Assembly (NCBI GenBank): GCA_012798695.1
Contig: JAAZMR010000012.1
Coordinates: forward strand, 1 to 63,451
Length of the DNA stretch: 63,451 bases
Origin: Bacillota bacterium
Lineage (GTDB): Bacteria; Bacillota; Limnochordia; DTU087
Reading direction: 5' to 3'
Below, piece by piece: positions 1 through 63,451 of this stretch (within the stretch, counting starts at the first letter, position 1; every line of letters begins with the position of its first letter). Under the pieces are notes generated by a model. It was not told the DNA's origin. It saw nothing but the letters and a program-made list of their open reading frames with translations, and ran no database searches. The position numbers and the translations under genes are program-made.

Positions 1-693
1 CCGGCAGTGGCAGGTTTTCTCTTGCAGAAAGAAATCGAGACTATGGGCAATGCATTGGCAGATCCCGAGCGGCCGTTTGTGGCCATTTTGGGTGGTGCTA
101 AGGTAGCAGACAAGATCGGTGTGATCAGCAATTTGCTGAAGAAAGTAGATACACTGATCATCGGTGGCGGTATGGGCTTTACGTTTCTGAAGGCCAAAGG
201 CTATGAAATCGGTAATTCCTTGCTGGATTCAGAAAGCCTGGACTTGGCTCGAGAGCTGATGACAACCGCCGAGCAGCGGGGTGTCAAGTTCCTGTTGCCG
301 GTCGATGTAGTGATTGCCGATCGCTTTGCCGCAGATGCTGCCCACGAAGTGGTAGATGCCGACAAGATGCGGGCCGAATGGCTCGGTTTGGATATCGGTC
401 CTCGTACTGTGGAATTGTTTGGCCGAGAGATCAAAACCGCCAAAACAGTGGTCTGGAATGGACCCATGGGTGTTTTTGAAATGCCGGCTTTTGCGGCAGG
501 CACGAAGGCGATCGCTGAAGTCATGGCAGAGAGTAGTGCTGTTACCATTATTGGGGGCGGCGATTCTGCAGCTGCAGTTGAACAGATGGGTTTGGCAGAG
601 AAGATGACCCATGTATCTACTGGTGGAGGCGCATCTTTGGAGTTTCTGGAAGGCAAGGCATTACCAGGTGTTGAAGCTTTGAATGATAGATAA
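1..693 (+). CDS. pgk: Phosphoglycerate kinase, C-terminal part (5'-truncated by window edge)
   Basis: This is the C-terminal ~230 residues of phosphoglycerate kinase, which transfers the phosphate of 1,3-bisphosphoglycerate to ADP in glycolysis. The frame is open from base 1, so the gene begins outside the window. The visible part carries the family's nucleotide-binding domain: [14 protein letters not shown] near its start, [21 protein letters not shown], and the C-terminal [11 protein letters not shown] and [14 protein letters not shown] segments that bind ATP phosphates. It stops with TAA, and tpiA follows after 18 bases, so the two are very likely co-transcribed in the usual Firmicutes order pgk-tpiA-gpmI-eno. 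Identification is secure; only the N-terminal domain is missing, because of the window boundary. Confidence 0.97.
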
Positions 694-711
694 CTACCGG
701 AGGCGATAGTT

Positions 712-1467
712 GTGAGAAGTCCGATAATAGCAGGTAATTGGAAAATGAATAAGACACCAGAGGAAGCGGCTGTCCTTTGCCGTGATCTACTCCCTCGCCT
801 CGGTGCTCTAGATGATAGAGAGGTAGTGCTCTGCCCTCCTTTTACAGCACTGGCAGTTGTAAGCGAGACCATTCGCGGAACGAAGATCGCACTGGGTGCT
901 CAGAACGTTTTTTATGAAGAGAGTGGGGCATATACCGGTGAGACTTCGCCCGTTATGCTCAAGGCATTGGGTGTCGAATATGTGATTATTGGCCATTCTG
1001 AGCGGCGGCAGTACTTTGGAGAAACCGATGAGTTGGTGAATCGCAAGGTAAAGGCAGCCATACAGCATGGACTGAAACCGATTATCTGTGTCGGGGAGAC
1101 TCTTGATCAAAGAGAAGCAGGGATCACGGAATCATTGGTTAAGAATCAGGTGGAAAAGGCCTTTAGTGGGGTTGCGGCGGAGAATGCCAAACAGGTGGTT
1201 GTCGCCTATGAACCTATTTGGGCCATTGGTACTGGTAAAACTGCCACTTCTGAAGAGGCGAATCGGGTGATCGGTGTTATCCGCACGACTCTCGAGGGAA
1301 TCTACGGTAATGCAGTCGCTGAGACTATCCGGATTCAGTATGGTGGTAGTGTGAAGCCAGGCAATATAGCTGAATTGATGCAAGAACCGGAGATCGATGG
1401 TGCCTTGGTAGGAGGGGCCAGCCTTGATGCGGATTCATTTGCCCGGATCGTAAGGTATGATGATTAA
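712..1467 (+). CDS. tpiA: Triosephosphate isomerase
   Basis: A 251-residue cytosolic TIM-barrel enzyme interconverting dihydroxyacetone phosphate and glyceraldehyde 3-phosphate. The catalytic residues are all present: Lys11 in NWKMNK, His95 in IGHSERR and Glu167 in AYEPIWAIGTGK (flexible loop 6), with the phosphate-binding YGGSVKP and VGGASL segments near the C terminus. Length is normal for the family. The GTG start is supported by GGAGG about 8 bases upstream. It lies between pgk and gpmI with short gaps, inside a glycolytic operon. Confidence 0.98.
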   Translation: MRSPIIAGNWKMNKTPEEAAVLCRDLLPRLGALDDREVVLCPPFTALAVVSETIRGTKIALGAQNVFYEESGAYTGETSPVMLKALGVEYVIIGHSERRQYFGETDELVNRKVKAAIQHGLKPIICVGETLDQREAGITESLVKNQVEKAFSGVAAENAKQVVVAYEPIWAIGTGKTATSEEANRVIGVIRTTLEGIYGNAVAETIRIQYGGSVKPGNIAELMQEPEIDGALVGGASLDADSFARIVRYDD

Positions 1468-1500
1468 GGCTGAGACATCCGGTGCAAAGGAGGATGCATA

Positions 1501-3090
1501 GTGGCAAGGGCAAAACACCCAGTCTGTCTTCTTATCCTGGATGGGTTTGGGATCAACCAGAAGCGAGAAGGAAATGCGATTTGCTCCGCTGATACTCCCC
1601 ATCTTGATGAGCTATGGGAGAGTTACCCGCATGCGCGTCTCGCTGCTTCAGGCGAAGCTGTGGGTCTGATGGAAGGACAGATGGGTGACTCCAATGTAGG
1701 GCATTTAAATATCGGTGCTGGCCGCATAGTCTACCAAGATGTCGCCCGTATTAGCAAAGCAGTGCGGGAGCAGAGTTTTCATGACAACGAATGGCTGGTA
1801 AAGGCAATGACAACTTGCCGGGATAAGGGGACAGCTTTGCACCTTATGGGCCTCTTGTCACCAGGTGGGGTGCACAGCCACAGCTCCCACCTTTATGCGC
1901 TTCTCGACATGGCTGCAGGCTTGGGCCTAAAACAGGTATATATCCACACCTTTTTGGACGGGCGTGATGTCCCTCCCGCTAGTGCTCATGAGTACATGGT
2001 GGAGCTGGAGAACAAGCTAAAGCAAGTCGGAGTCGGGCGTGTGGCCACCGTCTCGGGACGGTACTATGCCATGGATAGAGATAAGCGGTGGGATCGGACG
2101 GAAAAGGCCTATAATGCTCTGGTCATGGGCGAGGGCCGTCAAGCCAGAAGCAGCATGGAGGCTGTTCAGGTGGCGTATGGTGGTGGCGAAACCGATGAGT
2201 TCGTAGTCCCCACAGTGATTGTGGATGCCTCGGGTAGACCAACTGGCATGATCGAGGATGATGATTCAGTTATTTTTTTCAATTTTCGAGCTGATCGAGC
2301 CCGTCAGATTACCCGAGCCTTTACTGATGCCGAATTTACCGGCTTTCCACGAACCAGTCATCCCCGCGTCACTTTTGTGGGTATGACGCGGTATGATGAG
2401 ACGATCATTGCGCCTTACGCCTTCCCGCCCCAAGATCTGAAGAATACTCTAGGCGAAGTAGTGGCAGAAGCCGGCTGGCGGCAACTGCGCATAGCTGAGA
2501 CAGAGAAATATGCCCATGTGACCTTCTTCTTCAGTGGTGGCGATGAAGAAACTTTTCCCGGTGAAGAGCGGAAATTGATCCCCTCACCCAAGGTAGCTAC
2601 TTATGATCTGAAACCCGAGATGAGTGCTCCCCAGGTGGCGGCTGAAGCGGTGAAGGCTATGGAGAGCGACGCATACGACTTAATCGTGCTAAATTTCGCT
2701 AACTGCGATATGGTGGGCCATACAGGTATCTTGCCGGCGGCCATCCAGGCAGTGGAGACCATAGATGCCTGTGTCCACCAAGTAGTATCTGCTATGCTGG
2801 CTAGAGGCGGCTATGTGGTGTTGACCGCCGATCACGGCAATGCAGAACAGATGATCGATTACGAAACCGGAGAGCCTCATACCGCACATACGCTGAACCC
2901 CGTACCGGTAGTACTGATCACAGATAGGCAGGATGTAGTGTTGAGGGATGGGATCCTAGCTGATTTGGCTCCAACAGTACTGGAACTTTTGGAGCTCAGA
3001 CAGCCTCGCGAGATGAGTGGAACATCTTTGATTGGAACACGGGGAGATTTGAAAACAGCAACGAAGGGTAGTGTGGCTAGAAAGCCCTAG
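1501..3090 (+). CDS. gpmI: 2,3-bisphosphoglycerate-independent phosphoglycerate mutase
   Basis: A 529-residue Mn-dependent mutase converting 3-phosphoglycerate to 2-phosphoglycerate. The N-terminal LLILDGFGIN metal site and the phospho-acceptor Ser64 in MGDSNVGHLNIGAG are visible. So are HSH (GGVHSHSSH), the RYYAMDRDKRWDR substrate site, the FNFRADRARQ segment and the C-terminal metal ligands in NFANCDMVGHTG and TADHGNAEQM. This is the alkaline-phosphatase-superfamily form, which in Bacillus-type organisms is sensitive to pH and linked to sporulation metabolism. GTG start with an AAAGGAGG SD at 1487-1494. Cotranscription with tpiA and eno is likely from the spacing. Confidence 0.98.
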   Translation: MARAKHPVCLLILDGFGINQKREGNAICSADTPHLDELWESYPHARLAASGEAVGLMEGQMGDSNVGHLNIGAGRIVYQDVARISKAVREQSFHDNEWLVKAMTTCRDKGTALHLMGLLSPGGVHSHSSHLYALLDMAAGLGLKQVYIHTFLDGRDVPPASAHEYMVELENKLKQVGVGRVATVSGRYYAMDRDKRWDRTEKAYNALVMGEGRQARSSMEAVQVAYGGGETDEFVVPTVIVDASGRPTGMIEDDDSVIFFNFRADRARQITRAFTDAEFTGFPRTSHPRVTFVGMTRYDETIIAPYAFPPQDLKNTLGEVVAEAGWRQLRIAETEKYAHVTFFFSGGDEETFPGEERKLIPSPKVATYDLKPEMSAPQVAAEAVKAMESDAYDLIVLNFANCDMVGHTGILPAAIQAVETIDACVHQVVSAMLARGGYVVLTADHGNAEQMIDYETGEPHTAHTLNPVPVVLITDRQDVVLRDGILADLAPTVLELLELRQPREMSGTSLIGTRGDLKTATKGSVARKP

Positions 3091-3151
3091 AAAAGCAGTC
3101 TTTGGTTCAGGGATGACCGGGGCTTTCCCCATCACAAATACGAGCATATAG

Positions 3152-4450
<1,299 letters not shown>

Positions 4451-4470
4451 CCTTTGTGATTAGCGGCTGC

Positions 4471-4507
4471 GGGGGAAGCGAGACACTGCTAGTTGTCAGC
4501 TTCCCCC
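4471..4507 (+). terminator. Hairpin downstream of eno (terminator-like, no T tract)
   Basis: A perfect 9-bp inverted repeat, GGGGGAAGC (4471-4479) and GCTTCCCCC (4499-4507). A further GACA/TGTC pairing in the loop would make a long stem. There is no T run after it, so it may stall polymerase, stabilise the upstream mRNA 3' end or be a processing site between eno and secG rather than a strong intrinsic terminator. Confidence 0.5.
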
Positions 4508-4565
4508 TACCTGTGTTAAGATAGGATTAATGATTGTGGGAAAGCAGTGGAGGAGGTGGAGTGCT

Positions 4566-4784
4566 ATGGTAACAGCTCTAATGGTCATTCAGTTTGTCAT
4601 ATCTTTGGCTCTAATCATCGCAGTAGTGCTGCAGGAAAGTAAAGGAGAAGGCTTGGGCTCTATCGGTGGAGGTGCTCAGCTTTTCTTCGGCAATGTTAAG
4701 GGTATCGATCACACCTTGGAACAAGCTACGAAGTATTTGGCCATTGCTTTCATGATCATGTCATTGATCTTGACCTTTATTTAA
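4566..4784 (+). CDS. secG: Preprotein translocase subunit SecG
   Basis: A 72-residue inner-membrane protein, the small SecG subunit of the SecYEG channel. Two hydrophobic helices are visible (about residues 3-22 and 53-71). Between them lies the conserved cytoplasmic segment QESKGEGLGSIGGGAQLFFG with the family's glycine-rich motif. I place the start at ATG 4566 because GGAGGAGGTGG lies 8 bases upstream and SecG proteins begin a few residues before the first helix; a 12-residue N-terminal extension to 4530 is unlikely. secG downstream of eno is a standard Firmicutes arrangement. Confidence 0.95.
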   Translation: MVTALMVIQFVISLALIIAVVLQESKGEGLGSIGGGAQLFFGNVKGIDHTLEQATKYLAIAFMIMSLILTFI

Positions 4785-4813
4785 GCCCGTCCGCAGTCAA
4801 CGAGGAGTATCCT

Positions 4814-4879
4814 GTGGTGGCTGTCGTAAAGGAGCTACGCGCGGAGTCTGACCTTGGAGACAGCGTGATCCTGCATTGA
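4814..4879 (+). CDS. Possible 21-residue ORF between secG and a terminator
   Basis: A GTG-initiated frame of 21 codons (starting MVAVVKELRAES) with GAGGAG at 4802-4807. Its TGA stop shares its last base with the first base of the terminator stem at 4879. I recognise no family. It could be a small peptide, a leader whose translation influences the terminator, or chance. Confidence 0.25.
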   Translation: MVAVVKELRAESDLGDSVILH

Positions 4880-4912
4880 CCCCTGGGCTTAGCAAGTGCC
4901 TGTGGGGTTTTT
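4879..4912 (+). terminator. Intrinsic terminator after secG
   Basis: ACCCC (4879-4883) pairs with GGGGT (4904-4908). An inner GGGC/GCC pairing extends the stem, and the last stem T merges into a TTTTT run (4908-4912). It separates the glycolysis-secG unit from the secDF unit, which starts at its own promoter 47 bases later. Confidence 0.7.
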
Positions 4913-4958
4913 GTATATTTATTGTATATAAGGTGGGAGGTTTGCATGGCTGGGCCAA

Positions 4959-4988
4959 TTGACAACCTCTCCGAGCCGGGTCTATAAT
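4959..4988 (+). promoter_or_regulatory. Housekeeping (SigA-type) promoter for secDF
   Basis: TTGACA at 4959-4964 and TATAAT at 4983-4988 with an 18-bp spacer, both perfect consensus boxes. Transcription should start near 4995, leaving a ~40-nt leader before the secD ATG at 5034. It lies just after the terminator at 4879-4912. Confidence 0.85.
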
Positions 4989-5033
4989 GTTTCTGTGCGC
5001 TTGGCTGACCAAAACAAAGGGGGAGAACGGGGA

Positions 5034-6245
5034 ATGCGACGTGGAGACAGTGTACGAATGCTGCTCCTTGTGGTCATCGTCGCCGTTGCAGGCGTGATCT
5101 TATATAAGATACCTATGAATTTAGGCCTCGACCTGCGGGGCGGTGTCCATGTAGTGATGCAAGCACAAGAAAAACCAGATGTAAAAGTCACAGAAGAGAC
5201 CATGCAAAGGGTCGTGAGTGTAATTGAACGCCGGGTTAATACCATGGGAGTATCAGAGCCCATCATACAGCGACAGGGGGCCCGGCGTGTTATTATTCAA
5301 TTGCCGGGGGTCTATGATCAGCAGGCGGCGATTGACACAATTGGTAAAACAGCTCAGCTGGAGATCAAGAATCCCCTAGGTGAGACAGTATTGACTGGAG
5401 CTGATTTGATTGATGCTCGCCTATCCCGCGATCAGTTTGGTCGCCCTTCTGTAGCGGTGGAGTTTAGCAAAGAAGGGGCCAAGAAATTTGCCCAGTTGAC
5501 AACGGTCTATCAGGGACAAGCTATTCCCCATGTTCTCGATGGGGAGATTTTAGTGAACCCGGTGGTCCAAGGTCCGATTACTGACGGGAAAGGTCAGATT
5601 ACCGGCCGTTTTTCCGTTGATGAGGCCAAGAACTTAGCTGTATTGCTCAAAGCCGGTTCTTTGCCTGTTCCCATGGAAGTCATGGAGATTCGCAATGTCG
5701 GACCCACTCTGGGCCAGCAGTCCATTTCCCGCAGCTTGAAAGCGGGTATCGTTGGTATTATCTTGATCTTTATCTATATGCTAGCCTATTATCGATTACC
5801 GGGTCTGGTAGCAGATATTGCGCTGACGATCTATGTGGTGATTGTTTTGGGAGCCATGGCTTTACTGCGGGCTACTTTGACTCTGCCCGGTATTGCCGGT
5901 TTTATCTTATCTATCGGTATGGCAGTAGATGCTAATGTACTGATTTTCGAGCGGATTCGAGAGGAGTTCAGAGCAGGCAAGCATGTGCGGGCGGCAGTGG
6001 CCTCGGGGTTTGATCGTGCTTTTAGGGCTATTTTTGATGCCAATATAACAACATTGATTACTGCTATCGTGTTGTTTTACTATGGTAGTGGCCCGGTAAA
6101 AGGCTTTGCTGTTACATTGAGCCTCGGTATCTTGGCTAGCATGTTTACTGCCATAGTAGTAACTAGGTTGATTCTCAATCTTTTTGTGGATAAGGACCCC
6201 AGCGGCTTTGCCAGACATCTGGGAGTGAAAGGGGTGTCCCAGTAG
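5034..6245 (+). CDS. secD: Protein translocase subunit SecD
   Basis: A 403-residue membrane protein of the SecDF proton-driven secretion motor. It has an N-terminal helix (about 10-28) and then NLGLDLRGGVHVVMQ, the SecD signature. A large extracytoplasmic domain follows, then the C-terminal RND-like bundle of membrane helices beginning near AGIVGIILIFIYMLAYY, with GMAVDANVLIFERIREE in the middle. Start ATG 5034 is chosen because it follows GGGGGA by about 8 bases and sits downstream of the predicted transcription start; the upstream-extended frame would begin inside the promoter. It is directly joined to secF (TAGTG overlap). SecD and SecF are separate here, not fused as in Bacillus subtilis. 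Confidence 0.97.
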   Translation: MRRGDSVRMLLLVVIVAVAGVILYKIPMNLGLDLRGGVHVVMQAQEKPDVKVTEETMQRVVSVIERRVNTMGVSEPIIQRQGARRVIIQLPGVYDQQAAIDTIGKTAQLEIKNPLGETVLTGADLIDARLSRDQFGRPSVAVEFSKEGAKKFAQLTTVYQGQAIPHVLDGEILVNPVVQGPITDGKGQITGRFSVDEAKNLAVLLKAGSLPVPMEVMEIRNVGPTLGQQSISRSLKAGIVGIILIFIYMLAYYRLPGLVADIALTIYVVIVLGAMALLRATLTLPGIAGFILSIGMAVDANVLIFERIREEFRAGKHVRAAVASGFDRAFRAIFDANITTLITAIVLFYYGSGPVKGFAVTLSLGILASMFTAIVVTRLILNLFVDKDPSGFARHLGVKGVSQ

Positions 6246-7135
6246 TGGATTTTGTCGGTAAGAGCAAGATCTCATTTGGAATTTCGTTGGTTCTAGTAGT
6301 CCTATCAGTCATATTACTGATTACACCTGGACTCAACTGGGGAGTGGACTTCACTGGCGGTACTCTTATGGAGCGGGGATTTGAGAGGTCGATCAGTGCC
6401 GGTGAGATCCGGGAAGTACTTGGATCATTGGACTTGGATGGCATTGAATTGACGAAGAGTGTGATCCAGCCAATGGAGAATAACCGGGCGGCCTTGATCC
6501 GCACACAGATACTCACCAATGAAGAGATTGAGGTAATCGACGCGGGTTTGATTGAACATTTTGGTGAGACTGATGTTCGGCGGACAGAAATGGTCGGGCC
6601 CATCGTCGGCCAAGAATTGGTGAAACAGGCCTTGATGGCTCTACTCTTGGCTGCCATTGGTATGTTGATTTACCTGTCGTTTAGATTTGAGTACAGATTT
6701 GCCGGTGTGGCGGTATTGGCAGTCTTGCATGATGCCTTAATCGTGTTAGGCATTTTTGCCCTCTTGTCGAAAGAGATCAACAGCTCATTTATTGCCTCCA
6801 TTTTGACAGTGGTGGGTTACTCTGTAAACAACACGATAGTGATTTTCGATAAGATTCGGGAGAATATGAGCTTTCGCAGACGCGAATCATGGGCTGAGTT
6901 AGCCAACAAAAGCATCAACGAGACTCTGACTCGCTCAATCAACACCAGCCTTACTACTTTACTGGCTGTATTGGCTTTGTTCTTCTTTGGAGGAGCGACT
7001 ATCCAGGACTTCGTGTTGGCGTTGCTTCTCGGTATCCTAATCGGCACTTACTCGTCAGTATTTGTCGCTGGCCCCCTGTGGGTATCATGGAAGAATTGGG
7101 ATGACAAGCGGAAGACCGCCAAGGCCCGAGCCTGA
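6245..7135 (+). CDS. secF: Protein translocase subunit SecF
   Basis: A 296-residue partner of SecD. It has an N-terminal helix, the family signature GLNWGVDFTGGTLME, a short periplasmic-type domain, and five further membrane helices including SILTVVGYSVNNTIVIFDKIREN, the SecF hallmark. The GTG start shares its G with the secD stop codon (TAGTG), showing translational coupling. An intrinsic terminator follows at 7180, so secD-secF form a two-gene unit. Confidence 0.97.
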   Translation: MDFVGKSKISFGISLVLVVLSVILLITPGLNWGVDFTGGTLMERGFERSISAGEIREVLGSLDLDGIELTKSVIQPMENNRAALIRTQILTNEEIEVIDAGLIEHFGETDVRRTEMVGPIVGQELVKQALMALLLAAIGMLIYLSFRFEYRFAGVAVLAVLHDALIVLGIFALLSKEINSSFIASILTVVGYSVNNTIVIFDKIRENMSFRRRESWAELANKSINETLTRSINTSLTTLLAVLALFFFGGATIQDFVLALLLGILIGTYSSVFVAGPLWVSWKNWDDKRKTAKARA

Positions 7136-7179
7136 TCAGCGCCTGCGGTGGCTGGCAATGAAAACTAGCCTTGCATAAG

Positions 7180-7205
7180 ACCCCGGTGGAGAGCCGGGGT
7201 TTTTT
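7180..7205 (+). terminator. Intrinsic terminator after secDF
   Basis: ACCCCGG (7180-7186) pairs with CCGGGGT (7194-7200) around a 7-nt loop and runs into six T residues (7200-7205). A textbook Rho-independent terminator closing secD-secF. Confidence 0.9.
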
Positions 7206-7291
7206 ATGTGGATTGGAGGAAGGATATGCCTGAAAGGTCAATATCATATTGAAAGCTAATCTATGGAAGAAGTCAAAGGGAGGTAGCATGA

Positions 7292-7633
7292 ATGAGTTCT
7301 ATTCGCAAATTACTGTATGCCAGCCTTGGGTTGGTGGACTTGACCAAGGAGAAAGCGGAACAGCTTGTGGCTGAGCTGGTGGAGCGGGGTGAGATGACCA
7401 AGCAAGAAGGGAGAGACTTTCTCACAGAGCTCACCCAAAGGGTCGATACAGAAACAGATGGGATGCGCCATCGAATTTATAAGGAGTCTCGGAGAATTAT
7501 AGCGGGGATGGGAGTAGCCAGTAAGGAAGAAGTGCAAGAGTTGCGGCTGCGGATCGATAAGCTGGAACGCCGGTTGGAGCAAGTTGAAGCACAGCCGAAA
7601 GCTGATGGTGCAGAGAGCAACATGAGTCAGTGA
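7292..7633 (+). CDS. Phasin-family / PHA-regulator-like coiled-coil protein
   Basis: A 113-residue, mostly helical protein with no signal peptide. The N terminus (RKLLYASLGLVDLTKEKAEQ) resembles the phasin-like 'polyhydroxyalkanoate synthesis regulator' family common in Clostridia, where it often sits beside an ABC1/UbiB kinase gene, as here. Residues 70-105 look like a coiled coil (VQELRLRIDKLERRLEQVE). Whether it touches storage granules is unknown; no PHA synthase is in the window. ATG start after GGGAGG (7279-7284). It is followed by the kinase gene within 14 bases. Confidence 0.7.
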   Translation: MSSIRKLLYASLGLVDLTKEKAEQLVAELVERGEMTKQEGRDFLTELTQRVDTETDGMRHRIYKESRRIIAGMGVASKEEVQELRLRIDKLERRLEQVEAQPKADGAESNMSQ

Positions 7634-7646
7634 ACGGGGGAGAGAG

Positions 7647-9314
7647 TTGCTGTTTAGAGGAGTGAACCGTCGTTATCAACATTTACGGCGGTATCGGCAG
7701 ATCTTGGAGGCTTTCTTGCGACACGGATTTGGGTATCTGGTACAGCAGCTGGATCTGTTTTACCTATTACCTTGGCGTCGGCGCCTATTTAAGGTGGAAG
7801 GGCGACAGCCCTCCCTAGGTAGGGGTCTGCGGCAGGTCTTTGAAGACCTGGGCCCGACTTTCATCAAGCTAGGACAGACGCTGAGTACCAGGAGTGACCT
7901 GTTGAGCACAGATGTGATCGAGGAGCTGGGAAAGCTCCAGGATGAAGTGCCGGGCATATCCTTTGGGGATGTGCAAAAGCAGATCGAGACCCAGCTCGGC
8001 TGTGCCTTGGCAGAGGCCTTTGATAGTATAGAGGAAACTCCCATCGCCGCTGCTTCCATTGGGCAAGTGCATAAAGCTGTGCTTGATAGTCATGAAGTTG
8101 TGGTCAAGGTCATGAGACCTGAAATCGAAAACATTGTGAAAACTGACCTGGAGATTCTCTATGGGTTGGCCCGTATCGCCAGGGACCGGTACAAGACAGA
8201 CCTATTCGATCCGGTTGAGTTAGTGGAAGACTTCACGCGCCATATGCGTCGAGAGCTGGATTATACGGTTGAGGCCCGAAATGCTGAGCGTTTTCACGCC
8301 AATCTCGGGAAAGAACCAGGCATCCATATTCCCAAGGTATACTGGTCCCACACCACTTCTAGATTGCTGACCATGGAGTTTATCAGGGGCACCAAGGTCA
8401 ATCAGGTTGATCAGTTACGTGCCAAAGAGGTAGATCTAAGCGATATCGCCAGACGTGGTGCCCGCTCCTTCATGCAGCAAGTAATGATCTATGGCTTTTT
8501 TCATGGTGACCCACATCCAGGCAATATTCTGATCGAAGACGATGGCACCATTGCTTTCATTGACTTTGGCCAGGTGGGCCGCTTGGATCAGGCTGCTGTG
8601 AATAGTCTAGCCGTACTCTTTGTGGGTATCATTAGACAAGATATTCCGGCGATCGTCAGGGGCCTGAGGGGTATTGCCACCTTTGGCGACCAAGTTGATC
8701 TGGTAGAGTTAGAACGAGATATTGATGATGTAGTATTTCGCCATTATGGCAAAGCGCTCGGTGCTCTCAATATTAGTGAGATCATTAATGATCTGTTACA
8801 TCTAGCGCGTAAACACGGCATTAGGTTACCATCTGACTTTGCCCTACTAGTCAAAGCCTTGCTGCTAATTGAGGGAATTGGCCGGGAACTGGATGATACA
8901 TTCAATATCCTGGAAATCGCCGAGCCATTTGCCCGAGAGCTGCTGCGCAAGCGCTATCGTCCGGAAGAAGCTTTGAAAAGGGTTTTGCATGATGGCAAGG
9001 ACTATGGTGAAATGCTGCTGTTGTTGCCAAATAAACTGGATACAGCTTTGGATCTGATCAACCATGACAAACTTCAGATCAACTTTCGACATCGGGGGCT
9101 AGAGCAATTAATCATTCGACTAGACATAGCCAGTAACCGCCTCTCCTTTGCTTTGATTGTGGCGGCCTTAGTCATTGGCTCCTCCCTGATGGTGCAAGCC
9201 AACAAAGGGCCGGCGTTCCTCGGCCTGCCGCTGATTGGGGTGGCGGGCTTCATTATCGCGGCCTTTTTTGGTATTTGGTTGATTATCTCTATTGTCCGCT
9301 CCGGGCGGCTTTAG
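7647..9314 (+). CDS. ubiB: ABC1/UbiB-family atypical kinase/ATPase
   Basis: A 555-residue member of the ABC1/UbiB (ADCK) protein-kinase-like family. Visible hallmarks are the KxGQ-type motif FIKLGQTLSTRSDLL, the alanine-rich loop ASIGQVHKAVL, VVVKVMRPEIE, the catalytic-loop FHGDPHPGNI and the metal-binding IAFIDFGQVGRL. Two C-terminal hydrophobic helices (about 495-515 and 525-550) anchor it in the membrane. In proteobacteria UbiB assists ubiquinone biosynthesis; in anaerobic Firmicutes the substrate is unknown and may be another isoprenoid lipid. The gene symbol denotes the family only. TTG start 4-6 bases after GGGGGAG; the phasin-like gene is immediately upstream. Confidence 0.9.
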   Translation: MLFRGVNRRYQHLRRYRQILEAFLRHGFGYLVQQLDLFYLLPWRRRLFKVEGRQPSLGRGLRQVFEDLGPTFIKLGQTLSTRSDLLSTDVIEELGKLQDEVPGISFGDVQKQIETQLGCALAEAFDSIEETPIAAASIGQVHKAVLDSHEVVVKVMRPEIENIVKTDLEILYGLARIARDRYKTDLFDPVELVEDFTRHMRRELDYTVEARNAERFHANLGKEPGIHIPKVYWSHTTSRLLTMEFIRGTKVNQVDQLRAKEVDLSDIARRGARSFMQQVMIYGFFHGDPHPGNILIEDDGTIAFIDFGQVGRLDQAAVNSLAVLFVGIIRQDIPAIVRGLRGIATFGDQVDLVELERDIDDVVFRHYGKALGALNISEIINDLLHLARKHGIRLPSDFALLVKALLLIEGIGRELDDTFNILEIAEPFARELLRKRYRPEEALKRVLHDGKDYGEMLLLLPNKLDTALDLINHDKLQINFRHRGLEQLIIRLDIASNRLSFALIVAALVIGSSLMVQANKGPAFLGLPLIGVAGFIIAAFFGIWLIISIVRSGRL

Positions 9315-9422
9315 TGCTGCCGAACTCTCACATATCGGGCCTTCGGAAGCTAGCTAGAGGAGAGATTTGGGCGGAAGAGAATATCTTAATAAGAGAATAG
9401 TGGGAGAAGGCGGTGCTTGCAG

Positions 9423-9752
9423 ATGATTATGTATTTGGTATTAGCGCTGGTCTTTGCAGTTTTTGTGGCACTTTTTGCGGTGCAGAACGCTGGCCAAATC
9501 ACGGTCAATTTCCTGGCCTGGGAGTGGAACACGTCAGTGGCGGTGATCATCTTGGGGGCTGCGGCCTTTGGGGCCATCTTTGGCGGCCTGATGGCAGTGA
9601 TCAGGGAAATACAATTGAAGCTTAAGCTGCGAGGTGCAGAGGGCCGGGCTAATCGGCTGGAGACACTCTTAGAGGAAGCTGAAGCGGAAAAAGAAAGACT
9701 GGAAACCGTGCTGGCTGAAGCAGGTTCCCCACGTGAACAGGAAGAAGAATAG
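9423..9752 (+). CDS. LapA-domain (DUF1049) membrane protein
   Basis: A protein of ~109 residues with two membrane helices (about 2-19 and 40-62). The LapA-domain pattern is present (FAVFVALFAVQNAGQITVNF then WNTSVAVIILGAAAFGAIFG). A cytoplasmic, highly charged coiled coil follows, rich in Glu/Leu/Arg. LapA (YciM partner) links to lipopolysaccharide control in Gram-negatives; in Firmicutes the role is not established. The start is ATG 9423 or TTG 9417, after GGGAGAAGG. It lies 20 bases upstream of recJ. Confidence 0.8.
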   Translation: MIMYLVLALVFAVFVALFAVQNAGQITVNFLAWEWNTSVAVIILGAAAFGAIFGGLMAVIREIQLKLKLRGAEGRANRLETLLEEAEAEKERLETVLAEAGSPREQEEE

Positions 9753-9771
9753 CCTTTGAGGTGAATCCTTT

Positions 9772-12423
9772 ATGTATAGTGGACAGGCTATTTGGCAACT
9801 GCGAAGGGGTGATCATCAGAAAGAATCGGCATTGGTGGATGCCTTGGGGATATCTGCTACCTTAGCTCGGATTTTGGTGGGTCGAGGTATCGATACACCG
9901 GCAGCAGTGGAAGAGTTTTTTGACCTGAGTTGGGGTAAAATGCCATCACCATGGCTGTTAGAAGATATACGTCCGGCCGGAGAGCGTCTGGCCCAAGCAG
10001 TGCGGAATCAAGAGACGATAGCAATTTACGGGGATTATGATGTGGATGGCGTTACCGCCACTGCCCTTTTAGTGCATGTGCTTACAGACTTAGGGGGTAG
10101 AGCGACATATTATATCCCTCATCGAGCAGAAGAAGGTTATGGATTGCATCAGGAGGCATTGGCGGAGATTGCAGCCAAAAGCCGGTTGGTGGTCACGGTG
10201 GATTGCGGGATTACCGCGCTGGCAGAGGCCCAGTTTGCCCTGGATGAGGGGATTGAACTAATCATAACTGATCATCACCAACCTGGTGAGATACTGCCAG
10301 AGGCACTAGCGGTGGTCAATCCCAATCGTACCGATTGCCGGTATCCCACGAAAGAGCTAGCCGGGGTAGGTGTGGCCTTTAAGCTAGCCCAGGCGGTTGC
10401 ACTCTTGGTAGTGGGGGATGCCAATCGTGCCAATGAGGTTATCCTGAAATACATCGATTTAGTAGCACTAGGTACCGTCGCTGATGTAGTACCCCTCATA
10501 GGTGAAAACCGTATTCTTGTGCACATGGGTCTGGAGCGATTTGGTCTATCTTCAGTCGGGCTTGATGCATTGCTGGAAGTAGCTCAACTGAAAAACAGGC
10601 AGCTCTCAGCCGGCAATTTGGCGTTTGGACTGGCTCCTCGCATCAATGCCTTGGGAAGGCTGGATGATGCCACCGCGGGGGTACAGTTGCTGTTAACTCA
10701 AGATGGCGATGAGGCCAGGCAGATTGCCCAGATGCTGGATGCGACCAACCGCGCACGTCAGGCCATTGAGGCTCGGGTAACACAGGAAGCTGTGGCCCTT
10801 GTAGAAGCTGAGATCGATTTGGCAGCAGAATGGGCCATCGTTTTGGCCTCACCTGATTGGCATCCAGGGGTAATCGGTATCGTGGCCTCGCGGCTCGTGG
10901 AGAAGTACCACAGGCCGACGATTTTGATCAGCTTGACTGAAGAACCGGGGAAAGGATCGGGAAGGAGCATAGAGGGGTTTGACTTGTATAGGGCATTACA
11001 GTCTCTAAGCCCCTTAATGGAGCGTTTTGGTGGACATAAGATGGCTGCTGGCATATCTATAAGGCGGGAGCTTATTCCTCAATTGAGGCAGGGCTTGAAT
11101 GAGCTAGCCCGTGCCCACCTAACCGAATCTGACTTGATACCTAAGCTGCGAATCGATGCCGAAGTAGCATTAGAGCAGGTGGATACAGCACTCTTGAGTG
11201 AGCTGGAGCGTTTGGCGCCCTTTGGGATAGGGAACCCCCAACCGGTACTGGCTGCTCAGGCACTGTCCCTCCAAAAGAGCTTTCTGGTGGGGAAAAGCCA
11301 AGCTCATCTCAAACTGTTAGTCGCTGGTGGGGATGGTGGAGATGCTGGTGACCAGTTTGAAGCCATTGGATTTCGTATGGCGGAAAACCTGGACTTGGTG
11401 GAAGGAGCCGCGCAGGTAGACCTGGCTTTTCAACCCAAGTTCAATACCTGGAACGGGAAAACCAGTATAGATCTTGTCCTCAAGGATCTGCGCCTACCGC
11501 TGCCGGAAGTGAGGCAGCAGCACCTACGTCGCTGCATAGAACATCACAATTTGGTGTCAGGCAAGCCCAGCCGGGTGATCGGGGAGAAGACGATGGATGA
11601 TCTCCGGCCCAGTGCGCATGCGCGGGAAGTAGTAGATTGGAGAGAGGGCCTAGAAAAGGGAAGTGCAGTAAGTAAGATACTTTCATTGCAGGGGACTACT
11701 TTGCTGTATGTGGTTAGGCCCAGCTATGCCGTGGATTTGGCTGAACACTTGGCCAAGATGGAGCCCTATAGGGGGCGAGTCGGGATCTACTATGGCCAGA
11801 TGCCTACAGAGGACCAGGCTTATCTGGAGAAAACACTGCAGGAAGGAGACCTGAATCTAGTAGTTACTGCTGAACCGGTAGAAAAGCATCTAGAGCAATA
11901 TTTTCATAGATTGGTGCTGTGTCATTTGCCACTCAACCCTGTAGGGTTTCGCCATGCTTGGGAGTCTGAAACACCGAAACTCTATCTAGCCTATACGGCA
12001 AAAGACTTAGCTCGAAACCAAAAGGTTTGGTCTGAGTTGCATCCCATCAGAGAAGAGCTAGCCCGTCTATATGTAGCGTTAGGTCGAGCCGGGGCCTTTA
12101 GGGAAGCAGTGGAGGTCACCAACGATGAATGCCATCAGTCACCGCTGAGCTTGGCCTGGGGTGGAGTGTGCCGGGCCTTACGGATTTTCTCTGACCTGGA
12201 TTTGGTCAAGTTGGATGGGCCTGCATCATGGGAAGCGGCTGGTGTTGTTAGGGTAACACTCTTGCCCAGCCCCAAAAACAAACTGGACTTGACTAGGTCC
12301 ATAAGCTATAATGAGTGTGTAAAACGTAGAAATTACCTGGATTACTATGGCCGTTGGGCCTTAGAAACACCCGTCTCGCAACTCCAGGGGCAGGAGGCAT
12401 GGGAACAGGTGTTGGGAGCCTAG
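9772..12423 (+). CDS. recJ: Single-stranded-DNA-specific exonuclease RecJ with C-terminal extension
   Basis: An 883-residue DHH-family 5'-3' exonuclease acting in recombination and mismatch/base-excision repair. Catalytic motifs are in order: IYGDYDVDGVTATALL, VTVDCGITA, ITDHHQPGE (DHH) and the DHHA1 signature GGHKMAAG, followed by the OB-like domain. The protein is longer than the ~570-residue E. coli enzyme. The extra C-terminal ~300 residues include TTLLYVVRPSYAVDLAEHL, VGIYYGQM and LNLVVTAEPVEKH, which read like a helicase second-lobe fold without a Walker A box. Similar long RecJs occur in Firmicutes. ATG start with a GAGGTGA SD. It precedes the apt leader ORF. Confidence 0.95.
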   Translation: MYSGQAIWQLRRGDHQKESALVDALGISATLARILVGRGIDTPAAVEEFFDLSWGKMPSPWLLEDIRPAGERLAQAVRNQETIAIYGDYDVDGVTATALLVHVLTDLGGRATYYIPHRAEEGYGLHQEALAEIAAKSRLVVTVDCGITALAEAQFALDEGIELIITDHHQPGEILPEALAVVNPNRTDCRYPTKELAGVGVAFKLAQAVALLVVGDANRANEVILKYIDLVALGTVADVVPLIGENRILVHMGLERFGLSSVGLDALLEVAQLKNRQLSAGNLAFGLAPRINALGRLDDATAGVQLLLTQDGDEARQIAQMLDATNRARQAIEARVTQEAVALVEAEIDLAAEWAIVLASPDWHPGVIGIVASRLVEKYHRPTILISLTEEPGKGSGRSIEGFDLYRALQSLSPLMERFGGHKMAAGISIRRELIPQLRQGLNELARAHLTESDLIPKLRIDAEVALEQVDTALLSELERLAPFGIGNPQPVLAAQALSLQKSFLVGKSQAHLKLLVAGGDGGDAGDQFEAIGFRMAENLDLVEGAAQVDLAFQPKFNTWNGKTSIDLVLKDLRLPLPEVRQQHLRRCIEHHNLVSGKPSRVIGEKTMDDLRPSAHAREVVDWREGLEKGSAVSKILSLQGTTLLYVVRPSYAVDLAEHLAKMEPYRGRVGIYYGQMPTEDQAYLEKTLQEGDLNLVVTAEPVEKHLEQYFHRLVLCHLPLNPVGFRHAWESETPKLYLAYTAKDLARNQKVWSELHPIREELARLYVALGRAGAFREAVEVTNDECHQSPLSLAWGGVCRALRIFSDLDLVKLDGPASWEAAGVVRVTLLPSPKNKLDLTRSISYNECVKRRNYLDYYGRWALETPVSQLQGQEAWEQVLGA

Positions 12424-12464
12424 GCATTGAACTGTGAGTGGAACTCATTTTTCTTGGAGGTGAG

Positions 12465-12527
12465 ATGGTGGACAATCCCAGCCTTTATGATTCTAGCCTT
12501 CATGTGGGCAGGGTTGATTCCGCCTAA
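12465..12527 (+). CDS. 20-residue leader ORF upstream of apt
   Basis: An ATG with a near-ideal SD (GGAGGTGAG at 12457-12465) opens a 20-codon frame, MVDNPSLYDSSLHVGRVDSA. It ends in TAA only 3 bases before the apt start codon, which itself has no SD. This is the layout of a translationally coupled leader peptide. No similarity is recognised, so the peptide itself may have no function beyond delivering ribosomes to apt. Confidence 0.45.
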   Translation: MVDNPSLYDSSLHVGRVDSA

Positions 12528-12530
12528 ATT

Positions 12531-13049
12531 ATGGATTTACGCAGCAAGATTCGGGTTATTCCCGATTTCCCCAAGCCAGGCGTTAGTTTCAAGGATATCA
12601 CCACCTTGCTGAAAGACGGCGCCGCGCTCAGATATGTGGTAGACCATATGGCAGAGCGTTTTCAAGATAGTCAGGTTGATGTCATCCTTGGCGTCGAATC
12701 CCGGGGATTTCTCTTCGGGGCACCCCTGGCGTACAAGATGGGCACGGGCTTTGTCTTGGTACGCAAGCCTGGCAAGCTGCCTTCCAGTACCGTCCGGGCT
12801 TCCTATGAGCTAGAGTATGGCTCTGATTCACTTGAGATCCATAAAGATGCCATTGAACCAGGGCAGCGGGTATTGCTGGTCGATGATTTGCTGGCCACAG
12901 GAGGAACTATGGCAGCAGCCGCCGACCTGGTCAAGCAGCTGCAGGGCGAGATCGTAGGGTTTGCTTTCGCAGTTGAACTGGCCTATTTAAATGGTCGAAA
13001 AAAGCTGGGCGATGAAGAAATTCTCAGCTTAGTCTGTTACGATTCATAA
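12531..13049 (+). CDS. apt: Adenine phosphoribosyltransferase
   Basis: A 172-residue purine-salvage enzyme making AMP from adenine and PRPP. It begins with the family's [18 protein letters not shown] and contains [21 protein letters not shown] and the PRPP-binding loop [14 protein letters not shown], then VGFAFAVEL. Length is normal. ATG 12531 is set by homology because no SD precedes it; a short leader ORF ending at 12527 probably supplies ribosomes. recJ-apt-relA is the conserved Firmicutes order, linking purine salvage with (p)ppGpp metabolism. Confidence 0.97.
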
Positions 13050-13129
13050 GGAAGAGCCATATATTATTGGCAAGGTGAGTAGATGGCGGAAGGATTTATA
13101 GGTTCTTTCCGATGGCTATGAATGAATTG

Positions 13130-13166
13130 GACACTCTTTTCCAAGTATCTGGCGGAAAAGAGTGTC
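13130..13166 (+). promoter_or_regulatory. 13-bp perfect hairpin in the apt-relA gap
   Basis: GACACTCTTTTCC (13130-13142) pairs perfectly with GGAAAAGAGTGTC (13154-13166) around an 11-nt loop, 63 bases before the relA ATG. No T tract follows, so it is not a classical terminator. It may be an mRNA structure, a protein operator, or a processing site. Confidence 0.5.
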
Positions 13167-13229
13167 GGCGTATATTAATCCCGCCATTGCCATGGTCGCG
13201 GGTAATTGCGGTTACTCGGTGGGTTGCAA

Positions 13230-15377
13230 ATGCATGTTGACGAGCTAAAAAATCGCATAATTGAGTATAATCCCCATGCCGATCTGGAGCTGGTGAAGCG
13301 TGCCTATGCGTTGGCAGAGGAAGCTCATCGAGGTCAATATCGTGATTCTGGTGATGTCTTTTTTCGCCATCCCTTTGAAGTGGCTATGATTTTGGCTGAG
13401 TTTGAATATGATGCAGTGACCATCGCGGCCGGCCTCTTGCATGATGTACTAGAGGATACAGAGATCACTCGGGATGAGATGGCTGCAGAGTTCGGAGAAG
13501 AAATTGTCTTGTTGGTTGATGGTGTGACTAAGCTCTCCCGCATACCGTTTCAGACCCGGGAAGAACACCAGGCTCAAAGCTTGCGGAAGATGTTTTTGGC
13601 CATGGCCGAGGATCTGAGAGTGGTAGTGATCAAACTGGCTGATCGGCTGCATAATATGAGAACTCTGCGCCATTTGCCGGAGGATCGTCAGCTGCGGATG
13701 GCTCGAGAAACCTTGGAAATCTATGCCCCTTTGGCCCATCGATTGGGGATGTGGGGCATCAAGTGGGAGATGGAGGATCTGGCTTTCCGTTGTCTGGAGC
13801 CACAAGCCTACTATGACTTGGTCAACAAGATGGCTAAGCAGCGACAGGAACGGGAAGGAGAGCTGCAGATAGTCATGCAGACTCTTCGAGACAGAATCGG
13901 AGAAGTTGGCATAGACGCGGAAGTGGCAGGTAGATCAAAACATTTTTACAGCATTTATCAGAAGATGGAGAGGCAAGAGAAGTCTTTCGACGAGATTTAT
14001 GATTTACTGGCCGTGCGGGTGATTGTCGATACGGTGAAAGACTGTTATGGGGTCCTAGGTATAGTCCATACGCTGTGGAAGCCGGTTCCGGGGCGTTTCA
14101 AAGATTATATTGCGATGCCGAAGTCCAATATGTATCAGTCTCTTCACACTACAGTAATTGGGCCTCAAGGGGATCCTTTCGAAATTCAGATCCGCACCTG
14201 GGAGATGCATCGCATAGCAGAGAAAGGCATCGCTGCCCACTGGTTGTACAAAGAAGGGCAGAAGAACACGGTTGAGTTTGATGAAAAGATTGCCTGGTTG
14301 CGGCAGGTAATGGATTGGTTGAAAGAGATGAAAGATCCCGAGGAGTTTATGGCCACCCTCAAGATTGATCTCTTTGAAGATGAGGTCTTCGTCTTTACAC
14401 CTAAGGGAGATGTGAAGAACTTGCCGGCTGGTGCCACACCGGTCGATTTTGCTTTTAGTGTCCATACTGATGTGGGTTTACACTGCTCAGGGGCAAAGGT
14501 GAATGGCCGCATCGTTCCCTTGGATTACCAGCTCAAAAACGGGGAATTTGTGCAGATCCTTACTTCCAAGACGCTATCTCCCAGCCAGGACTGGTTAGGT
14601 TTTGTGAAGACATCGAAAGCTCGCAGCAAAATCCGTTCTTGGATAAAAGAACAGCAGCGGGAAGAGAGTGTGGAAAGAGGCCAGGATCTTCTGGTCAGGG
14701 AATGCCGCAAACTGGGGGCGGAGATTGGCGAAGTTCTCACGGTTGATCACTTGACAGATTTGGCGAAGCGTTATGGTTTGGCCAGCCGTGAGGATCTACT
14801 GGCAGCGGTAGGCCACGGAAAGATTTTGGCTAGGCAAGTTATCGGTAAATTGACCAACCAAGACGAAGTTCCCCGGGCGACTCACCAGTTCAAGGCTCCT
14901 TCCACTCCTCAGCGTCCTAGTCGAGTGCCTTTAGGTATTAGTGTAAAAGGTCTGGATAACCTGTTGGTGAGGATTTCTAAATGCTGTAATCCAGTACCGG
15001 GTGACCAGATCGTAGGTTATATCACCCGAGGTAGGGGCATATCGGTACACAGAAGTGACTGCCCCAATGTAGCTGCATTGGCTAAGGAGCCGGAACGGCG
15101 GATCGATGTCCAATGGAATACCCAAGAAGGATCAGCTTATCCAGTAGAACTGGCTATTGAGGCTGTTGATCGGGCTAATCTCTTGACATCGATCATGACC
15201 GTGATCAATGAAGACAAAACCAGTATTGAAGCAGTGAATGCCCGGACAGCCGATCATAAAGTGGCTCTGATCAACTTGGTAGTCAGTATCCATGATGTGG
15301 GTCACATGCAAGATGTCATGCGTAGGCTTCAACGGATAGAGGGTGTGCTGGAAGTTAAGCGGGCCCGTCCTACGTAG
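13230..15377 (+). CDS. relA: Bifunctional (p)ppGpp synthetase/hydrolase RelA/SpoT
   Basis: A 715-residue Rel enzyme controlling the stringent response. The HD hydrolase domain comes first (AHRGQYRDSGDVFFRHP, AAGLLHDVLEDTEI, KLADRLHNMRTL). The synthetase domain follows (YDLLAVRVIVDTVKDCY, GRFKDYIAMPKSNMYQSLH), then the TGS domain (VFVFTPKGDVKNLPAGATPVDFAFSVHT), a zinc-finger-like ISKCCNPVPGD region, and a C-terminal ACT domain. HD residues are present, so both activities are expected. The start is ATG 13230, supported by homology and GGTGGG upstream; the 8-residue extension to 13206 is less likely. Confidence 0.96.
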   Translation: MHVDELKNRIIEYNPHADLELVKRAYALAEEAHRGQYRDSGDVFFRHPFEVAMILAEFEYDAVTIAAGLLHDVLEDTEITRDEMAAEFGEEIVLLVDGVTKLSRIPFQTREEHQAQSLRKMFLAMAEDLRVVVIKLADRLHNMRTLRHLPEDRQLRMARETLEIYAPLAHRLGMWGIKWEMEDLAFRCLEPQAYYDLVNKMAKQRQEREGELQIVMQTLRDRIGEVGIDAEVAGRSKHFYSIYQKMERQEKSFDEIYDLLAVRVIVDTVKDCYGVLGIVHTLWKPVPGRFKDYIAMPKSNMYQSLHTTVIGPQGDPFEIQIRTWEMHRIAEKGIAAHWLYKEGQKNTVEFDEKIAWLRQVMDWLKEMKDPEEFMATLKIDLFEDEVFVFTPKGDVKNLPAGATPVDFAFSVHTDVGLHCSGAKVNGRIVPLDYQLKNGEFVQILTSKTLSPSQDWLGFVKTSKARSKIRSWIKEQQREESVERGQDLLVRECRKLGAEIGEVLTVDHLTDLAKRYGLASREDLLAAVGHGKILARQVIGKLTNQDEVPRATHQFKAPSTPQRPSRVPLGISVKGLDNLLVRISKCCNPVPGDQIVGYITRGRGISVHRSDCPNVAALAKEPERRIDVQWNTQEGSAYPVELAIEAVDRANLLTSIMTVINEDKTSIEAVNARTADHKVALINLVVSIHDVGHMQDVMRRLQRIEGVLEVKRARPT

Positions 15378-15491
15378 ATACTGAGACTTGTACTGCTTCG
15401 AGGTGCACCGGCAAGAGCCTGTTCCTTCGTGAGCCACAGAGGATGTCGTTTTCACGGAGCTAAAGAATTTCGAGAAAGGAATAGAGTAAAC

Positions 15492-15962
15492 GTGCGAGTT
15501 TTGGTACAACGGGTAAATAGTGGCAAGGTTGCGGTAGATGGAGAAGTAATCGGTGCCATCGGGCCCGGGATGGTGGTTCTCTTGGGCGTGGCAGAGGATG
15601 ATACGGAGTGGGATGCCGAGTGGGCGGCCCAAAAAACAGCTAACCTGCGGATTTTTGATGATGAGGCCGGCCGCATGAACCTATCGCTGTTAGATACAGG
15701 AGGACAGGCTCTTATCATCTCTCAATTCACACTCTATGGGGAATGCCGCAGAGGACGAAGGCCTAGCTTCGATAAAGCAGCACCACCTCAGCGGGCCGAA
15801 GAGCTGTATAACCTCTTTGTTCAACGTATGCAGGAACAGGGTATAGAGGTGGCTACTGGTCAGTTTCAGGCCTTCATGATAGTCAGTCTGGAGAACAATG
15901 GGCCGGTTACGCTGCTGGTGGAGTCGGATACTGCTCGGCCGGAAAGAACCAGTCCTAGATAG
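15492..15962 (+). CDS. dtd: D-aminoacyl-tRNA deacylase
   Basis: A 156-residue homodimeric editing enzyme that hydrolyses D-aminoacyl- and glycyl-tRNA(Ala), recycling mischarged tRNA. The N terminus MRVLVQRVNSGKVAVDG, the SQFTLYGEC active-site motif and the cross-subunit NNGPVTLLVES (Gly-Pro) motif are all visible. GTG 15492 is chosen because the family begins MR(A/V)V(L)QRV, and AAAGGA lies upstream. It follows relA as in most Firmicutes and precedes an MBL-fold gene by 51 bases. Confidence 0.96.
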   Translation: MRVLVQRVNSGKVAVDGEVIGAIGPGMVVLLGVAEDDTEWDAEWAAQKTANLRIFDDEAGRMNLSLLDTGGQALIISQFTLYGECRRGRRPSFDKAAPPQRAEELYNLFVQRMQEQGIEVATGQFQAFMIVSLENNGPVTLLVESDTARPERTSPR

Positions 15963-16013
15963 ATGACTGGCCGATAGATTGGGATAATGTACAAACTCAA
16001 TAGGAGATTGATC

Positions 16014-16634
16014 ATGGAGATCACGGCAATTACGGTAGGTGAATTTGCTGCCAACTGCTATGTGGTGGGTAACGAAGGTCGGGGCATTGTCATCGACCCA
16101 GGCTCTGATAGTGAGCAGATCCTGGCGGTGGTAGACAAGCAAGGGTTGGAATTGGAGGCCATCATCAATACCCATGGACATTTCGATCATATCGGAGCTA
16201 ATGGGGCTATCAAAGACGCTGCCGATGCCCGCTTGTATATTCATCGAGCGGACGAGCGCTGTCTGCGGGATGCTGGTTTGAACTTATCACTTTGGACAAG
16301 TTCCGGGGCAGTGAGTAGTCCGCCGGCGGAATGCCTGCTATCTGGTGGTGAGCTGTTGGAGTTGGCGGGCTTGGAACTGCAGGTTTTGCATACCCCGGGC
16401 CACAGCCCTGGGAGTATCTGCTTGTCTGTGGGGAATGCGCTTTTTACCGGTGATACTCTGTTTGCGGGTTCCATAGGGCGCGTAGACTTTCCCGGATCTT
16501 CTGGTGAGCAACTGATACAATCTTTGCGTGATGTCATCTTGCCCATGGCTGCAGATGTGGTGATTTATCCTGGCCATGGGCCAGCCAGTACCTTGGGAGC
16601 AGAGAAGCAACATAATCTCTTCCTGAGCTGGTAA
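16014..16634 (+). CDS. MBL-fold metallo-hydrolase (glyoxalase II-like)
   Basis: A 206-residue metallo-beta-lactamase-fold hydrolase. The metal-binding motif NTHGHFDHIGAN (HxHxDH) and later ligands LHTPGHSPGSI, FTGDTLF and YPGHGP match the hydroxyacylglutathione-hydrolase-like subgroup (YcbL/YqgX). The rel-dtd-MBL arrangement is common in Firmicutes; the substrate is unproven and may be a thioester such as S-lactoyl-bacillithiol or similar. The start is ATG 16014 with an AGGAG SD; a 9-residue upstream extension is unlikely. Confidence 0.88.
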   Translation: MEITAITVGEFAANCYVVGNEGRGIVIDPGSDSEQILAVVDKQGLELEAIINTHGHFDHIGANGAIKDAADARLYIHRADERCLRDAGLNLSLWTSSGAVSSPPAECLLSGGELLELAGLELQVLHTPGHSPGSICLSVGNALFTGDTLFAGSIGRVDFPGSSGEQLIQSLRDVILPMAADVVIYPGHGPASTLGAEKQHNLFLSW

Positions 16635-16663
16635 ACTACACCACAGCTGGCTTTTCGGTTTGG

Positions 16664-16692
16664 TTGACACTGTCTAGGGTATGACATACAAT
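16664..16692 (+). promoter_or_regulatory. SigA-type promoter for the parvulin foldase gene
   Basis: TTGACA at 16664-16669 and TACAAT at 16687-16692 with a 17-bp spacer. The predicted start, near 16699, leaves ~40 nt before the ATG at 16741. Confidence 0.75.
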
Positions 16693-16740
16693 AAATCTGG
16701 TCTTTTAGTCTTTTTTGTGTGAAAAGAGCTGGGGGGGAGT

Positions 16741-18282
16741 ATGATGATATTCAAGCTGATGCGTGAACGCATGAAAGTGGTCGTTATTGTAATTGCGGTG
16801 GCGTTTGTGGCTACACTATTATATGCCGGCGGGGCTGGTTTCTTTAGTGGGAGGGGCAATACCGTCAACGCCGCTTCGGTGGCTACAGTTAATGGCACAG
16901 ATATTTCCTATGCTGATTTTTACCAAGCCTATTACAGTATTGTGCGGCAGCAGGAGATGTATGGCCAGTCCATCACGGGACAGATGGTGGGCCAAGTGCA
17001 ATATTATACGTTGGATCAGTTAGTCAATCAGCAGTTGCTGATCCAGGCAGCCGAAAATGCCAAGGTCAAAGTGGAAGAACGGGTGGTTGATGAGCGTTAC
17101 CAAGCTATTCAGGATAACTATCCCTCTAAGGCCATGTTTGAAGAGGATTTAAAGAATTCAGGTCTTACTTCCAAAGGCCTGAAGACACTTCTGCGCAACA
17201 ACCTCAAGATAGAGAAGCTACAAGAAGAGCTGGTTAAGGGACTTGAGGTAACGGATACTGAGATCCAGGCAGCTTATGAGGAAGTCAATGCCCGTCATAT
17301 ACTCATTCAGCCGCAAGGTGAGGGTGATGAGGCCGAGGCAGCTGCTCTAGAGCAGGCAGAGCTGCTGATACAGGATTTAGAAGATGGTGCTGACTTCGCC
17401 GCACTAGCCCAGGAGCACTCAGATGATGCAGGCAGCAAAGTCAATGGTGGCGACCTAGGCTGGTTTGGCCGTGGGCGAATGGTTGAGCCCTTTGAAAAGG
17501 CAGCGTTTGCCGCCGAAGTCGGTGAGATAGTAGGCCCGGTAGAAAGCCAGTTCGGGTATCATATTATTCAGGTGACCGAGCGGAAAGAAGCAACTGGCGA
17601 AGAGTTTGAAGAAGCCAAGTCTGAGCTTCGGGACAAGCTCCTCGATGAAAAGCGCCGGGAGAAGCTGACTGAGTGGTTTGTAGAGCTAAAGAATGTAGCG
17701 GCAATCGAGATTAAGGATCCGGCTATGCTGGGCCAAAAAATGATGTTGGAGGGTTCATGGCAGGAGGCAGTTGATGCCTACCGAGCAGCTTTAGCCGCCA
17801 ATGATGCTGATCCCTATCTACATTCATCACTGGCTCAAGCCTACGAGCAGTTAGAGGAGACAGACCTAGCTCTTGAACAATATGAATTGGCCGCAGAGAA
17901 AGCAGGTACTGATGCTGAGCTATGGCTGGCCGTGGGCATGCTGCACCATGAACGGAAAAACAAGGAGCAGGCTGTAGCTGCGTACCGACAGGCATCAGAT
18001 GCGGCTCCCATGAATCTACTCTTACATCTGCAATTGGTGAATGCCTATGATGATTTGGGTGAAGAGGAACTTGTTAAAGTCGAGGAAGGCAAGATAGCAG
18101 CTATTCAGGATGCCTACAAGCAAAGGCAACAGGCGCTAGAGGAGCTGCAGGCACAGCAGGAAGCCGAGGCAGAAGCCAAGGAGCCGATGAACGAAGCTGA
18201 AGCTCTGGAGACGGAAACGGCTCCATCCTCCGAAAGTAGCGAGGGTTTGGAAAAAGAAACGGCCACTGCTGACGAGAATTGA
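16741..18282 (+). CDS. Membrane-anchored SurA/PrsA-type peptidyl-prolyl isomerase with C-terminal TPRs
   Basis: A 513-residue extracytoplasmic foldase. One N-terminal helix (11-30) acts as signal anchor; there is no lipobox Cys as in classical PrsA. A SurA-N-like chaperone region (about 45-180) follows. The parvulin PPIase domain (184-282) has NARHILIQ, FAALAQEHSDD, GGDLGWFGRGRMV and QFGYHIIQV. After that come tetratricopeptide-like repeats (about 330-450) and an Ala/Glu-rich tail with low complexity. Role: folding of exported proteins after Sec translocation. ATG start after an unusual G-rich SD (GGGGGGGAGT). It has its own promoter. Confidence 0.88.
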   Translation: MMIFKLMRERMKVVVIVIAVAFVATLLYAGGAGFFSGRGNTVNAASVATVNGTDISYADFYQAYYSIVRQQEMYGQSITGQMVGQVQYYTLDQLVNQQLLIQAAENAKVKVEERVVDERYQAIQDNYPSKAMFEEDLKNSGLTSKGLKTLLRNNLKIEKLQEELVKGLEVTDTEIQAAYEEVNARHILIQPQGEGDEAEAAALEQAELLIQDLEDGADFAALAQEHSDDAGSKVNGGDLGWFGRGRMVEPFEKAAFAAEVGEIVGPVESQFGYHIIQVTERKEATGEEFEEAKSELRDKLLDEKRREKLTEWFVELKNVAAIEIKDPAMLGQKMMLEGSWQEAVDAYRAALAANDADPYLHSSLAQAYEQLEETDLALEQYELAAEKAGTDAELWLAVGMLHHERKNKEQAVAAYRQASDAAPMNLLLHLQLVNAYDDLGEEELVKVEEGKIAAIQDAYKQRQQALEELQAQQEAEAEAKEPMNEAEALETETAPSSESSEGLEKETATADEN

Positions 18283-18318
18283 CCCGGTAAATAGACTTTG
18301 GTGCAATCAATGCTGGCC

Positions 18319-18342
18319 GGAGTGGCGGGTAACCGCCACTCT
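18319..18342 (+). terminator. GNRA-capped hairpin between the foldase gene and hisS
   Basis: AGTGGCGG (18321-18328) pairs with CCGCCACT (18333-18340), closed by a GTAA tetraloop and extended by G20-C41 and G19-T42. Only two T residues follow (CTTCC), so termination would be weak; it may be a partial terminator or an mRNA-stabilising stem upstream of hisS. Confidence 0.5.
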
Positions 18343-18415
18343 TCCTATACATAATTGTATGGTCGGTATTGGAGAAATATGGGAAGCAATTGTGCTGGGA
18401 AGGGGATGTGTTGGA

Positions 18416-19699
18416 TTGCTGGCGAAAACCCCCCGGGGCACTGAGGATGTCCTACCAAAGGAAAGCAGGATCTGGCAGCATATTGAAGGCCAGTTGGCCC
18501 AGATATTTTCTCTATTTGGCTATAAGGAGATCCGCACCCCGATATTTGAGGAAACGGAACTGTTTCAGAGAGGTATTGGAGAAGCCACAGATATTGTGGA
18601 GAAAGAAATGTATACTTTTACCGATCGGGCCGGACGCAGTCTGACCCTGAGGCCAGAGGGTACTGCTCCGGTAGTCAGAGCCTACCTGCAGCATAAGCTC
18701 TATGGTGAGCCACAGCCGATCAAACTCTGGTATGTGGGCCCGATGTTTCGCTATGAAAGGCCTCAGGCCGGTCGGTCCCGACAATTTCATCAGTATGGAG
18801 CCGAAGCCTTGGGAACCCAGGACCCGGCCACCGATGCAGAGATGATTGCGATTCCTGTAGAGTTATTTCGTCGGTTGGGGCTAGACACAGTGCAGGTGGA
18901 GATCAACAGCATTGGTTGTCCTCAGTGTCGGGGTGGATATCAAGAGTATTTGATTGAGACCCTCAAGCCAAAGGCAGATCAGCTCTGTGGCGATTGCCAA
19001 AGGCGCTTACAAAAGAACCCGCTGCGTATTCTCGACTGCAAGAACGCAGTCTGCAACTCAATCAAGACAGGTCTAAAGTCTATCCTAGATTTCCTGTGCC
19101 CGGAATGCAGCGACCATTTTGAGAGTGTCCAAGGCTACTTGGATTTGCTCCAAATCCCGTATGTGATCAACCACAACCTAGTACGGGGCTTTGATTATTA
19201 TACCAAGACGGTATTTGAGATCACTTACTCGGAGCTGGGGGCGCAGTCGGCTATCGCCGGTGGCGGCCGCTATGATGGGTTAGTTGAGGAATGTGGAGGA
19301 CCATCGGTACCCGCGGTAGGATTTGCCGCTGGTATGGAGCGCTTGCTTTTGACTCTGGAGCATCGGGGTTGGGAACCGCCCACCAAAGAAACCATTGATG
19401 TTTTTATCGCCGGTGTCGGGGAGACCCGATCCGCGGTGGTAGAGCTGGCTTTTTGCTTGCGCAGGGCTGGCCTAGCCGCGGAGATGGATTATGGGGATAG
19501 AAGCCTCAGGGCACAGATGAAAACAGCAAACCGGCTTAATGCTGCTTGGACAATTATCGTTGGAGAAGATGAGCTAAGGGATAACAAGGCAGTTGTTCGT
19601 CACATGGCTAGTGGCCGCCAGGAAGAAGTGGCTATAGCTAAGCTGGAAGGCTGGCTAAGGGAGCAGGTGCGTACGGGCTGCCGGGGAACGAAGGAGTGA
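18416..19699 (+). CDS. hisS: Histidyl-tRNA synthetase
   Basis: A 427-residue class II synthetase charging tRNA(His). Motif 1 includes GYKEIRTPIFEETELF, motif 2 MFRYERPQAGRSRQFHQYGAE, the His-specific loop LVRGFDYYTKTVFEI, and motif 3 GGGRYDGLVEECGG with GFAAGMERLLL. The C-terminal anticodon-binding domain follows. It has a Cys-rich insert (CPQCRGG, CGDCQRR, CPECS), common in clostridial HisRS. TTG 18416 is preferred because the protein family begins just before TPRGTEDVLP and AAGGGGA lies 9 bases upstream; ATG 18359 would add 19 unmatched residues. aspS follows after 4 bases. Confidence 0.95.
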   Translation: MLAKTPRGTEDVLPKESRIWQHIEGQLAQIFSLFGYKEIRTPIFEETELFQRGIGEATDIVEKEMYTFTDRAGRSLTLRPEGTAPVVRAYLQHKLYGEPQPIKLWYVGPMFRYERPQAGRSRQFHQYGAEALGTQDPATDAEMIAIPVELFRRLGLDTVQVEINSIGCPQCRGGYQEYLIETLKPKADQLCGDCQRRLQKNPLRILDCKNAVCNSIKTGLKSILDFLCPECSDHFESVQGYLDLLQIPYVINHNLVRGFDYYTKTVFEITYSELGAQSAIAGGGRYDGLVEECGGPSVPAVGFAAGMERLLLTLEHRGWEPPTKETIDVFIAGVGETRSAVVELAFCLRRAGLAAEMDYGDRSLRAQMKTANRLNAAWTIIVGEDELRDNKAVVRHMASGRQEEVAIAKLEGWLREQVRTGCRGTKE

Positions 19700-19703
19700 C
19701 ACC

Positions 19704-21521
19704 ATGAGTTTTCAGCGAACATGCTATTGTGGGGAATTGCGGGCTGAGAATATTGATGAAGAAGCTGTGGTTTGTGGCTGGGTGCACCGGCGTCGGGATC
19801 ATGGCGGGGTTATTTTCATAGATTTACGGGATCGAACCGGCCTTGTGCAAATAGTCTTTAATCCCGAGATTGTCCGGCCGGAGCAGTTTAGTGAAGCAGA
19901 GAAACTACGCAATGAATACGTAGTGCAGGTCAAGGGGACTGTACGTGGGCGACTGCCTGGTATGCAAAATCCCAATCTGGCCACAGGTGATGTTGAGCTC
20001 TATGCTACCAAACTGCAGGTGCTCAATGAAGCCAAGACGCCACCATTTGTCATAGATTCCCACTCGGGTGTGGATGAGAGCCTGCGGCTGAAGTACCGCT
20101 ATCTTGATTTGCGTAGATTTGAAATGCAGGAGACCCTAGCCTTGCGCCACCGAGTATCTAAGCTGATCCGGGATTTTCTCGATGCCCGCGGGTTTTGGGA
20201 GATAGAGACACCGATGTTGACCAAGAGTACTCCCGAAGGAGCCCGAGACTTCCTCGTCCCCAGTCGAGTGCAACCGGGGCAGTTTTATGCACTACCTCAA
20301 TCACCACAGCTGTTCAAGCAGTTGTTGATGATGGGTGGTATTGATCGATATTTTCAGATCGTTCGCTGTTTTCGGGATGAAGACTTAAGGGCAGATCGCC
20401 AACCGGAATTTACCCAGCTGGACATAGAGATGGCGTTTGTGGATCGGGATGATATAATGACCCTGATCGAAGAATTGATCGCCTTTATTTTCCAGGAGAC
20501 TGTAGGTGAGCAAGTGGAACTTCCCTTGCGCCGCCTTGCTTATGCTGATGCCATGGCTCGGTTCGGTTCCGATAAACCGGATACCAGATTCGGATTGGAA
20601 ATCCAAGATGTATCTGATGTTGTTAAGGATACAGGGTTTCGTGTGTTTTCCGAGACTATCAAGGCCGGTGGACATGTGAGAGGCATCAATGTAGCAGGAG
20701 CCGGCAGCAGGTTTGTCAGGCGAGAAATCGACGAACTTGTAGAGCTGGCTAGTACCTATGGTTCCAAGGGCCTTTTATGGCTCATTGTTACTGATGAGGG
20801 TGGCAAGGGCGGTATTACCAAGTTCTTTGACTCAGACGAGTTGTCGCGTCTGACAGCTGCTATGGAGGCAAAGTCCGGTGACTTGTTGATCTTTGTTGCC
20901 GACAGAGCGCAAGTATGTGCCGATGTGTTGGGTAGGTTGCGACTTTATCTAGGTGAGAAGCTGGGTCTGATTGATCATGAGCGTTGGGACCTTCTGTGGG
21001 TAGTTGATTGGCCTTTGTTTGAGTACAATGAGACCGAAGGTCGTTGGGAAGCTGCCCATCATCCATTTACCGCGCCTTTGCCTGAAGATATCGAGCTCCT
21101 GGGGAAAGATCCCGAGCGGGTGCGGGCCCAAGCTTATGACTTGGTACTGAATGGTACGGAAGTCGGTGGGGGCAGTATTCGCATCCACCGTCGAGAGGTG
21201 CAAGAGCAGATGTTTGCCGCTCTGGGCTTGACTAGCGCAGAGGCTGAAAGCAAGTTTGGCTTCTTCCTGGATGCCTTTGACTATGGTGCTCCTCCCCATG
21301 GCGGTATCGCCTGGGGGTTTGACCGCTTGATCATGCTGCTCGCTAGAACAGACTCTTTGCGGGATGTGATTGCTTTTCCCAAAACGGCGAGTGCGCAGGA
21401 TCTGATGACCGGAGCACCATCATTGGCTATGGAAGAGCAGCTGAGCGAGTTGCATATACGGTTGACCCCAGAGGCACAGAAACGGGTGAAGCCGCTGCCT
21501 GTTTCCAGTCACGATGGCTGA
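19704..21521 (+). CDS. aspS: Aspartyl-tRNA synthetase
   Basis: A 605-residue bacterial-type class II synthetase. It has an N-terminal OB anticodon-binding domain (VVCGWVHRRRDHGGVIFIDL), class II motif 2 (FQIVRCFRDEDLRADRQPEF), a central GAD insertion domain (about 290-420) and motif 3 (GGIAWGFDRLIMLL). ATG 19704 lies 4 bases after hisS, and hisS-aspS is the conserved Firmicutes pair. Whether it is discriminating or non-discriminating (also charging tRNA-Asn) cannot be told here. A 6S RNA gene follows. Confidence 0.97.
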   Translation: MSFQRTCYCGELRAENIDEEAVVCGWVHRRRDHGGVIFIDLRDRTGLVQIVFNPEIVRPEQFSEAEKLRNEYVVQVKGTVRGRLPGMQNPNLATGDVELYATKLQVLNEAKTPPFVIDSHSGVDESLRLKYRYLDLRRFEMQETLALRHRVSKLIRDFLDARGFWEIETPMLTKSTPEGARDFLVPSRVQPGQFYALPQSPQLFKQLLMMGGIDRYFQIVRCFRDEDLRADRQPEFTQLDIEMAFVDRDDIMTLIEELIAFIFQETVGEQVELPLRRLAYADAMARFGSDKPDTRFGLEIQDVSDVVKDTGFRVFSETIKAGGHVRGINVAGAGSRFVRREIDELVELASTYGSKGLLWLIVTDEGGKGGITKFFDSDELSRLTAAMEAKSGDLLIFVADRAQVCADVLGRLRLYLGEKLGLIDHERWDLLWVVDWPLFEYNETEGRWEAAHHPFTAPLPEDIELLGKDPERVRAQAYDLVLNGTEVGGGSIRIHRREVQEQMFAALGLTSAEAESKFGFFLDAFDYGAPPHGGIAWGFDRLIMLLARTDSLRDVIAFPKTASAQDLMTGAPSLAMEEQLSELHIRLTPEAQKRVKPLPVSSHDG

Positions 21522-21609
21522 GGCTTCTTGGTTCAATTTCAGATAACCAGAAATGTGCAGTTCTCCCATGTAGAGGGGATTATCATGGAGATTTTGAGGA
21601 AATCCTGAC

Positions 21610-21638
21610 TTGCGTACAGCATTATTCTGTGGTATTAT
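21610..21638 (+). promoter_or_regulatory. Promoter for the 6S RNA gene
   Basis: TTGCGT (21610-21615) and TATTAT (21633-21638) with a 17-bp spacer. The predicted start near 21645 coincides with the 5' end of the structured region. Confidence 0.6.
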
Positions 21639-21644
21639 GAGCTT

Positions 21645-21840
21645 GCGGTAAGGGACCGTTGCAGGGTTACCTTACGAGTACCGAAGGGTTTAAGCCCTAC
21701 CGTGTGCGTGGTCAATCTGACTATGTTATGAGCCAACACCATAACAAAGGGAGCCTGGACTCTGGCTGTGGCGTGTATGCCTCCATATGAGGACACATAA
21801 AGCAGTCAGGAGGGCACCCACCTGCCTGAGGCAGGTTCAT
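21645..21840 (+). ncRNA. ssrS: 6S RNA (RNA polymerase-sequestering RNA)
   Basis: A ~195-nt gene-free segment between aspS and tcdA. This is where Bacillus subtilis and many Firmicutes encode 6S-1 RNA (bsrA). It has its own promoter, G+C-rich paired flanks and a middle segment (ACCGAAGGGTTTAAGCCC, TATGAGCCAACACCATAAC, AAAGGGAGCC) that resembles Firmicutes 6S sequences. The 3' end carries a 7-bp hairpin, ACCTGCC/GGCAGGT with a TGA loop (21820-21836), without a T run. 6S RNA mimics an open promoter and binds sigma-A holoenzyme. The exact ends are estimated. Identification rests on locus, length and partial sequence memory, not on a covariance search. Confidence 0.72.
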
Positions 21841-21953
21841 CAACAGTCAGGAATAGCGGCATGGTGGGGATCATCAAGGCTAGGGTTTTCATCGGTCAGG
21901 ATGTCTGGCGGGTGGGAAGCCTAGCCTTATCTGTATTTCCGAAAGGTGCAGTG

Positions 21954-22709
21954 ATGCTTGTGATACATACTTTCAGTCGGACAGAGCTCCTGATTGGGGA
22001 AGCGGGATTAGCTGCCCTAGCAGCATCGCAAGTGGCCGTTTTCGGTATCGGTGGAGTGGGCTCCTATACCGTAGAAGCTCTGGCCCGTTCAGGGATCGGT
22101 TCACTTACTCTGGTTGACCATGATCGGATTGACATTACCAACCTCAACCGGCAGTTGCATGCACTGCGTAGTACTGTGGGCATGTATAAGGTAGATGTAA
22201 TGCGAGAGAGGATCAATGACATCAACCCCGATTGTCGGGTAGAGGTGGTTAGGGAGTTTTTCCTGCCGGAGAAAGCGGCTGAATTCCTTGATCAAGGCTA
22301 TGACTATGTTGTAGATGCTATAGATTCGGTTCAGTCCAAGGTGGGGTTGATCAAGGGCTGTCTGCAGAGGGGTATTCCTATAATTTCATCAATGGGTGCC
22401 GCCAACAAACTGGATCCCACCAGTTTTACAGTGGCAGACATTTCGGAGACGTATAATGATCCCTTAGCCCGGGCCGTGCGCAAGCGGTTACGGGATGTGG
22501 GGATTGGCCAAGGGCTACAGGTAGTGTTCTCCCCAGAGCTGGCTAACCCATCGAGACGACATGCGGCTGGCGCAACCTTAGGCTCAGAAAGGGATCGGCA
22601 GCCACCGGGCACGGTAGCTTTTGTCCCATCGGTGGCAGGATTGATTCTTGCTAGTGTAGTAGTGAGAGACTTAATCGGTGGCAGGGCCAGGGAGGGTCTA
22701 GGTGAGTGA
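21954..22709 (+). CDS. tcdA: tRNA threonylcarbamoyladenosine dehydratase (TcdA/CsdL)
   Basis: A 251-residue E1-like (ThiF/MoeB fold) enzyme that ATP-dependently cyclises t6A37 to ct6A in tRNA. The nucleotide-binding VAVFGIGGVGSYTVEALARSG and TLVDHDRIDITNLNRQLHA are visible, as are the adenylation residues in DAIDSVQSKV and the C-terminal segment GTVAFVPSVAGLILASVVVRDL. The start is ATG 21954 with AAAGGTG 7 bases upstream; 31 extra residues from 21861 would overlap the 6S RNA region and are not family-like. It is followed by rarA with a 26-base gap, as in B. subtilis (yrvM-yrvN). Confidence 0.92.
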   Translation: MLVIHTFSRTELLIGEAGLAALAASQVAVFGIGGVGSYTVEALARSGIGSLTLVDHDRIDITNLNRQLHALRSTVGMYKVDVMRERINDINPDCRVEVVREFFLPEKAAEFLDQGYDYVVDAIDSVQSKVGLIKGCLQRGIPIISSMGAANKLDPTSFTVADISETYNDPLARAVRKRLRDVGIGQGLQVVFSPELANPSRRHAAGATLGSERDRQPPGTVAFVPSVAGLILASVVVRDLIGGRAREGLGE

Positions 22710-22735
22710 TGACAAGGCAAGGAGGTAGATAGAGC

Positions 22736-24064
22736 GTGGATCTCTTTGAACACGCAAGCCAAGAAGCGACCAGGGCAAGAGCTCCTCTAGCTGTGCGCAT
22801 GCGGCCCCGCTCTTTGGAAGAGTTTGAGGGACAGGAGAAAATTCTAGGACCAGGCACCATGCTGCGCCGGGCGATCATCAAAGATCAGCTGCAGTCACTG
22901 ATCCTCTATGGGCCTCCCGGTACTGGGAAAACGGCCCTAGCGGCAGTGATCGCCAACATGACTCAATCCTATTTCGTTCGCCTAAATGCTGTCATGGCAA
23001 CAGTCAAAGACATTCGCACAGTGGTAGAAGATGCCAAGGAGCGTCTCCGGCTTTACGGTCAAGGCACTAAATTGTTTCTTGATGAGATTCATCGTTTTAA
23101 CAAGGCTCAACAAGATGCACTCTTGCCCTTCGTAGAAGAAGGGCTGTTGGTACTAATCGGGGCAACCACGGAAAACCCGTTTTTCACCATCAATCAAGCT
23201 TTGCTATCTCGATCCAGGGTGGTGCAGCTCGAACCCTTGTCAGTGGAAAGTATTGTGCGCATCCTTGAAAGGGCACTGCGGGATGAAGCCCGGGGGTTAG
23301 GGCACTATCGGGTGAGCATCACCGAGGCGGAATTGCGCTTTCTGGCAGAAGCTGCCGGGGGAGATGCAAGGGTGGCCCTTAGCGCGTTAGATCTCGCTGT
23401 ACAGGTGGTAGAACCAAATGAGGCAGGGCAGCAGGTGATTGATCGAGAGCTACTGAATGAAGCTCTTCAGACCCGCATGGTGAGTTATGATCGAGCGGGA
23501 GATGGGCACTATGATCTAGCCTCATGCCTGATCAAGAGCATTCGGGGTTCAGAGCCACAAGCAGCTTTGTACTGGCTGGCCCGGATGCTTGTAGGGGGTG
23601 AAGATCTGCGTTTTATTGCCCGTCGCCTCGTGATTTCTGCCGCCGAAGATGTAGGGCTGGCGGATCCTCAAGGCTTGATCATAGCCAACGCAGCAGCACA
23701 AGCGGCGGAACGAGTGGGAATGCCGGAAGCTCGCATTATCTTAGCTGAAGCGGTCATATATTTGGCCATGGCACCAAAAAGCAATTCCGCTTATCTGGGC
23801 ATCAGCCGAGCCTGGGAGACGGCAGAGAACACCGGTAGTGTTCAACCTCCCAGGCATCTGCGGGATACTCATTACCCTGGGTCGGCCGATCTCGGCCATG
23901 GTATCGGATACCAATATCCCCATGATTTCCCCAATCACTGGGTAGAACAGCAGTATCTGCCTGATGAGCTCAAACAGGCGATTTTCTACAGTCCTTCAAC
24001 CCAAGGCTCGGAAGCTAGTATGGCCAGATTGTGGACCGCGCGCAAGCAGGGCGAAGGCGACTGA
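22736..24064 (+). CDS. rarA: Replication-associated recombination protein RarA (MgsA) AAA+ ATPase
   Basis: A 442-residue clamp-loader-like AAA+ ATPase acting at stalled replication forks. It shows RPRSLEEFEGQEKILG at the start, Walker A LYGPPGTGKTALA, Walker B LFLDEIHRFNKAQQD, sensor 1 IGATTENPFFTIN, the arginine finger in LLSRSRV, and the C-terminal tetramerisation domain (LYWLARMLVGGEDLRFIARR, VYLAMAPKSNSAYLG-like). GTG start 8 bases after AAGGAGGT. It is the last gene before the iscR promoter. Confidence 0.95.
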   Translation: MDLFEHASQEATRARAPLAVRMRPRSLEEFEGQEKILGPGTMLRRAIIKDQLQSLILYGPPGTGKTALAAVIANMTQSYFVRLNAVMATVKDIRTVVEDAKERLRLYGQGTKLFLDEIHRFNKAQQDALLPFVEEGLLVLIGATTENPFFTINQALLSRSRVVQLEPLSVESIVRILERALRDEARGLGHYRVSITEAELRFLAEAAGGDARVALSALDLAVQVVEPNEAGQQVIDRELLNEALQTRMVSYDRAGDGHYDLASCLIKSIRGSEPQAALYWLARMLVGGEDLRFIARRLVISAAEDVGLADPQGLIIANAAAQAAERVGMPEARIILAEAVIYLAMAPKSNSAYLGISRAWETAENTGSVQPPRHLRDTHYPGSADLGHGIGYQYPHDFPNHWVEQQYLPDELKQAIFYSPSTQGSEASMARLWTARKQGEGD

Positions 24065-24089
24065 TTGCAGGAGAGACGGCTCAATTGGT

Positions 24090-24119
24090 GGTGACTAATT
24101 GCCTGGCTGCTTAGTAACC
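24090..24119 (+). terminator. Imperfect hairpin after rarA
   Basis: GGTGACTAA (24090-24098) pairs with TTAGTAACC (24111-24119) with one mismatch. No T run follows; it is either a weak terminator for tcdA-rarA or part of the iscR control region, which starts 32 bases later. Confidence 0.4.
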
Positions 24120-24150
24120 AAAGACTAATGATTTAATTTGGAAAAATGTA

Positions 24151-24179
24151 TTGACACTCCCTAAAGCTAGTGTTATTAT
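24151..24179 (+). promoter_or_regulatory. iscR promoter with an inverted repeat inside the spacer (candidate IscR operator)
   Basis: TTGACA (24151-24156) and TATTAT (24174-24179) are separated by exactly 17 bp. Within this promoter lies the inverted repeat ACACT-N10-AGTGT (24154-24173), which overlaps the -35 box and fills the spacer up to the -10 box. A repressor bound there would block RNA polymerase. Autoregulation by IscR is the obvious inference. Confidence 0.72.
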
Positions 24180-24233
24180 GTGTCTGTAATTCCTAGTGAG
24201 TTGGTCGGAATTGAATTAGGGGGTTCAAATGCA

Positions 24234-24686
24234 GTGCGAATTTCTACCAAAGGTGGGTATGGGATCAGAGCGATGTATGAGTTAGCTATGGCCCATGGTC
24301 AAGGCCCGATACCACTGAAGACTGTGGCCGCCAGACAGGCCATCTCCGAGAATTACCTTGAGCAACTGATGCGTACATTGCGCAGAGCGGGGTTGGTTAA
24401 GGGGGTTCGCGGAGCTCGAGGCGGGTATGAGCTAGTCTCTTCACCGGAAAAGATCAGGGTAGGCGATGTGATCCGGGCTCTAGAAGGGCCCATATCACCA
24501 GTGAGCTGTGTGGATCAAGATGGAGCCAGTGATTGTGAGCGCCATGAGCTATGCCCGACTAGGGATCTTTGGGAAAGACTTCGGGACAGCATGACAGAAG
24601 TGCTGGATTCTACCACCCTAGCGGACTTGTGTCAGCAGGCTCTGGAAAGACAAGCCTCAAAGAATTCCGGCGAATGCCATAGCTGA
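24234..24686 (+). CDS. iscR: Rrf2-family Fe-S cluster regulator IscR
   Basis: A 150-residue winged-helix Rrf2 regulator. The N terminus (V/M)RISTKGGYGIRAM matches IscR. The recognition helix region (ENYLEQLMRTLRRAGLV) and wing (GVRGARGGYEL) follow. Three cysteines, Cys92, Cys101 and Cys107, form the likely [2Fe-2S] site, spaced C-x8-C-x5-C as in Gram-positive homologues. I choose GTG 24234, ten bases after AGGGGG; the longer frame from 24180 would begin at the end of the -10 box and cannot be translated from that promoter. It heads an iscR-iscS-iscU-mnmA unit and probably represses it when clusters are sufficient. Confidence 0.92.
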   Translation: MRISTKGGYGIRAMYELAMAHGQGPIPLKTVAARQAISENYLEQLMRTLRRAGLVKGVRGARGGYELVSSPEKIRVGDVIRALEGPISPVSCVDQDGASDCERHELCPTRDLWERLRDSMTEVLDSTTLADLCQQALERQASKNSGECHS

Positions 24687-24704
24687 AGTAAGGGGTGTAT
24701 ATGT

Positions 24705-25892
24705 ATGAAGCAGATATATCTAGATCATGCAGCAACAACGCCAATGCGGCCAGAGGTTTTGCAGGCCATGCTGCCCTTTTTGCAGGCCCAGTTCGGCAAT
24801 CCTTCCAGCATTTACCAGACGGGTCGGGAAGCCCAAACCGCTATGGACGGTGCCCGAGACAAGGTTGCCAAGCTCATTGGCGCCAGTGCGAGGGAGGTAG
24901 TATTCACAGCTGGGGGTTCGGAGGCAGACAATTTGGCCATTAAGGGTGTAGCCTCGGCACTGCGCAGCAAGGGCAACCATATCATTACGTCAGCCATTGA
25001 GCACCACGCAGTCTATTATACATGTAAGTATCTGGAGAAACACGGTTTTAGGATCACGGTTTTGCCGGTAGATGCCCATGGTTTGGTCGACCCTGCAGCG
25101 GTAGCTTCGGCCTTAACCTCTGATACCATTCTTGTGACGATTATGCATGCTAATAATGAAATTGGAACCATCCAACCCATCGCTGAAATCGGGAGGATTC
25201 TACAGGAGCGGTCCATACTGTTTCATACCGATGCGGTCCAGACAGTAGGGCATATTCCAGTTGACGTAGATCAGTTAGGTGTTGATCTACTCAGCCTATC
25301 CGCTCACAAATTCTATGGCCCCAAGGGGGTTGGTGCACTGTATGTTCGGCGTGGCACCAGATTGGATCCTCTGATCCACGGGGGTGGGCAAGAAGCTAAC
25401 CGGCGGGCGGGGACAGAGAATGTGGCCGGTATTGCCGGTCTGGCTGTTGCCCTGGAATTGGCGGTGGCGGAGATGGATGTTATGGCGGCACAGCAGCAGC
25501 GACTGAGAGATAAGCTGATTGACGGGGTTTTGCAGACCATATCCCATACCAGGCTCAATGGGCATCCTGAGAAGCGCTTGCCTGGAAATGTAAACTTATG
25601 TTTTGAATTCATAGAAGGCGAGTCTCTCTTGTTGAACCTCGATATGCAGGGGATTGCTGCCTCCAGTGGTTCAGCCTGTACTTCGGGATCATTGGAACCA
25701 TCCCATGTGCTCTTGGCTTTGGGATTACCACATGAGATTGCCCATGGGTCGCTTAGGTTGACCCTGGGAAGAGATACATCTCCTGCTGACATCGATGTGG
25801 TTCTTGATGTCTTGCCTGGAATTGTAGACAAGCTGCGGCGGATGTCACCTTTGTACGATGCTGACACTGCTGTGAGCAAGGCGCGTTTATGA
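24705..25892 (+). CDS. iscS: Cysteine desulfurase IscS/NifS
   Basis: A 395-residue PLP enzyme removing sulfur from cysteine as a persulfide for Fe-S clusters and tRNA thiolation. The N terminus IYLDHAATTPMRPEV is typical. The PLP Schiff-base lysine is Lys202 (SAHKFYGPKG), and the persulfide Cys325 lies in SSGSACTSGSLEPSH, the type I motif. ATG start after AAGGGG. iscU follows after 28 bases and mnmA after that, so the sulfur is likely shared between cluster assembly and s2U34 synthesis. Confidence 0.97.
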   Translation: MKQIYLDHAATTPMRPEVLQAMLPFLQAQFGNPSSIYQTGREAQTAMDGARDKVAKLIGASAREVVFTAGGSEADNLAIKGVASALRSKGNHIITSAIEHHAVYYTCKYLEKHGFRITVLPVDAHGLVDPAAVASALTSDTILVTIMHANNEIGTIQPIAEIGRILQERSILFHTDAVQTVGHIPVDVDQLGVDLLSLSAHKFYGPKGVGALYVRRGTRLDPLIHGGGQEANRRAGTENVAGIAGLAVALELAVAEMDVMAAQQQRLRDKLIDGVLQTISHTRLNGHPEKRLPGNVNLCFEFIEGESLLLNLDMQGIAASSGSACTSGSLEPSHVLLALGLPHEIAHGSLRLTLGRDTSPADIDVVLDVLPGIVDKLRRMSPLYDADTAVSKARL

Positions 25893-25920
25893 GAGAAGCA
25901 ACGGGAGGGGAGACCAAGCC

Positions 25921-26304
25921 ATGTATAGCAAGAAAGTAATGGATCATTTCACTAATCCTCGCAATGTCGGTGAGATTCCCGATGCAGATGGTGTTGGGGT
26001 TGAGGGGAATCCTGTCTGTGGGGACATAATGAAGCTGTGGATCAAGGTTGAGAATGATCGCATCATTGATGCCAGATTCAAGACCTTTGGTTGTGGTGCC
26101 GCCATAGCCACTAGCAGCATAATCACGGAAATGGTGAAGGGCAAGACTCTAGAGGAAGCTAAGCGGATCAGCAACAAAGCCGTAGCTGATGCTCTTGATG
26201 GTCTGCCTCCGGTGAAAATGCACTGCTCGAATTTGGCAGCCGATGCTTTGGGGAAAGCTATTGATGATTATCTGGCCAAACAAAAGGGTGTAGAGCAAGA
26301 ATAA
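25921..26304 (+). CDS. iscU: Fe-S cluster scaffold protein IscU/NifU-N
   Basis: A 127-residue scaffold on which IscS-derived sulfur and iron are assembled. The three cluster cysteines are Cys33 (NPVCGD), Cys58 (FGCGAA) and Cys102 (MHCSN), with Asp35 next to the first. The LPPVK motif that contacts the HscA chaperone in proteobacteria is present (GLPPVKMHC), although no hscA/hscB is in the window. The stop codon overlaps the mnmA start (TAATG), showing tight coupling. Confidence 0.96.
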
Positions 26305-27404
26305 TGGGCAATCGACAGACCAAGCGGGTAGTTGTGGCCATGAGCGGTGGTGTGGACAGCTCGGTAGCAGCTGCTTTGCTTAAACAAGAGGGCTATGACG
26401 TCATTGGGATTACCATGCAGATCTGGCAGACGAGTGGAGAGCTTAGTGACGATGGTTGTTGTTCACTGGCGGCAGTGGAAGATGCCAGGAGGGTAGCAGC
26501 TAGATTAGGCATCCCTTATTACGTGATCAATCTAGAGGATGTATTTGCAGATGCAGTTATTGAGCCCTTTATCAGCGAGTATCTCCGGGGTCGCACCCCC
26601 AATCCTTGCATACTCTGCAATGATCGGATCAAATTTGGCTCCTTACGGCGCAAGGCTGAGCAGCTGGATGCCACCTATGTGGCGACTGGCCATTATGCCC
26701 GGGTCAAGCAGGATCAGCGAACCGGGCGGTATCTATTGTGCCGGGGAATAGATAAAGGAAAAGATCAGGCCTATGCGCTCTATACTTTGACTCAGGATCA
26801 ACTTGCCCATACCCTCTTTCCCGTAGGAGAGTATCGGAAAGAGGAGATCAGGGCCATGGCAGCTGACTTGGGGCTGGGTGTGGCGGACAAGCCCGATAGC
26901 CAAGAGATTTGTTTTGTTCCGAACAACGATTATCGGCAGTTTCTGCGTGAGAACACGCCAGAGAGCACCCGGCCTGGCGAGATCGTAGATCTCGAAGGCA
27001 ATATTTTGGGGCAGCATGCCGGCTTGGCTTTCTATACTATAGGGCAGCGTAAGGGTTTGGGCTTGTCTAGCCCCGAGCCGCTTTATGTGGTGAAACTGGA
27101 TGTAGCCAATAATCAGGTGGTGGTGGGAAGCAACAAGGATGTTTACGCAAAGGGCCTGAAAGCCCTAGCTGTAAACTGGGTAGCGATACCGGGCCTAACG
27201 GAAGAGCTGATGGTAGAGGCCAAGATTCGCTACAATATCTCTCCAGCACCTGCTTCCATTCGTCCGGGTGCACAAGGCAGTGTCGTGACATTATTTGAGC
27301 ACCCCCAGCGGGCGATTACTCCGGGGCAAGCCGTTGTCTGGTATCAGGGGGATGTGGTGGTTGGAGGTGGAGTGATCGAAGAAAAGCTGTCTTTTCCTTC
27401 CTAG
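26304..27404 (+). CDS. mnmA: tRNA-specific 2-thiouridylase MnmA
   Basis: A 366-residue enzyme that adenylates U34 of tRNA-Glu, -Gln and -Lys and inserts sulfur. It has the PP-loop [13 protein letters not shown] (S14-S20), the catalytic nucleophile in [11 protein letters not shown], the ATGHYA motif, [10 protein letters not shown] and the persulfide-forming cysteine in [12 protein letters not shown], followed by the C-terminal beta-barrel. The start overlaps the iscU stop by one base, so IscS, IscU and MnmA are likely co-produced in stoichiometric supply. Confidence 0.97.
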
Positions 27405-27543
27405 TTGTGTAGTTGTTCCTTCTATGCGCTCAGCTCATTTAGGACATAATATTGTTGGGTGATGTTGAAAACTATATCAGACAATTCGGTCCTAGATTGG
27501 CACTCGCCATTAAGCAGGTGGCAGTATACGAGGAGGAGATGGC

Positions 27544-27786
27544 ATGAACTCACGCTTTGCAAAGGGGCTGCTCTATGGTGGCTTGGTCGGTGCCGCCATC
27601 GGCGCTTATTGGATGTTAAAGACTGATCGCTCCACAGAAAGAATGCTATTGGAACGTGATCGTCAGCTGCGGCAATCAGCTCGCCGGACCGCAAAGACCT
27701 TCCGAGGCGGGGCTCGGAGAGTAGGTTCTGCCTGGGAGTCGGGCAAGGATGCCGTTAGAGTCGGCTGGCAAGCTTTGAGAGACTAG
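27544..27786 (+). CDS. YtxH-like small membrane-associated protein
   Basis: An 80-residue protein with one N-terminal hydrophobic segment (GLLYGGLVGAAIGAYWML, ~9-26) and a basic, amphipathic C-terminal helix. This pattern fits the loosely defined YtxH/gas-vesicle-like family of Firmicutes; no function is known. ATG after GAGGAGGAG. The preceding 139-base gap has no clear promoter that I can support. Confidence 0.6.
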   Translation: MNSRFAKGLLYGGLVGAAIGAYWMLKTDRSTERMLLERDRQLRQSARRTAKTFRGGARRVGSAWESGKDAVRVGWQALRD

Positions 27787-27808
27787 GCTGGCACCCGGTG
27801 AAGTGGTG

Positions 27809-28840
27809 ATGCCTCGTCTCAAACATATTTTGTATGGTGTGGGCCTGTTTCTAGGCCTGCTTTTTCTCTACTGGGTCAGGGGGATTCTACCTCCTTTTGC
27901 CTTGGGGGCGGTAACTGCGTATCTGGCCAACCCTTTGGTGGTCAGATTAGAAAAACGTCAGGTGCCGCGGCCAGCAGCTATTCTTCTTGTGTATTTGGGA
28001 TTCGCTGTGGTGGTCAGCCTGTTTCTTTACGCGTTCATACCTAGTTTGATGGCAGAACTCAATCAGGTGTTGGCCCGGCTCCCCAGGCAAACCGGTAAAC
28101 TGGAGGATATCACCCGAGGGGCAGTAGGCGACCTAAAACGTTTGCCTTTACCGGTTAATATACATGAGGCTCTCAATGATATGATTCAACGCTCCGAGCA
28201 GCTAGTTCAGCAGTTTGCGAGAAAGTTAGTCGATTTCATAGTGGGAGTCTTTTCTCGGCTCTTTTGGATTTGGCTGGCTCCGATTTTGGCCTACTACATT
28301 CTACTGGATTGGGATGGGATCGGGCAGTGGTGTACGCAAGCGGTTCCTGCATCCTATCGGCCAGCTTTTCTCATGCTAATTCAGGAGATCGATGGAGTAC
28401 TGATTGGTTTTGTCTTGGGGAGGTTGATGGTTTCCGCTATAGTCGGCATCTTAATGACTTTCGGCTTCGTAGCCTTGAAGATCCAATTCGCGACCCTTTT
28501 GGGCTTGATTGCCGGGGTATTTGACCTGATTCCCTATCTGGGGCCGATTCTAGGTGCAATCCCAGCCATGATTTTTGCGTTCTTGGTATCACCTTGGAGA
28601 GCCCTCTGGGTAGTGGTTCTGTTTATCGTAGTCAATCAGTTAGAGGCGGTCATTCTATCTCCCCACATCATTGGAGGGCGGGTGGGCCTGCACCCGGTGG
28701 TGACGATTTTCGCTTTACTGGCTGGAGGTCATTTGTTTGGTGTTGCCGGAGTCTTGTTGGCAGTGCCGATAGCTGCCACGCTGCGAGTGACAATCACCTT
28801 TATAGGCCGTGTATTGAGGGTCAGTGAAAGTACCGGTTAG
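27809..28840 (+). CDS. AI-2E-family transporter (YtvI/PerM-like)
   Basis: A ~343-residue polytopic membrane protein of the AI-2E transporter superfamily. Two N-terminal helices (residues ~8-40) are followed by a long amphipathic region, then five or more helices. The conserved motif LIAGVFDLIPYLGPILGAIPA and the C-terminal HPVVTIFALLAGGHLFGVAGVLLAVP are diagnostic. Members export autoinducer-2 or act as Na+/H+ antiporters; the substrate here is unknown. ATG 27809 is preferred over GTG 27803 because CGGTGA lies 8 bases upstream. Confidence 0.9.
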   Translation: MPRLKHILYGVGLFLGLLFLYWVRGILPPFALGAVTAYLANPLVVRLEKRQVPRPAAILLVYLGFAVVVSLFLYAFIPSLMAELNQVLARLPRQTGKLEDITRGAVGDLKRLPLPVNIHEALNDMIQRSEQLVQQFARKLVDFIVGVFSRLFWIWLAPILAYYILLDWDGIGQWCTQAVPASYRPAFLMLIQEIDGVLIGFVLGRLMVSAIVGILMTFGFVALKIQFATLLGLIAGVFDLIPYLGPILGAIPAMIFAFLVSPWRALWVVVLFIVVNQLEAVILSPHIIGGRVGLHPVVTIFALLAGGHLFGVAGVLLAVPIAATLRVTITFIGRVLRVSESTG

Positions 28841-29203
28841 TGTAAACGTACTATAGGGTATCTGGTAGGGATATTCTACCGGAGATGAAAAGAGATCTCA
28901 TTGGCGTCGGATGGCCTGGGCACAAGTGCTCAAAGGAATGAGACTCCTTACGGAATTGTTCCGCATTATTCGAGATGTTCTTACAGGTTTGGATGTACCA
29001 AAGCAAAGGTGATTGGTTGACAAAGCGGCACCTGTTCGATATGATCGAGCTGTAAATAATGGGCTTACAGCCAATCATAGATGGCTTATGCCCTAGGTTT
29101 TGAGGTCGAGTCTGCTCACTGTGCTATGGCACAGTGTATAAGGGAGGGAGCGGGCGGCTTTTTTTGTTGCAAGGATATAGCCTCATGGCACCGCCCAGAA
29201 TTG
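28841..29203 (+). other. Gene-free leader and promoter region upstream of alaS
   Basis: No convincing gene. Several short stems are present (GGTAG/CTACC, GAGAT/ATCTC and CGGAA/TTCCG between 28863 and 28975). Downstream lies a good promoter, and the transcribed leader of about 150 nt contains a GTGCTATGGCAC-type hairpin and a G-rich AGGGAGGGAG stretch. A full T-box riboswitch is not recognisable. Confidence 0.5.
29017..29045 (+). promoter_or_regulatory. SigA-type promoter for alaS
   Basis: TTGACA (29017-29022) and TATGAT (29040-29045), spacer exactly 17 bp. Transcription should begin near 29052. Confidence 0.82.
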
Positions 29204-31852
29204 ATGAAATACATGAGTACACATGAACTGCGGGAAGCATTCCTGCAATTCTTTGAAAGCAAAGGCCATAAACGCCTACCAAGCGCCTCGCTTGTTCCCC
29301 ATGGTGATCCAACCTTGTTACTAACGGGTGCGGGCATGGTGCCTTTCAAACCCTATTTCTTAGGCAAGGAGGTCCCCCCGGCCAGTAGGATTACGACTTG
29401 TCAGCGCTGTCTACGCACGGCAGATATTGATAATGTCGGAAAAACAGATCGCCATGGGACCTTCTTTGAGATGTTGGGTAACTTTTCGTTTGGTGATTAC
29501 TTCAAGCGAGAAGCGATCAACTGGGCCTGGGAGTTTTCCACAAAGCACCTCGAGCTTCCCCAGGAGCGCCTATGGGTTACTATTTACTTGGATGATGATG
29601 AAGCGTTTAAACTTTGGCATGAGGAGATTGGAGTTCCCAAGGACCGCATTGTTCGCTTAGGTCGTGAAGATAACTTCTGGGAAATCGGAGTAGGTCCCTG
29701 TGGCCCTTGTTCAGAACTGCATCTGGATCGTGGCCCCGAATACGGGTGTGGAGCTCCCGACTGCCAACCTGGTTGTGATTGTGAGAGATACCTAGAGTTC
29801 TGGAACCTGGTCTTTATCCAGTTCCATCAAGATGAAACCGGTAATCTCACCCCCTTGGAAAAAACCGGGATCGATACCGGCATGGGATTGGATCGTACCG
29901 CAGCCATGCTCCAGGGTGTTGATAGTATCTTCGATACTGATGGAGTGCGTTGTGTGATTGACGAGGTATGTAAGATCGCTGGGCTTACCGGTGACAGGGA
30001 TGCTGGTGATGATGTGGCACTGAGGGTGATAGCTGACCATGTTCGCAGTGTCACTTTTCTCGTATCAGATGGCGTTCTGCCCAGCAATGAAGGCCGTGGG
30101 TATGTTTTGAGGCGTTTGCTCCGTCGGGCAGCACGTTATGGGCGACTGATCGGCATCAGGGATAGTTTTCTGCCACAAGTAGCTGCCAGAGTAATTACTG
30201 CCATGCACATGGCCTATCCGGAGCTAGATGAGCGACGAGATTATATTCTGAAAGTGATCGAGATTGAAGAAGAAAGATTTCAGGCGACCCTGGATCAAGG
30301 TCTAGGAATTTTGCAAGAGCTTATCGATGATTTGGAGGCTAGAAAGCTCAGATCTTTGCCTGGTCAGGATGCCTTTCGATTGTATGATACCTTTGGTTTT
30401 CCGCTGGAGTTGACTAGAGAGATCTTGGCAGAACACGACATGGATGTGGATGAGGCAGAGTTTGCCAAGAGAATGGAAGAACAGCGGCAACGGGCTCGTG
30501 CTGCCCGTGGGCAAACAGGCTATCTAGGCAATGATGATGATACCCTATATGTGCAGTTGCATAGACAACATGCAACTGAATTTGTGGGTTATGAGCAACT
30601 AGAGGCTGAGACGAAGATAGAGGCAGTCATAGTAGAGGATCAGGTAGTCAATCAGGCTGAGATGGGGCAGGAAGTAGAAATAATCCTCTCCCATACTCCT
30701 TTTTATGCTGCTAGTGGTGGACAGGTAGCTGATACCGGAACTATAACAGGACCTGATGGAGCGATAGAGATTGTTGATGTTGACCACCCGGTGAGTGGGT
30801 TGATAGTGCACAAGGGGCGGGTCACTTCAGGCTCTATCCAGATAGGTGACACAGTCATGGCTACTGTTTACCGCAGGAATCGGCAGGGGGCAGCCTGTCA
30901 TCATACAGCTACGCACTTGATGCATCGTGCCCTTAGGGAAGTTCTCGGTGAACATGTGAATCAGGCCGGTTCTTTGGTAGAGCCAGATCGTTTGCGATTT
31001 GACTTCACTCATTTCAATGCCCTCTCTCAAGATGAATTGGATCGAGTGGAGAAGCTGGTAAATGATGTGATTCGAGAGAACCTGGTGGTAAACACAACAG
31101 AAATGAGCTTGCAGGATGCAGAGAGTCAGGGTGCAATAGCCTTATTTGATGAAAAATATGAGGACCAAGTTCGGGTAGTTAGTATAGGCGAGTACAGCAA
31201 GGAACTATGTGGTGGGACTCACGTCGAACGCACGGGTGAGTTGGGGCTCTTCAAGATTATTAATGAGACGGCGGTAGCAGCTGGAGTGCGTCGCATTGAG
31301 GCTCTGACCGATAAGGCAGCAGTGAAACAAGTCGCTGCCGAAGAAGCTTTGCTGCGGCAGGTTTGCCAGCAGTTGCAGACTACCCCCGCCAAGTTGCCGG
31401 ATAGGATAGACAAGCTGCTGCAGGAGCAGCGGGACCTAGGCCGCGAGATCGAGCAGCTCAAGGCTAAACTAGCCGGTGCTCAAAGCGAGGAATTGCTCCA
31501 GCAGGTAGTTGAAGTTGGAGGCATACGTGTACTGGCGGCAAAGGTGGAGGGCTTGGATGCCGGGGGGTTACGCTCGCTTGGGGATCGCCTGCGGGACAAA
31601 CTAGGTAGTGGAGTTATCCTGCTCGGATCAGTTTTTGGAGAAAAGGCCCTGTTTCTCGCCATGGTGACACCTGATGTGGTGAACAAGGGAATCAAGGCCG
31701 GCGACATAGTCAAAGTGGCAGCACAGGCGACCGGAGGCGGCGGTGGAGGCAGAGCTGATATGGCCCAAGCCGGCGGGCGGGATCCGTCGAAGATTGAAGC
31801 AGCCTTGCAATTGGCGTCACAGAGTGTGAAAGAGCAACTGACCATGGTCTAG
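29204..31852 (+). CDS. alaS: Alanyl-tRNA synthetase
   Basis: An 882-residue class II synthetase charging tRNA(Ala). The N terminus ELREAFLQFFESKGHKRLPS and catalytic region (TFFEMLGNFSFGDYFK, GIDTGMGLDRTAA) are followed by the editing domain with zinc ligands HHTATHLMH and CGGTHV, and a C-terminal DHHA1/C-Ala domain ending GGGGGGRADMAQAGG. ATG 29204 (or 29213) is chosen because the 41 residues encoded upstream are cysteine-rich and unlike AlaRS; no strong SD is seen. A cysteine-rich insert (CGAPDCQPGCDC, about 185-198) is typical of clostridial and related AlaRS. It heads the alaS-ireB region with its own promoter and terminator. Confidence 0.96.
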   Translation: MKYMSTHELREAFLQFFESKGHKRLPSASLVPHGDPTLLLTGAGMVPFKPYFLGKEVPPASRITTCQRCLRTADIDNVGKTDRHGTFFEMLGNFSFGDYFKREAINWAWEFSTKHLELPQERLWVTIYLDDDEAFKLWHEEIGVPKDRIVRLGREDNFWEIGVGPCGPCSELHLDRGPEYGCGAPDCQPGCDCERYLEFWNLVFIQFHQDETGNLTPLEKTGIDTGMGLDRTAAMLQGVDSIFDTDGVRCVIDEVCKIAGLTGDRDAGDDVALRVIADHVRSVTFLVSDGVLPSNEGRGYVLRRLLRRAARYGRLIGIRDSFLPQVAARVITAMHMAYPELDERRDYILKVIEIEEERFQATLDQGLGILQELIDDLEARKLRSLPGQDAFRLYDTFGFPLELTREILAEHDMDVDEAEFAKRMEEQRQRARAARGQTGYLGNDDDTLYVQLHRQHATEFVGYEQLEAETKIEAVIVEDQVVNQAEMGQEVEIILSHTPFYAASGGQVADTGTITGPDGAIEIVDVDHPVSGLIVHKGRVTSGSIQIGDTVMATVYRRNRQGAACHHTATHLMHRALREVLGEHVNQAGSLVEPDRLRFDFTHFNALSQDELDRVEKLVNDVIRENLVVNTTEMSLQDAESQGAIALFDEKYEDQVRVVSIGEYSKELCGGTHVERTGELGLFKIINETAVAAGVRRIEALTDKAAVKQVAAEEALLRQVCQQLQTTPAKLPDRIDKLLQEQRDLGREIEQLKAKLAGAQSEELLQQVVEVGGIRVLAAKVEGLDAGGLRSLGDRLRDKLGSGVILLGSVFGEKALFLAMVTPDVVNKGIKAGDIVKVAAQATGGGGGGRADMAQAGGRDPSKIEAALQLASQSVKEQLTMV

Positions 31853-31871
31853 GTTTGTGTGGTTAGCGGAA

Positions 31872-31904
31872 AAACGGGGCACACGGTGTCCCGTTTACTT
31901 TTTT
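31872..31904 (+). terminator. Intrinsic terminator between alaS and ireB
   Basis: AAACGGGGCAC pairs with GTGTCCCGTTT around a 3-nt loop (one G-T pair), followed two bases later by six T residues (31899-31904). It would uncouple at least part of ireB expression from alaS. Confidence 0.8.
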
Positions 31905-31978
31905 GGGGAGGAGCAGGAAAGTTGTTCTGATCCCAGAATATGCAAGGTAAGGTGGGTAGAAACATGGGGGGTGTTATT

Positions 31979-32254
31979 ATGCATAAATCCCATGAGGAAA
32001 CAGCCTTGTATAAGTGTGGGCGGTATCATAATCGAGCGGCACTGGTGATAGACCAGGTCTATGCTGCTCTTGAGGAACGAGGGTATGACCCGGTGGCTCA
32101 GCTGGTGGGCTATCTGATGTCAGGGGACCCCACATATATTACATCCCACCAGGAAGCACGAACTTTGATCCGCAGTATAGAAAGGGACGAACTTCTCTCT
32201 GAGTTGGTGAGAGGGTATTTACGAGGCCGGCGGTCTCATAACCGTACGGGCTGA
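31979..32254 (+). CDS. ireB: IreB family regulatory phosphoprotein (UPF0297/YrzL)
   Basis: A 91-residue member of the IreB/DUF965 family. The core [21 protein letters not shown] followed by [17 protein letters not shown] and [15 protein letters not shown] is highly conserved. In Enterococcus IreB is phosphorylated by the PASTA kinase IreK and restrains cephalosporin resistance, so it connects to cell-envelope signalling. In Firmicutes the order is normally alaS-ireB-ruvX-DUF1292; here two genes are inserted before ruvX. ATG 31979 follows a GGGGGGTG SD by 6 bases; the longer ATG 31940 frame has no family match. Confidence 0.93.
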
Positions 32255-32361
32255 TGAGCCCCATGTTGTTTGCTGCAATAAGCGCTGATCCTAGTCCATA
32301 AGAGCGGCTTTCAAGTCTTCAGATAACTGGAGATGCCAGATGGAGCTAGGTCCTGGAGGGG

Positions 32362-33894
32362 GTGGCAGGCTTGGGATTTGAGGAGAGACCCGTTTATCGG
32401 CTAGAGCCTGATGATGACATACAGGATGTCATTCGAGCTCTGCAAAAAACGCGGGACCCCCTCGCTATTTTCTTTGACCATGCCGAGGCTGCGGTACTGA
32501 AGAACGAGGTTAACCTGCGGCTGCTGCTGGATTATGCTAAAGAAGCTGGACGTCAGGTGGTGTTGATCACTCAAGATCCGGTGCTAATGTCCTTGGCGGA
32601 GGAACAGGACATTCAGTGTTTTCCCAATGAATATGAGCTGAGTAAAACACTGGGGCTGCTGCCAGAGCTAGAAGAGGCAGATGATACCCAAGCTCCCCTC
32701 GTTAGCTTCGAGGGCCGACGATTTGGCCTACAGCAGTGGTTAGTCTTAATCATAGCAGCTGCAGCGGTAGGCCTCTTGTACTATGTGTTGGTGCCCAAGG
32801 TAACCGTGGTAGTTACTCCCGGAGTACTAATATACCAACAGAGTGTGGAGGTACTCGGCCTAGGGGCTGGATCTGATGGAACCGAGATGGGCAGTCTCCC
32901 CGTACTGCCTCTCCGTCCAGTCAAAGCTGTAATTGGAACTGAGGCCGTAGTCTCGGCAACAGGTAGTCAAACCCTGGGTACATCCTCTGCCAAGGGGACG
33001 GCAGTGTTGATCAATGAAGGTGATGAGCCGGTGACCGTGCCCAAAGGGACTAAGCTGAAAACCGGTGAAGGGGTCTTCTTTCAAACCGATGAGGTGGTGA
33101 CAGTCCCGGCACGTAGTACCGAGTATTTTCTGGATGTAGCGACCGGTGTGCGGGCAGGGCAAAAGGAAGTGGGCATTACTGCCATTGAGGCCGGTGAAAA
33201 GGGGAATGTGGCTGCCGGACGGATTCGGGTGTTTGGCGATAGTGAACTGGGAAAGAGACTGGTTGCGCGCAATCCTGAGCCAGTCAGTGGTGGTGTGAGT
33301 GTACACCAGACCACGGTAACGGAAGAGGACATTGAACGGGCCAAAGCGGCGTGTTCCAGGCAGGCGGGGCTTAAGGCTGGGGAAATTCTTCAGGCAAAGG
33401 CAGATCAGGATGGAAGTGTGGTTATACCTGAATCCATTCAAATAGAGGAAGAAAACTTGACACCGGAAACTAGTATTGGCGAAGAAGCACAGACAGTCAA
33501 AATAGTAGCTCATTTTCATGCTCAGGGACAAGCTTTTCGTAGGCGGGATTTTGGAGAGGTATTAGAACAGGAGCTGGGCAAGCAGTTGCCTGAAGATCTC
33601 GTTCTCTATCAACCTAAGTTTGAGATTGAGCGGCTGATGGCCACTCTTCAGAATGGTTCTATTGTGCTAGCCGCTGATGTAAAAGCCCCTGTACACAGGC
33701 GGCTGTCGGAGAGTGATCTGGCAAGATTATTGGTGGGACTGCGGCAGCAAGAGGTGGGGGAGTTGGCAAAAGTCTTGGATGTAGATTCCATAATGATTAT
33801 GCCTTCGGAAGTTGAGCGTCTGCCGAGATTTGCTCATTGGATCAAGGTGGAAGTGAAAGCACCAGAGGCAGCAGTAGCGATCAGCCAACCGTAA
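32362..33894 (+). CDS. Membrane-anchored baseplate J-like domain protein of unknown function
   Basis: A 510-residue protein with three parts. Residues 1-110 form an acidic alpha/beta cytoplasmic-looking domain (LAIFFDHAEAAV, VVLITQDPVLMSLAEEQ). Residues 126-144 form one transmembrane helix. An extracytoplasmic portion follows, whose 215-310 segment (GTAVLINEGDEPVTVPKGT, VTVPARS, AIEAGEKGNVAAGRI) matches the baseplate J/gp47 pattern known from phage tails and from stand-alone membrane proteins of some Firmicutes, Actinobacteria and Chloroflexi. No phage genes are nearby. It separates ireB from ruvX. The start is GTG 32362 (SD GGAGG only 2 bases away) or TTG 32371. The function is not known; a surface or envelope-linked role is inference. 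Confidence 0.7.
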   Translation: MAGLGFEERPVYRLEPDDDIQDVIRALQKTRDPLAIFFDHAEAAVLKNEVNLRLLLDYAKEAGRQVVLITQDPVLMSLAEEQDIQCFPNEYELSKTLGLLPELEEADDTQAPLVSFEGRRFGLQQWLVLIIAAAAVGLLYYVLVPKVTVVVTPGVLIYQQSVEVLGLGAGSDGTEMGSLPVLPLRPVKAVIGTEAVVSATGSQTLGTSSAKGTAVLINEGDEPVTVPKGTKLKTGEGVFFQTDEVVTVPARSTEYFLDVATGVRAGQKEVGITAIEAGEKGNVAAGRIRVFGDSELGKRLVARNPEPVSGGVSVHQTTVTEEDIERAKAACSRQAGLKAGEILQAKADQDGSVVIPESIQIEEENLTPETSIGEEAQTVKIVAHFHAQGQAFRRRDFGEVLEQELGKQLPEDLVLYQPKFEIERLMATLQNGSIVLAADVKAPVHRRLSESDLARLLVGLRQQEVGELAKVLDVDSIMIMPSEVERLPRFAHWIKVEVKAPEAAVAISQP

Positions 33895-33918
33895 CTTGCC
33901 GGTGAAAGGAGTAATAAC

Positions 33919-34872
33919 TTGGATTACAGGTCGTTGGGCGCCACGGGTATCCGGGTTTCCAGGCTATGCCTTGGCGCTCTTACTATTAGCCCCTTACAGC
34001 GAGACATGCCAGTAAATGAAGGGGCTCGGGTGATTACGAGGGCCTTGGAGCTAGGCGTTAATTTCATCGATACCAGCCAGTTTTATCGAGTTTACCCGCC
34101 TATAGCCCAGGCTCTCGAGTGGTATTCAGGACGAGATGATGTAGTGATCGCCACCAAGAGTTATGCTTACGAGGCTTCGGGTATGCGGCTGGCTCTTGAA
34201 GAAGCTCTGCGGGACCTAAATCGGGATCATATTGATATCTTTATGCTGCATGAACAGGAGTCAATGCTGACGATTAAGGGGCACTGGGAAGCAGTGGAAT
34301 ACCTGCTCAAGGCTAAAGAACGCGGACTAGTTCGGGCTGTGGGAATTTCCACCCATACAGTCCGTGGTGTAAGGGCTGCCGCGCTAGTACCTGAACTAGA
34401 TGTGATTAGTCCATTGATCAACTATGCTGGCATCGGCATTGCCGATGGGAATAGGGATGATATGGTGGCAGCGATTGATTTTGCGGCTGCTTGCGGCAAA
34501 GGGATATATGCCATGAAGCCTTTTGGGGGAGGACACCTCATGGACCGAATCGATGATGCCCTAGCATTCCTCCTGGATATGGATAACCTAGCTTCGATTG
34601 CTGTCGGCATGAAAAGTAGGGCCGAAGTGGAGATGAATGTGCGGTTATTTAGTGGCCAGCCGGTGCCGGAGTCCTTGCGAGCGGCGGCTAGGGTCATGCC
34701 GCGGCGCCTGCACATCGATGATTGGTGTATAGGCTGTGGTACATGTGTGGCAAAATGCCCGTCTCAGGCTATGGAACTCAAAAATGGAAGAGCAGTGGTA
34801 GATCCATCCCGCTGTGTATTTTGCGGGTATTGTGGTGCCCACTGCCCTGAATTTGCGGTTAAGGTGATATAA
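33919..34872 (+). CDS. Aldo/keto reductase with C-terminal 2[4Fe-4S] ferredoxin domain
   Basis: A 317-residue fusion. Residues 1-250 form an aldo/keto reductase TIM barrel (LGATGIRVSRLCLGALT, NFIDTSQFY, ATKSYAYEASG, DIFMLHEQES), although the usual catalytic tyrosine/lysine context should be checked. The C terminus carries a bacterial ferredoxin domain with two CxxCxxCxxxC motifs (CIGCGTCVAKCPSQ and CVFCGYCGAHCPE). Such proteins are widespread in anaerobes and may transfer electrons from ferredoxin to an unknown carbonyl substrate. TTG start 9 bases after AAAGGAG. ruvX begins one base after its stop. Confidence 0.88.
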   Translation: MDYRSLGATGIRVSRLCLGALTISPLQRDMPVNEGARVITRALELGVNFIDTSQFYRVYPPIAQALEWYSGRDDVVIATKSYAYEASGMRLALEEALRDLNRDHIDIFMLHEQESMLTIKGHWEAVEYLLKAKERGLVRAVGISTHTVRGVRAAALVPELDVISPLINYAGIGIADGNRDDMVAAIDFAAACGKGIYAMKPFGGGHLMDRIDDALAFLLDMDNLASIAVGMKSRAEVEMNVRLFSGQPVPESLRAAARVMPRRLHIDDWCIGCGTCVAKCPSQAMELKNGRAVVDPSRCVFCGYCGAHCPEFAVKVI

Positions 34873-34873
34873 A

Positions 34874-35320
34874 ATGCGGATTATGGGCCTTGATATAGGG
34901 ACGAAGACGATCGGTGTTGCGGTAAGTGACCTTCTAGGGTTGACAGCTCAGGGTATAACGGTGATTCGCCGTCGTACCTGGGATGAGGACATCCGGGCTC
35001 TGGAAGAGGTGGTCAAAGACTATCAGGTGGAGGAGTTGCTGATCGGCCTACCTCGTCGCACTACTGGAGCTTTTGGACCCGAGGCAGAAAGAATTCGGGC
35101 GGAAGGGGACAAAATAGGGAAAGCCCTGGGGTTGCCTGTCACCTATTGGGATGAATGGTTCTCGACAGTCTCAGCCGAGCAAGTGCTCCTAGCTGCTGAT
35201 GTCAGTCGGAAGCGCCGCCGTGAGGTAGTTGATCGGATAGCGGCTGCCATTATCCTGCAAAACTACCTGGATAGTAGAGAGCACCAGGAAGACAGGCAGG
35301 CAGAACTAGAACAGCCATAA
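34874..35320 (+). CDS. ruvX: Holliday-junction-resolvase-like nuclease RuvX (YqgF)
   Basis: A 148-residue RNase H-fold protein of the YqgF/RuvX family. It starts MRIMGLDIGTKTIGVAVSD with the first catalytic aspartate and contains LLIGLPRRTTGAFGPEA, YWDEWFSTVSAEQ and a C-terminal DRIAAAIILQNYLD carrying the final acidic residue. It is implicated in 16S rRNA 5' maturation and possibly junction resolution. The next gene is DUF1292, the standard partner. Confidence 0.94.
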   Translation: MRIMGLDIGTKTIGVAVSDLLGLTAQGITVIRRRTWDEDIRALEEVVKDYQVEELLIGLPRRTTGAFGPEAERIRAEGDKIGKALGLPVTYWDEWFSTVSAEQVLLAADVSRKRRREVVDRIAAAIILQNYLDSREHQEDRQAELEQP

Positions 35321-35346
35321 GAGCTATATCGAGAGGAGGCGGGGCG

Positions 35347-35625
35347 GTGATTGTACAGAAAGTCACTGCCAAAGCCATGGAAGAAAATATTATTACTCTG
35401 GTAGATGAGACCGGTGTTGAGCACGAATTTGCTCTTTTAGAAATCGTAGAGATTGATGAGGTTAGTTATGCCGTTTTGCTTCCTCGTGAGGCACCAGAAG
35501 AGGGAGTTGTGGTGCTGAAAATGGGTAAGGACAGTGATGGCGAGGACGTGCTGATGAGTATCGATGATGATGACGAATTTGAAAAGGTACGAGAAGTCCT
35601 AGAGGATTTGGCTGAAGAAGAGTAG
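35347..35625 (+). CDS. DUF1292 family protein (YrzB)
   Basis: A 92-residue, very acidic protein (EENIITLVDETGVEHEFALLEI, then a D/E-rich tail) typical of DUF1292/YrzB, which follows ruvX in most Firmicutes. No enzymatic motif. GTG start; a G-rich SD (GAGGAGGCGGGGCG) precedes it. Function unknown. Confidence 0.85.
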   Translation: MIVQKVTAKAMEENIITLVDETGVEHEFALLEIVEIDEVSYAVLLPREAPEEGVVVLKMGKDSDGEDVLMSIDDDDEFEKVREVLEDLAEEE

Positions 35626-35639
35626 TTAGCTTAGGTTCT

Positions 35640-35668
35640 TTGCCAAATCTCCATTTCCCCTTTATAAT
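35640..35668 (+). promoter_or_regulatory. SigA-type promoter upstream of mltG
   Basis: TTGCCA (35640-35645) and TATAAT (35663-35668) with a 17-bp spacer, followed by an AGGAGG SD (35680-35685). Confidence 0.72.
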
Positions 35669-35710
35669 ATGGGAAGATAGGAGGAGCTTTTTATTTGGGT
35701 GGAGTGACTC

Positions 35711-36796
35711 ATGATGAGAAGACAGTATCGGCCGGCGCAGATATTCGTACGAGATTGGCAATTACCTAGTCTCAAAGCTATCTGGACTAGGGGTATGGGT
35801 ATTCTGGGTCGACTTTTGTGCATTGGCTTGCTTCTAGGCTTTGGCTTGGTCTTGATCGCATCACGGGCCATCTTGCCTCCTGCAAATGCGAAGCTGGCGG
35901 CAGCATCCATTATCCGAGTGTCCCCTGGCAGCAGTAGCTGGGATATCGGGGATATGCTGTCACAAGCAGGGGTGATTCGCAGCAAGACGGCCTTTGCCGT
36001 CGCGTCCCGACTCTTGGGCTTGGAACAGCGACTGCAGGCTGGTGATTACCGGCTGAGTCCGGGGATGGATCTATTCGAAGTCATGCGACATCTCGAGGCA
36101 GGCCGAGTAGCTACAGTCCGAGTCACTATTCCTGAGGGCCTGTCACTAGAAGCGATTGCTGATCGGCTGGCAGCGGCAGATATTGTCGATAGAGACCGCT
36201 TCTTGACTTTGGTGAGAGATGACCGGCTCATATATGGCGATAATTCCCCGATCGACAAGCCGACTGCTAGTCTTGAGGGGTATCTATTTCCAGACACCTA
36301 CTTTTTTGTACGCAATCAACCAGAGGAAGAGATTATTAAGCGGATGGTACACCGCTTTACCGAGATGGTTGACCCGGTACTGGAAGAAGTGCAGTTGCCA
36401 GCTGATTTCTCCTTGCATGAAATAATCAGTTTAGCATCGATTATAGAGAAAGAAGTCATGGTATCGCGGGAAGCACCCTTGGTTTCTGCCGTATTTTGGA
36501 ACAGGCTGCGGATTGGAATGCCACTACAGTCCGATCCGACAGTTCAATATGCCATGGAGCGCCCTCAGAGGAAGCTTTATCTCTCTGATTTGGCTCTGGA
36601 TTCTCCCTATAATACCTACAAATATCGAGGGTTGCCGCCGGGACCCATCGCTTCCCCAGGCCTAGCCTCCATCAAGGCGGCGCTGCAGCCGGCCGAGGTG
36701 GATTACCTGTATTTTGTGGCCAAGGGTGATGGGACCCATGCCTTTAGCAGAACTTTTCAGCAGCATAGGGCTGCTCGACGACGCTATGGAATGTAA
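35711..36796 (+). CDS. mltG: Endolytic murein transglycosylase MltG (YceG-like)
   Basis: A 361-residue membrane-anchored enzyme that cleaves nascent peptidoglycan glycan strands. It has an N-terminal cytoplasmic stretch, one transmembrane helix (about 33-55), LysM-like and YceG domains (IRVSPGSSSWDIGDMLSQAGVI, EGYLFPDTYFF) and the catalytic Glu in SLASIIEKEVMVSREAPLVS, followed by RIGMPLQSDPTVQY. It follows its own promoter. The ruvX-DUF1292-mltG-U32 order is a Firmicutes hallmark. Confidence 0.95.
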   Translation: MMRRQYRPAQIFVRDWQLPSLKAIWTRGMGILGRLLCIGLLLGFGLVLIASRAILPPANAKLAAASIIRVSPGSSSWDIGDMLSQAGVIRSKTAFAVASRLLGLEQRLQAGDYRLSPGMDLFEVMRHLEAGRVATVRVTIPEGLSLEAIADRLAAADIVDRDRFLTLVRDDRLIYGDNSPIDKPTASLEGYLFPDTYFFVRNQPEEEIIKRMVHRFTEMVDPVLEEVQLPADFSLHEIISLASIIEKEVMVSREAPLVSAVFWNRLRIGMPLQSDPTVQYAMERPQRKLYLSDLALDSPYNTYKYRGLPPGPIASPGLASIKAALQPAEVDYLYFVAKGDGTHAFSRTFQQHRAARRRYGM

Positions 36797-36823
36797 TGGT
36801 CTTGGGATGCGGAGGGGAGCATT

Positions 36824-38047
36824 GTGACAGCGACAATGGAGCTATTAGCTCCTGCAGGTAATCGGGAAAAAGCGGAAGTAGCGATAGCTTATGGAGCAGA
36901 TGCCATCTACGTCGGTGGAAAGGAATATAGCCTGAGGGCCGGTGCGGGTAATTTCACATTGGCAGAACTAAACGAACTCGTATCCTATGCCCACCGGGCT
37001 GATGTGAAGGTATATGTAGCAGTCAATAGCTTGTTGCATAATGAACAATTGAGCGGGCTCGCTGAATACCTGATGGCTCTGGAAGAAATAGGTGTTGATG
37101 CCGTGATTTTTTCCGATCCGGCAGTTTATACAGTGGGCAGGAAGGCGGCTCCCAACTTGGCTTTTCACATATCGACCCAGGCGAGTTTGACCAACTGGCA
37201 GTCAATTGGCTTTTGGGCTGAGATGGGGGTGAAGCGAGTCATCCTAGCCAGAGAACTATCACTGGGCGAGATCACCGAAATCCGGCAGAAAGTCAACCTG
37301 GAGTTGGAAGTCTTTGTGCATGGAGCCATGTGCATAGCTTACTCGGGCCGCTGTTTGTTGTCCAATTATATGACCGGGCGGGATGCCAATCGAGGGGATT
37401 GTGCCCAGGCTTGTCGCTGGCGGTATGCGCTTATGGAAGAAAAGAGGCCAGGACAGTATTATCCCATACTTGAAGATGCTCAAGGCAGCTATATCCTAAA
37501 CTCTAAGGATCTAAATACGTTGGCCCATATTCCCGAACTGGCCACAGCCGGGGTCAACAGCCTGAAGATAGAAGGCCGCATGAAAAGCGTCCATTATGTA
37601 GCTACCGTGGTCAAAGCTTATCGACAAGCTCTCGATGCATATCATGTCGATCCCGCTGGTTACCAAGTTAAGCCAGAGTGGCAGGAGGAGCTGCAGAAGA
37701 TCAGCCACCGCCCTTATACTACCGGCTTTTACTTTGGCCCTCCTGGCCCAGAAGCTCAGTCTTATCCATCCGGCGGTTATCTGCGGGCCTATGATTTTGT
37801 CGGTTTGGTGAGAGATGGGACACAAGCTCACAGCCGGATTGAGGTACGGAACCGGATTGAGCAGGGGGAAGATTTAGAGCTGGTCACACCTCAAGGATCG
37901 CCTTTGGTGTTTAGCCTGGAGGAGATGTGGGATGAGACGGGCAGCTCCTTAATAGAGGCTCATCCCAATCAAGAGGTGCTGATGGAGTTACCAACTGAAG
38001 CACCAGCTTATTCGCTGCTGCGCCGGCAGAAAAAGGAGCAAGTTTAG
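36824..38047 (+). CDS. U32-family peptidase (collagenase-like)
   Basis: A 407-residue U32 peptidase. The family signature region (AMCIAYSGRCLLSNYMTGRD, NRGDCAQACRWRY) and the early ELLAPAGNREKAEVAIAYGADAIYVGG are clear. Firmicutes U32 members include TrhP, which makes 5-hydroxyuridine at tRNA position 34, so a tRNA-modification role is as likely as proteolysis. Homologues in this position usually come as two genes; only one is seen here. GTG start after GGAGGGGAG. sigK follows. Confidence 0.9.
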   Translation: MTATMELLAPAGNREKAEVAIAYGADAIYVGGKEYSLRAGAGNFTLAELNELVSYAHRADVKVYVAVNSLLHNEQLSGLAEYLMALEEIGVDAVIFSDPAVYTVGRKAAPNLAFHISTQASLTNWQSIGFWAEMGVKRVILARELSLGEITEIRQKVNLELEVFVHGAMCIAYSGRCLLSNYMTGRDANRGDCAQACRWRYALMEEKRPGQYYPILEDAQGSYILNSKDLNTLAHIPELATAGVNSLKIEGRMKSVHYVATVVKAYRQALDAYHVDPAGYQVKPEWQEELQKISHRPYTTGFYFGPPGPEAQSYPSGGYLRAYDFVGLVRDGTQAHSRIEVRNRIEQGEDLELVTPQGSPLVFSLEEMWDETGSSLIEAHPNQEVLMELPTEAPAYSLLRRQKKEQV

Positions 38048-38129
38048 ATCTAGCTAAGGACAGGCACGAATCTAGAGGGGCCACATAAGATAGGAAAGAC
38101 TCCAAAATCATGGGGGGGGTGGCCTCACG

Positions 38130-38843
38130 TTGATTCCACTGCTGACGGAAATTATCGGGTTTTTACTGCAGGGGCTGGTCTTCCTTATCTCCTATGTGAC
38201 CAATAGTAATGCCTTTCCACTGCCTCTGTCTGAAAAGGAAGAGGCAGACCTTTTGGATAGGTTGCAGGTTGGAGATAGTGAAGCTCGCAATATTCTCGTG
38301 GAACGGAATCTGCGGCTAGTGGCACATATTGTCAAGAAGTTTGAGAATACAGGGGAGGAAACCGATGACCTGATTTCCATCGGTACTATTGGGTTGATTA
38401 AGGCTATCAACACTTTTGATGTGGCCCAGAAGACGCGCCTGGCGACCTATGCCGCTCGCTGTATCGAGAATGAGATTCTTATGCATTTGCGATCAACCAA
38501 GAAAAGTCGCAATGATGTGATGCTCTATGATGCCATCGGTTCGGATAGAGACGGTAACGAGATCACCCTAATTGACATTTTAGGCACAGATCCGGATGAG
38601 GTTTTGGAGCGGGTGGAGCTCTCCGTGGAACAGGAGAGGCTGCGGGAGATGTTAATGGGGTTGGGTGCCAGGGAGAAAAGGGTTTTGGAACTCCGCTATG
38701 GCCTCACAGATGGGATTCGCCAGACCCAGCGAGAAATTTCCCGGAAATTGGGGATTTCTCGTTCGTATGTATCACGGATTGAGAAGCGGGCTATTATCAA
38801 GCTGCAGCAGGAAATGCTGTCTGAACAAGCACACGTTAGGTAG
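38130..38843 (+). CDS. sigK: RNA polymerase sporulation sigma factor SigK, intact with pro-sequence
   Basis: A 237-residue sigma-70-family factor matching SigK. The hydrophobic N-terminal ~20 residues (LLTEIIGFLLQGLVFLISYV) are the pro-peptide removed by SpoIVFB in the mother cell. Region 2 follows (RNLRLVAHIVKKFENTGEET, DDLISIGTIGLIKAI, ATYAARCIENEILMHLRST), then region 4 with a helix-turn-helix (REISRKLGISRSYVSRIEKRA). Late mother-cell genes depend on it. Here the gene is continuous, without the skin-type prophage interruption found in B. subtilis and some clostridia. TTG start; the SD is a G8 run about 15-25 bases upstream. Confidence 0.95.
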   Translation: MIPLLTEIIGFLLQGLVFLISYVTNSNAFPLPLSEKEEADLLDRLQVGDSEARNILVERNLRLVAHIVKKFENTGEETDDLISIGTIGLIKAINTFDVAQKTRLATYAARCIENEILMHLRSTKKSRNDVMLYDAIGSDRDGNEITLIDILGTDPDEVLERVELSVEQERLREMLMGLGAREKRVLELRYGLTDGIRQTQREISRKLGISRSYVSRIEKRAIIKLQQEMLSEQAHVR

Positions 38844-38922
38844 ATTGGTGACTCCCGAACGCTCGATGGGGCTCACCAGCTGGGCCTTAGTTATATGGCT
38901 GTACGGGAGGAACTACATATCG

Positions 38923-39468
38923 ATGATTAGATATCTTTGCCCCAACGAGTGTCTTGGATCTTTACTTGACGTGGATCTAGACAAGCTTAGCAATAAGGGC
39001 TACCGTGGCATTATTCTGGATATTGATAACACATTGCTGCCTTGGAGAGGTGATGCTCTCGAACACGCTGTTTTGACCTGGGTGGAGAGGGCTAAGGCCG
39101 CCGGTTTTCAGCTATGTCTTACATCCAATGCTCTCAGAGAACGGGTTGTACGAGTATCCGAGGCTCTGGAAATTCCCGCGATTGCTGGTGCCATCAAACC
39201 CCGCAAGAAGCCTTTTCGACAGGCGTTAGAGCTCCTGGGAACCAGATCGACAGAGACAGTGGTGATCGGAGATCAGCTCTTCACTGACATTCTTGGCGGC
39301 AATCGTATGCGATTATATACAATCCTCATCGATCCGGTAGGTACCGAAGAAATGGCTTTCACTAGACTGGTGCGTCGCCTGGAAAGACGGATTATCCGCC
39401 GGCTTAGTCGGAAAGGCTATATCAGTGAGAACGCGGCGCGGCGCCGGTTAGCTACTCGAAAGCGGTAG
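38923..39468 (+). CDS. YqeG-family HAD-IIIA phosphatase
   Basis: A 181-residue HAD-superfamily phosphatase. The nucleophile motif GIILDIDNTLLPW, TSNA (motif 2), KPRKKPFRQALELLG (motif 3 Lys) and VVIGDQLFTDILGGNRM (motif 4) are in order. YqeG usually precedes yqeH or aroE genes in Bacillus; homologues include the mitochondrial phosphatidylglycerophosphate phosphatase, so lipid phosphate is a possible substrate. ATG 38923 with GGGAGG upstream; the longer upstream frame overlaps sigK and is rejected. A terminator follows. Confidence 0.88.
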   Translation: MIRYLCPNECLGSLLDVDLDKLSNKGYRGIILDIDNTLLPWRGDALEHAVLTWVERAKAAGFQLCLTSNALRERVVRVSEALEIPAIAGAIKPRKKPFRQALELLGTRSTETVVIGDQLFTDILGGNRMRLYTILIDPVGTEEMAFTRLVRRLERRIIRRLSRKGYISENAARRRLATRKR

Positions 39469-39490
39469 ATGGGGGCAGATGGCAGTTTTT

Positions 39491-39528
39491 CCGGAGAGTC
39501 CGGCGAGATCAGGCTCTACCGGTTTTTT
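39491..39528 (+). terminator. Intrinsic terminator after yqeG
   Basis: CCGGAGAG (39491-39498) pairs with CTCTACCGG (39514-39522, one bulged A), followed by TTTTTT (39523-39528). Confidence 0.75.
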
Positions 39529-39695
39529 GTGCAAATTGCTCTTGGTGCCAGTTGGGCAACCTAAGCAGGGAGAGTTCGGTGTGGACAGGAGTTTGGGTTC
39601 AGAAACAGAGTAAGGAAATGGAGGAAAAATCGGTAGCTCTAGAGAACAAAAAATGATCATAGGTGAACGAGGTGCTAGATTGAGGAGGGAGCCGT

Positions 39696-41093
39696 TTGCA
39701 GATAGACAGGGATGACCTGAGTACTGTCTTGGCGGTGGCCAGACGGTTGGGTAGTGACTATGCAGATATATTCATCGAGGAAGCACATACCGCTCAGATC
39801 TTTTGTGAACAGGATCGCATTGAAAGAGTCACCGGGGGAACTGATGCCGGGGCCGGGGTTCGGGTGATTGTGGGTGAGAGGACAGCCTATGCCTATACTA
39901 ATGATTTGTCCTTGCAGGGGCTGAAGGAAGCTGCGCAGATCGCTTCCGCCGCTGCCTGCGGACAAGCTGGTGCCTCGAGCATTGATCTATGCCGCCGGTA
40001 TCCATCCTTTGACTTACCGATTGCCATCAGACCGGAAACTGTGACTGTAGCCGATAAGGTAGCCATGGTCGAAAAGGCGAACCGCACAGCCAGAAGAGCC
40101 GATTCTAGAGTGAAGCAGGTTACGGTATCCTATAGGGATCTCTCTCAGAAAGTGATCATGGCCAATAGTAACGGCGGCTGGGTGGAAGATGAGAGGATTC
40201 GCACCAATCTTGCCCTAAATGTCATCACTATGGAGGATGATAGGATACAGACGGGTTTCGAATCCTGTGGAGGAATTATCGGTTTCGAACTACTTGAGGA
40301 GAACGACCCTGAGGAAATGGCGATCAGAGCAGCCGAGCGAGCTGTACGCATGTTGGAAGCAAGGCCGGCACCGGCGGGCCGCATGCCGGTAGTGATTGCC
40401 GGCGAAGCTGGCGGGACTATGATCCACGAAGCCTGTGGTCATGGTCTGGAAGCTGATCTTGTCCAGAAAGGGATCAGCGTCTATGCTGGAAAATTGGGCC
40501 AGCAAGTCGCTTCACCTCTTATTTCAGTAGTTGATGATGCCACCTTGCCAGGCAAGTTCGGTAGTTACCGTTTTGATGATGAGGGAACAGAGGGCCAACG
40601 CACTCTGCTCATTGAGGGCGGGATCTTGAAAGGCTATTTGTATGACTGCTTAACTGCGAGCAAAGATCAGGTAGCCTCCACAGGCAACGGCCGACGGGAA
40701 TCCTACCGGCATAAACCGATTCCTCGCATGACTAATACTTTCATTTTGCCTGGTAATGCTGATGCTCAGGCCATCATTCGGGATACTGAGCGAGGCCTGC
40801 TGGTAACTCGCATGGGAGGCGGGCAGGTAAATACGGCGAATGGGGATTTTGTTTTTGAGGTTTCTGATGGTTATTTAATCAGTAATGGCCAGATCGGGGA
40901 ACCTGTACGGGGGGCAACACTCACTGGTAATGGGCCCCAGGCTTTGACTATGGTAGACCGAGTCGGTGGGGACCTGAGCTTTGCTATCGGCCTATGCGGC
41001 AAAGATGGCCAAGGAGCTCCGGTAAGTGATGGCCAGCCTACCATTCGCATTCCCGAACTAGTCGTCGGAGGTATCATGGAGGAGGACCAGTGA
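39696..41093 (+). CDS. tldD: TldD metalloprotease subunit
   Basis: A 465-residue zinc metalloprotease subunit of TldD/TldE (PmbA), which unfolds and degrades peptides and matures some microcins. The metal site HEACGH (244-249) is intact, and GGGQVNTANGDFVFEV marks the C-terminal domain. TTG start 11 bases after GAGGAGGGAG. Directly followed by pmbA with overlapping stop/start codons, so the two subunits are translated in equimolar fashion. Confidence 0.95.
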   Translation: MQIDRDDLSTVLAVARRLGSDYADIFIEEAHTAQIFCEQDRIERVTGGTDAGAGVRVIVGERTAYAYTNDLSLQGLKEAAQIASAAACGQAGASSIDLCRRYPSFDLPIAIRPETVTVADKVAMVEKANRTARRADSRVKQVTVSYRDLSQKVIMANSNGGWVEDERIRTNLALNVITMEDDRIQTGFESCGGIIGFELLEENDPEEMAIRAAERAVRMLEARPAPAGRMPVVIAGEAGGTMIHEACGHGLEADLVQKGISVYAGKLGQQVASPLISVVDDATLPGKFGSYRFDDEGTEGQRTLLIEGGILKGYLYDCLTASKDQVASTGNGRRESYRHKPIPRMTNTFILPGNADAQAIIRDTERGLLVTRMGGGQVNTANGDFVFEVSDGYLISNGQIGEPVRGATLTGNGPQALTMVDRVGGDLSFAIGLCGKDGQGAPVSDGQPTIRIPELVVGGIMEEDQ

Positions 41094-42430
41094 TGACACT
41101 AGAAATGCAGAAACTAGCCCGATCGATACTGAATTTGGCGGATCATGCACGCCAAGAAGTGGAAGTATATACGGTTAGCCAGAAGGCCCTGCAAGTGGAA
41201 GTCAGTGATGGCCAGGTGGAGACCTTGCGGGAAGCCCAGCAGACTGGTGTAGGGATACGAGTCATCGACAGCGGCCGACTAGGGCTGGCTTTTACCACCC
41301 GTCTAGATACAGAGAGTCTGAAAGATGTGATTACTCTGGCAGGGGCTAACGCGCAGAGTGCTACGGCCGATGAGTATAATATCCTGCCCTCTCCCCGGCC
41401 GACAAAACCGATGAACCTTCTCGATCCATCGATGGCTGAGGTGCCTGTGGACACCAAGATCGACTTGGCCCGCAATGTAGAGAAGTCTGCTCGAGCATAT
41501 GATCCACGAGTGGCCAAAGTAAGGCAGGCAGCCTATGGAGATGCGATTTATGAGGTGGGCATCTGCAATTCCCGGGGTGTAGATGTGGGCTATGAGGGTG
41601 CCTACTGCAGTACTAGCTTGCTGGTGATCGCTGAAGCCGAGGGCCAGGCAGAAATGGGTTGGAGCTATGATTTTTCTCGGTCTTTTGCTGGGCTTGACCC
41701 GGTCAAGGTGGGACGTGAAGCGGCCGCTAAGGCCGTGGAGATGCTGGGAGCCGGTTCTTTAGCCACCTGTCGGGTGCCCATACTTCTGGCCCCTGATGTT
41801 GCAGCTGATTTCATTGATGTGTTGGGGCCGGCCTTGACTGCTGAAGCTGTGCAAAAGGGTAAATCTCTATTCGCTGGCAAGTTAGGTGAAACGGTAGGGT
41901 CAGAAAAGCTCAACCTCATTGATAGCGGCCTTTTGCCTGAAGGATTGGACACCGCACCGGTTGACGATGAAGGTGTACCATCTCAAGATACTGTCATCCT
42001 AGATAAGGGGGTCTTGCAGACCTACCTATATAACTGCTACAGTGCGGCTCGTGATGGCGTTGAGTCTACGGGGAACGGGATGCGGGCATCCTTCAGGGGT
42101 GCGTTGAATACTGCGCCTCGCAATTTCTACATCCAGCCAGGGAACTTGTCCCAGAGCGAGCTGTTGGCCAAGATCCCCCGAGGGTTATATGTCACAAATG
42201 TGATGGGTATGCATACTGCCAACCCCATATCGGGAGAGTTCTCAGTAGGTGCCAGTGGTCTATGGGTAGAAAATGGCCAGCCGGTACGGCCGGTGAGGGG
42301 GATTGCCATAGCTGGGAACCTGGTAGATTTTCTGAAACGCTTGGTGGCTGTTGGCAGCGATTTGCGCTTCTTTGGCTCTGTGGGGTCACCTAGTTTATTG
42401 GTGGAAGGTATTACCATCAGTGGGGAGTAG
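41093..42430 (+). CDS. pmbA: TldE/PmbA subunit
   Basis: A ~445-residue partner of TldD. It shares the overall fold (SDGQVETLREAQQTGVGIRVI, SGEFSVGASGLWVENG) but lacks the HExxxH metal motif, as in PmbA. The start is ATG 41093 overlapping the tldD TGA (or GTG 41090, one codon earlier). The pair is followed by aroC. Confidence 0.94.
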   Translation: MTLEMQKLARSILNLADHARQEVEVYTVSQKALQVEVSDGQVETLREAQQTGVGIRVIDSGRLGLAFTTRLDTESLKDVITLAGANAQSATADEYNILPSPRPTKPMNLLDPSMAEVPVDTKIDLARNVEKSARAYDPRVAKVRQAAYGDAIYEVGICNSRGVDVGYEGAYCSTSLLVIAEAEGQAEMGWSYDFSRSFAGLDPVKVGREAAAKAVEMLGAGSLATCRVPILLAPDVAADFIDVLGPALTAEAVQKGKSLFAGKLGETVGSEKLNLIDSGLLPEGLDTAPVDDEGVPSQDTVILDKGVLQTYLYNCYSAARDGVESTGNGMRASFRGALNTAPRNFYIQPGNLSQSELLAKIPRGLYVTNVMGMHTANPISGEFSVGASGLWVENGQPVRPVRGIAIAGNLVDFLKRLVAVGSDLRFFGSVGSPSLLVEGITISGE

Positions 42431-42437
42431 ATAGGAT

Positions 42438-43673
42438 ATGTCGGTTTTGCGCTTCTTGACTGCCGGTGAGTCCCATGGGCCGACCCTGCTCGGAGTCCTG
42501 GAAGGGATCCCTGCTGGTTTGGCCTTATCCGAACAGGACATTAATCAAGAGCTGGCTCGTCGGCAGAGGGGATATGGCCGCGGTGGCAGGATGCAGATCG
42601 AAAAAGATGGAGTACGGATCCTGTCTGGGGTCCGTTGGGGACAAACCCTAGGGAGTCCCATCGGTATTGAGGTAACCAACCGGGACTGGGAAAACTGGCA
42701 GGAGAATATGGCCATTGCTGCACCTGAGCAAAATGCAAAGTCAGTGGCTGTGACTCGGCCGCGGCCTGGGCATGCTGATCTGGCCGGCATGCTGAAATAC
42801 AGAACAGGGGATGCCCGGAATATCCTGGAACGGGCAAGTGCTAGGGAAACAGACATGCGGGTCGCGGTGGGAGCCGTGGCTCGCCGATTACTCGCCCATT
42901 TCGGTATCGAGATATACTCGCACGTCATACGGATTGGGAAGGTTAAGGCGATCCAAGTCCCTAGTGATTTACGTGAGCTCAGGGAGCGGGCAGAAGCTTC
43001 TCCGGTTCATTGTGCTGATGTTGATGCCTCTCGGAAGATGATGGACAGTATTGATGCAGTACAGGTTGTAGGCGATTCCTTAGGGGGAGTCTTTCAAGTG
43101 GTAGTTCATCCTGTGCCAGCCGGGTTGGGCAGCCATGTCCATTGGGACCGCCGCTTAGATGGCTGCTTGGCACAGGCTCTCATGTCGGTTCCCGCCATCA
43201 AAGCCGTGGAAATTGGTCTGGGGCGGGAGGTCGCCGAGCGACACGGCTCTCAGGTGCATGATGAGATCTTCTTCGATCAAGAGGGCAGGGAGCGGGATGA
43301 CGCTTTCTTGTGGCGAGATCAGAGGTGGTTGACTGCTGGCGGGTTTTACCGCAGGACCAATCGAGCCGGTGGGATTGAAGGCGGCATGACTAACGGGTCA
43401 CCCATAGTTGTCCAGGCAACTATGAAGCCCATCCCAACATTGCGTGAGCCGCTGTTTTCTGTAGATATTGAGGATCTGCGCCCGACTGCCGCTGGAGTAG
43501 AGCGTTCAGATGTCTGTGCGGTACCATCGGCAGCGGTGGTGGGAGAAGCCATGGTGGCCTGGGTAGTTGCCTCAGCCTTTATGGAGAAGTTTGGAGGAGA
43601 CAGCCTACCGGAGATTGCGGCAAGGTATGAAGAGCATTTGCTCTCACTTTGCCCCCAGGCTGAAATACAGTAG
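42438..43673 (+). CDS. aroC: Chorismate synthase
   Basis: A 411-residue FMN-dependent enzyme making chorismate from EPSP, the last common step of aromatic amino acid synthesis. The start MSVLRFLTAGESHGPTLLG is diagnostic. RRQRGYGRGGRMQIE, RPGHADLAGMLKY, NILERASARETDMRVAVGAVA and TNRAGGIEGGMTNGSPI follow. It opens a shikimate cluster (aroC, aroKB, aroQ). Confidence 0.97.
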   Translation: MSVLRFLTAGESHGPTLLGVLEGIPAGLALSEQDINQELARRQRGYGRGGRMQIEKDGVRILSGVRWGQTLGSPIGIEVTNRDWENWQENMAIAAPEQNAKSVAVTRPRPGHADLAGMLKYRTGDARNILERASARETDMRVAVGAVARRLLAHFGIEIYSHVIRIGKVKAIQVPSDLRELRERAEASPVHCADVDASRKMMDSIDAVQVVGDSLGGVFQVVVHPVPAGLGSHVHWDRRLDGCLAQALMSVPAIKAVEIGLGREVAERHGSQVHDEIFFDQEGRERDDAFLWRDQRWLTAGGFYRRTNRAGGIEGGMTNGSPIVVQATMKPIPTLREPLFSVDIEDLRPTAAGVERSDVCAVPSAAVVGEAMVAWVVASAFMEKFGGDSLPEIAARYEEHLLSLCPQAEIQ

Positions 43674-43707
43674 TCATGTGGGGCTGGAGAGGGGGGTGTG
43701 AAGCTGG

Positions 43708-45396
43708 ATGCGGGCAACAAACATCATTTTGACGGGCATGATGGGGGCTGGCAAGACGACCATTGGTCGCGACTTAGCCAAACAGTTGCACAAGAGATTT
43801 GTAGACCTTGATGAAGTGATAGAGAAAAGAGCCGGCACCAGCATCCCCGAGCTATTTGAGCACTATGGGGAAGCTGATTTCCGCAAACGCGAGAGCGAGG
43901 CCCTCGCAGATATCCTCAACCATACTAACCAGGTGGTGGCTACTGGTGGTGGTGTGATCATGAGGGAGGACAACCGCAACTTGATGCACAGAGATCCGGT
44001 AATCTGGCTTGCTCTTGACAGTACTACTGCTGCTGGGCGGTTGGTCTTTGATGGCACACGGCCGCTGCTGGCGTCTGGTACTGGGGATAGCAGTGTTGTA
44101 TCAGAAATAGAGAAAGGGATGGCGAATTGGCGATACTTGGAGAGGGAGCGGCGTTGGGCCTATAGTCTATGTGATTGGATCGTTGATGCCGCCGAGTCGC
44201 CCGCAGTGATTGTGGATGAGATCATGGCCTGGTGCAGAAGGTGGCAGGATACCCATCCTGATCACTCATCCGGAAAACACCCCTGGAAAGTAGATCATCT
44301 CCGGGTCAACGTGCCAGAACAGCCCTATCATATCCACTGTGGGTGGGGCATTTTGGAGAATCTGGGGAATCGCTGTAGGGCGGAAGCAGGCCTACAGCAA
44401 GTACTTTTGGTATCCAACCCTACTGTTTTTCAGTTATACGGTACACAGGCAGAAAAATCGCTAGAAGCAGCCAAGCTCAAGTGGGATACTTTGCTGATCC
44501 CTGATGGTGAAGAGCATAAGCACCTAGAAACAGTGGAGTTAATCTATGGGGCAGCCTTCCAGGCAGGTTTAGACCGTCATTCTGGCATAATCGCGTTGGG
44601 TGGTGGTGTAATCGGAGATGTGGCCGGCTTCGCAGCATCCACGTATATGCGGGGAATTAGGCTAGTACAGGTGCCGACCACTCTCTTAGCTCAGGTGGAT
44701 AGTTCTGTTGGTGGCAAAGTTGGGGTAAATCACCCCAATGGCAAGAACTTGATCGGCTCTTTCTACCAGCCGGCCCTAGTTTTGGCTGATTTGAAGACTC
44801 TACAGACCTTACCCCGGCGTCAGTTTCTGACCGGAATGGCAGAGGTGATCAAGTATGCGCTGATTGGCAGTTACGGACTCCTCGGTGATCTAGAGAGCTA
44901 TGAGCATGGCGAAGTTTCCCGAGCTGTTCTGCAAGCCTGGGTGCAGGAGTCCTGTAAACTGAAGGCTAAGGTAGTGGCAGCAGATACTGAGGAAGCGGGA
45001 TATCGGGAGATCCTCAATTTCGGGCATACAGTCGGCCATGCGGTGGAAAAAGTGGCTGGTTATGGACGATATACCCATGGAGAAGCTGTGGCCATTGGTA
45101 TGGTGACGGCAACGATCTTGTCCTACTTGCGCGGGTATCTAGCGGAGAGTGACTTTCACCGGGTGGTCAGGCTACTCAGGGCGTGGGGACTGCCCACAAC
45201 CATTGGGGAGCTTTCAGTGCCAGCCATAATCACAGCATGTCGTTTGGACAAGAAGTCCCGTGCCGGACAGATGCGCTTTGTTTTACTGGAGCGCTTGGGC
45301 AGTGCTAGGTTTGGAGAAATCATCACAGAAGATGAGCTGGCTCAGGCTTTCTCAATACAGCGGGGAGGTGGCTGTGATGAAGATTCAGGTAATTAA
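43708..45396 (+). CDS. aroKB: Shikimate kinase / 3-dehydroquinate synthase fusion (AroK-AroB)
   Basis: A single 562-residue frame joining two shikimate enzymes. Residues ~1-180 are shikimate kinase, with P-loop GMMGAGKTTIG, FVDLDEVIE, FRKRESEAL and TGGGVIM. After a short linker (WQDTHPDHSSGKHP), residues ~195-562 are 3-dehydroquinate synthase, with GGGVIGDVAGFAASTYMRGI, QVDSSVGGKVGVNHPNGKN, EVIKYALI, NFGHTVGHAVE and HGEAVAIGM (NAD+ and zinc ligands). The two enzymes are separate in B. subtilis; fusions occur in some bacteria. The C terminus overlaps aroQ by 20 bases. Both active sites look intact. Confidence 0.93.
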   Translation: MRATNIILTGMMGAGKTTIGRDLAKQLHKRFVDLDEVIEKRAGTSIPELFEHYGEADFRKRESEALADILNHTNQVVATGGGVIMREDNRNLMHRDPVIWLALDSTTAAGRLVFDGTRPLLASGTGDSSVVSEIEKGMANWRYLERERRWAYSLCDWIVDAAESPAVIVDEIMAWCRRWQDTHPDHSSGKHPWKVDHLRVNVPEQPYHIHCGWGILENLGNRCRAEAGLQQVLLVSNPTVFQLYGTQAEKSLEAAKLKWDTLLIPDGEEHKHLETVELIYGAAFQAGLDRHSGIIALGGGVIGDVAGFAASTYMRGIRLVQVPTTLLAQVDSSVGGKVGVNHPNGKNLIGSFYQPALVLADLKTLQTLPRRQFLTGMAEVIKYALIGSYGLLGDLESYEHGEVSRAVLQAWVQESCKLKAKVVAADTEEAGYREILNFGHTVGHAVEKVAGYGRYTHGEAVAIGMVTATILSYLRGYLAESDFHRVVRLLRAWGLPTTIGELSVPAIITACRLDKKSRAGQMRFVLLERLGSARFGEIITEDELAQAFSIQRGGGCDEDSGN

Positions 45397-46954
45397 CGGC
45401 CCCAATCTCAATCTGTTGGGGAGGCGGGAGACGGATATCTATGGAACCTTGACTTTGGGAGCAATCGAAGCACAGCTGGCTAGATTGGCAGAAACACTGG
45501 AGTGTAAGATAGAGTTCTTTCAAAGCAATCATGAGGGAGAACTGGTAGATTGCATTCACTCTTGCCGGGATAGGGTGGATGGGATATTGTTTAATCCCGC
45601 AGCCTACACTCATTATAGTTATGCTCTACGGGATGCTATCACTGCGGTCGAGCTGCCTGTCGTGGAAGTGCATATGTCCAACATTTATCAAAGGGAGTCC
45701 TTTCGTCACATGTCGGTAATTGCTCCCGTCTGCTGTGGGCAGGTGGCAGGGTTTGGTGGCGACAGCTATCTCTTGGGGCTACAGGGTTTGGTAGAGGTTA
45801 TTCGCAGTCAAAAGAAGCGAAAAAAGAAGCAAGGGGGAAGGGGGGAATGGCCCTACTCCGCTGGAATGGGTAGGTGCCAGAAAATGCAGAAACTGACCGA
45901 GTTACGGAAGAGATTGCACGAAAAAGAGCTGGATGTGCTGTTAGTGAGTGGAGGAGATAACCGTCGCTATCTTAGTGGTTTTACGGGTTCCGCTGGGACT
46001 TTGGCGGTTACAGCCGATGCAGCAATCCTGATGACCGATTTTCGATATATCGAACAAGCTACGGGACAGGCCCCGGATTTTCAGGTGCGGCGTTATGATG
46101 ACTTCCTAGAGACTCTACAAGAAGTACTGAATGAATATGACTGCCACCGAGTTGGGTTTGAAAGCGATGTAGTCAGCTATGCACAGCATGCCAAATGGCA
46201 GGAGAACATCAGTGGGGTGGAATGGATCCCTGCTTCCGGGTTAGTTGAGGCTCTGCGGATGGTCAAGACGGAGGCCGAGCTTTCCAAAATGGAAAAAGCG
46301 GCAGCCATTGCCGACACCGCATGGGCGGAGCTATTGCCCAAGATGAAGCCGGGAGTTACGGAGAGGGACTTAGCGCTCGAACTAGAGTTCTTGATGCGGC
46401 GTAAGGGAGCCGATGGTCTTGCATTTGATATTATTCTAGCCGGTGGTCCCAATGGCGCTCTACCACATGCGGTTCCCGGTGATAGGCCCCTGCAGGATGG
46501 TGACTTAGTAGTTATGGATTTTGGTGCTCGCTATGGGGGCTATCGTAGTGACATGACGCGCACGGTCGTGATCGGCAAGGCCTGTCAGCGAACTCGTGCT
46601 TTGTACAATACTGTCTTGGAGGCTCAACTAGCAGCTCTAACTGCGGTCAAACCAGGTAAGACCGGCATAGAAGTAGATCAGGTGGCGCGTGATCTGATTA
46701 CTGAGGCCGGCTATGGGGATCAATTCGGCCATGGACTAGGTCATGGTGTGGGCTTGGCTATCCATGAAGAACCTCGTTTATCTCCGAAGGGGGATACCGT
46801 ACTGCAACCGGGGATGGCAGTGACTGTGGAGCCGGGAATCTATGTACCGGGTTTCGGTGGGGTGAGGATCGAAGATCTGGTGGTAGTGACGGACACGGGC
46901 TGTCGAGTCTTGACTCATAGCACGAAGGAGTTGCTAGAGCTTAATCTGGCATGA
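45377..46954 (+). CDS. Continuous AroQ-PepP frame: type II dehydroquinase fused to Xaa-Pro aminopeptidase
   Basis: One open frame of 525 codons encoding two proteins that are normally separate neighbours. Residues 1-144 are type II 3-dehydroquinate dehydratase (AroQ): IQVINGPNLNLLGRRE, catalytic tyrosine in IYG, NPAAYTHYSYALRDAI, VEVHMSNIYQRESFR. Residues 170-525 are an M24 metallopeptidase (PepP/YqhT): LVSGGDNRRYLSGFTG, MDFGARYGGYRSDMTR, FGHGLGHGVGLAIHEEP, VEPGIYV, GVRIEDLVVV. The linker (145-169) is basic and Gly-rich. AroQ uses ATG 45377. An internal ATG at 45884 with an AGGTG SD could start PepP alone. The junction has a dnaX-like slippery heptamer (see the separate entry). An indel or error in the A6/G5 tracts must be considered. 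Confidence 0.85.
   Translation: MKIQVINGPNLNLLGRRETDIYGTLTLGAIEAQLARLAETLECKIEFFQSNHEGELVDCIHSCRDRVDGILFNPAAYTHYSYALRDAITAVELPVVEVHMSNIYQRESFRHMSVIAPVCCGQVAGFGGDSYLLGLQGLVEVIRSQKKRKKKQGGRGEWPYSAGMGRCQKMQKLTELRKRLHEKELDVLLVSGGDNRRYLSGFTGSAGTLAVTADAAILMTDFRYIEQATGQAPDFQVRRYDDFLETLQEVLNEYDCHRVGFESDVVSYAQHAKWQENISGVEWIPASGLVEALRMVKTEAELSKMEKAAAIADTAWAELLPKMKPGVTERDLALELEFLMRRKGADGLAFDIILAGGPNGALPHAVPGDRPLQDGDLVVMDFGARYGGYRSDMTRTVVIGKACQRTRALYNTVLEAQLAALTAVKPGKTGIEVDQVARDLITEAGYGDQFGHGLGHGVGLAIHEEPRLSPKGDTVLQPGMAVTVEPGIYVPGFGGVRIEDLVVVTDTGCRVLTHSTKELLELNLA
45820..45873 (+). promoter_or_regulatory. Candidate -1 ribosomal frameshift site between aroQ and pepP
   Basis: A AAA AAG at 45820-45826 sits in the 0-frame codons CGA AAA AAG, exactly the X XXY YYZ phase of the E. 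coli dnaX site. Slippage by -1 changes the reading to GAA GCA AGG and ends at TAG 45871-45873. That would release AroQ with a 15-residue tail, while 0-frame reading gives AroQ-PepP. A weak hairpin CCTAC/GTAGG (45852-45874) lies downstream; no close SD-like stimulator was found. Confidence 0.35.
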
Positions 46955-46994
46955 GTACGGAGTAACATCCCGGTGCTAGAAGGAGGAACATGAT

Positions 46995-47552
46995 GTGATT
47001 TCCGTAAACGACCTTAGAACGGGATTGACTTTAGAGCTAGATAATGAGATTTGGAGTGTAGTAGAGTTTCTGCATGTGAAACCGGGCAAAGGAGCCGCCT
47101 TTGTACGCACCAAGTTGAAAAACGTCCGTACTGGGGCTGTATCAGAACGCACCTTCCGAGCTGGGGAGAGAGTTCCCCGGGCACACATTGAAACCAAGCA
47201 GATGCAGTACCTGTACAGTACCCCTGATATGTATCATTTCATGGATACTGATACCTATGAGCAGATAGGCTTGCCAGTCAGTACCCTAGAAGAGGCAGTC
47301 AATTACTTAAAAGAGGGCATGGTGATCGGCATCCAGTTCTACGAAGGGGAAGCTATTGGCATAGACTTGCCGACAGCGGTGGAACTGGAAGTGACGGAGA
47401 CAGAGCCCGGATTTAAGGGTGATACTGCTACCGGCGGCACCAAGCCAGCGACTGTGGAAACTGGGTTGGTCGTACAGGTACCGCTTTTCATTGAACAAGG
47501 TGACATATTGAAGATAGATACACGGACCGGCGAATACTTATCCCGGGCCTAG
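46995..47552 (+). CDS. efp: Elongation factor P
   Basis: A 185-residue tRNA-shaped factor that rescues ribosomes stalled at polyproline. It has a KOW-like N-terminal domain with the modification-loop lysine in [14 protein letters not shown], and two OB domains ([27 protein letters not shown]; the ending [17 protein letters not shown]). GTG start 8 bases after AGGAGG; an ATGATGTGA mini-frame overlaps it. aroQ-pepP-efp is the standard Firmicutes order. Confidence 0.97.
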
Positions 47553-47636
47553 TGGTAGACTATACTGGCTGGCAACTGGTGTGTGGCGTGGTGTTGGCCC
47601 TACGCTGGAATCTCAACCACAAAGGGAGTGCTACTG

Positions 47637-48047
47637 GTGAAGACTGTACAGGAAAAGATTGCTTATCTGCGGGGTTTGCTGGAGGGCGGGAATCTCTACG
47701 GGAAGGATCCGAACAGTAAAGTCATTTGGGAGCATTTGCTGGGCATCCTTGACGATGTAGCAGTATCCATCAATGTTTTGGGTGCTAATCAGGATGAATT
47801 GACTGAGTATGTGGAGGCTATTGATAGTGACTTGATGGATCTAGAGGATGAGGTTTGGGGCGGTGGGGAGGATGACCGGGTGGAAATGGAGTGCCCGGAA
47901 TGTGGGGAACCGATAAGTTTCGAAGAAGGTTTTCTCTATGATGACGATGTGCTGGTCACCTGTCCGGAGTGTGGTTATGTAGTACACAGAGGAGATAACT
48001 TTCTAGATATCGACGAACTAGCAGAGCCTGATGATGGGCAGGAGTGA
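47637..48047 (+). CDS. CD1247-type N-terminal-domain zinc-ribbon protein
   Basis: A 136-residue acidic protein. A helical N-terminal domain (VQEKIAYLRGLLEG, KVIWEHLLGILDDVA, LTEYVEAIDSDLMDLEDEVWG) is of the CD1247 type seen in Clostridia. It is followed by a zinc ribbon with two CPECG knuckles (ECPECGEPI, TCPECGYVV). Located between efp and spoIIIAA in many clostridial genomes; the function is unknown. GTG 47637 is chosen, nine bases after AAAGGGA. Confidence 0.82.
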   Translation: MKTVQEKIAYLRGLLEGGNLYGKDPNSKVIWEHLLGILDDVAVSINVLGANQDELTEYVEAIDSDLMDLEDEVWGGGEDDRVEMECPECGEPISFEEGFLYDDDVLVTCPECGYVVHRGDNFLDIDELAEPDDGQE

Positions 48048-48133
48048 GCAACTCCAAGGCAAGAAGTCCATTTCGGGAGAGCGTCTCATCCCCCACGCAG
48101 GAGTGGACTGACATGTGAATAGAGCAAGTGGCG

Positions 48134-48176
48134 AGGACTGCTTTTCTGCCAAAAGATGCAGAAAAGCAGTCCTTTT
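48134..48176 (+). terminator. Strong hairpin/terminator upstream of the spoIIIA operon
   Basis: AGGACTGCTTTTCTGC (48134-48149) pairs perfectly over 16 bp with its complement (48158-48173), leading into a short TTTT. It isolates the sporulation operon from efp and the zinc-ribbon gene, 60 bases before spoIIIAA. A SigE-like -10 (CATATGAAT, 48210-48218) lies between, with no clear -35. Confidence 0.75.
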
Positions 48177-48235
48177 GTTGTTTGCTTATTCTACTTTCGG
48201 CTGACGGGTCATATGAATGGACAAGGGGGAGTTTG

Positions 48236-49168
48236 GTGGGTTATGACCACGTGTTAAACTACATAGCCGGATCTTTGCGGGACATATTAGGAAGAATACC
48301 TGACGAGATTAAGCAAGCTGTGCTTGAGATCCGCATCCGCCAAGCACGCCCGCTGGTGTTGGTCACTAATTCAGGCATGGTTTTTGTTTCTGCTGCCGGG
48401 CAACCAACTAATGAACCTCAGCGCGGATATCGGGTAACTACCGAAGAGTGTCGCATGACCTTACAGGTGATGACCCGTGCTTCAGTATATATGGTGGAAG
48501 ACAAGCTGTTACAGGGTTTTCTTACTTTGCCTGGCGGGCATCGGGTCGGGGTTTCCGGTACAGGCTATGTAGAACAGGGTACCCTGCAGGCCCTTCGGGA
48601 TGTTGGCCAGTTCAATATCAGAATAGCCAGAGAGATGCCGGGGGTAGCTGCACCCATATTGCCCACTTTGCTGGATTGTGATGGATGGTTTCAATCTACG
48701 CTGATCATATCCCCACCCGGGTGCGGCAAAACGACTTTGATCAGGGATATTGCCCGGCAGCTGTCCTGGGGGAAGCCCGGGTATTGGCCTCGACATATGG
48801 TGGCGATTGTAGACGAAAGAAGCGAAATCGCCGCCGTATGGCAGGGTGAGCCGCAGACCGATAGTGGGCCCTGTACTGATGTGTTGGACGGTTATCCAAA
48901 GACTGCAGGGATCATGGTGGCTATGCGGGCCCTCGCCCCGCATGTACTCGTGACCGATGAGTTGGGCACTGAGGTCGATGCACGGGCGGTAGTAGAAGCA
49001 GGAGCAGCGGGTATTGCCGTCCTGGCCAGTATCCACGGAGACTCGTGGGAAAATGTGCAGAAACGGACAGGGGGACAGATCTTGGCTGCCAGCGGCCTAT
49101 TCCGGTATCTCGTAATACTCAGCCGCCGGCGAGGCCCTGGTACGCTCGAGAAGGTTCAGCGGCTCTAG
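48236..49168 (+). CDS. spoIIIAA: Stage III sporulation protein AA (SpoIIIAA), ATPase
   Basis: A 310-residue secretion-type ATPase powering the mother cell-forespore channel (feeding tube). Walker A is SPPGCGKTT (159-167), and Walker B/arginine region VAIVDERSEIAAVW and VLVTDELGTEVDARAV are visible. GTG 48236 follows AAGGGGGA; the extra 36 residues of the longer frame from 48128 lie across the terminator hairpin and are not credible. First of eight contiguous spoIIIA genes; SigE-dependent in B. subtilis. Confidence 0.95.
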   Translation: MGYDHVLNYIAGSLRDILGRIPDEIKQAVLEIRIRQARPLVLVTNSGMVFVSAAGQPTNEPQRGYRVTTEECRMTLQVMTRASVYMVEDKLLQGFLTLPGGHRVGVSGTGYVEQGTLQALRDVGQFNIRIAREMPGVAAPILPTLLDCDGWFQSTLIISPPGCGKTTLIRDIARQLSWGKPGYWPRHMVAIVDERSEIAAVWQGEPQTDSGPCTDVLDGYPKTAGIMVAMRALAPHVLVTDELGTEVDARAVVEAGAAGIAVLASIHGDSWENVQKRTGGQILAASGLFRYLVILSRRRGPGTLEKVQRL

Positions 49169-49223
49169 TTGAATATGGCATAAATGGCAGGCCAAGCCAA
49201 TATGATCACAACTAAAAGATGGG

Positions 49224-49754
49224 GTGAAAGAGCTGAGCTTTTTCCGTTTATTGCTGTGCCTAATGATTGTCTGTGGTTGTGGCTTTTCGGGATGGATTCT
49301 CGGGTGGTCGATCAAGGAACGGCCTCGCCAGTTGGGCAGCCTGCAGGCAGCCCTCAGCCGGTTGGAGACCGAAGTCGGCTGCAGTATGACCTACCTTCCG
49401 GAAGCTTTACTGGAATTGACCAGATTGACTCCATCTCCAGTGGACCGTCTCTTCAGAGATGCTGCTCAGTTGCTGCTGCAAGGTGAAATCTCGGCTGAAC
49501 AGGCCTGGGGCCAGGCCATAGTGGGGGCGCGGGATTATATGGTGCTTACCGAAGATGATGAACGGATTTTGCTGGATCTTGGGGGCAGCCTGGGAATATC
49601 TCATCGTGAAGATCAGACCCGTCACCTCAACCTCGCCGGGGAGCGGTTGAGGCAACAGGAGGAAGCGGCTCGAGTGACACAAGCACAGTCAGCTCGTTTA
49701 TATAATGCTTTGGGTTGGGCGGCTGGAGCGGCTTTAGTGCTGATGCTAGCTTGA
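49224..49754 (+). CDS. spoIIIAB: Stage III sporulation protein AB
   Basis: A 176-residue protein with an N-terminal hydrophobic helix (FRLLLCLMIVCGCGFSGWILG) and a C-terminal one (LYNALGWAAGAALVLMLA). It resembles the GspF-like inner-membrane component of the SpoIIIA-SpoIIQ secretion-like complex. Segment QLGSLQAALSRLETEV is typical of the family. GTG start preceded by GGGG. Confidence 0.92.
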   Translation: MKELSFFRLLLCLMIVCGCGFSGWILGWSIKERPRQLGSLQAALSRLETEVGCSMTYLPEALLELTRLTPSPVDRLFRDAAQLLLQGEISAEQAWGQAIVGARDYMVLTEDDERILLDLGGSLGISHREDQTRHLNLAGERLRQQEEAARVTQAQSARLYNALGWAAGAALVLMLA

Positions 49755-49834
49755 TTCTAGGAGGTTACTGATTCTCGCGGGGACAAGGCTTTCTCGGCAC
49801 AAGCTTTACTGGACTATTGGGAGGGAATAGAGTG

Positions 49835-50032
49835 ATGGACCTAAGCCTCATCTACCGCATAGCCGGTGTCGGGATCTTGATCGCGATCCTCAATATTTTC
49901 TTGCAACAGGCGGAACGCAAAGATCAGGCCCAAATGCTGAGCCTAGCCGGTGTCATCATAGTTCTACTCTGGCTGGTCCAGTTAATTGCGCAATTATTTG
50001 AACAGGTGGAAAGCGTATTTCGCTGGTACTAA
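49835..50032 (+). CDS. spoIIIAC: Stage III sporulation protein AC
   Basis: A 65-residue small membrane protein with two helices (IAGVGILIAILNIFL and LAGVIIVLLWLVQLIAQLF), the normal size for SpoIIIAC. The start is ATG 49835 (or GTG 49832), following GGGAGGG at 49819-49825. Part of the spoIIIA operon. Confidence 0.92.
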   Translation: MDLSLIYRIAGVGILIAILNIFLQQAERKDQAQMLSLAGVIIVLLWLVQLIAQLFEQVESVFRWY

Positions 50033-50045
50033 CGGAGGGAGCATA

Positions 50046-50435
50046 GTGTCTGAAATCATACCTGTAGTGCTGACCGCACTCATAGTAGCTTTCATTCAAG
50101 TGAATCTCAGATCGCAATACCCGGAATATGCGACCATTGTGGCCATATTGTTTACGGCAATTATCCTCTTGCGAGTTTTGGGTCCCATGCGGGATATGAT
50201 TCATGTGTTTTACGAAATGGGGCAGGCGGCGGGGGTCTCGGGACGTTATTTTGATGTACTGCTGCGCACCATGGCAGTAGCCTATATTACCGCCTTTGGA
50301 TCTCAGATCTGTAAAGATGCCGGAGAGAAGAGCTTGGCGATCACCGTGGAGTTTTCGGGCAAGCTGGTGGTGATGATTATCGCTCTACCGATCATTCTTG
50401 GAGTTGTCGAGGCATTAGTCAATCTGCTGCCTTAG
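50046..50435 (+). CDS. spoIIIAD: Stage III sporulation protein AD
   Basis: A 129-residue membrane protein with four hydrophobic segments, including the family pattern YITAFGSQICKDAGEKSLA. GTG 50046 is preferred, 4 bases after GGAGGGAGC; the longer frame overlaps spoIIIAC and is unlikely. Confidence 0.93.
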   Translation: MSEIIPVVLTALIVAFIQVNLRSQYPEYATIVAILFTAIILLRVLGPMRDMIHVFYEMGQAAGVSGRYFDVLLRTMAVAYITAFGSQICKDAGEKSLAITVEFSGKLVVMIIALPIILGVVEALVNLLP

Positions 50436-50439
50436 GGGG

Positions 50440-51615
50440 ATGCAGGTTATGCAAAAACAGGCATGGATGAGCGCTTTGCTCATTATCATTATTTGTTCGA
50501 CAAACATCGTGCAGGCCTCCTCTTTGCTGTCCCCCATAGAGAAGGTAGTGGAAACGCAATTAGGGGAGCTAGATATAGCAGACATAGAAAGGACGCTGGC
50601 CAATTTGGATGCCGATATACAGGCACAGCTGCCTTCATTGGAACTGAGCCAGATGATCTTTCGAGGCAAAGGGGTAGAATGGGGCAAACTGTTCCCAGAC
50701 CTAATTCGCTACTTGTTTCGAGAAGTGGTGGCCAACTCCCGGCTGTTGGGTGAGTTGGTTATGCTAGCCATAGTGGCTGCCCTTCTGCAGAATTTGCAGA
50801 CAGCTTTCTTGAGTTCCGATACCATCGATGTGTCTGTGGCTTGCTGCCTCCTAATATTGCTCTATGTAGCTCTCCATAGCTTTCAGTTGGCTATAGCAGC
50901 AGGGATAGGGGCAATAGATTCTATGACTTCTTTGATGTACGCCTTGCTGCCTTTGCTCTCTACTACCTTAGCGGCGGTTGGAGGCTTGACTTCAGCGGCA
51001 CTGATGCATCCAATGCTCATGGCGGCCGTTGGTATGATGGGTATGTTGGTACAGAAAGTAGTATTCCCCCTGCTGCAGATCGCCATTGTGCTGGGCATTG
51101 TCGGTAACCTATTTCACGGGTTTCCTGTCAAGCGCTTGGCTGCTCTGCTCGAGCGGTCTGGAAGTTTGCTCTTAGGGACTGCCTTTGTGGCCTTTGCCGC
51201 TATGATCATTGCCCGAGGCATGTTGGCTCCGGTGGTTGATGGTGTCACAATTCGGGCAGCCAAGTATCTCGGTGGTAAAATCATGCCTGTCTTGGGTAAT
51301 ACCTTTGCCCAGGCATTGGATGTGGCGGTGGGAGGCTCGCTCTTGATCAAGAACGGTTTAGGGGTATTTGGCCTTAGCGTTATTTTGGTAATCGTGGCCT
51401 TTCCTTTAGTGAAGATCGTCGCTTTGCTGTTTATATACCGGCTGGTGACCGCACTGATTGAGCCGATCAGCGATACACGTTTGGTTTCCGCCATGGCCAG
51501 CTGTGGTAACATACTCGCTATTGTGTTTGTGGCTGTAATGACCGTTACTCTCGCGTTCTTACTGACTATTACGGTGATGGTGGGAATGGGAAACCTGACG
51601 GCTGTCCTCCGGTAG
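50440..51615 (+). CDS. spoIIIAE: Stage III sporulation protein AE
   Basis: A 391-residue multi-spanning membrane protein with a signal-like N terminus (AWMSALLIIIICSTNIVQAS) and at least six further helices, including AAIGGLTS-like and GRMLAPVVDG-type segments (MIIARGMLAPVVDGVTIRA). SpoIIIAE is the polytopic channel-like component of the feeding tube. It starts 4 bases after spoIIIAD. Confidence 0.94.
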   Translation: MQVMQKQAWMSALLIIIICSTNIVQASSLLSPIEKVVETQLGELDIADIERTLANLDADIQAQLPSLELSQMIFRGKGVEWGKLFPDLIRYLFREVVANSRLLGELVMLAIVAALLQNLQTAFLSSDTIDVSVACCLLILLYVALHSFQLAIAAGIGAIDSMTSLMYALLPLLSTTLAAVGGLTSAALMHPMLMAAVGMMGMLVQKVVFPLLQIAIVLGIVGNLFHGFPVKRLAALLERSGSLLLGTAFVAFAAMIIARGMLAPVVDGVTIRAAKYLGGKIMPVLGNTFAQALDVAVGGSLLIKNGLGVFGLSVILVIVAFPLVKIVALLFIYRLVTALIEPISDTRLVSAMASCGNILAIVFVAVMTVTLAFLLTITVMVGMGNLTAVLR

Positions 51616-52296
51616 GTGATGTTTTTGGTGCAGTGGTTCAAGGAGTTAATGGTGTTTCTTTTGTTCAGTGGTCTCTTGCTGATGTTGGTTCCCGAGACAG
51701 AGCTCAAGCAGTTTCTCCGTCTAGTGGTGGGACTGCTCTTGATTGCTCTCATGGTACAGCCTTTGACAGGTACAGGTGTTTTGAGCACCTCGAATCGACT
51801 CACAGCAAGACTAAGAGAAACATGGCATAGTTTCGACAAAGCCAGGCCCGAGACGTTGGGAATGGACCACCTGCAGAGCCAGGCGGATCGTCTATTAGAG
51901 AAGGGGAGCAGCATCATGCGCGAACAGATGGAGAATCAGACAAACAGGCAGTTGGGAGCACTTCTTAGTCTGTTTTCTGGTATAGATGAAGCGCAGGTTG
52001 TTACACAAAGTAATGCTCAGGGCGGGGTGGAAAGGGTGGTTGTACAGCTGCTTCTACATGGGGATGGAGGTATGGCAGAAGAGTCAGGGCTGCTGTACGT
52101 CTCCGAAGCTGATGGAGACGGCTCACTAGTATCATTGGTACAACCGGTGCTAGTTGCGGGGCACGAGCGTTTAGGCCCAGAAGGGGGCGGCGATCCGTCT
52201 CTAGAGCCGCTAGTTAGACGGGTGCGGACGTGGGTGGCAGATTTCTATGGCATAGATGCAGAGTCTGTGATTGTGACCACCTTGACAGGGAGTTGA
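51616..52296 (+). CDS. spoIIIAF: Stage III sporulation protein AF
   Basis: A 226-residue protein with two N-terminal membrane helices (about 9-24, 34-51) and an extracytoplasmic ring-building-like domain (TRLRETWHSFDK; VERVVVQLLLHGDG). It is abutted to spoIIIAE and overlaps no other gene. The start is GTG followed directly by ATG. Confidence 0.92.
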   Translation: MMFLVQWFKELMVFLLFSGLLLMLVPETELKQFLRLVVGLLLIALMVQPLTGTGVLSTSNRLTARLRETWHSFDKARPETLGMDHLQSQADRLLEKGSSIMREQMENQTNRQLGALLSLFSGIDEAQVVTQSNAQGGVERVVVQLLLHGDGGMAEESGLLYVSEADGDGSLVSLVQPVLVAGHERLGPEGGGDPSLEPLVRRVRTWVADFYGIDAESVIVTTLTGS

Positions 52297-52302
52297 TGTT
52301 CG

Positions 52303-52950
52303 GTGCAGTGGCGAGATCTATGGGAGAAATGGTGGCCCAGTAGAAAAGCAGAGAGAGCAGGAGTACCGCTTACCGACCAACAGCGCAAGCTAACCAATTG
52401 TTTGCTGATCTTGGTGGTGGCAGCGGTTATGGCATTACAGTTTACCAGCACTAGAACGTCGACCCCGGCAGTCTTGCCACAAGGCGCAATACCAGTGTCT
52501 AACCAGGACATCCAGCCAGCAGCAGGCCCTACTGCGTCCCTACGGCTTGGGTTTGAGGCAGAGCTAGAGAGAAAGCTGGCCGCTATCCTAACTCAGATCG
52601 AAGGGGTTGGCAATGTCCAGGTAATGGTGTCTCTTAGCACAGGGACTCGTCTGGACCTAGCCCAAGATGTCAATGGAGATAAGACTATTACAGAGGAAAC
52701 CGATAAGCAGGGGGGTAAACGCCGCATTGTCTCTGAGCGGCGCAATGAGAAGGTGGTGATCGTGCGAGAAGGCCAGGGAGCTCAGGATCGTCCCATTACC
52801 TTGGTAGAGCACCGACCGGTAATCGCTGGCGTGTTGGTAGTAGCCGATGGAGCCATCGAGCCCGGCATTAAGCTGCGGATTGGCCGAGCAGTAGAGACTG
52901 CCATCGATATACCCGCCCACCGGATATCTGTAGTAGCAAGGAAAAGGTAA
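52303..52950 (+). CDS. spoIIIAG: Stage III sporulation protein AG
   Basis: A 215-residue membrane-anchored ring-forming protein. One helix near residues 27-45 (TNCLLILVVAAVMALQF) is followed by the ring-building domain (LERKLAAILTQIEGVGNVQV, VMVSLSTG, PVIAGVLVVADGAIEPG, KLRIGRAVETAIDIPAHRI). In B. subtilis SpoIIIAG forms a 30-subunit ring in the intermembrane space. It uses GTG and lies 17 bases before spoIIIAH. Confidence 0.95.
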   Translation: MQWRDLWEKWWPSRKAERAGVPLTDQQRKLTNCLLILVVAAVMALQFTSTRTSTPAVLPQGAIPVSNQDIQPAAGPTASLRLGFEAELERKLAAILTQIEGVGNVQVMVSLSTGTRLDLAQDVNGDKTITEETDKQGGKRRIVSERRNEKVVIVREGQGAQDRPITLVEHRPVIAGVLVVADGAIEPGIKLRIGRAVETAIDIPAHRISVVARKR

Positions 52951-52967
52951 CGAATGGGGGTAAAGCC

Positions 52968-53717
52968 ATGTTCTATGTAATTACACGTAAGACATTGGGT
53001 AAAGGTTTTCTTGTCATGTTACTGTTAGCCCTGGTGTTGTGGTTAGCCTGGAACACTTTTGGCAAAGACTCGGCACTCAATAATGGAGGAGGTGCAGTCC
53101 TTTGGCCTAGGCTGGTACCTAGCCAAAAGACAGCCCCACTCCAAGAAGAGCAGGATCCAAGTCCTCTTGGAGTTGCGTCCGAACAGGTGGGACCCATCTC
53201 GGGGCCCGACACATATTCGGTGGCATCAGAGGTGGATGTTGTACCGACTACCATCTCCGTCGGGAACCTAATCGATGAATACCTGCCGGCCAGCCCCATC
53301 TATAGTGAGGATCTTACTTTCGCAATCGCTGCTGCGGGACCATTGGCTGTGGTAGAACCACTAAACAGGCGGGATACATTTGCTGAATTTCGTTGGGAAA
53401 GAGATCGCAGCCGTTCCCGTCAGCTGGAAGTACTACAGGAAATCGTCACAGATGGCATCAGCTCTGAACAGCAAAAGGAAACCGCCCAAGGCAGGTTGGT
53501 AGCCATCATGGCGGGATGTGAGATCGAGATGGAACTGGAAGGGTTACTGATGGCTCAGGGTCTGCCGGATGCAGTGGTCGTTCTCAGTGAGACAGGTGCT
53601 ACTGTCATGGTAGATACTGTATTGACGGAAGAAGAGGCTGCCCGCATCGGTGACACGATCAGTGGGATGACTGGCATGTCTCTGGAGAAAATCCGCATTA
53701 TTGACCAGCGCAGCTAG
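52968..53717 (+). CDS. spoIIIAH: Stage III sporulation protein AH
   Basis: A 249-residue protein with an N-terminal helix (FLVMLLLALVLWLAWNTF), a low-complexity linker and a YscJ-like ring domain (FAEFRWERDRSRSRQLEVLQ, CEIEMELEGLLMAQGLPDAV, VDTVLTEEEAARI). It interacts with SpoIIQ across the septum. Last gene of the operon; no obvious T-run terminator follows, and the next gene (accB) begins 187 bases later. Confidence 0.93.
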   Translation: MFYVITRKTLGKGFLVMLLLALVLWLAWNTFGKDSALNNGGGAVLWPRLVPSQKTAPLQEEQDPSPLGVASEQVGPISGPDTYSVASEVDVVPTTISVGNLIDEYLPASPIYSEDLTFAIAAAGPLAVVEPLNRRDTFAEFRWERDRSRSRQLEVLQEIVTDGISSEQQKETAQGRLVAIMAGCEIEMELEGLLMAQGLPDAVVVLSETGATVMVDTVLTEEEAARIGDTISGMTGMSLEKIRIIDQRS

Positions 53718-53904
53718 GCGAGGGGTCCGGCTTTTTCCAGCTGAAAGCAGGAATGGGGGTAAAAACCTAGAAATGAGATGTGAATAGCAAATAAAGCCTT
53801 TACTGGGGCCCTCTGGACTATAGGCAGGGAAGGTATTAGCTGGTAGTTGGTGGGAAAGCTATATACGAATGCGCCTTTAGTCCGGCTGGGAGAAGGATGG
53901 TTGG

Positions 53905-54363
53905 TTGAGTGTGAAATTAGAAGATGTTCAGATATTGATCCAAGCTTTGCAGGATAGTGATCTGGTGGAGCTTGCCTGGGAAACTAATGATTCTAGGCTG
54001 GTCTTGAAAAAGGCGGCGGCTTGTGCCATCTCTCCCGCTCCTGGAGAGGCATTGCCGGCAGATCAGTTAGGGGTCCAAGAATCCGGACATGAACAGGAGA
54101 GGGCTGAGGAAGTCGAGGAAGGCCGTTTCACTATTTTGGCGCCGATGGTAGGTACGTTCTATCGTGCTCCAGCCCCGGATGCAGAACCATATGTACAGGT
54201 GGGCAGTATCGTGGAAATCGGCCAGCCGCTTTGTATAATTGAGGCTATGAAGCTCATGAACGAGATCGAATCAGAAGTCAGAGGCAGAGTGCTTGAGATC
54301 TTGGCAGAGAACGCCCAACCAGTGGAATACGGCCAGCCACTGTTCGTTATCGAGCAAGTCTGA
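53905..54363 (+). CDS. accB: Acetyl-CoA carboxylase biotin carboxyl carrier protein
   Basis: A 152-residue BCCP. A helical N-terminal part is followed by a Pro/Glu-rich linker and the biotinyl domain ([21 protein letters not shown]) with the biotin-attachment motif EAMKLMNE, Lys116. It donates carboxyl to the carboxyltransferase for malonyl-CoA synthesis. TTG 53905 is used since AAGGA is 7 bases away; GTG 53911 is an alternative. accB-accC after spoIIIA is a typical Firmicutes arrangement; accD and accA are not in the window. Confidence 0.94.
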
Positions 54364-54401
54364 GACAAACTGTAGCAGGCCGCTGGGGGGAGGACTATGC
54401 C

Positions 54402-55751
54402 TTGTTTTCTAAAGTGTTGGTTGCCAATCGAGGCGAGATTGCTGTACGCATAATCCGAGCATGTAAGGAGATGGGGATCAGTACAGTCGCCATATATTCA
54501 GAGGCAGATCAGGCGGCACTGCATGTACGGTTAGCTGATGAGGCCGTATGTGTCGGGCCAGCCAGTTCGGCGAGAAGCTATCTTAACGTTCCTAACATAA
54601 TCAGTGCGGCCTTGCTTACCGGTGCCGAGGCTATCCATCCCGGTTATGGGTACCTGGCCGAAAGAGCAAGGTTTGCTGAGATCTGTGAAGATCATGGGAT
54701 TGAGTTCATCGGACCGAGGCCGGCCACCATTGAGCGCATGGGTGACAAGGCTGAGGCGAGGAGTGCTATGCAAGCTGCGGGAGTGCCGGTTATTGATGGA
54801 AGTGACGGCCCGGTGGAGTCTGACGCGGAAGCAGTCAGGATTGCTCAGGAAATAGGCTATCCCATCATTGTCAAGGCTTCGGCCGGTGGTGGGGGTAAGG
54901 GTATGCGGGTAGTCCGCAGCCAGGAAGACCTGATCCGGGCACTGAATTTGGCGAGAGCAGAGGCTGAGGCCGCGTTCGGTAGTAATGAAGTCTATGTTGA
55001 GAAATTTGTTGAACGGCCGCGCCACGTGGAAATCCAAATCGTTGCTGACAAGTACGGGAACATTGTTTATCTAGGTGAACGGGAGTGTTCACTGCAGCGT
55101 CGTCAGCAGAAGGTTTTGGAGGAAGCGCCATGTATTGCTATTACTCCTCGAATGCGGGAAGCTATGGGTCGGGCCGCGGTGGCAGGGGCTCGCGCGGTGG
55201 ATTATGTGAATACTGGTACTGTCGAGTTTTTGGTAGATGAATCAGGCAAATTCTATTTTATGGAAATGAATACCCGTATCCAAGTTGAGCATCCAGTAAC
55301 GGAGATGGTGACCGGTATTGATCTGGTGAAAGAACAGCTGCGGATCGCTGCTGGAAAGAAGCTTACTTACAGCCAGGAAGATATTACGTTGAGGGGACAT
55401 GCTGTCGAATGCCGGATCAATGCCGAAGACACGGCGGCGGGGTTCTTGCCCTCACCGGGGACGATTAGAGCCTACCACGCCCCGGGCGGCATGGGTGTTC
55501 GGGTAGACAGTAGCCTTTATACTGGCTGGGAGGTCTCCCCTTTCTATGATCCTATGGTTGCCAAGGTGATTACCTGGGGCCGCAATCGGGATGAAGCTAT
55601 TCGGCGCATGCGCCAAGCTCTCGATGAAATGGTCGTAGAAGGGATCCAGACCTCTATACCCTTTCACTTGGAACTGCTTAAAGATGCGGGATTTCAGAGT
55701 GGGGAATTTCACACTAAATATATTGAAGATGATTTTATGCCAAAACGATAG
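54402..55751 (+). CDS. accC: Biotin carboxylase subunit of acetyl-CoA carboxylase
   Basis: A 449-residue ATP-grasp enzyme carboxylating biotin on AccB. It starts MFSKVLVANRGEIAVRI. The ATP-grasp motifs GYPIIVKASAGGGGKGM, HVEIQIVADKYGNIVYLGER and the metal-ligand YFMEMNTRIQVEHPVTEMVTG are all seen. TTG 54402 lies 7 bases after GGGGGGAGG. It follows accB by 38 bases. Confidence 0.96.
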   Translation: MFSKVLVANRGEIAVRIIRACKEMGISTVAIYSEADQAALHVRLADEAVCVGPASSARSYLNVPNIISAALLTGAEAIHPGYGYLAERARFAEICEDHGIEFIGPRPATIERMGDKAEARSAMQAAGVPVIDGSDGPVESDAEAVRIAQEIGYPIIVKASAGGGGKGMRVVRSQEDLIRALNLARAEAEAAFGSNEVYVEKFVERPRHVEIQIVADKYGNIVYLGERECSLQRRQQKVLEEAPCIAITPRMREAMGRAAVAGARAVDYVNTGTVEFLVDESGKFYFMEMNTRIQVEHPVTEMVTGIDLVKEQLRIAAGKKLTYSQEDITLRGHAVECRINAEDTAAGFLPSPGTIRAYHAPGGMGVRVDSSLYTGWEVSPFYDPMVAKVITWGRNRDEAIRRMRQALDEMVVEGIQTSIPFHLELLKDAGFQSGEFHTKYIEDDFMPKR

Positions 55752-55817
55752 TGAAGCATAGAGGTAAGGTCAGAGAACCCTTGTACTGCAAAACAGGGTA
55801 GTGAGGTGGACACAATC

Positions 55818-56210
55818 ATGGCGGAGACCAAAGAGAGAACAGAGCTGGGAGAACTAAGAATTGCCAACGAAGTTGTGGGAGTTATCGCTGGGCTGGCTGC
55901 TACCGAGGTAGAAGGTGTGGCAGGAATGAGTGGTGGTCTTGCCGGTGGGATTGCAGAAATGTTGGGAAGGCGCAATCTATCCAAAGGAGTCAAGGTTGAG
56001 GTTGGGGAAGAACAAGCTGCCATAGATCTTTTTGTTATCGTAGAATATGGGGTGCGCATACCCGACATTGCCTGGAAAATTCAAGAAAATGTCAAGAGGG
56101 CCATCGAGGGTATGACCGGGCTTGAGGTTGTGGAAGTGAATGTGCACGTACAGGGCGTGAATTTCCCCCAGGTGGAGGAGCGGGTTGAGGAACAGCCCCG
56201 GGTGCGGTAA
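55818..56210 (+). CDS. Asp23/Gls24-family envelope stress protein
   Basis: A 130-residue Asp23 domain protein (ELRIANEVVGVIAGLAATEVE, GVKVEVGEEQAAIDLFVIVEYG, VKRAIEGMTGLEVVEVNVHV). In Staphylococcus Asp23 is membrane-tethered by AmaP. Here it is followed by an AmaP-like gene and DUF2273, the usual triad (asp23-amaP-DUF2273), then nusB. ATG 55818 with GAGGTGG SD. Confidence 0.93.
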   Translation: MAETKERTELGELRIANEVVGVIAGLAATEVEGVAGMSGGLAGGIAEMLGRRNLSKGVKVEVGEEQAAIDLFVIVEYGVRIPDIAWKIQENVKRAIEGMTGLEVVEVNVHVQGVNFPQVEERVEEQPRVR

Positions 56211-56248
56211 GTCGATACCTTAGGAGTTAGAGTTGGGGGGCAACTGAT

Positions 56249-56782
56249 GTGAAATGGCTGGAAAAGCTAATAATCCTCCTGGTCTCTCTCTTCCTGTTGG
56301 CGAGTGGAATTAGTCTGTGTGCACTGGCCATGGGATGGCAAGGACAAGCTTTGGTCAATTGGCTCTTGTCACTACGAGAAACCCCTTTTGATGGCGCTGT
56401 GCTGGGAGCGGCTTTGCTGTTGGCAGCTCTGTATCTTCTGGCCGTACTCATACGAGAACAGCAGGAAGTGCAGTCTATTGTTCAAGAGACAGAACTTGGC
56501 CAAGTAGAGATTTCTCTGAGGGCTGTCGCCAACTTGGTCCAGCGGGTGGCACGGGAAATCCCCGGTGTCCGCGACCTTGCCCCGATTGTCAAAGTTGATC
56601 CTCAGGGATTGGATGTCCGTGTAGTCGCTCAGGTGGCACCGGGCTTGAGTATCCCGGTGCTGGCCAACGAGGTCCAGACATTGATCAGGGGTTATCTGCA
56701 TGAGACAGTGGGATACCCTGTGCATAGAGTTATGGTGGAGGTTAGGGACATACGTCCAGACAACAAACCAAGAATTGACTGA
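56249..56782 (+). CDS. amaP: AmaP-like alkaline shock anchoring protein
   Basis: A 177-residue membrane protein. Two helices lie in the first ~75 residues (IILLVSLFLLASGISLCALA and AVLGAALLLAALYLLAVLI). A cytoplasmic Asp23-like domain follows (VEISLRAVANLVQRVAREIPGV, VDPQGLDVRVVAQVAPGLSIP, VGYPVHRVMVEVRDIRP). It would anchor Asp23 at the membrane. GTG start after GGGGGG. Confidence 0.85.
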   Translation: MKWLEKLIILLVSLFLLASGISLCALAMGWQGQALVNWLLSLRETPFDGAVLGAALLLAALYLLAVLIREQQEVQSIVQETELGQVEISLRAVANLVQRVAREIPGVRDLAPIVKVDPQGLDVRVVAQVAPGLSIPVLANEVQTLIRGYLHETVGYPVHRVMVEVRDIRPDNKPRID

Positions 56783-56808
56783 AGGAAGCTCCCTGGGAGA
56801 GGACTTAA

Positions 56809-57054
56809 ATGGGGTGTGGTGTCGTGGATGAACGCCTGGAGGACTTATTGACATGGGCAGTGGCGAACAAAGGCAAAATACTGGGCACTGGTACAGGCAT
56901 ACTTCTGGGCTGGCTGACCATTCGTTATGGCCTAGCGAAAGCGATTTTCGTGCTTTTGTGCCTGATTCTTGGTTATAGTGTGGGGGCTCGTCTGGATGAG
57001 CAAAAGGATGTCCGGGGCCTTTTGGGGGGACTGTTTTCTTCTAGGCGGCGGTAG
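56809..57054 (+). CDS. DUF2273 small membrane protein
   Basis: An 81-residue protein with two hydrophobic helices separated by a short loop: GKILGTGTGILLGWLTIRYG, then KAIFVLLCLILGYSVGARLD, ending in a basic tail. This is DUF2273, commonly third in the asp23-amaP set. ATG 56809 or GTG 56824. Likely part of the envelope stress module. Confidence 0.85.
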   Translation: MGCGVVDERLEDLLTWAVANKGKILGTGTGILLGWLTIRYGLAKAIFVLLCLILGYSVGARLDEQKDVRGLLGGLFSSRRR

Positions 57055-57093
57055 GCGATCAATCTAACTACAGAAACATAAAGAAGTGAGGAT

Positions 57094-57519
57094 ATGCAGA
57101 GGAGACAAGCAAGGGAGGCAGTCCTTCAGGCACTATTTCAAGTCGATGTGGGCAAAGTTGCAGTGGATGATGCCATTACTTACGCGGTGATGTTCAATGA
57201 ATTAACTGGGGATGCGGAGGAGTTCTGTCGCTCCTTGTTCCAAGGGGTTATCGCTAAGCAAACCAGTATCGATCAAACCATTGAGCGTTTGGCCGTTGAT
57301 TGGAGCCTCCATCGATTGGGAAATGTAGATAGGAATGTACTGCGCATAGCTTTGTATGAATTGATGTATAGGGAAGATATTCCTGTAGGGGCGACTATTA
57401 ATGAGGCAGTAGAGATCGCGAAGGCCTTTGGGAACAACAATTCAGGTCGCTTCATTAATGGAATATTGGGCCAGTTCACCCGGGATGATGATCACGGGGG
57501 AGCCGAAAGTGAAAGGTAG
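57094..57519 (+). CDS. nusB: Transcription antitermination factor NusB
   Basis: A 141-residue all-helical factor forming the NusB-NusE complex at boxA for rRNA antitermination. Opening MQRRQAREAVLQALFQVDVG and C-terminal IPVGATINEAVEIAKAFG, RFINGILGQ are diagnostic. In OLE-bearing Firmicutes nusB heads the xse-isp neighbourhood. The end overlaps the next gene's GTG by 11 bases. Confidence 0.96.
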   Translation: MQRRQAREAVLQALFQVDVGKVAVDDAITYAVMFNELTGDAEEFCRSLFQGVIAKQTSIDQTIERLAVDWSLHRLGNVDRNVLRIALYELMYREDIPVGATINEAVEIAKAFGNNNSGRFINGILGQFTRDDDHGGAESER

Positions 57520-58549
57520 AAACTCATTGGGGCATGAAAACAGACAAGCCGCCATACTCGGCATCGATACCAGTTGTTATACGACATCGGTGGCCGTTGT
57601 CGGCGGAAAGAGTTTGGTCATTGACCGCCGGTTACTTTTGGAGGTGCCTCTGGGCAAGAGAGGATTACGCCAAGCAGAGGCGGTTTTTCAGCATGTGAAG
57701 AATCTGCCACTGCTTTTGGCAGAGGTGCTCCCCCGTGGGGATATGGTCGGAGTAGCCGTCAGCAGTAAACCTCGCTCAGGCAGCGGCTCATATATGCCAG
57801 TGTTTAAGGCTGGAGAAGCGATCGCGCGCAGCTTAGCTCTAGCCTGGGATGTACCGTGTTTTCTGACCAGCCATCAGGCAGGCCATATTTGGGCTGGATT
57901 ATGGGGTGGTGAGATCTGCCCACATGGGAGGTTTCTGGCCTTGCATATTTCTGGAGGCACGACTGAAATCGTCTCTGTGGGCTTTGGCGAGGTAGCTGGC
58001 GAAGGCGAAGATCTTATGGAAATAGAGCACATAGGGGGAAGTCTGGATATTCACGCGGGACAGCTTATCGATCGGATTGGCGTGAAAATGGGGCTGCCCT
58101 TTCCTGCTGGCCCAAGACTAGAACGCCTGGCGATAGATGGCCGCCAGCGGGGCATACCCCCTTTCATCTTGCCGGTCTCGGTCAGTGGCCTGCATTTGAA
58201 CTTTTCCGGACCGGAGACAGCAGCAATCAGGGCATTGGAGGCAGGCTCTGAACCTGCTGGGGTAGCACAAGGTATAGAAAGGTGTGTAGCTGAGAGTCTC
58301 ACAGCCCTGGTCAAGCATGCTGCTGCGGCTTCTGACCTGAATAGAGTGCTTGTCGTCGGGGGAGTAGCGGCAAACCAGCATGTGCGCCGGTATCTGGAGA
58401 ACCATCTAGAGAAGGTGGGTATCAATACTGCTTTTGCCCCGAGGGGATTGAGCAGTGATAACGCTGTGGGTGTAGCCGCCTATGGCCGGTGGAGGGCCTT
58501 AGGCAAAATGAAGAGCACCGATTGCCTGGGCCAACATAGAATCGATTAA
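57509..58549 (+). CDS. TsaD/Kae1-like paralogue (O-sialoglycoprotein endopeptidase family)
   Basis: A 346-residue ASKHA-fold protein related to TsaD, which makes t6A37 in tRNA. It begins ILGIDTSCYTTSVAVV (TsaD usually has TSCDET). It keeps HQAGH as HxxxH, LHISGGTTEIV, GGSLDIHAGQLIDRIGVKMG, VSGLHLNFSGPETAAI and the third metal ligand in GLSSDNAVGVAAYG. The nusB-xseA setting and Tyr-Thr-Thr variant mark a clostridial paralogue distinct from the true TsaD, which lies outside this window if present. GTG 57509 follows GGGGGAG; the longer frame overlaps nusB heavily. Confidence 0.8.
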   Translation: MKGRNSLGHENRQAAILGIDTSCYTTSVAVVGGKSLVIDRRLLLEVPLGKRGLRQAEAVFQHVKNLPLLLAEVLPRGDMVGVAVSSKPRSGSGSYMPVFKAGEAIARSLALAWDVPCFLTSHQAGHIWAGLWGGEICPHGRFLALHISGGTTEIVSVGFGEVAGEGEDLMEIEHIGGSLDIHAGQLIDRIGVKMGLPFPAGPRLERLAIDGRQRGIPPFILPVSVSGLHLNFSGPETAAIRALEAGSEPAGVAQGIERCVAESLTALVKHAAAASDLNRVLVVGGVAANQHVRRYLENHLEKVGINTAFAPRGLSSDNAVGVAAYGRWRALGKMKSTDCLGQHRID

Positions 58550-58646
58550 GGTGAAGTGCAAGTCTAGTTATCAATTGCCAAAATCATGCATAGACTCCTA
58601 CTAGAGTGTTTGGGCTGTGGACCAATCGTAGGGGAGGTTATGTGAG

Positions 58647-58805
58647 ATGTGGTGGAAACTGTTGATCGGAGGCATCCTAGGTCTCTTAGTCGGGCACTAT
58701 GTGGCTCCGGGCTATTGGCTGTGGGTGATTATCGGGCTGGTCCTCGGTTATTTGGTGGAGGCATGGACTGAAAGACAGAGCCGAGCCGGGAAAGCTGAAA
58801 ACTAG
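58647..58805 (+). CDS. 52-residue two-helix small membrane protein
   Basis: A short ORF with ATG at 58647, nine bases after GGGGAGG. It encodes 52 residues: hydrophobic WWKLLIGGILGLLVGHYVAP, then GYWLWVIIGLVLGYLVEAW, and a charged tail (TERQSRAGKAEN). The Gly-rich double helix resembles DUF2273-like small proteins. It lies in the gap between the TsaD-like gene and xseA and ends 54 bases before a terminator, suggesting it belongs with the upstream unit. No family is assigned. Confidence 0.65.
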   Translation: MWWKLLIGGILGLLVGHYVAPGYWLWVIIGLVLGYLVEAWTERQSRAGKAEN

Positions 58806-58859
58806 CTAGATGATCGGATAGCTAAGACCAACATGCTTGGCGGTGGAGAGACAGTAGGG

Positions 58860-58885
58860 AGGGTCGGCGCGGTCGACCCTTTTTT
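58860..58885 (+). terminator. Intrinsic terminator before xseA
   Basis: AGGGTCG (58860-58866) pairs with CGACCCT (58874-58880) around a 7-nt loop, merging into a run of six T residues (58880-58885). It ends the nusB / TsaD-like / small-protein unit. Confidence 0.87.
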
Positions 58886-58949
58886 CATGCATATGGCACA
58901 GAGCAGGGAAGTTGTCATTTGGCATAGAAAACAGTAGCGGGTGAAGCAA

Positions 58950-60248
58950 ATGTCACAGATTCCTTTGGGAATAGAAGAACCAACCGCTGCCGGTCCGCCG
59001 GTTTATTCAGTTTCAGAAGTTACTCGCCTGTTGAAGCGGTATGTAGAAGGAGAACCATTATTTCGCTATATCACTGTCTGTGGAGAGATATCCAATTTTA
59101 AGCACCACAGCTCGGGCCACATGTATTTTGTCCTCAAAGATGCGCAAAGCAGTATTCGCTGTGTCATGTTCCGCAGTCATAATGGCCGTTTGCGTTTCCT
59201 CCCAGAGAATGGGCTAGAAGTATATGCTACAGGTTCCATCGGTATTTACGAAACCGGTGGTCTATATCAGCTCTATGTAGAGTACCTCGAACCGCGTGGC
59301 ATGGGCGATCTGCATCTGGCTTTCCAGCAGCTAAAGGATAAGCTCCAAGAGGAGGGGCTATTCGATCCGGCCAGAAAACGGTCGATTCCCTTTCTGCCTC
59401 GGCGAGTTGGAGTAGTCACATCGCCGACCGGGGCTGCTATCCGAGATATTGTCAGCATCCTCACCAGGAGGATGCCGGGGGTAGATATCCTGGTGGCTCC
59501 CGCCCAAGTGCAGGGCCGCGAAGCCGCTGCCAGCATCGTGGCTGCCTTAGAAGCTTTGACCCAGTGGGGAGAAGTGGATGTAATCATATTGGGCCGCGGC
59601 GGAGGTTCTTTGGAGGACCTATGGCCTTTCAATGAGGAGTTAGTAGCCCGAGCGGTTTACGCTTGCCCGGTACCGATTATTTCTGCTGTCGGGCATGAAA
59701 CTGATATCACTATCTGTGACTTTGTCGCCGATTTGCGGGCTCCCACTCCGTCGGGGGCGGCAGAGTTGGCAGTACCGGTGACCGCTGATCTGCAGGCAGG
59801 CCTAGGGGAAATGGAAACACGGCTGCATAGGGCTTTGCTAAGGGGCTGTCAGCACAAGCGAGAGAGGATCACTCATCTAGGGCGCATGCTCAAGAGTTAC
59901 AGTCCTGATGATATGATTAGGCAAAAACGACAGCGTCTAGATGAATTAACCCCACGGCTGTTGAGTGCTGTGCAGCGACATGTTGCATCAGAAAAACGTG
60001 AGCTAGAGATGGTGGTTCAGCGGCTGGATAATCTCAGCCCCCTTTCCGTTTTGACCAGGGGATACGCTATTGCTCGTGACAGCGTATCTATGGCACCGAT
60101 AGTTTCGGTTACGCAGGCCAATACGGGGATGGGAGTGGACGTGCTCTTGCAGGATGGAATTTTGCAGGTAGAAGTACGGCATGTTGAAAAAGGCGGTAAT
60201 CATCGGCAGGCGCTTGCACCGAATGCCGGAGAAGAGGGTGAAGATTAA
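58950..60248 (+). CDS. xseA: Exodeoxyribonuclease VII large subunit
   Basis: A 432-residue nuclease subunit (XseA). An N-terminal OB-fold (VYSVSEVTRLLKRYVEGEP, VCGEISNFKHHSSGHMYFVLKD) precedes the catalytic region (RVGVVTSPTGAAIRDIVSIL, VDVIILGRGGGSLEDLWPFNEE, VGHETDITICDFVADLRAPTPS) and a helical C terminus. Exo VII removes single-stranded ends. ATG 58950 is chosen (GGGTGA upstream); GTG 58941 is possible. xseA-xseB-ispA are closely packed, with 3-4 base gaps. Confidence 0.95.
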   Translation: MSQIPLGIEEPTAAGPPVYSVSEVTRLLKRYVEGEPLFRYITVCGEISNFKHHSSGHMYFVLKDAQSSIRCVMFRSHNGRLRFLPENGLEVYATGSIGIYETGGLYQLYVEYLEPRGMGDLHLAFQQLKDKLQEEGLFDPARKRSIPFLPRRVGVVTSPTGAAIRDIVSILTRRMPGVDILVAPAQVQGREAAASIVAALEALTQWGEVDVIILGRGGGSLEDLWPFNEELVARAVYACPVPIISAVGHETDITICDFVADLRAPTPSGAAELAVPVTADLQAGLGEMETRLHRALLRGCQHKRERITHLGRMLKSYSPDDMIRQKRQRLDELTPRLLSAVQRHVASEKRELEMVVQRLDNLSPLSVLTRGYAIARDSVSMAPIVSVTQANTGMGVDVLLQDGILQVEVRHVEKGGNHRQALAPNAGEEGED

Positions 60249-60251
60249 GCG

Positions 60252-60497
60252 ATGGGCGCTCAAAAAACGTTTGAAGAGAATTTGGCTGACTTGGAGAAGA
60301 TTATAGGCCAGCTGGAAAAAGGAGATGTCCCCCTTAGTGAGTCCCTCACACTGTTCGAGGAGGGCGTGCAGCTGATTCGCCTTTGTTCGAAACAGCTTGA
60401 TGCAGCTGAGGCGAGGATAGCGCAACTCGTGACCGATGAACAGAGCGGGGCAAGAATGGCTCCCTTTGATCTGGAGGGTGAAAGCAAAGGAGTTTAG
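60252..60497 (+). CDS. xseB: Exodeoxyribonuclease VII small subunit
   Basis: An 81-residue helical small subunit, with FEENLADLEKIIGQLEKGDVPLSESLTLFEEG spanning residues 6-37, which is the XseB signature. Starts 3 bases after xseA and ends 4 bases before ispA. Confidence 0.96.
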   Translation: MGAQKTFEENLADLEKIIGQLEKGDVPLSESLTLFEEGVQLIRLCSKQLDAAEARIAQLVTDEQSGARMAPFDLEGESKGV

Positions 60498-60501
60498 AGC
60501 T

Positions 60502-61401
60502 ATGATTCTAGAAAGATTCATGGAAGAGCATTTGCCAGGCATAGAAAGAGAACTAGATCAGTGTCTGCCTACCGAAGCGGCTTATCCGGAGCGACTGCAT
60601 GCATCAATGCGTTACAGTACCCTGGGGGGAGGCAAACGCCTACGGGGTTTACTGGCGGTGGCATCTACGGAAATGGTAAGCAAAGGCCGATCTGATTTGA
60701 CGCCAGCGGCCTATAGATTAGCTGCGGCTGTGGAGATGCTGCATGCTTACTCCCTGATCCACGATGATTTGCCTTGTATGGATGATGATGATTTTCGACG
60801 AGGGAAGCTTTCCAACCACAAGGTTTTTGGTGAAGCTTTGGCAGTATTGGCCGGGGATGCGCTTCTAACGGAGAGCTTTGCGTTGTTAGCCCAGCTAGAG
60901 GAACTGGGAGTGCCAGCCAAGCAAGTTACCAAGATTGTCAGGGAAATGGCTCGGGCCGGCGGCAGTCTTGGTCTTATTGGCGGACAAGTCGTAGACTTGG
61001 AGTCAGAGGGTCGCGTAATATCGGCAGAGATGCTAGAGTATATTCACACTCATAAGACGGGTGCCCTGTTTCGGGCGGTCCTGCGATGTGGGGCTATGAT
61101 CGGTGGGGCCGATGTCAAGGAACTACATGCTGTGACCAGGTATGCCGAGTGCTTTGGCCTATGCTTTCAAATCACCGATGATATCCTGGATGTGGTTGGT
61201 GATGAGGCCAAATTGGGCAAGAAGATCGGCAGTGACGCCGAGCAGCAAAAGATTACGTATGTATCATTATATGGGTTAGATAGGGCTCGCCAGCTTGCTG
61301 CCAACACCATGGAAGAGGCCAAGGCAGCAGTAGTTGAATTTCGGCCTGCCAGTGATATCCTTTGCCAGCTAGCAGAATTTGTGGTACAGCGAGACCACTA
61401 A
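60502..61401 (+). CDS. ispA: Geranyl/farnesyl diphosphate synthase
   Basis: A 299-residue trans-prenyltransferase elongating IPP/DMAPP to farnesyl diphosphate for lipid carriers. The first aspartate-rich motif is HDDLPCMDDDD (Asp88/89 to Asp94); the second is TDDILD (226-230). LGGGKRLRG (IPP-binding) and GGQVVDL are also present. ATG 60502 lies 9 bases after AAAGGAG. In OLE-containing Firmicutes ispA lies directly upstream of the OLE RNA gene; here a malic enzyme gene comes between. Confidence 0.95.
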   Translation: MILERFMEEHLPGIERELDQCLPTEAAYPERLHASMRYSTLGGGKRLRGLLAVASTEMVSKGRSDLTPAAYRLAAAVEMLHAYSLIHDDLPCMDDDDFRRGKLSNHKVFGEALAVLAGDALLTESFALLAQLEELGVPAKQVTKIVREMARAGGSLGLIGGQVVDLESEGRVISAEMLEYIHTHKTGALFRAVLRCGAMIGGADVKELHAVTRYAECFGLCFQITDDILDVVGDEAKLGKKIGSDAEQQKITYVSLYGLDRARQLAANTMEEAKAAVVEFRPASDILCQLAEFVVQRDH

Positions 61402-61497
61402 TGTGCTTTTGGTATGGGGTGGTTGTGTCTCCGGAAATCTACTAAAAGACTTACCCATGGCCCAATTCGACAGGGAATGGCGTTAGGAGGTAGCTCA

Positions 61498-62727
61498 TTG
61501 GATGTATATTCTAGATCACTGGATTTCCATAGACAACTCCAAGGAAAAATCGAAGTAGTAAGTCGAGCACAAGTAAATAATGCAGCGGATCTGAGTCTTG
61601 CTTACTCCCCAGGTGTAGCAGAGCCTTGTCGAAGAATTGCTGCCGATCAAGAGTCGGTTTACGATTATACCGGGAAGGGCAATATGATTGCTGTCGTCTC
61701 CGATGGCTCAGCCGTATTGGGGTTAGGCAATATCGGGCCAGACGCGGCCTTACCGGTGATGGAAGGCAAAGCGGTATTGTTTAAGCAGTTCGCCGGTATA
61801 AATGCAGTGCCGATCTGCCTTAATACACAAGATCCAGGCCAAATCGTAGAGATAGTAAAGAGCTTGGCTCCTACCTTTGCCGGGATCAATCTCGAGGATA
61901 TCAGTGCTCCACGGTGTTTTGAGATCGAAGAGCGGCTGCAGGCAGAGACAGATATGCTCGTTTTCCACGATGATCAGCACGGTACGGCGGTAGTAGTCCT
62001 TGCCGGCTTGATCAATGCCAGCCGGGCAGTGGGCAGGGACTTGCGAGACCTGAGGGTGGTAGTCAATGGAGTGGGTGCTGCCGGTTCCAGTATTGTTCGC
62101 CTCTTGCATCTGTATGGGGTACACCAGATCATCGCTTGTGACAAAGACGGGGCAATCTATTTGGGCAAGCCGGGGATGCATCCGGTTCATGCTGAGATCG
62201 CCAAGATGACCAACCTTGACCGGGAACCAGGCCATTTGGCAGATATTATCGCTGGGCAGGATGTTTTTGTGGGAGTGTCGGCTCCCAATATTGTGACTAC
62301 ATCCATGGTGCGCTCCATGAATGATGATCCGATCATTTTCGCTCTGGCCAATCCAGAACCAGAAATTACTGTAGAGCTCGCCTTGTCAGCAGGGGCCAAG
62401 GTAGTTGCCTCGGGGCGCTCGGATTATCCTAACCAGGTCAATAATGTCTTGGGTTTTCCCGGCATATTCCGGGGTGCGCTGGACGTCAGGGCAACAGTGA
62501 TTAATGATCGTATGAAAATCGCGGCCGCAGAGGCGATAGCCGGCCTAATTGATAAGAGCGAGCTGCGAACCGATTACATAATTCCAGAGCCTTTTGATCG
62601 GCGGGTAGTGCCCGAGGTAGCCACCGCGGTTGGCAGGATGGCGATAGAAACAAAAGCAGCCCGCAAGGTGCTTACCTCGCAAGAGCTTCATAAGAAGGCT
62701 CTATCCTGGATTGAGCACCAGGAATAA
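61498..62727 (+). CDS. NAD(P)-dependent malic enzyme
   Basis: A 409-residue malic enzyme oxidatively decarboxylating malate to pyruvate. It has LSLAYSPGVAEPCRRIA, YTGKGNMIAVVSDGSAVLGLGNIGP (substrate/cofactor entry), DLEDI-like acidic region (INLEDISAPRCFEIEERL), FHDDQHGTAVVVLAGL and the dinucleotide-binding VVNGVGAAGSSIVRLL. The length fits the small bacterial type. TTG 61498 is chosen since TAGGAGGTAG lies 6 bases upstream; longer starts add residues with no family match. It sits between ispA and the large structured RNA, replacing the usual direct ispA-OLE contact. Confidence 0.93.
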   Translation: MDVYSRSLDFHRQLQGKIEVVSRAQVNNAADLSLAYSPGVAEPCRRIAADQESVYDYTGKGNMIAVVSDGSAVLGLGNIGPDAALPVMEGKAVLFKQFAGINAVPICLNTQDPGQIVEIVKSLAPTFAGINLEDISAPRCFEIEERLQAETDMLVFHDDQHGTAVVVLAGLINASRAVGRDLRDLRVVVNGVGAAGSSIVRLLHLYGVHQIIACDKDGAIYLGKPGMHPVHAEIAKMTNLDREPGHLADIIAGQDVFVGVSAPNIVTTSMVRSMNDDPIIFALANPEPEITVELALSAGAKVVASGRSDYPNQVNNVLGFPGIFRGALDVRATVINDRMKIAAAEAIAGLIDKSELRTDYIIPEPFDRRVVPEVATAVGRMAIETKAARKVLTSQELHKKALSWIEHQE

Positions 62728-62789
62728 AGATGAAGCGTTGGCCAAGAATTGATGCAGTGGTAGCACCCTTTTGAGGGCTTTTGATGGTC

Positions 62790-62818
62790 TTGAGACTTTG
62801 CTGAGGTTATGATATAAT
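62790..62818 (+). promoter_or_regulatory. Promoter for the OLE-type RNA
   Basis: TTGAGA (62790-62795) and TATAAT (62813-62818) separated by 17 bp. The predicted start, near 62825, is about six bases before the terminal helix of the RNA at 62831, so the RNA can be transcribed independently of the malic enzyme gene. Confidence 0.8.
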
Positions 62819-62830
62819 TACCTCACCTGA

Positions 62831-63440
62831 GATAGGTGGCGCAGTATCCTAGTCGATACACCCGTTTTCCAAGACGGGCCTAAAAATCCGTCAATGGCAT
62901 ATCGATGAAGTCCCTGGTGGTGGCTTCCGACGCCCAGTTGGGGGCTGTTGCTGGGGGTTAAGACGATGGGGCGATCTGCAATGGCATGCAGGCGTTGACC
63001 CTGTCGTCGCGGAGACCCAAGTTCGTGGAGAGAGCCTACTTATGATATAGGATGACTACGGCTTGGGGTAAAACCTGCACGTGATACACTGTAAGTAGGC
63101 GTGTTGGGTGCAGTGTAGCCTGCCTTGCGTGGGGCAGATGGGATGGTAGGTTCAAGTCCTGATTCGAAGGCCAAGAGGATGGGCCCGATGCTACCTGAAA
63201 ATCGCCCTGCTAGAGAGGCTAGAAAACGGGGTTGGTCGTTGAGGAAATCTCCTAGGCTGTTCCTTAGGAAGCGGACTGGGGATTGCAGTGTGGACTAAGT
63301 GGTAATCCAGCCTTACCTTTGGTAACAAGGTAAAACGGTTGGAAAGGAGAAATCGCCAGACCGGCGACGGTCTGGAGAACCGTTGGGAAAACCTGCTGGA
63401 CCTGAAGCCACAATCTTTACTCAATTCGTGGCCACCTATC
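62831..63440 (+). ncRNA. ole: OLE RNA (ornate, large, extremophilic RNA)
   Basis: A ~610-nt gene-free segment. GATAGGTGGC (62831-62840) is perfectly complementary to GCCACCTATC (63431-63440), closing the whole region, exactly 610 nt end to end. Inside are nested helices: TCGATA/TATCGA (62853-62905) around CCCGT/ACGGG; GCCTACTTA/TAAGTAGGC (63034-63100); TTACCTT/AAGGTAA (63313-63333); AACGGTT/AACCGTT (63334-63384) enclosing CCAGACC/GGTCTGG (63356-63375). Size, terminal pairing, promoter and location downstream of nusB-xseA-xseB-ispA match OLE RNA, which binds membrane protein OapA (with OapB and OapC) and aids stress tolerance in Gram-positive anaerobes and alkaliphiles. Established knowledge places oapA immediately downstream, just beyond this window. 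Identity rests on locus and structure, not a covariance search. Confidence 0.83.
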
Positions 63441-63451
63441 ACTAATACAGG

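Follow-up and report, generated by a model that had tools for sequence, protein, structure and literature searches.

A full-length OLE RNA gene with its partner protein genes in an uncultured Bacillota lineage

OLE RNA has been reported in 2,822 Bacillota genomes (PMC11332333). Studies in H. halodurans and of Clostridium OLE structures have described a dimeric RNA that OapA holds at or through the membrane. This RNA uses a k-turn to bind OapC and its P13 to bind OapB, also binds bS21, and forms an RNP supporting stress and Mg2+ adaptation (PMC12265935, PMC12286853, PMC9723947, PMC11332333). Fernando and Breaker 2024 have described a full-length OLE class, as well as variants 1 and 2, which shorten or lack the P7 and P8 region (PMC11332333). 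The same study showed that OLE is anticorrelated with the CNNM/MpfA exporter.

Here, we analysed a window of 63,451 nucleotides, which is the entire contig C43 of a Bacillota genome in 130 contigs. The whole window was compared with Rfam 15 by cmscan, and OLE (RF01071) was found near its right end on the plus strand with 471.9 bits (E = 2.3e-135; gathering score 50), covering model positions 1-616 of 616. A permissive cmscan of 62000-63451 gave no competing RNA family; its only other match, sR11 (E = 0.54), was below its own gathering score, and another family was therefore rejected for this region. The first-pass annotation had named the region as OLE RNA and had pointed to the Rfam covariance model as the check, and this identity is confirmed by the full-length match without a rival family. 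It had also found no credible gene here, which holds on both strands, where the ORFs are spurious and short (at most 86 aa). The source genome carries one OLE copy by cmscan, and OLE was absent from 14 well-known control genomes in the same kind of scan. The features of the locus are as follows.

62790..62818, plus strand: sigma-70 promoter of ole, TTGAGA-17-TATAAT, extended -10
62820..63451, plus strand: OLE RNA, RF01071, full length by cmscan
62831..62840, plus strand: 5' arm of P1, GATAGGTGGC, perfect pairing and covariation
62873..62892, plus strand: P4 hairpin with conserved A-rich loop CCUAAAAAUCC
62904..62910, plus strand: GAUGAAG strand in J4a/5, putative OapC-binding k-turn region, assigned by position
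62929..62938, plus strand: P5.1 loop GCCCA
62978..62989, plus strand: P6.1 loop AUGGCA
63010..63016, plus strand: CGGAGAC segment in J6/7, proposed k-turn partner strand, putative role
63168..63173, plus strand: P9 loop with palindrome GGCC at 63169-63172, self-kissing dimer contact
63356..63375, plus strand: hairpin CCAGACCGGCGACGGUCUGG, likely the P13 region bound by OapB
63431..63440, plus strand: 3' arm of P1, GCCACCTATC, perfect pairing and covariation

The good promoter claimed earlier is indeed present. It matches 11 of 12 consensus bases, has TG preceding the -10 element, and is the sole such match in 63 kb, where 0.01 would be expected by chance. TATAAT with an upstream TG is conserved in relatives within and outside the family, and in those within it the box lies about as far from OLE as here. 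Taken together with P1, the promoter suggests an ole transcript of about 610 nt, at approximately 62825-63440.

The two ends of the RNA are joined by P1, in which GATAGGTGGC and GCCACCTATC form 10 perfect base pairs. The first-pass annotation had described this helix and had given the RNA a length of 610 nt; the helix is real and measures exactly 610 nt between its outer edges (62831-63440), while the Rfam match itself extends to the window's final base (63451). When the 40-nt ends were shuffled, any 10-bp match between them arose in 134 of 200,000 shuffles. We then built an alignment of 48 OLE sequences, drawn from this class and other Bacillota. Two-sided compensatory changes occurred in nine of the ten P1 pairs, and 92.1% of the P1 cells were paired. 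There were 130 two-sided changes in P1 (shuffles, 42), and the covariation score was 0.65 (shuffles, 0.25). The P1 columns are unpaired in the Rfam model, so the alignment supplies strong covariation for a helix that the model omits. Because a P1 in domain 2 is already spoken of in the literature (PMC12265935), we take this result as support for a known helix and not a new one.

For the Rfam pairs and P1 together, 86.8% of cells were paired in the 48 sequences, compared with 73.3% in shuffles. Two-sided change was seen in 123 of 169 pairs (96 in shuffles) and in 1,336 cells (493 in shuffles), and the observed covariation values were reached by 0 of 500 shuffles. When partners were slid, pairing was 39-46%. 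This slid control is the firmer one, because the shuffle control ignores relatedness. The predicted base-paired structure of OLE is backed by covariation in relatives. In the window sequence itself, 143 of 159 Rfam pairs are standard, and 18 uninterrupted helices of at least 5 pairs follow the Rfam structure when G-U is allowed. Nine of these are pure Watson-Crick helices of 5-8 bp, which agrees with the earlier count of at least five further perfect helices of 5-9 bp.

We compared the window RNA with the OLE RNAs of C. acetobutylicum and H. halodurans, which have been solved or experimentally studied. Like them, the window OLE, from an uncultured Bacillota lineage, has the A-rich loop of P4, the P5.1 and P6.1 loops and GGCC in the P9 loop, together with the putative k-turn strands and the likely P13 hairpin. 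The P4 A-rich loop is an A-A dimer contact in the published structures (PMC12265935, PMC12286853), and the P5.1 and P6.1 loops are published kissing partners (PMC12265935). The GAUGAAG strand, invariant or nearly so in the 48 sequences, is assigned by position to J4a/5, whose k-turn has a role in OapC binding (PMC9723947, PMC12286853). The GGAG of the J6/7 segment is invariant in all 48, and its proposed role is taken from PMC12286853. The likely P13 hairpin, helix 22 in the covariation analysis, has 8 perfect Watson-Crick pairs, and P13 is the OapB binding site (PMC9723947). The window RNA keeps the sequence elements for dimerisation and for the OapA, OapB, OapC and bS21 interactions of published OLE. 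Compared with the Rfam model, it differs in the hairpins near 63041 and 63095, which carry small insertions of 8 and 11 nt.

The P9 loop is palindromic in 46 of 47 aligned sequences (GGCC in 42, UGCA in 4), and the lone nonpalindromic sequence looks like an alignment offset within a GC-rich palindrome. GAUC and AGCU are given as alternative P9 palindromes in the structure paper, and UGCA is not among the forms named in the part of it available to us. UGCA therefore adds one more compensated variant of the loop through which the dimer kisses. Its four carriers (L044, L047, L060 and L076) may be one clade, and a single event may perhaps account for them. A Syntrophomonadaceae OLE (L073:1726-2316) scores 466 bits and yet is without the distal P9, including the kissing loop.

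The genes upstream of ole include one for a TsaD-related protein and the following.

57094..57519, plus strand: nusB, from reading of the translation only
58941..60248, plus strand: xseA, TIGR00237, 484.5 bits
60252..60497, plus strand: xseB, TIGR01280, above cutoff
60436..61401, plus strand: ispA, farnesyl diphosphate synthase, NF045485, 355 bits (cutoff 275)
61414..62727, plus strand: malic enzyme, directly upstream of ole, PF00390/PF03949 and NCBIfam malic enzyme

The locus had been placed downstream of nusB-xseA-xseB-ispA. These genes do lie upstream, but the immediate neighbour is the malic enzyme gene and not ispA. The malic enzyme gene also stands between ispA and ole in several genomes of the family, and ispA is adjacent in L014 and L016. 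In the window, 6S RNA (RF00013) was also found at 21691-21874 with 100.4 bits.

On the right side, the last 71 bases of the window (63381-63451) are identical to C111:1-71, and contig C111 continues with oapA (73-729) and then dxs. The start of oapA is 2 nt beyond the window edge and 13 nt downstream of P1. It had been expected within about 300 bases past the right edge; it is there on the overlapping contig, though with its start only 2 nt past the edge. The proposed ole-oapA junction rests on the 71-base overlap and on the same order in relatives. The shared contig end looks like an assembly-graph split. A genome lacking oapA was considered and rejected, since the contig merely ends there and the gene is on C111. 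Contig breaks within OLE or at its end also occur in the drafts G008, G009, G019, G037 and G044.

The partner proteins were then sought in the whole genome. OapA has 218 aa and shares 80% identity with the ORF that immediately follows OLE in another member of the family. Its Asp pair D115/D119 (spacing 4) is invariant in 10 OapA sequences, and H. halodurans OapA has D100/D104 with the same spacing (PMC9723947). A simple hydropathy scan gave two strong membrane segments, compared with the four transmembrane helices expected of OapA. OapB and OapC had been named as partners to look for elsewhere in the genome, and both were found by similarity to solved structures and by locus. OapB (92 aa; map-oapB-infA) has 'OLE-associated protein B' (7k9b) as its best solved match, with E = 7.9e-7 and a moderate 32.7 bits. 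OapC/YbxF (89 aa; rpoC-ybxF-rpsL) has YbxF as its best solved match (E = 1.3e-15) and retains the GTK-motif glycine. YlxQ was rejected as OapC, the two L7Ae proteins being distinguished by locus (upstream of infB versus rpoC-ybxF-rpsL) and by best family. In Pfam and NCBIfam no family matched OapA or OapB here, so the two were identified from synteny, from solved structures and from their relatives. The presence of both oapB and oapC is common, though not universal, in genomes with OLE. The genome also encodes bS21 (rpsU).

No PF01595 match to a CNNM (MpfA-type) Mg2+ exporter was found in the genome. Among 61 genomes, a strong CNNM was present in 6 of 7 without OLE and in 23 of 54 with OLE. 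Both results are in line with the published anticorrelation (PMC11332333).

The locus accords with the full-length class of PMC11332333 in its RNA (the whole model and all helices, including the P7/P8 region), its setting (oapA directly downstream, and the usual xseA-xseB-ispA ... dxs order) and its genome (oapB and oapC present, CNNM exporter absent). It differs by the malic enzyme gene interposed between ispA and ole. The window OLE is a fresh full-length example of an already known RNA class, of the ordinary kind and with clean evidence. In the class as a whole, OLE was detected in 64 of 73 genomes (~88%). A scan with OapA gave 42 relatives in named genomes, with OLE just upstream in 40 of the 40 loci checked; the nearest OapA-bearing relatives are Bacillota metagenome-assembled genomes. 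At G069:C53:100592-100886, an OLE match of 295 bases spans both model ends with 205 bits; it may be a much shortened OLE or reflect a gap in the assembly.

The relative G051 has two full OLE genes, one in the standard operon and the other on its contig C52 (L079, G051:C52:6500-11500), at C52:8354-8992 on the minus strand. The flanks of the C52 copy are unrelated to the operon, with a divergent cation-efflux gene upstream and LPG-synthase-TM and CNNM (MpfA-type) genes downstream, and oapA is not beside it. It carries a separate promoter (TTGCCG-17-TATAAT), and its P1 is longer and likewise compensated. Because its nearest OLE is G051's own operon copy (91% identity over 618 bases; next best OLE, 81%), the sequence comparison suggests a recent duplication, in a draft genome whose contig could be misbinned. 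This reading concerns G051 and not the window's own ole. It is possible, if somewhat doubtful, that OLE can duplicate and leave its operon, and that two different OLE RNAs in the same cell could pair into mixed dimers or share out the work of metal homeostasis.

No intrinsic terminator was found in the 13-nt gap between P1 and oapA, so that ole and oapA are likely cotranscribed, and the region might be a 5' leader (cis-regulatory RNA) of oapA that would regulate the downstream membrane protein gene, instead of a free-standing RNA. We consider this very improbable. The length, conservation and closed P1 match OLE, H. halodurans OLE is an abundant RNA that binds OapA within an RNP (PMC12265935), and in one relative a full OLE gene has no oapA next to it. 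A slightly smaller chance is given to a degenerate or relic copy that no longer works. It could be read from the 16 of 159 Rfam pairs that are nonstandard in the window sequence; however, these mismatches lie mainly in helices 6, 7, 11 and 12, which vary in all relatives, while the invariant bases and the promoter are intact and no partner is missing. As to the short ORFs, the chance that the conservation stems from an unannotated short protein is negligible: across the 48 sequences, compensatory changes run along the whole length and indels are not multiples of three, by which a protein-coding region is rejected. We are almost certain that the region is the ole gene, specifying a stress-response RNP RNA with OapA, OapB and OapC as partners and a mechanism as published.

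By analogy with the H. halodurans and Clostridium work, we infer the transcription, dimerisation, membrane binding and phenotype of the window OLE. The gene would be transcribed from its own sigma-70 promoter, probably together with read-through from the upstream operon, into an RNA of about 610 nt closed by P1 between its ends. By homology, this RNA would have two domains, and its dimer contacts would be the A-rich loops of P4, the kissing loops of P5.1 and P6.1, and the palindrome in the P9 loop. OapA, encoded directly downstream, would anchor it at or through the membrane, where OapC (at the k-turn), OapB (at P13) and probably bS21 would bind. The complex may work in stress and Mg2+ adaptation.

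The first-pass annotation had judged a new genome valuable for its covariation. It does add a member and covariation, and its value is moderate only, as OLE is already known from the 2,822 genomes of PMC11332333. OLE is among the largest conserved bacterial RNAs without an established biochemical activity. The P1 covariation and the UGCA form of P9 refine the OLE model and do not reveal the function. The locus adds a clean full-length OLE, accompanied by every partner, from a class that is uncultured and in which OLE is nearly universal.
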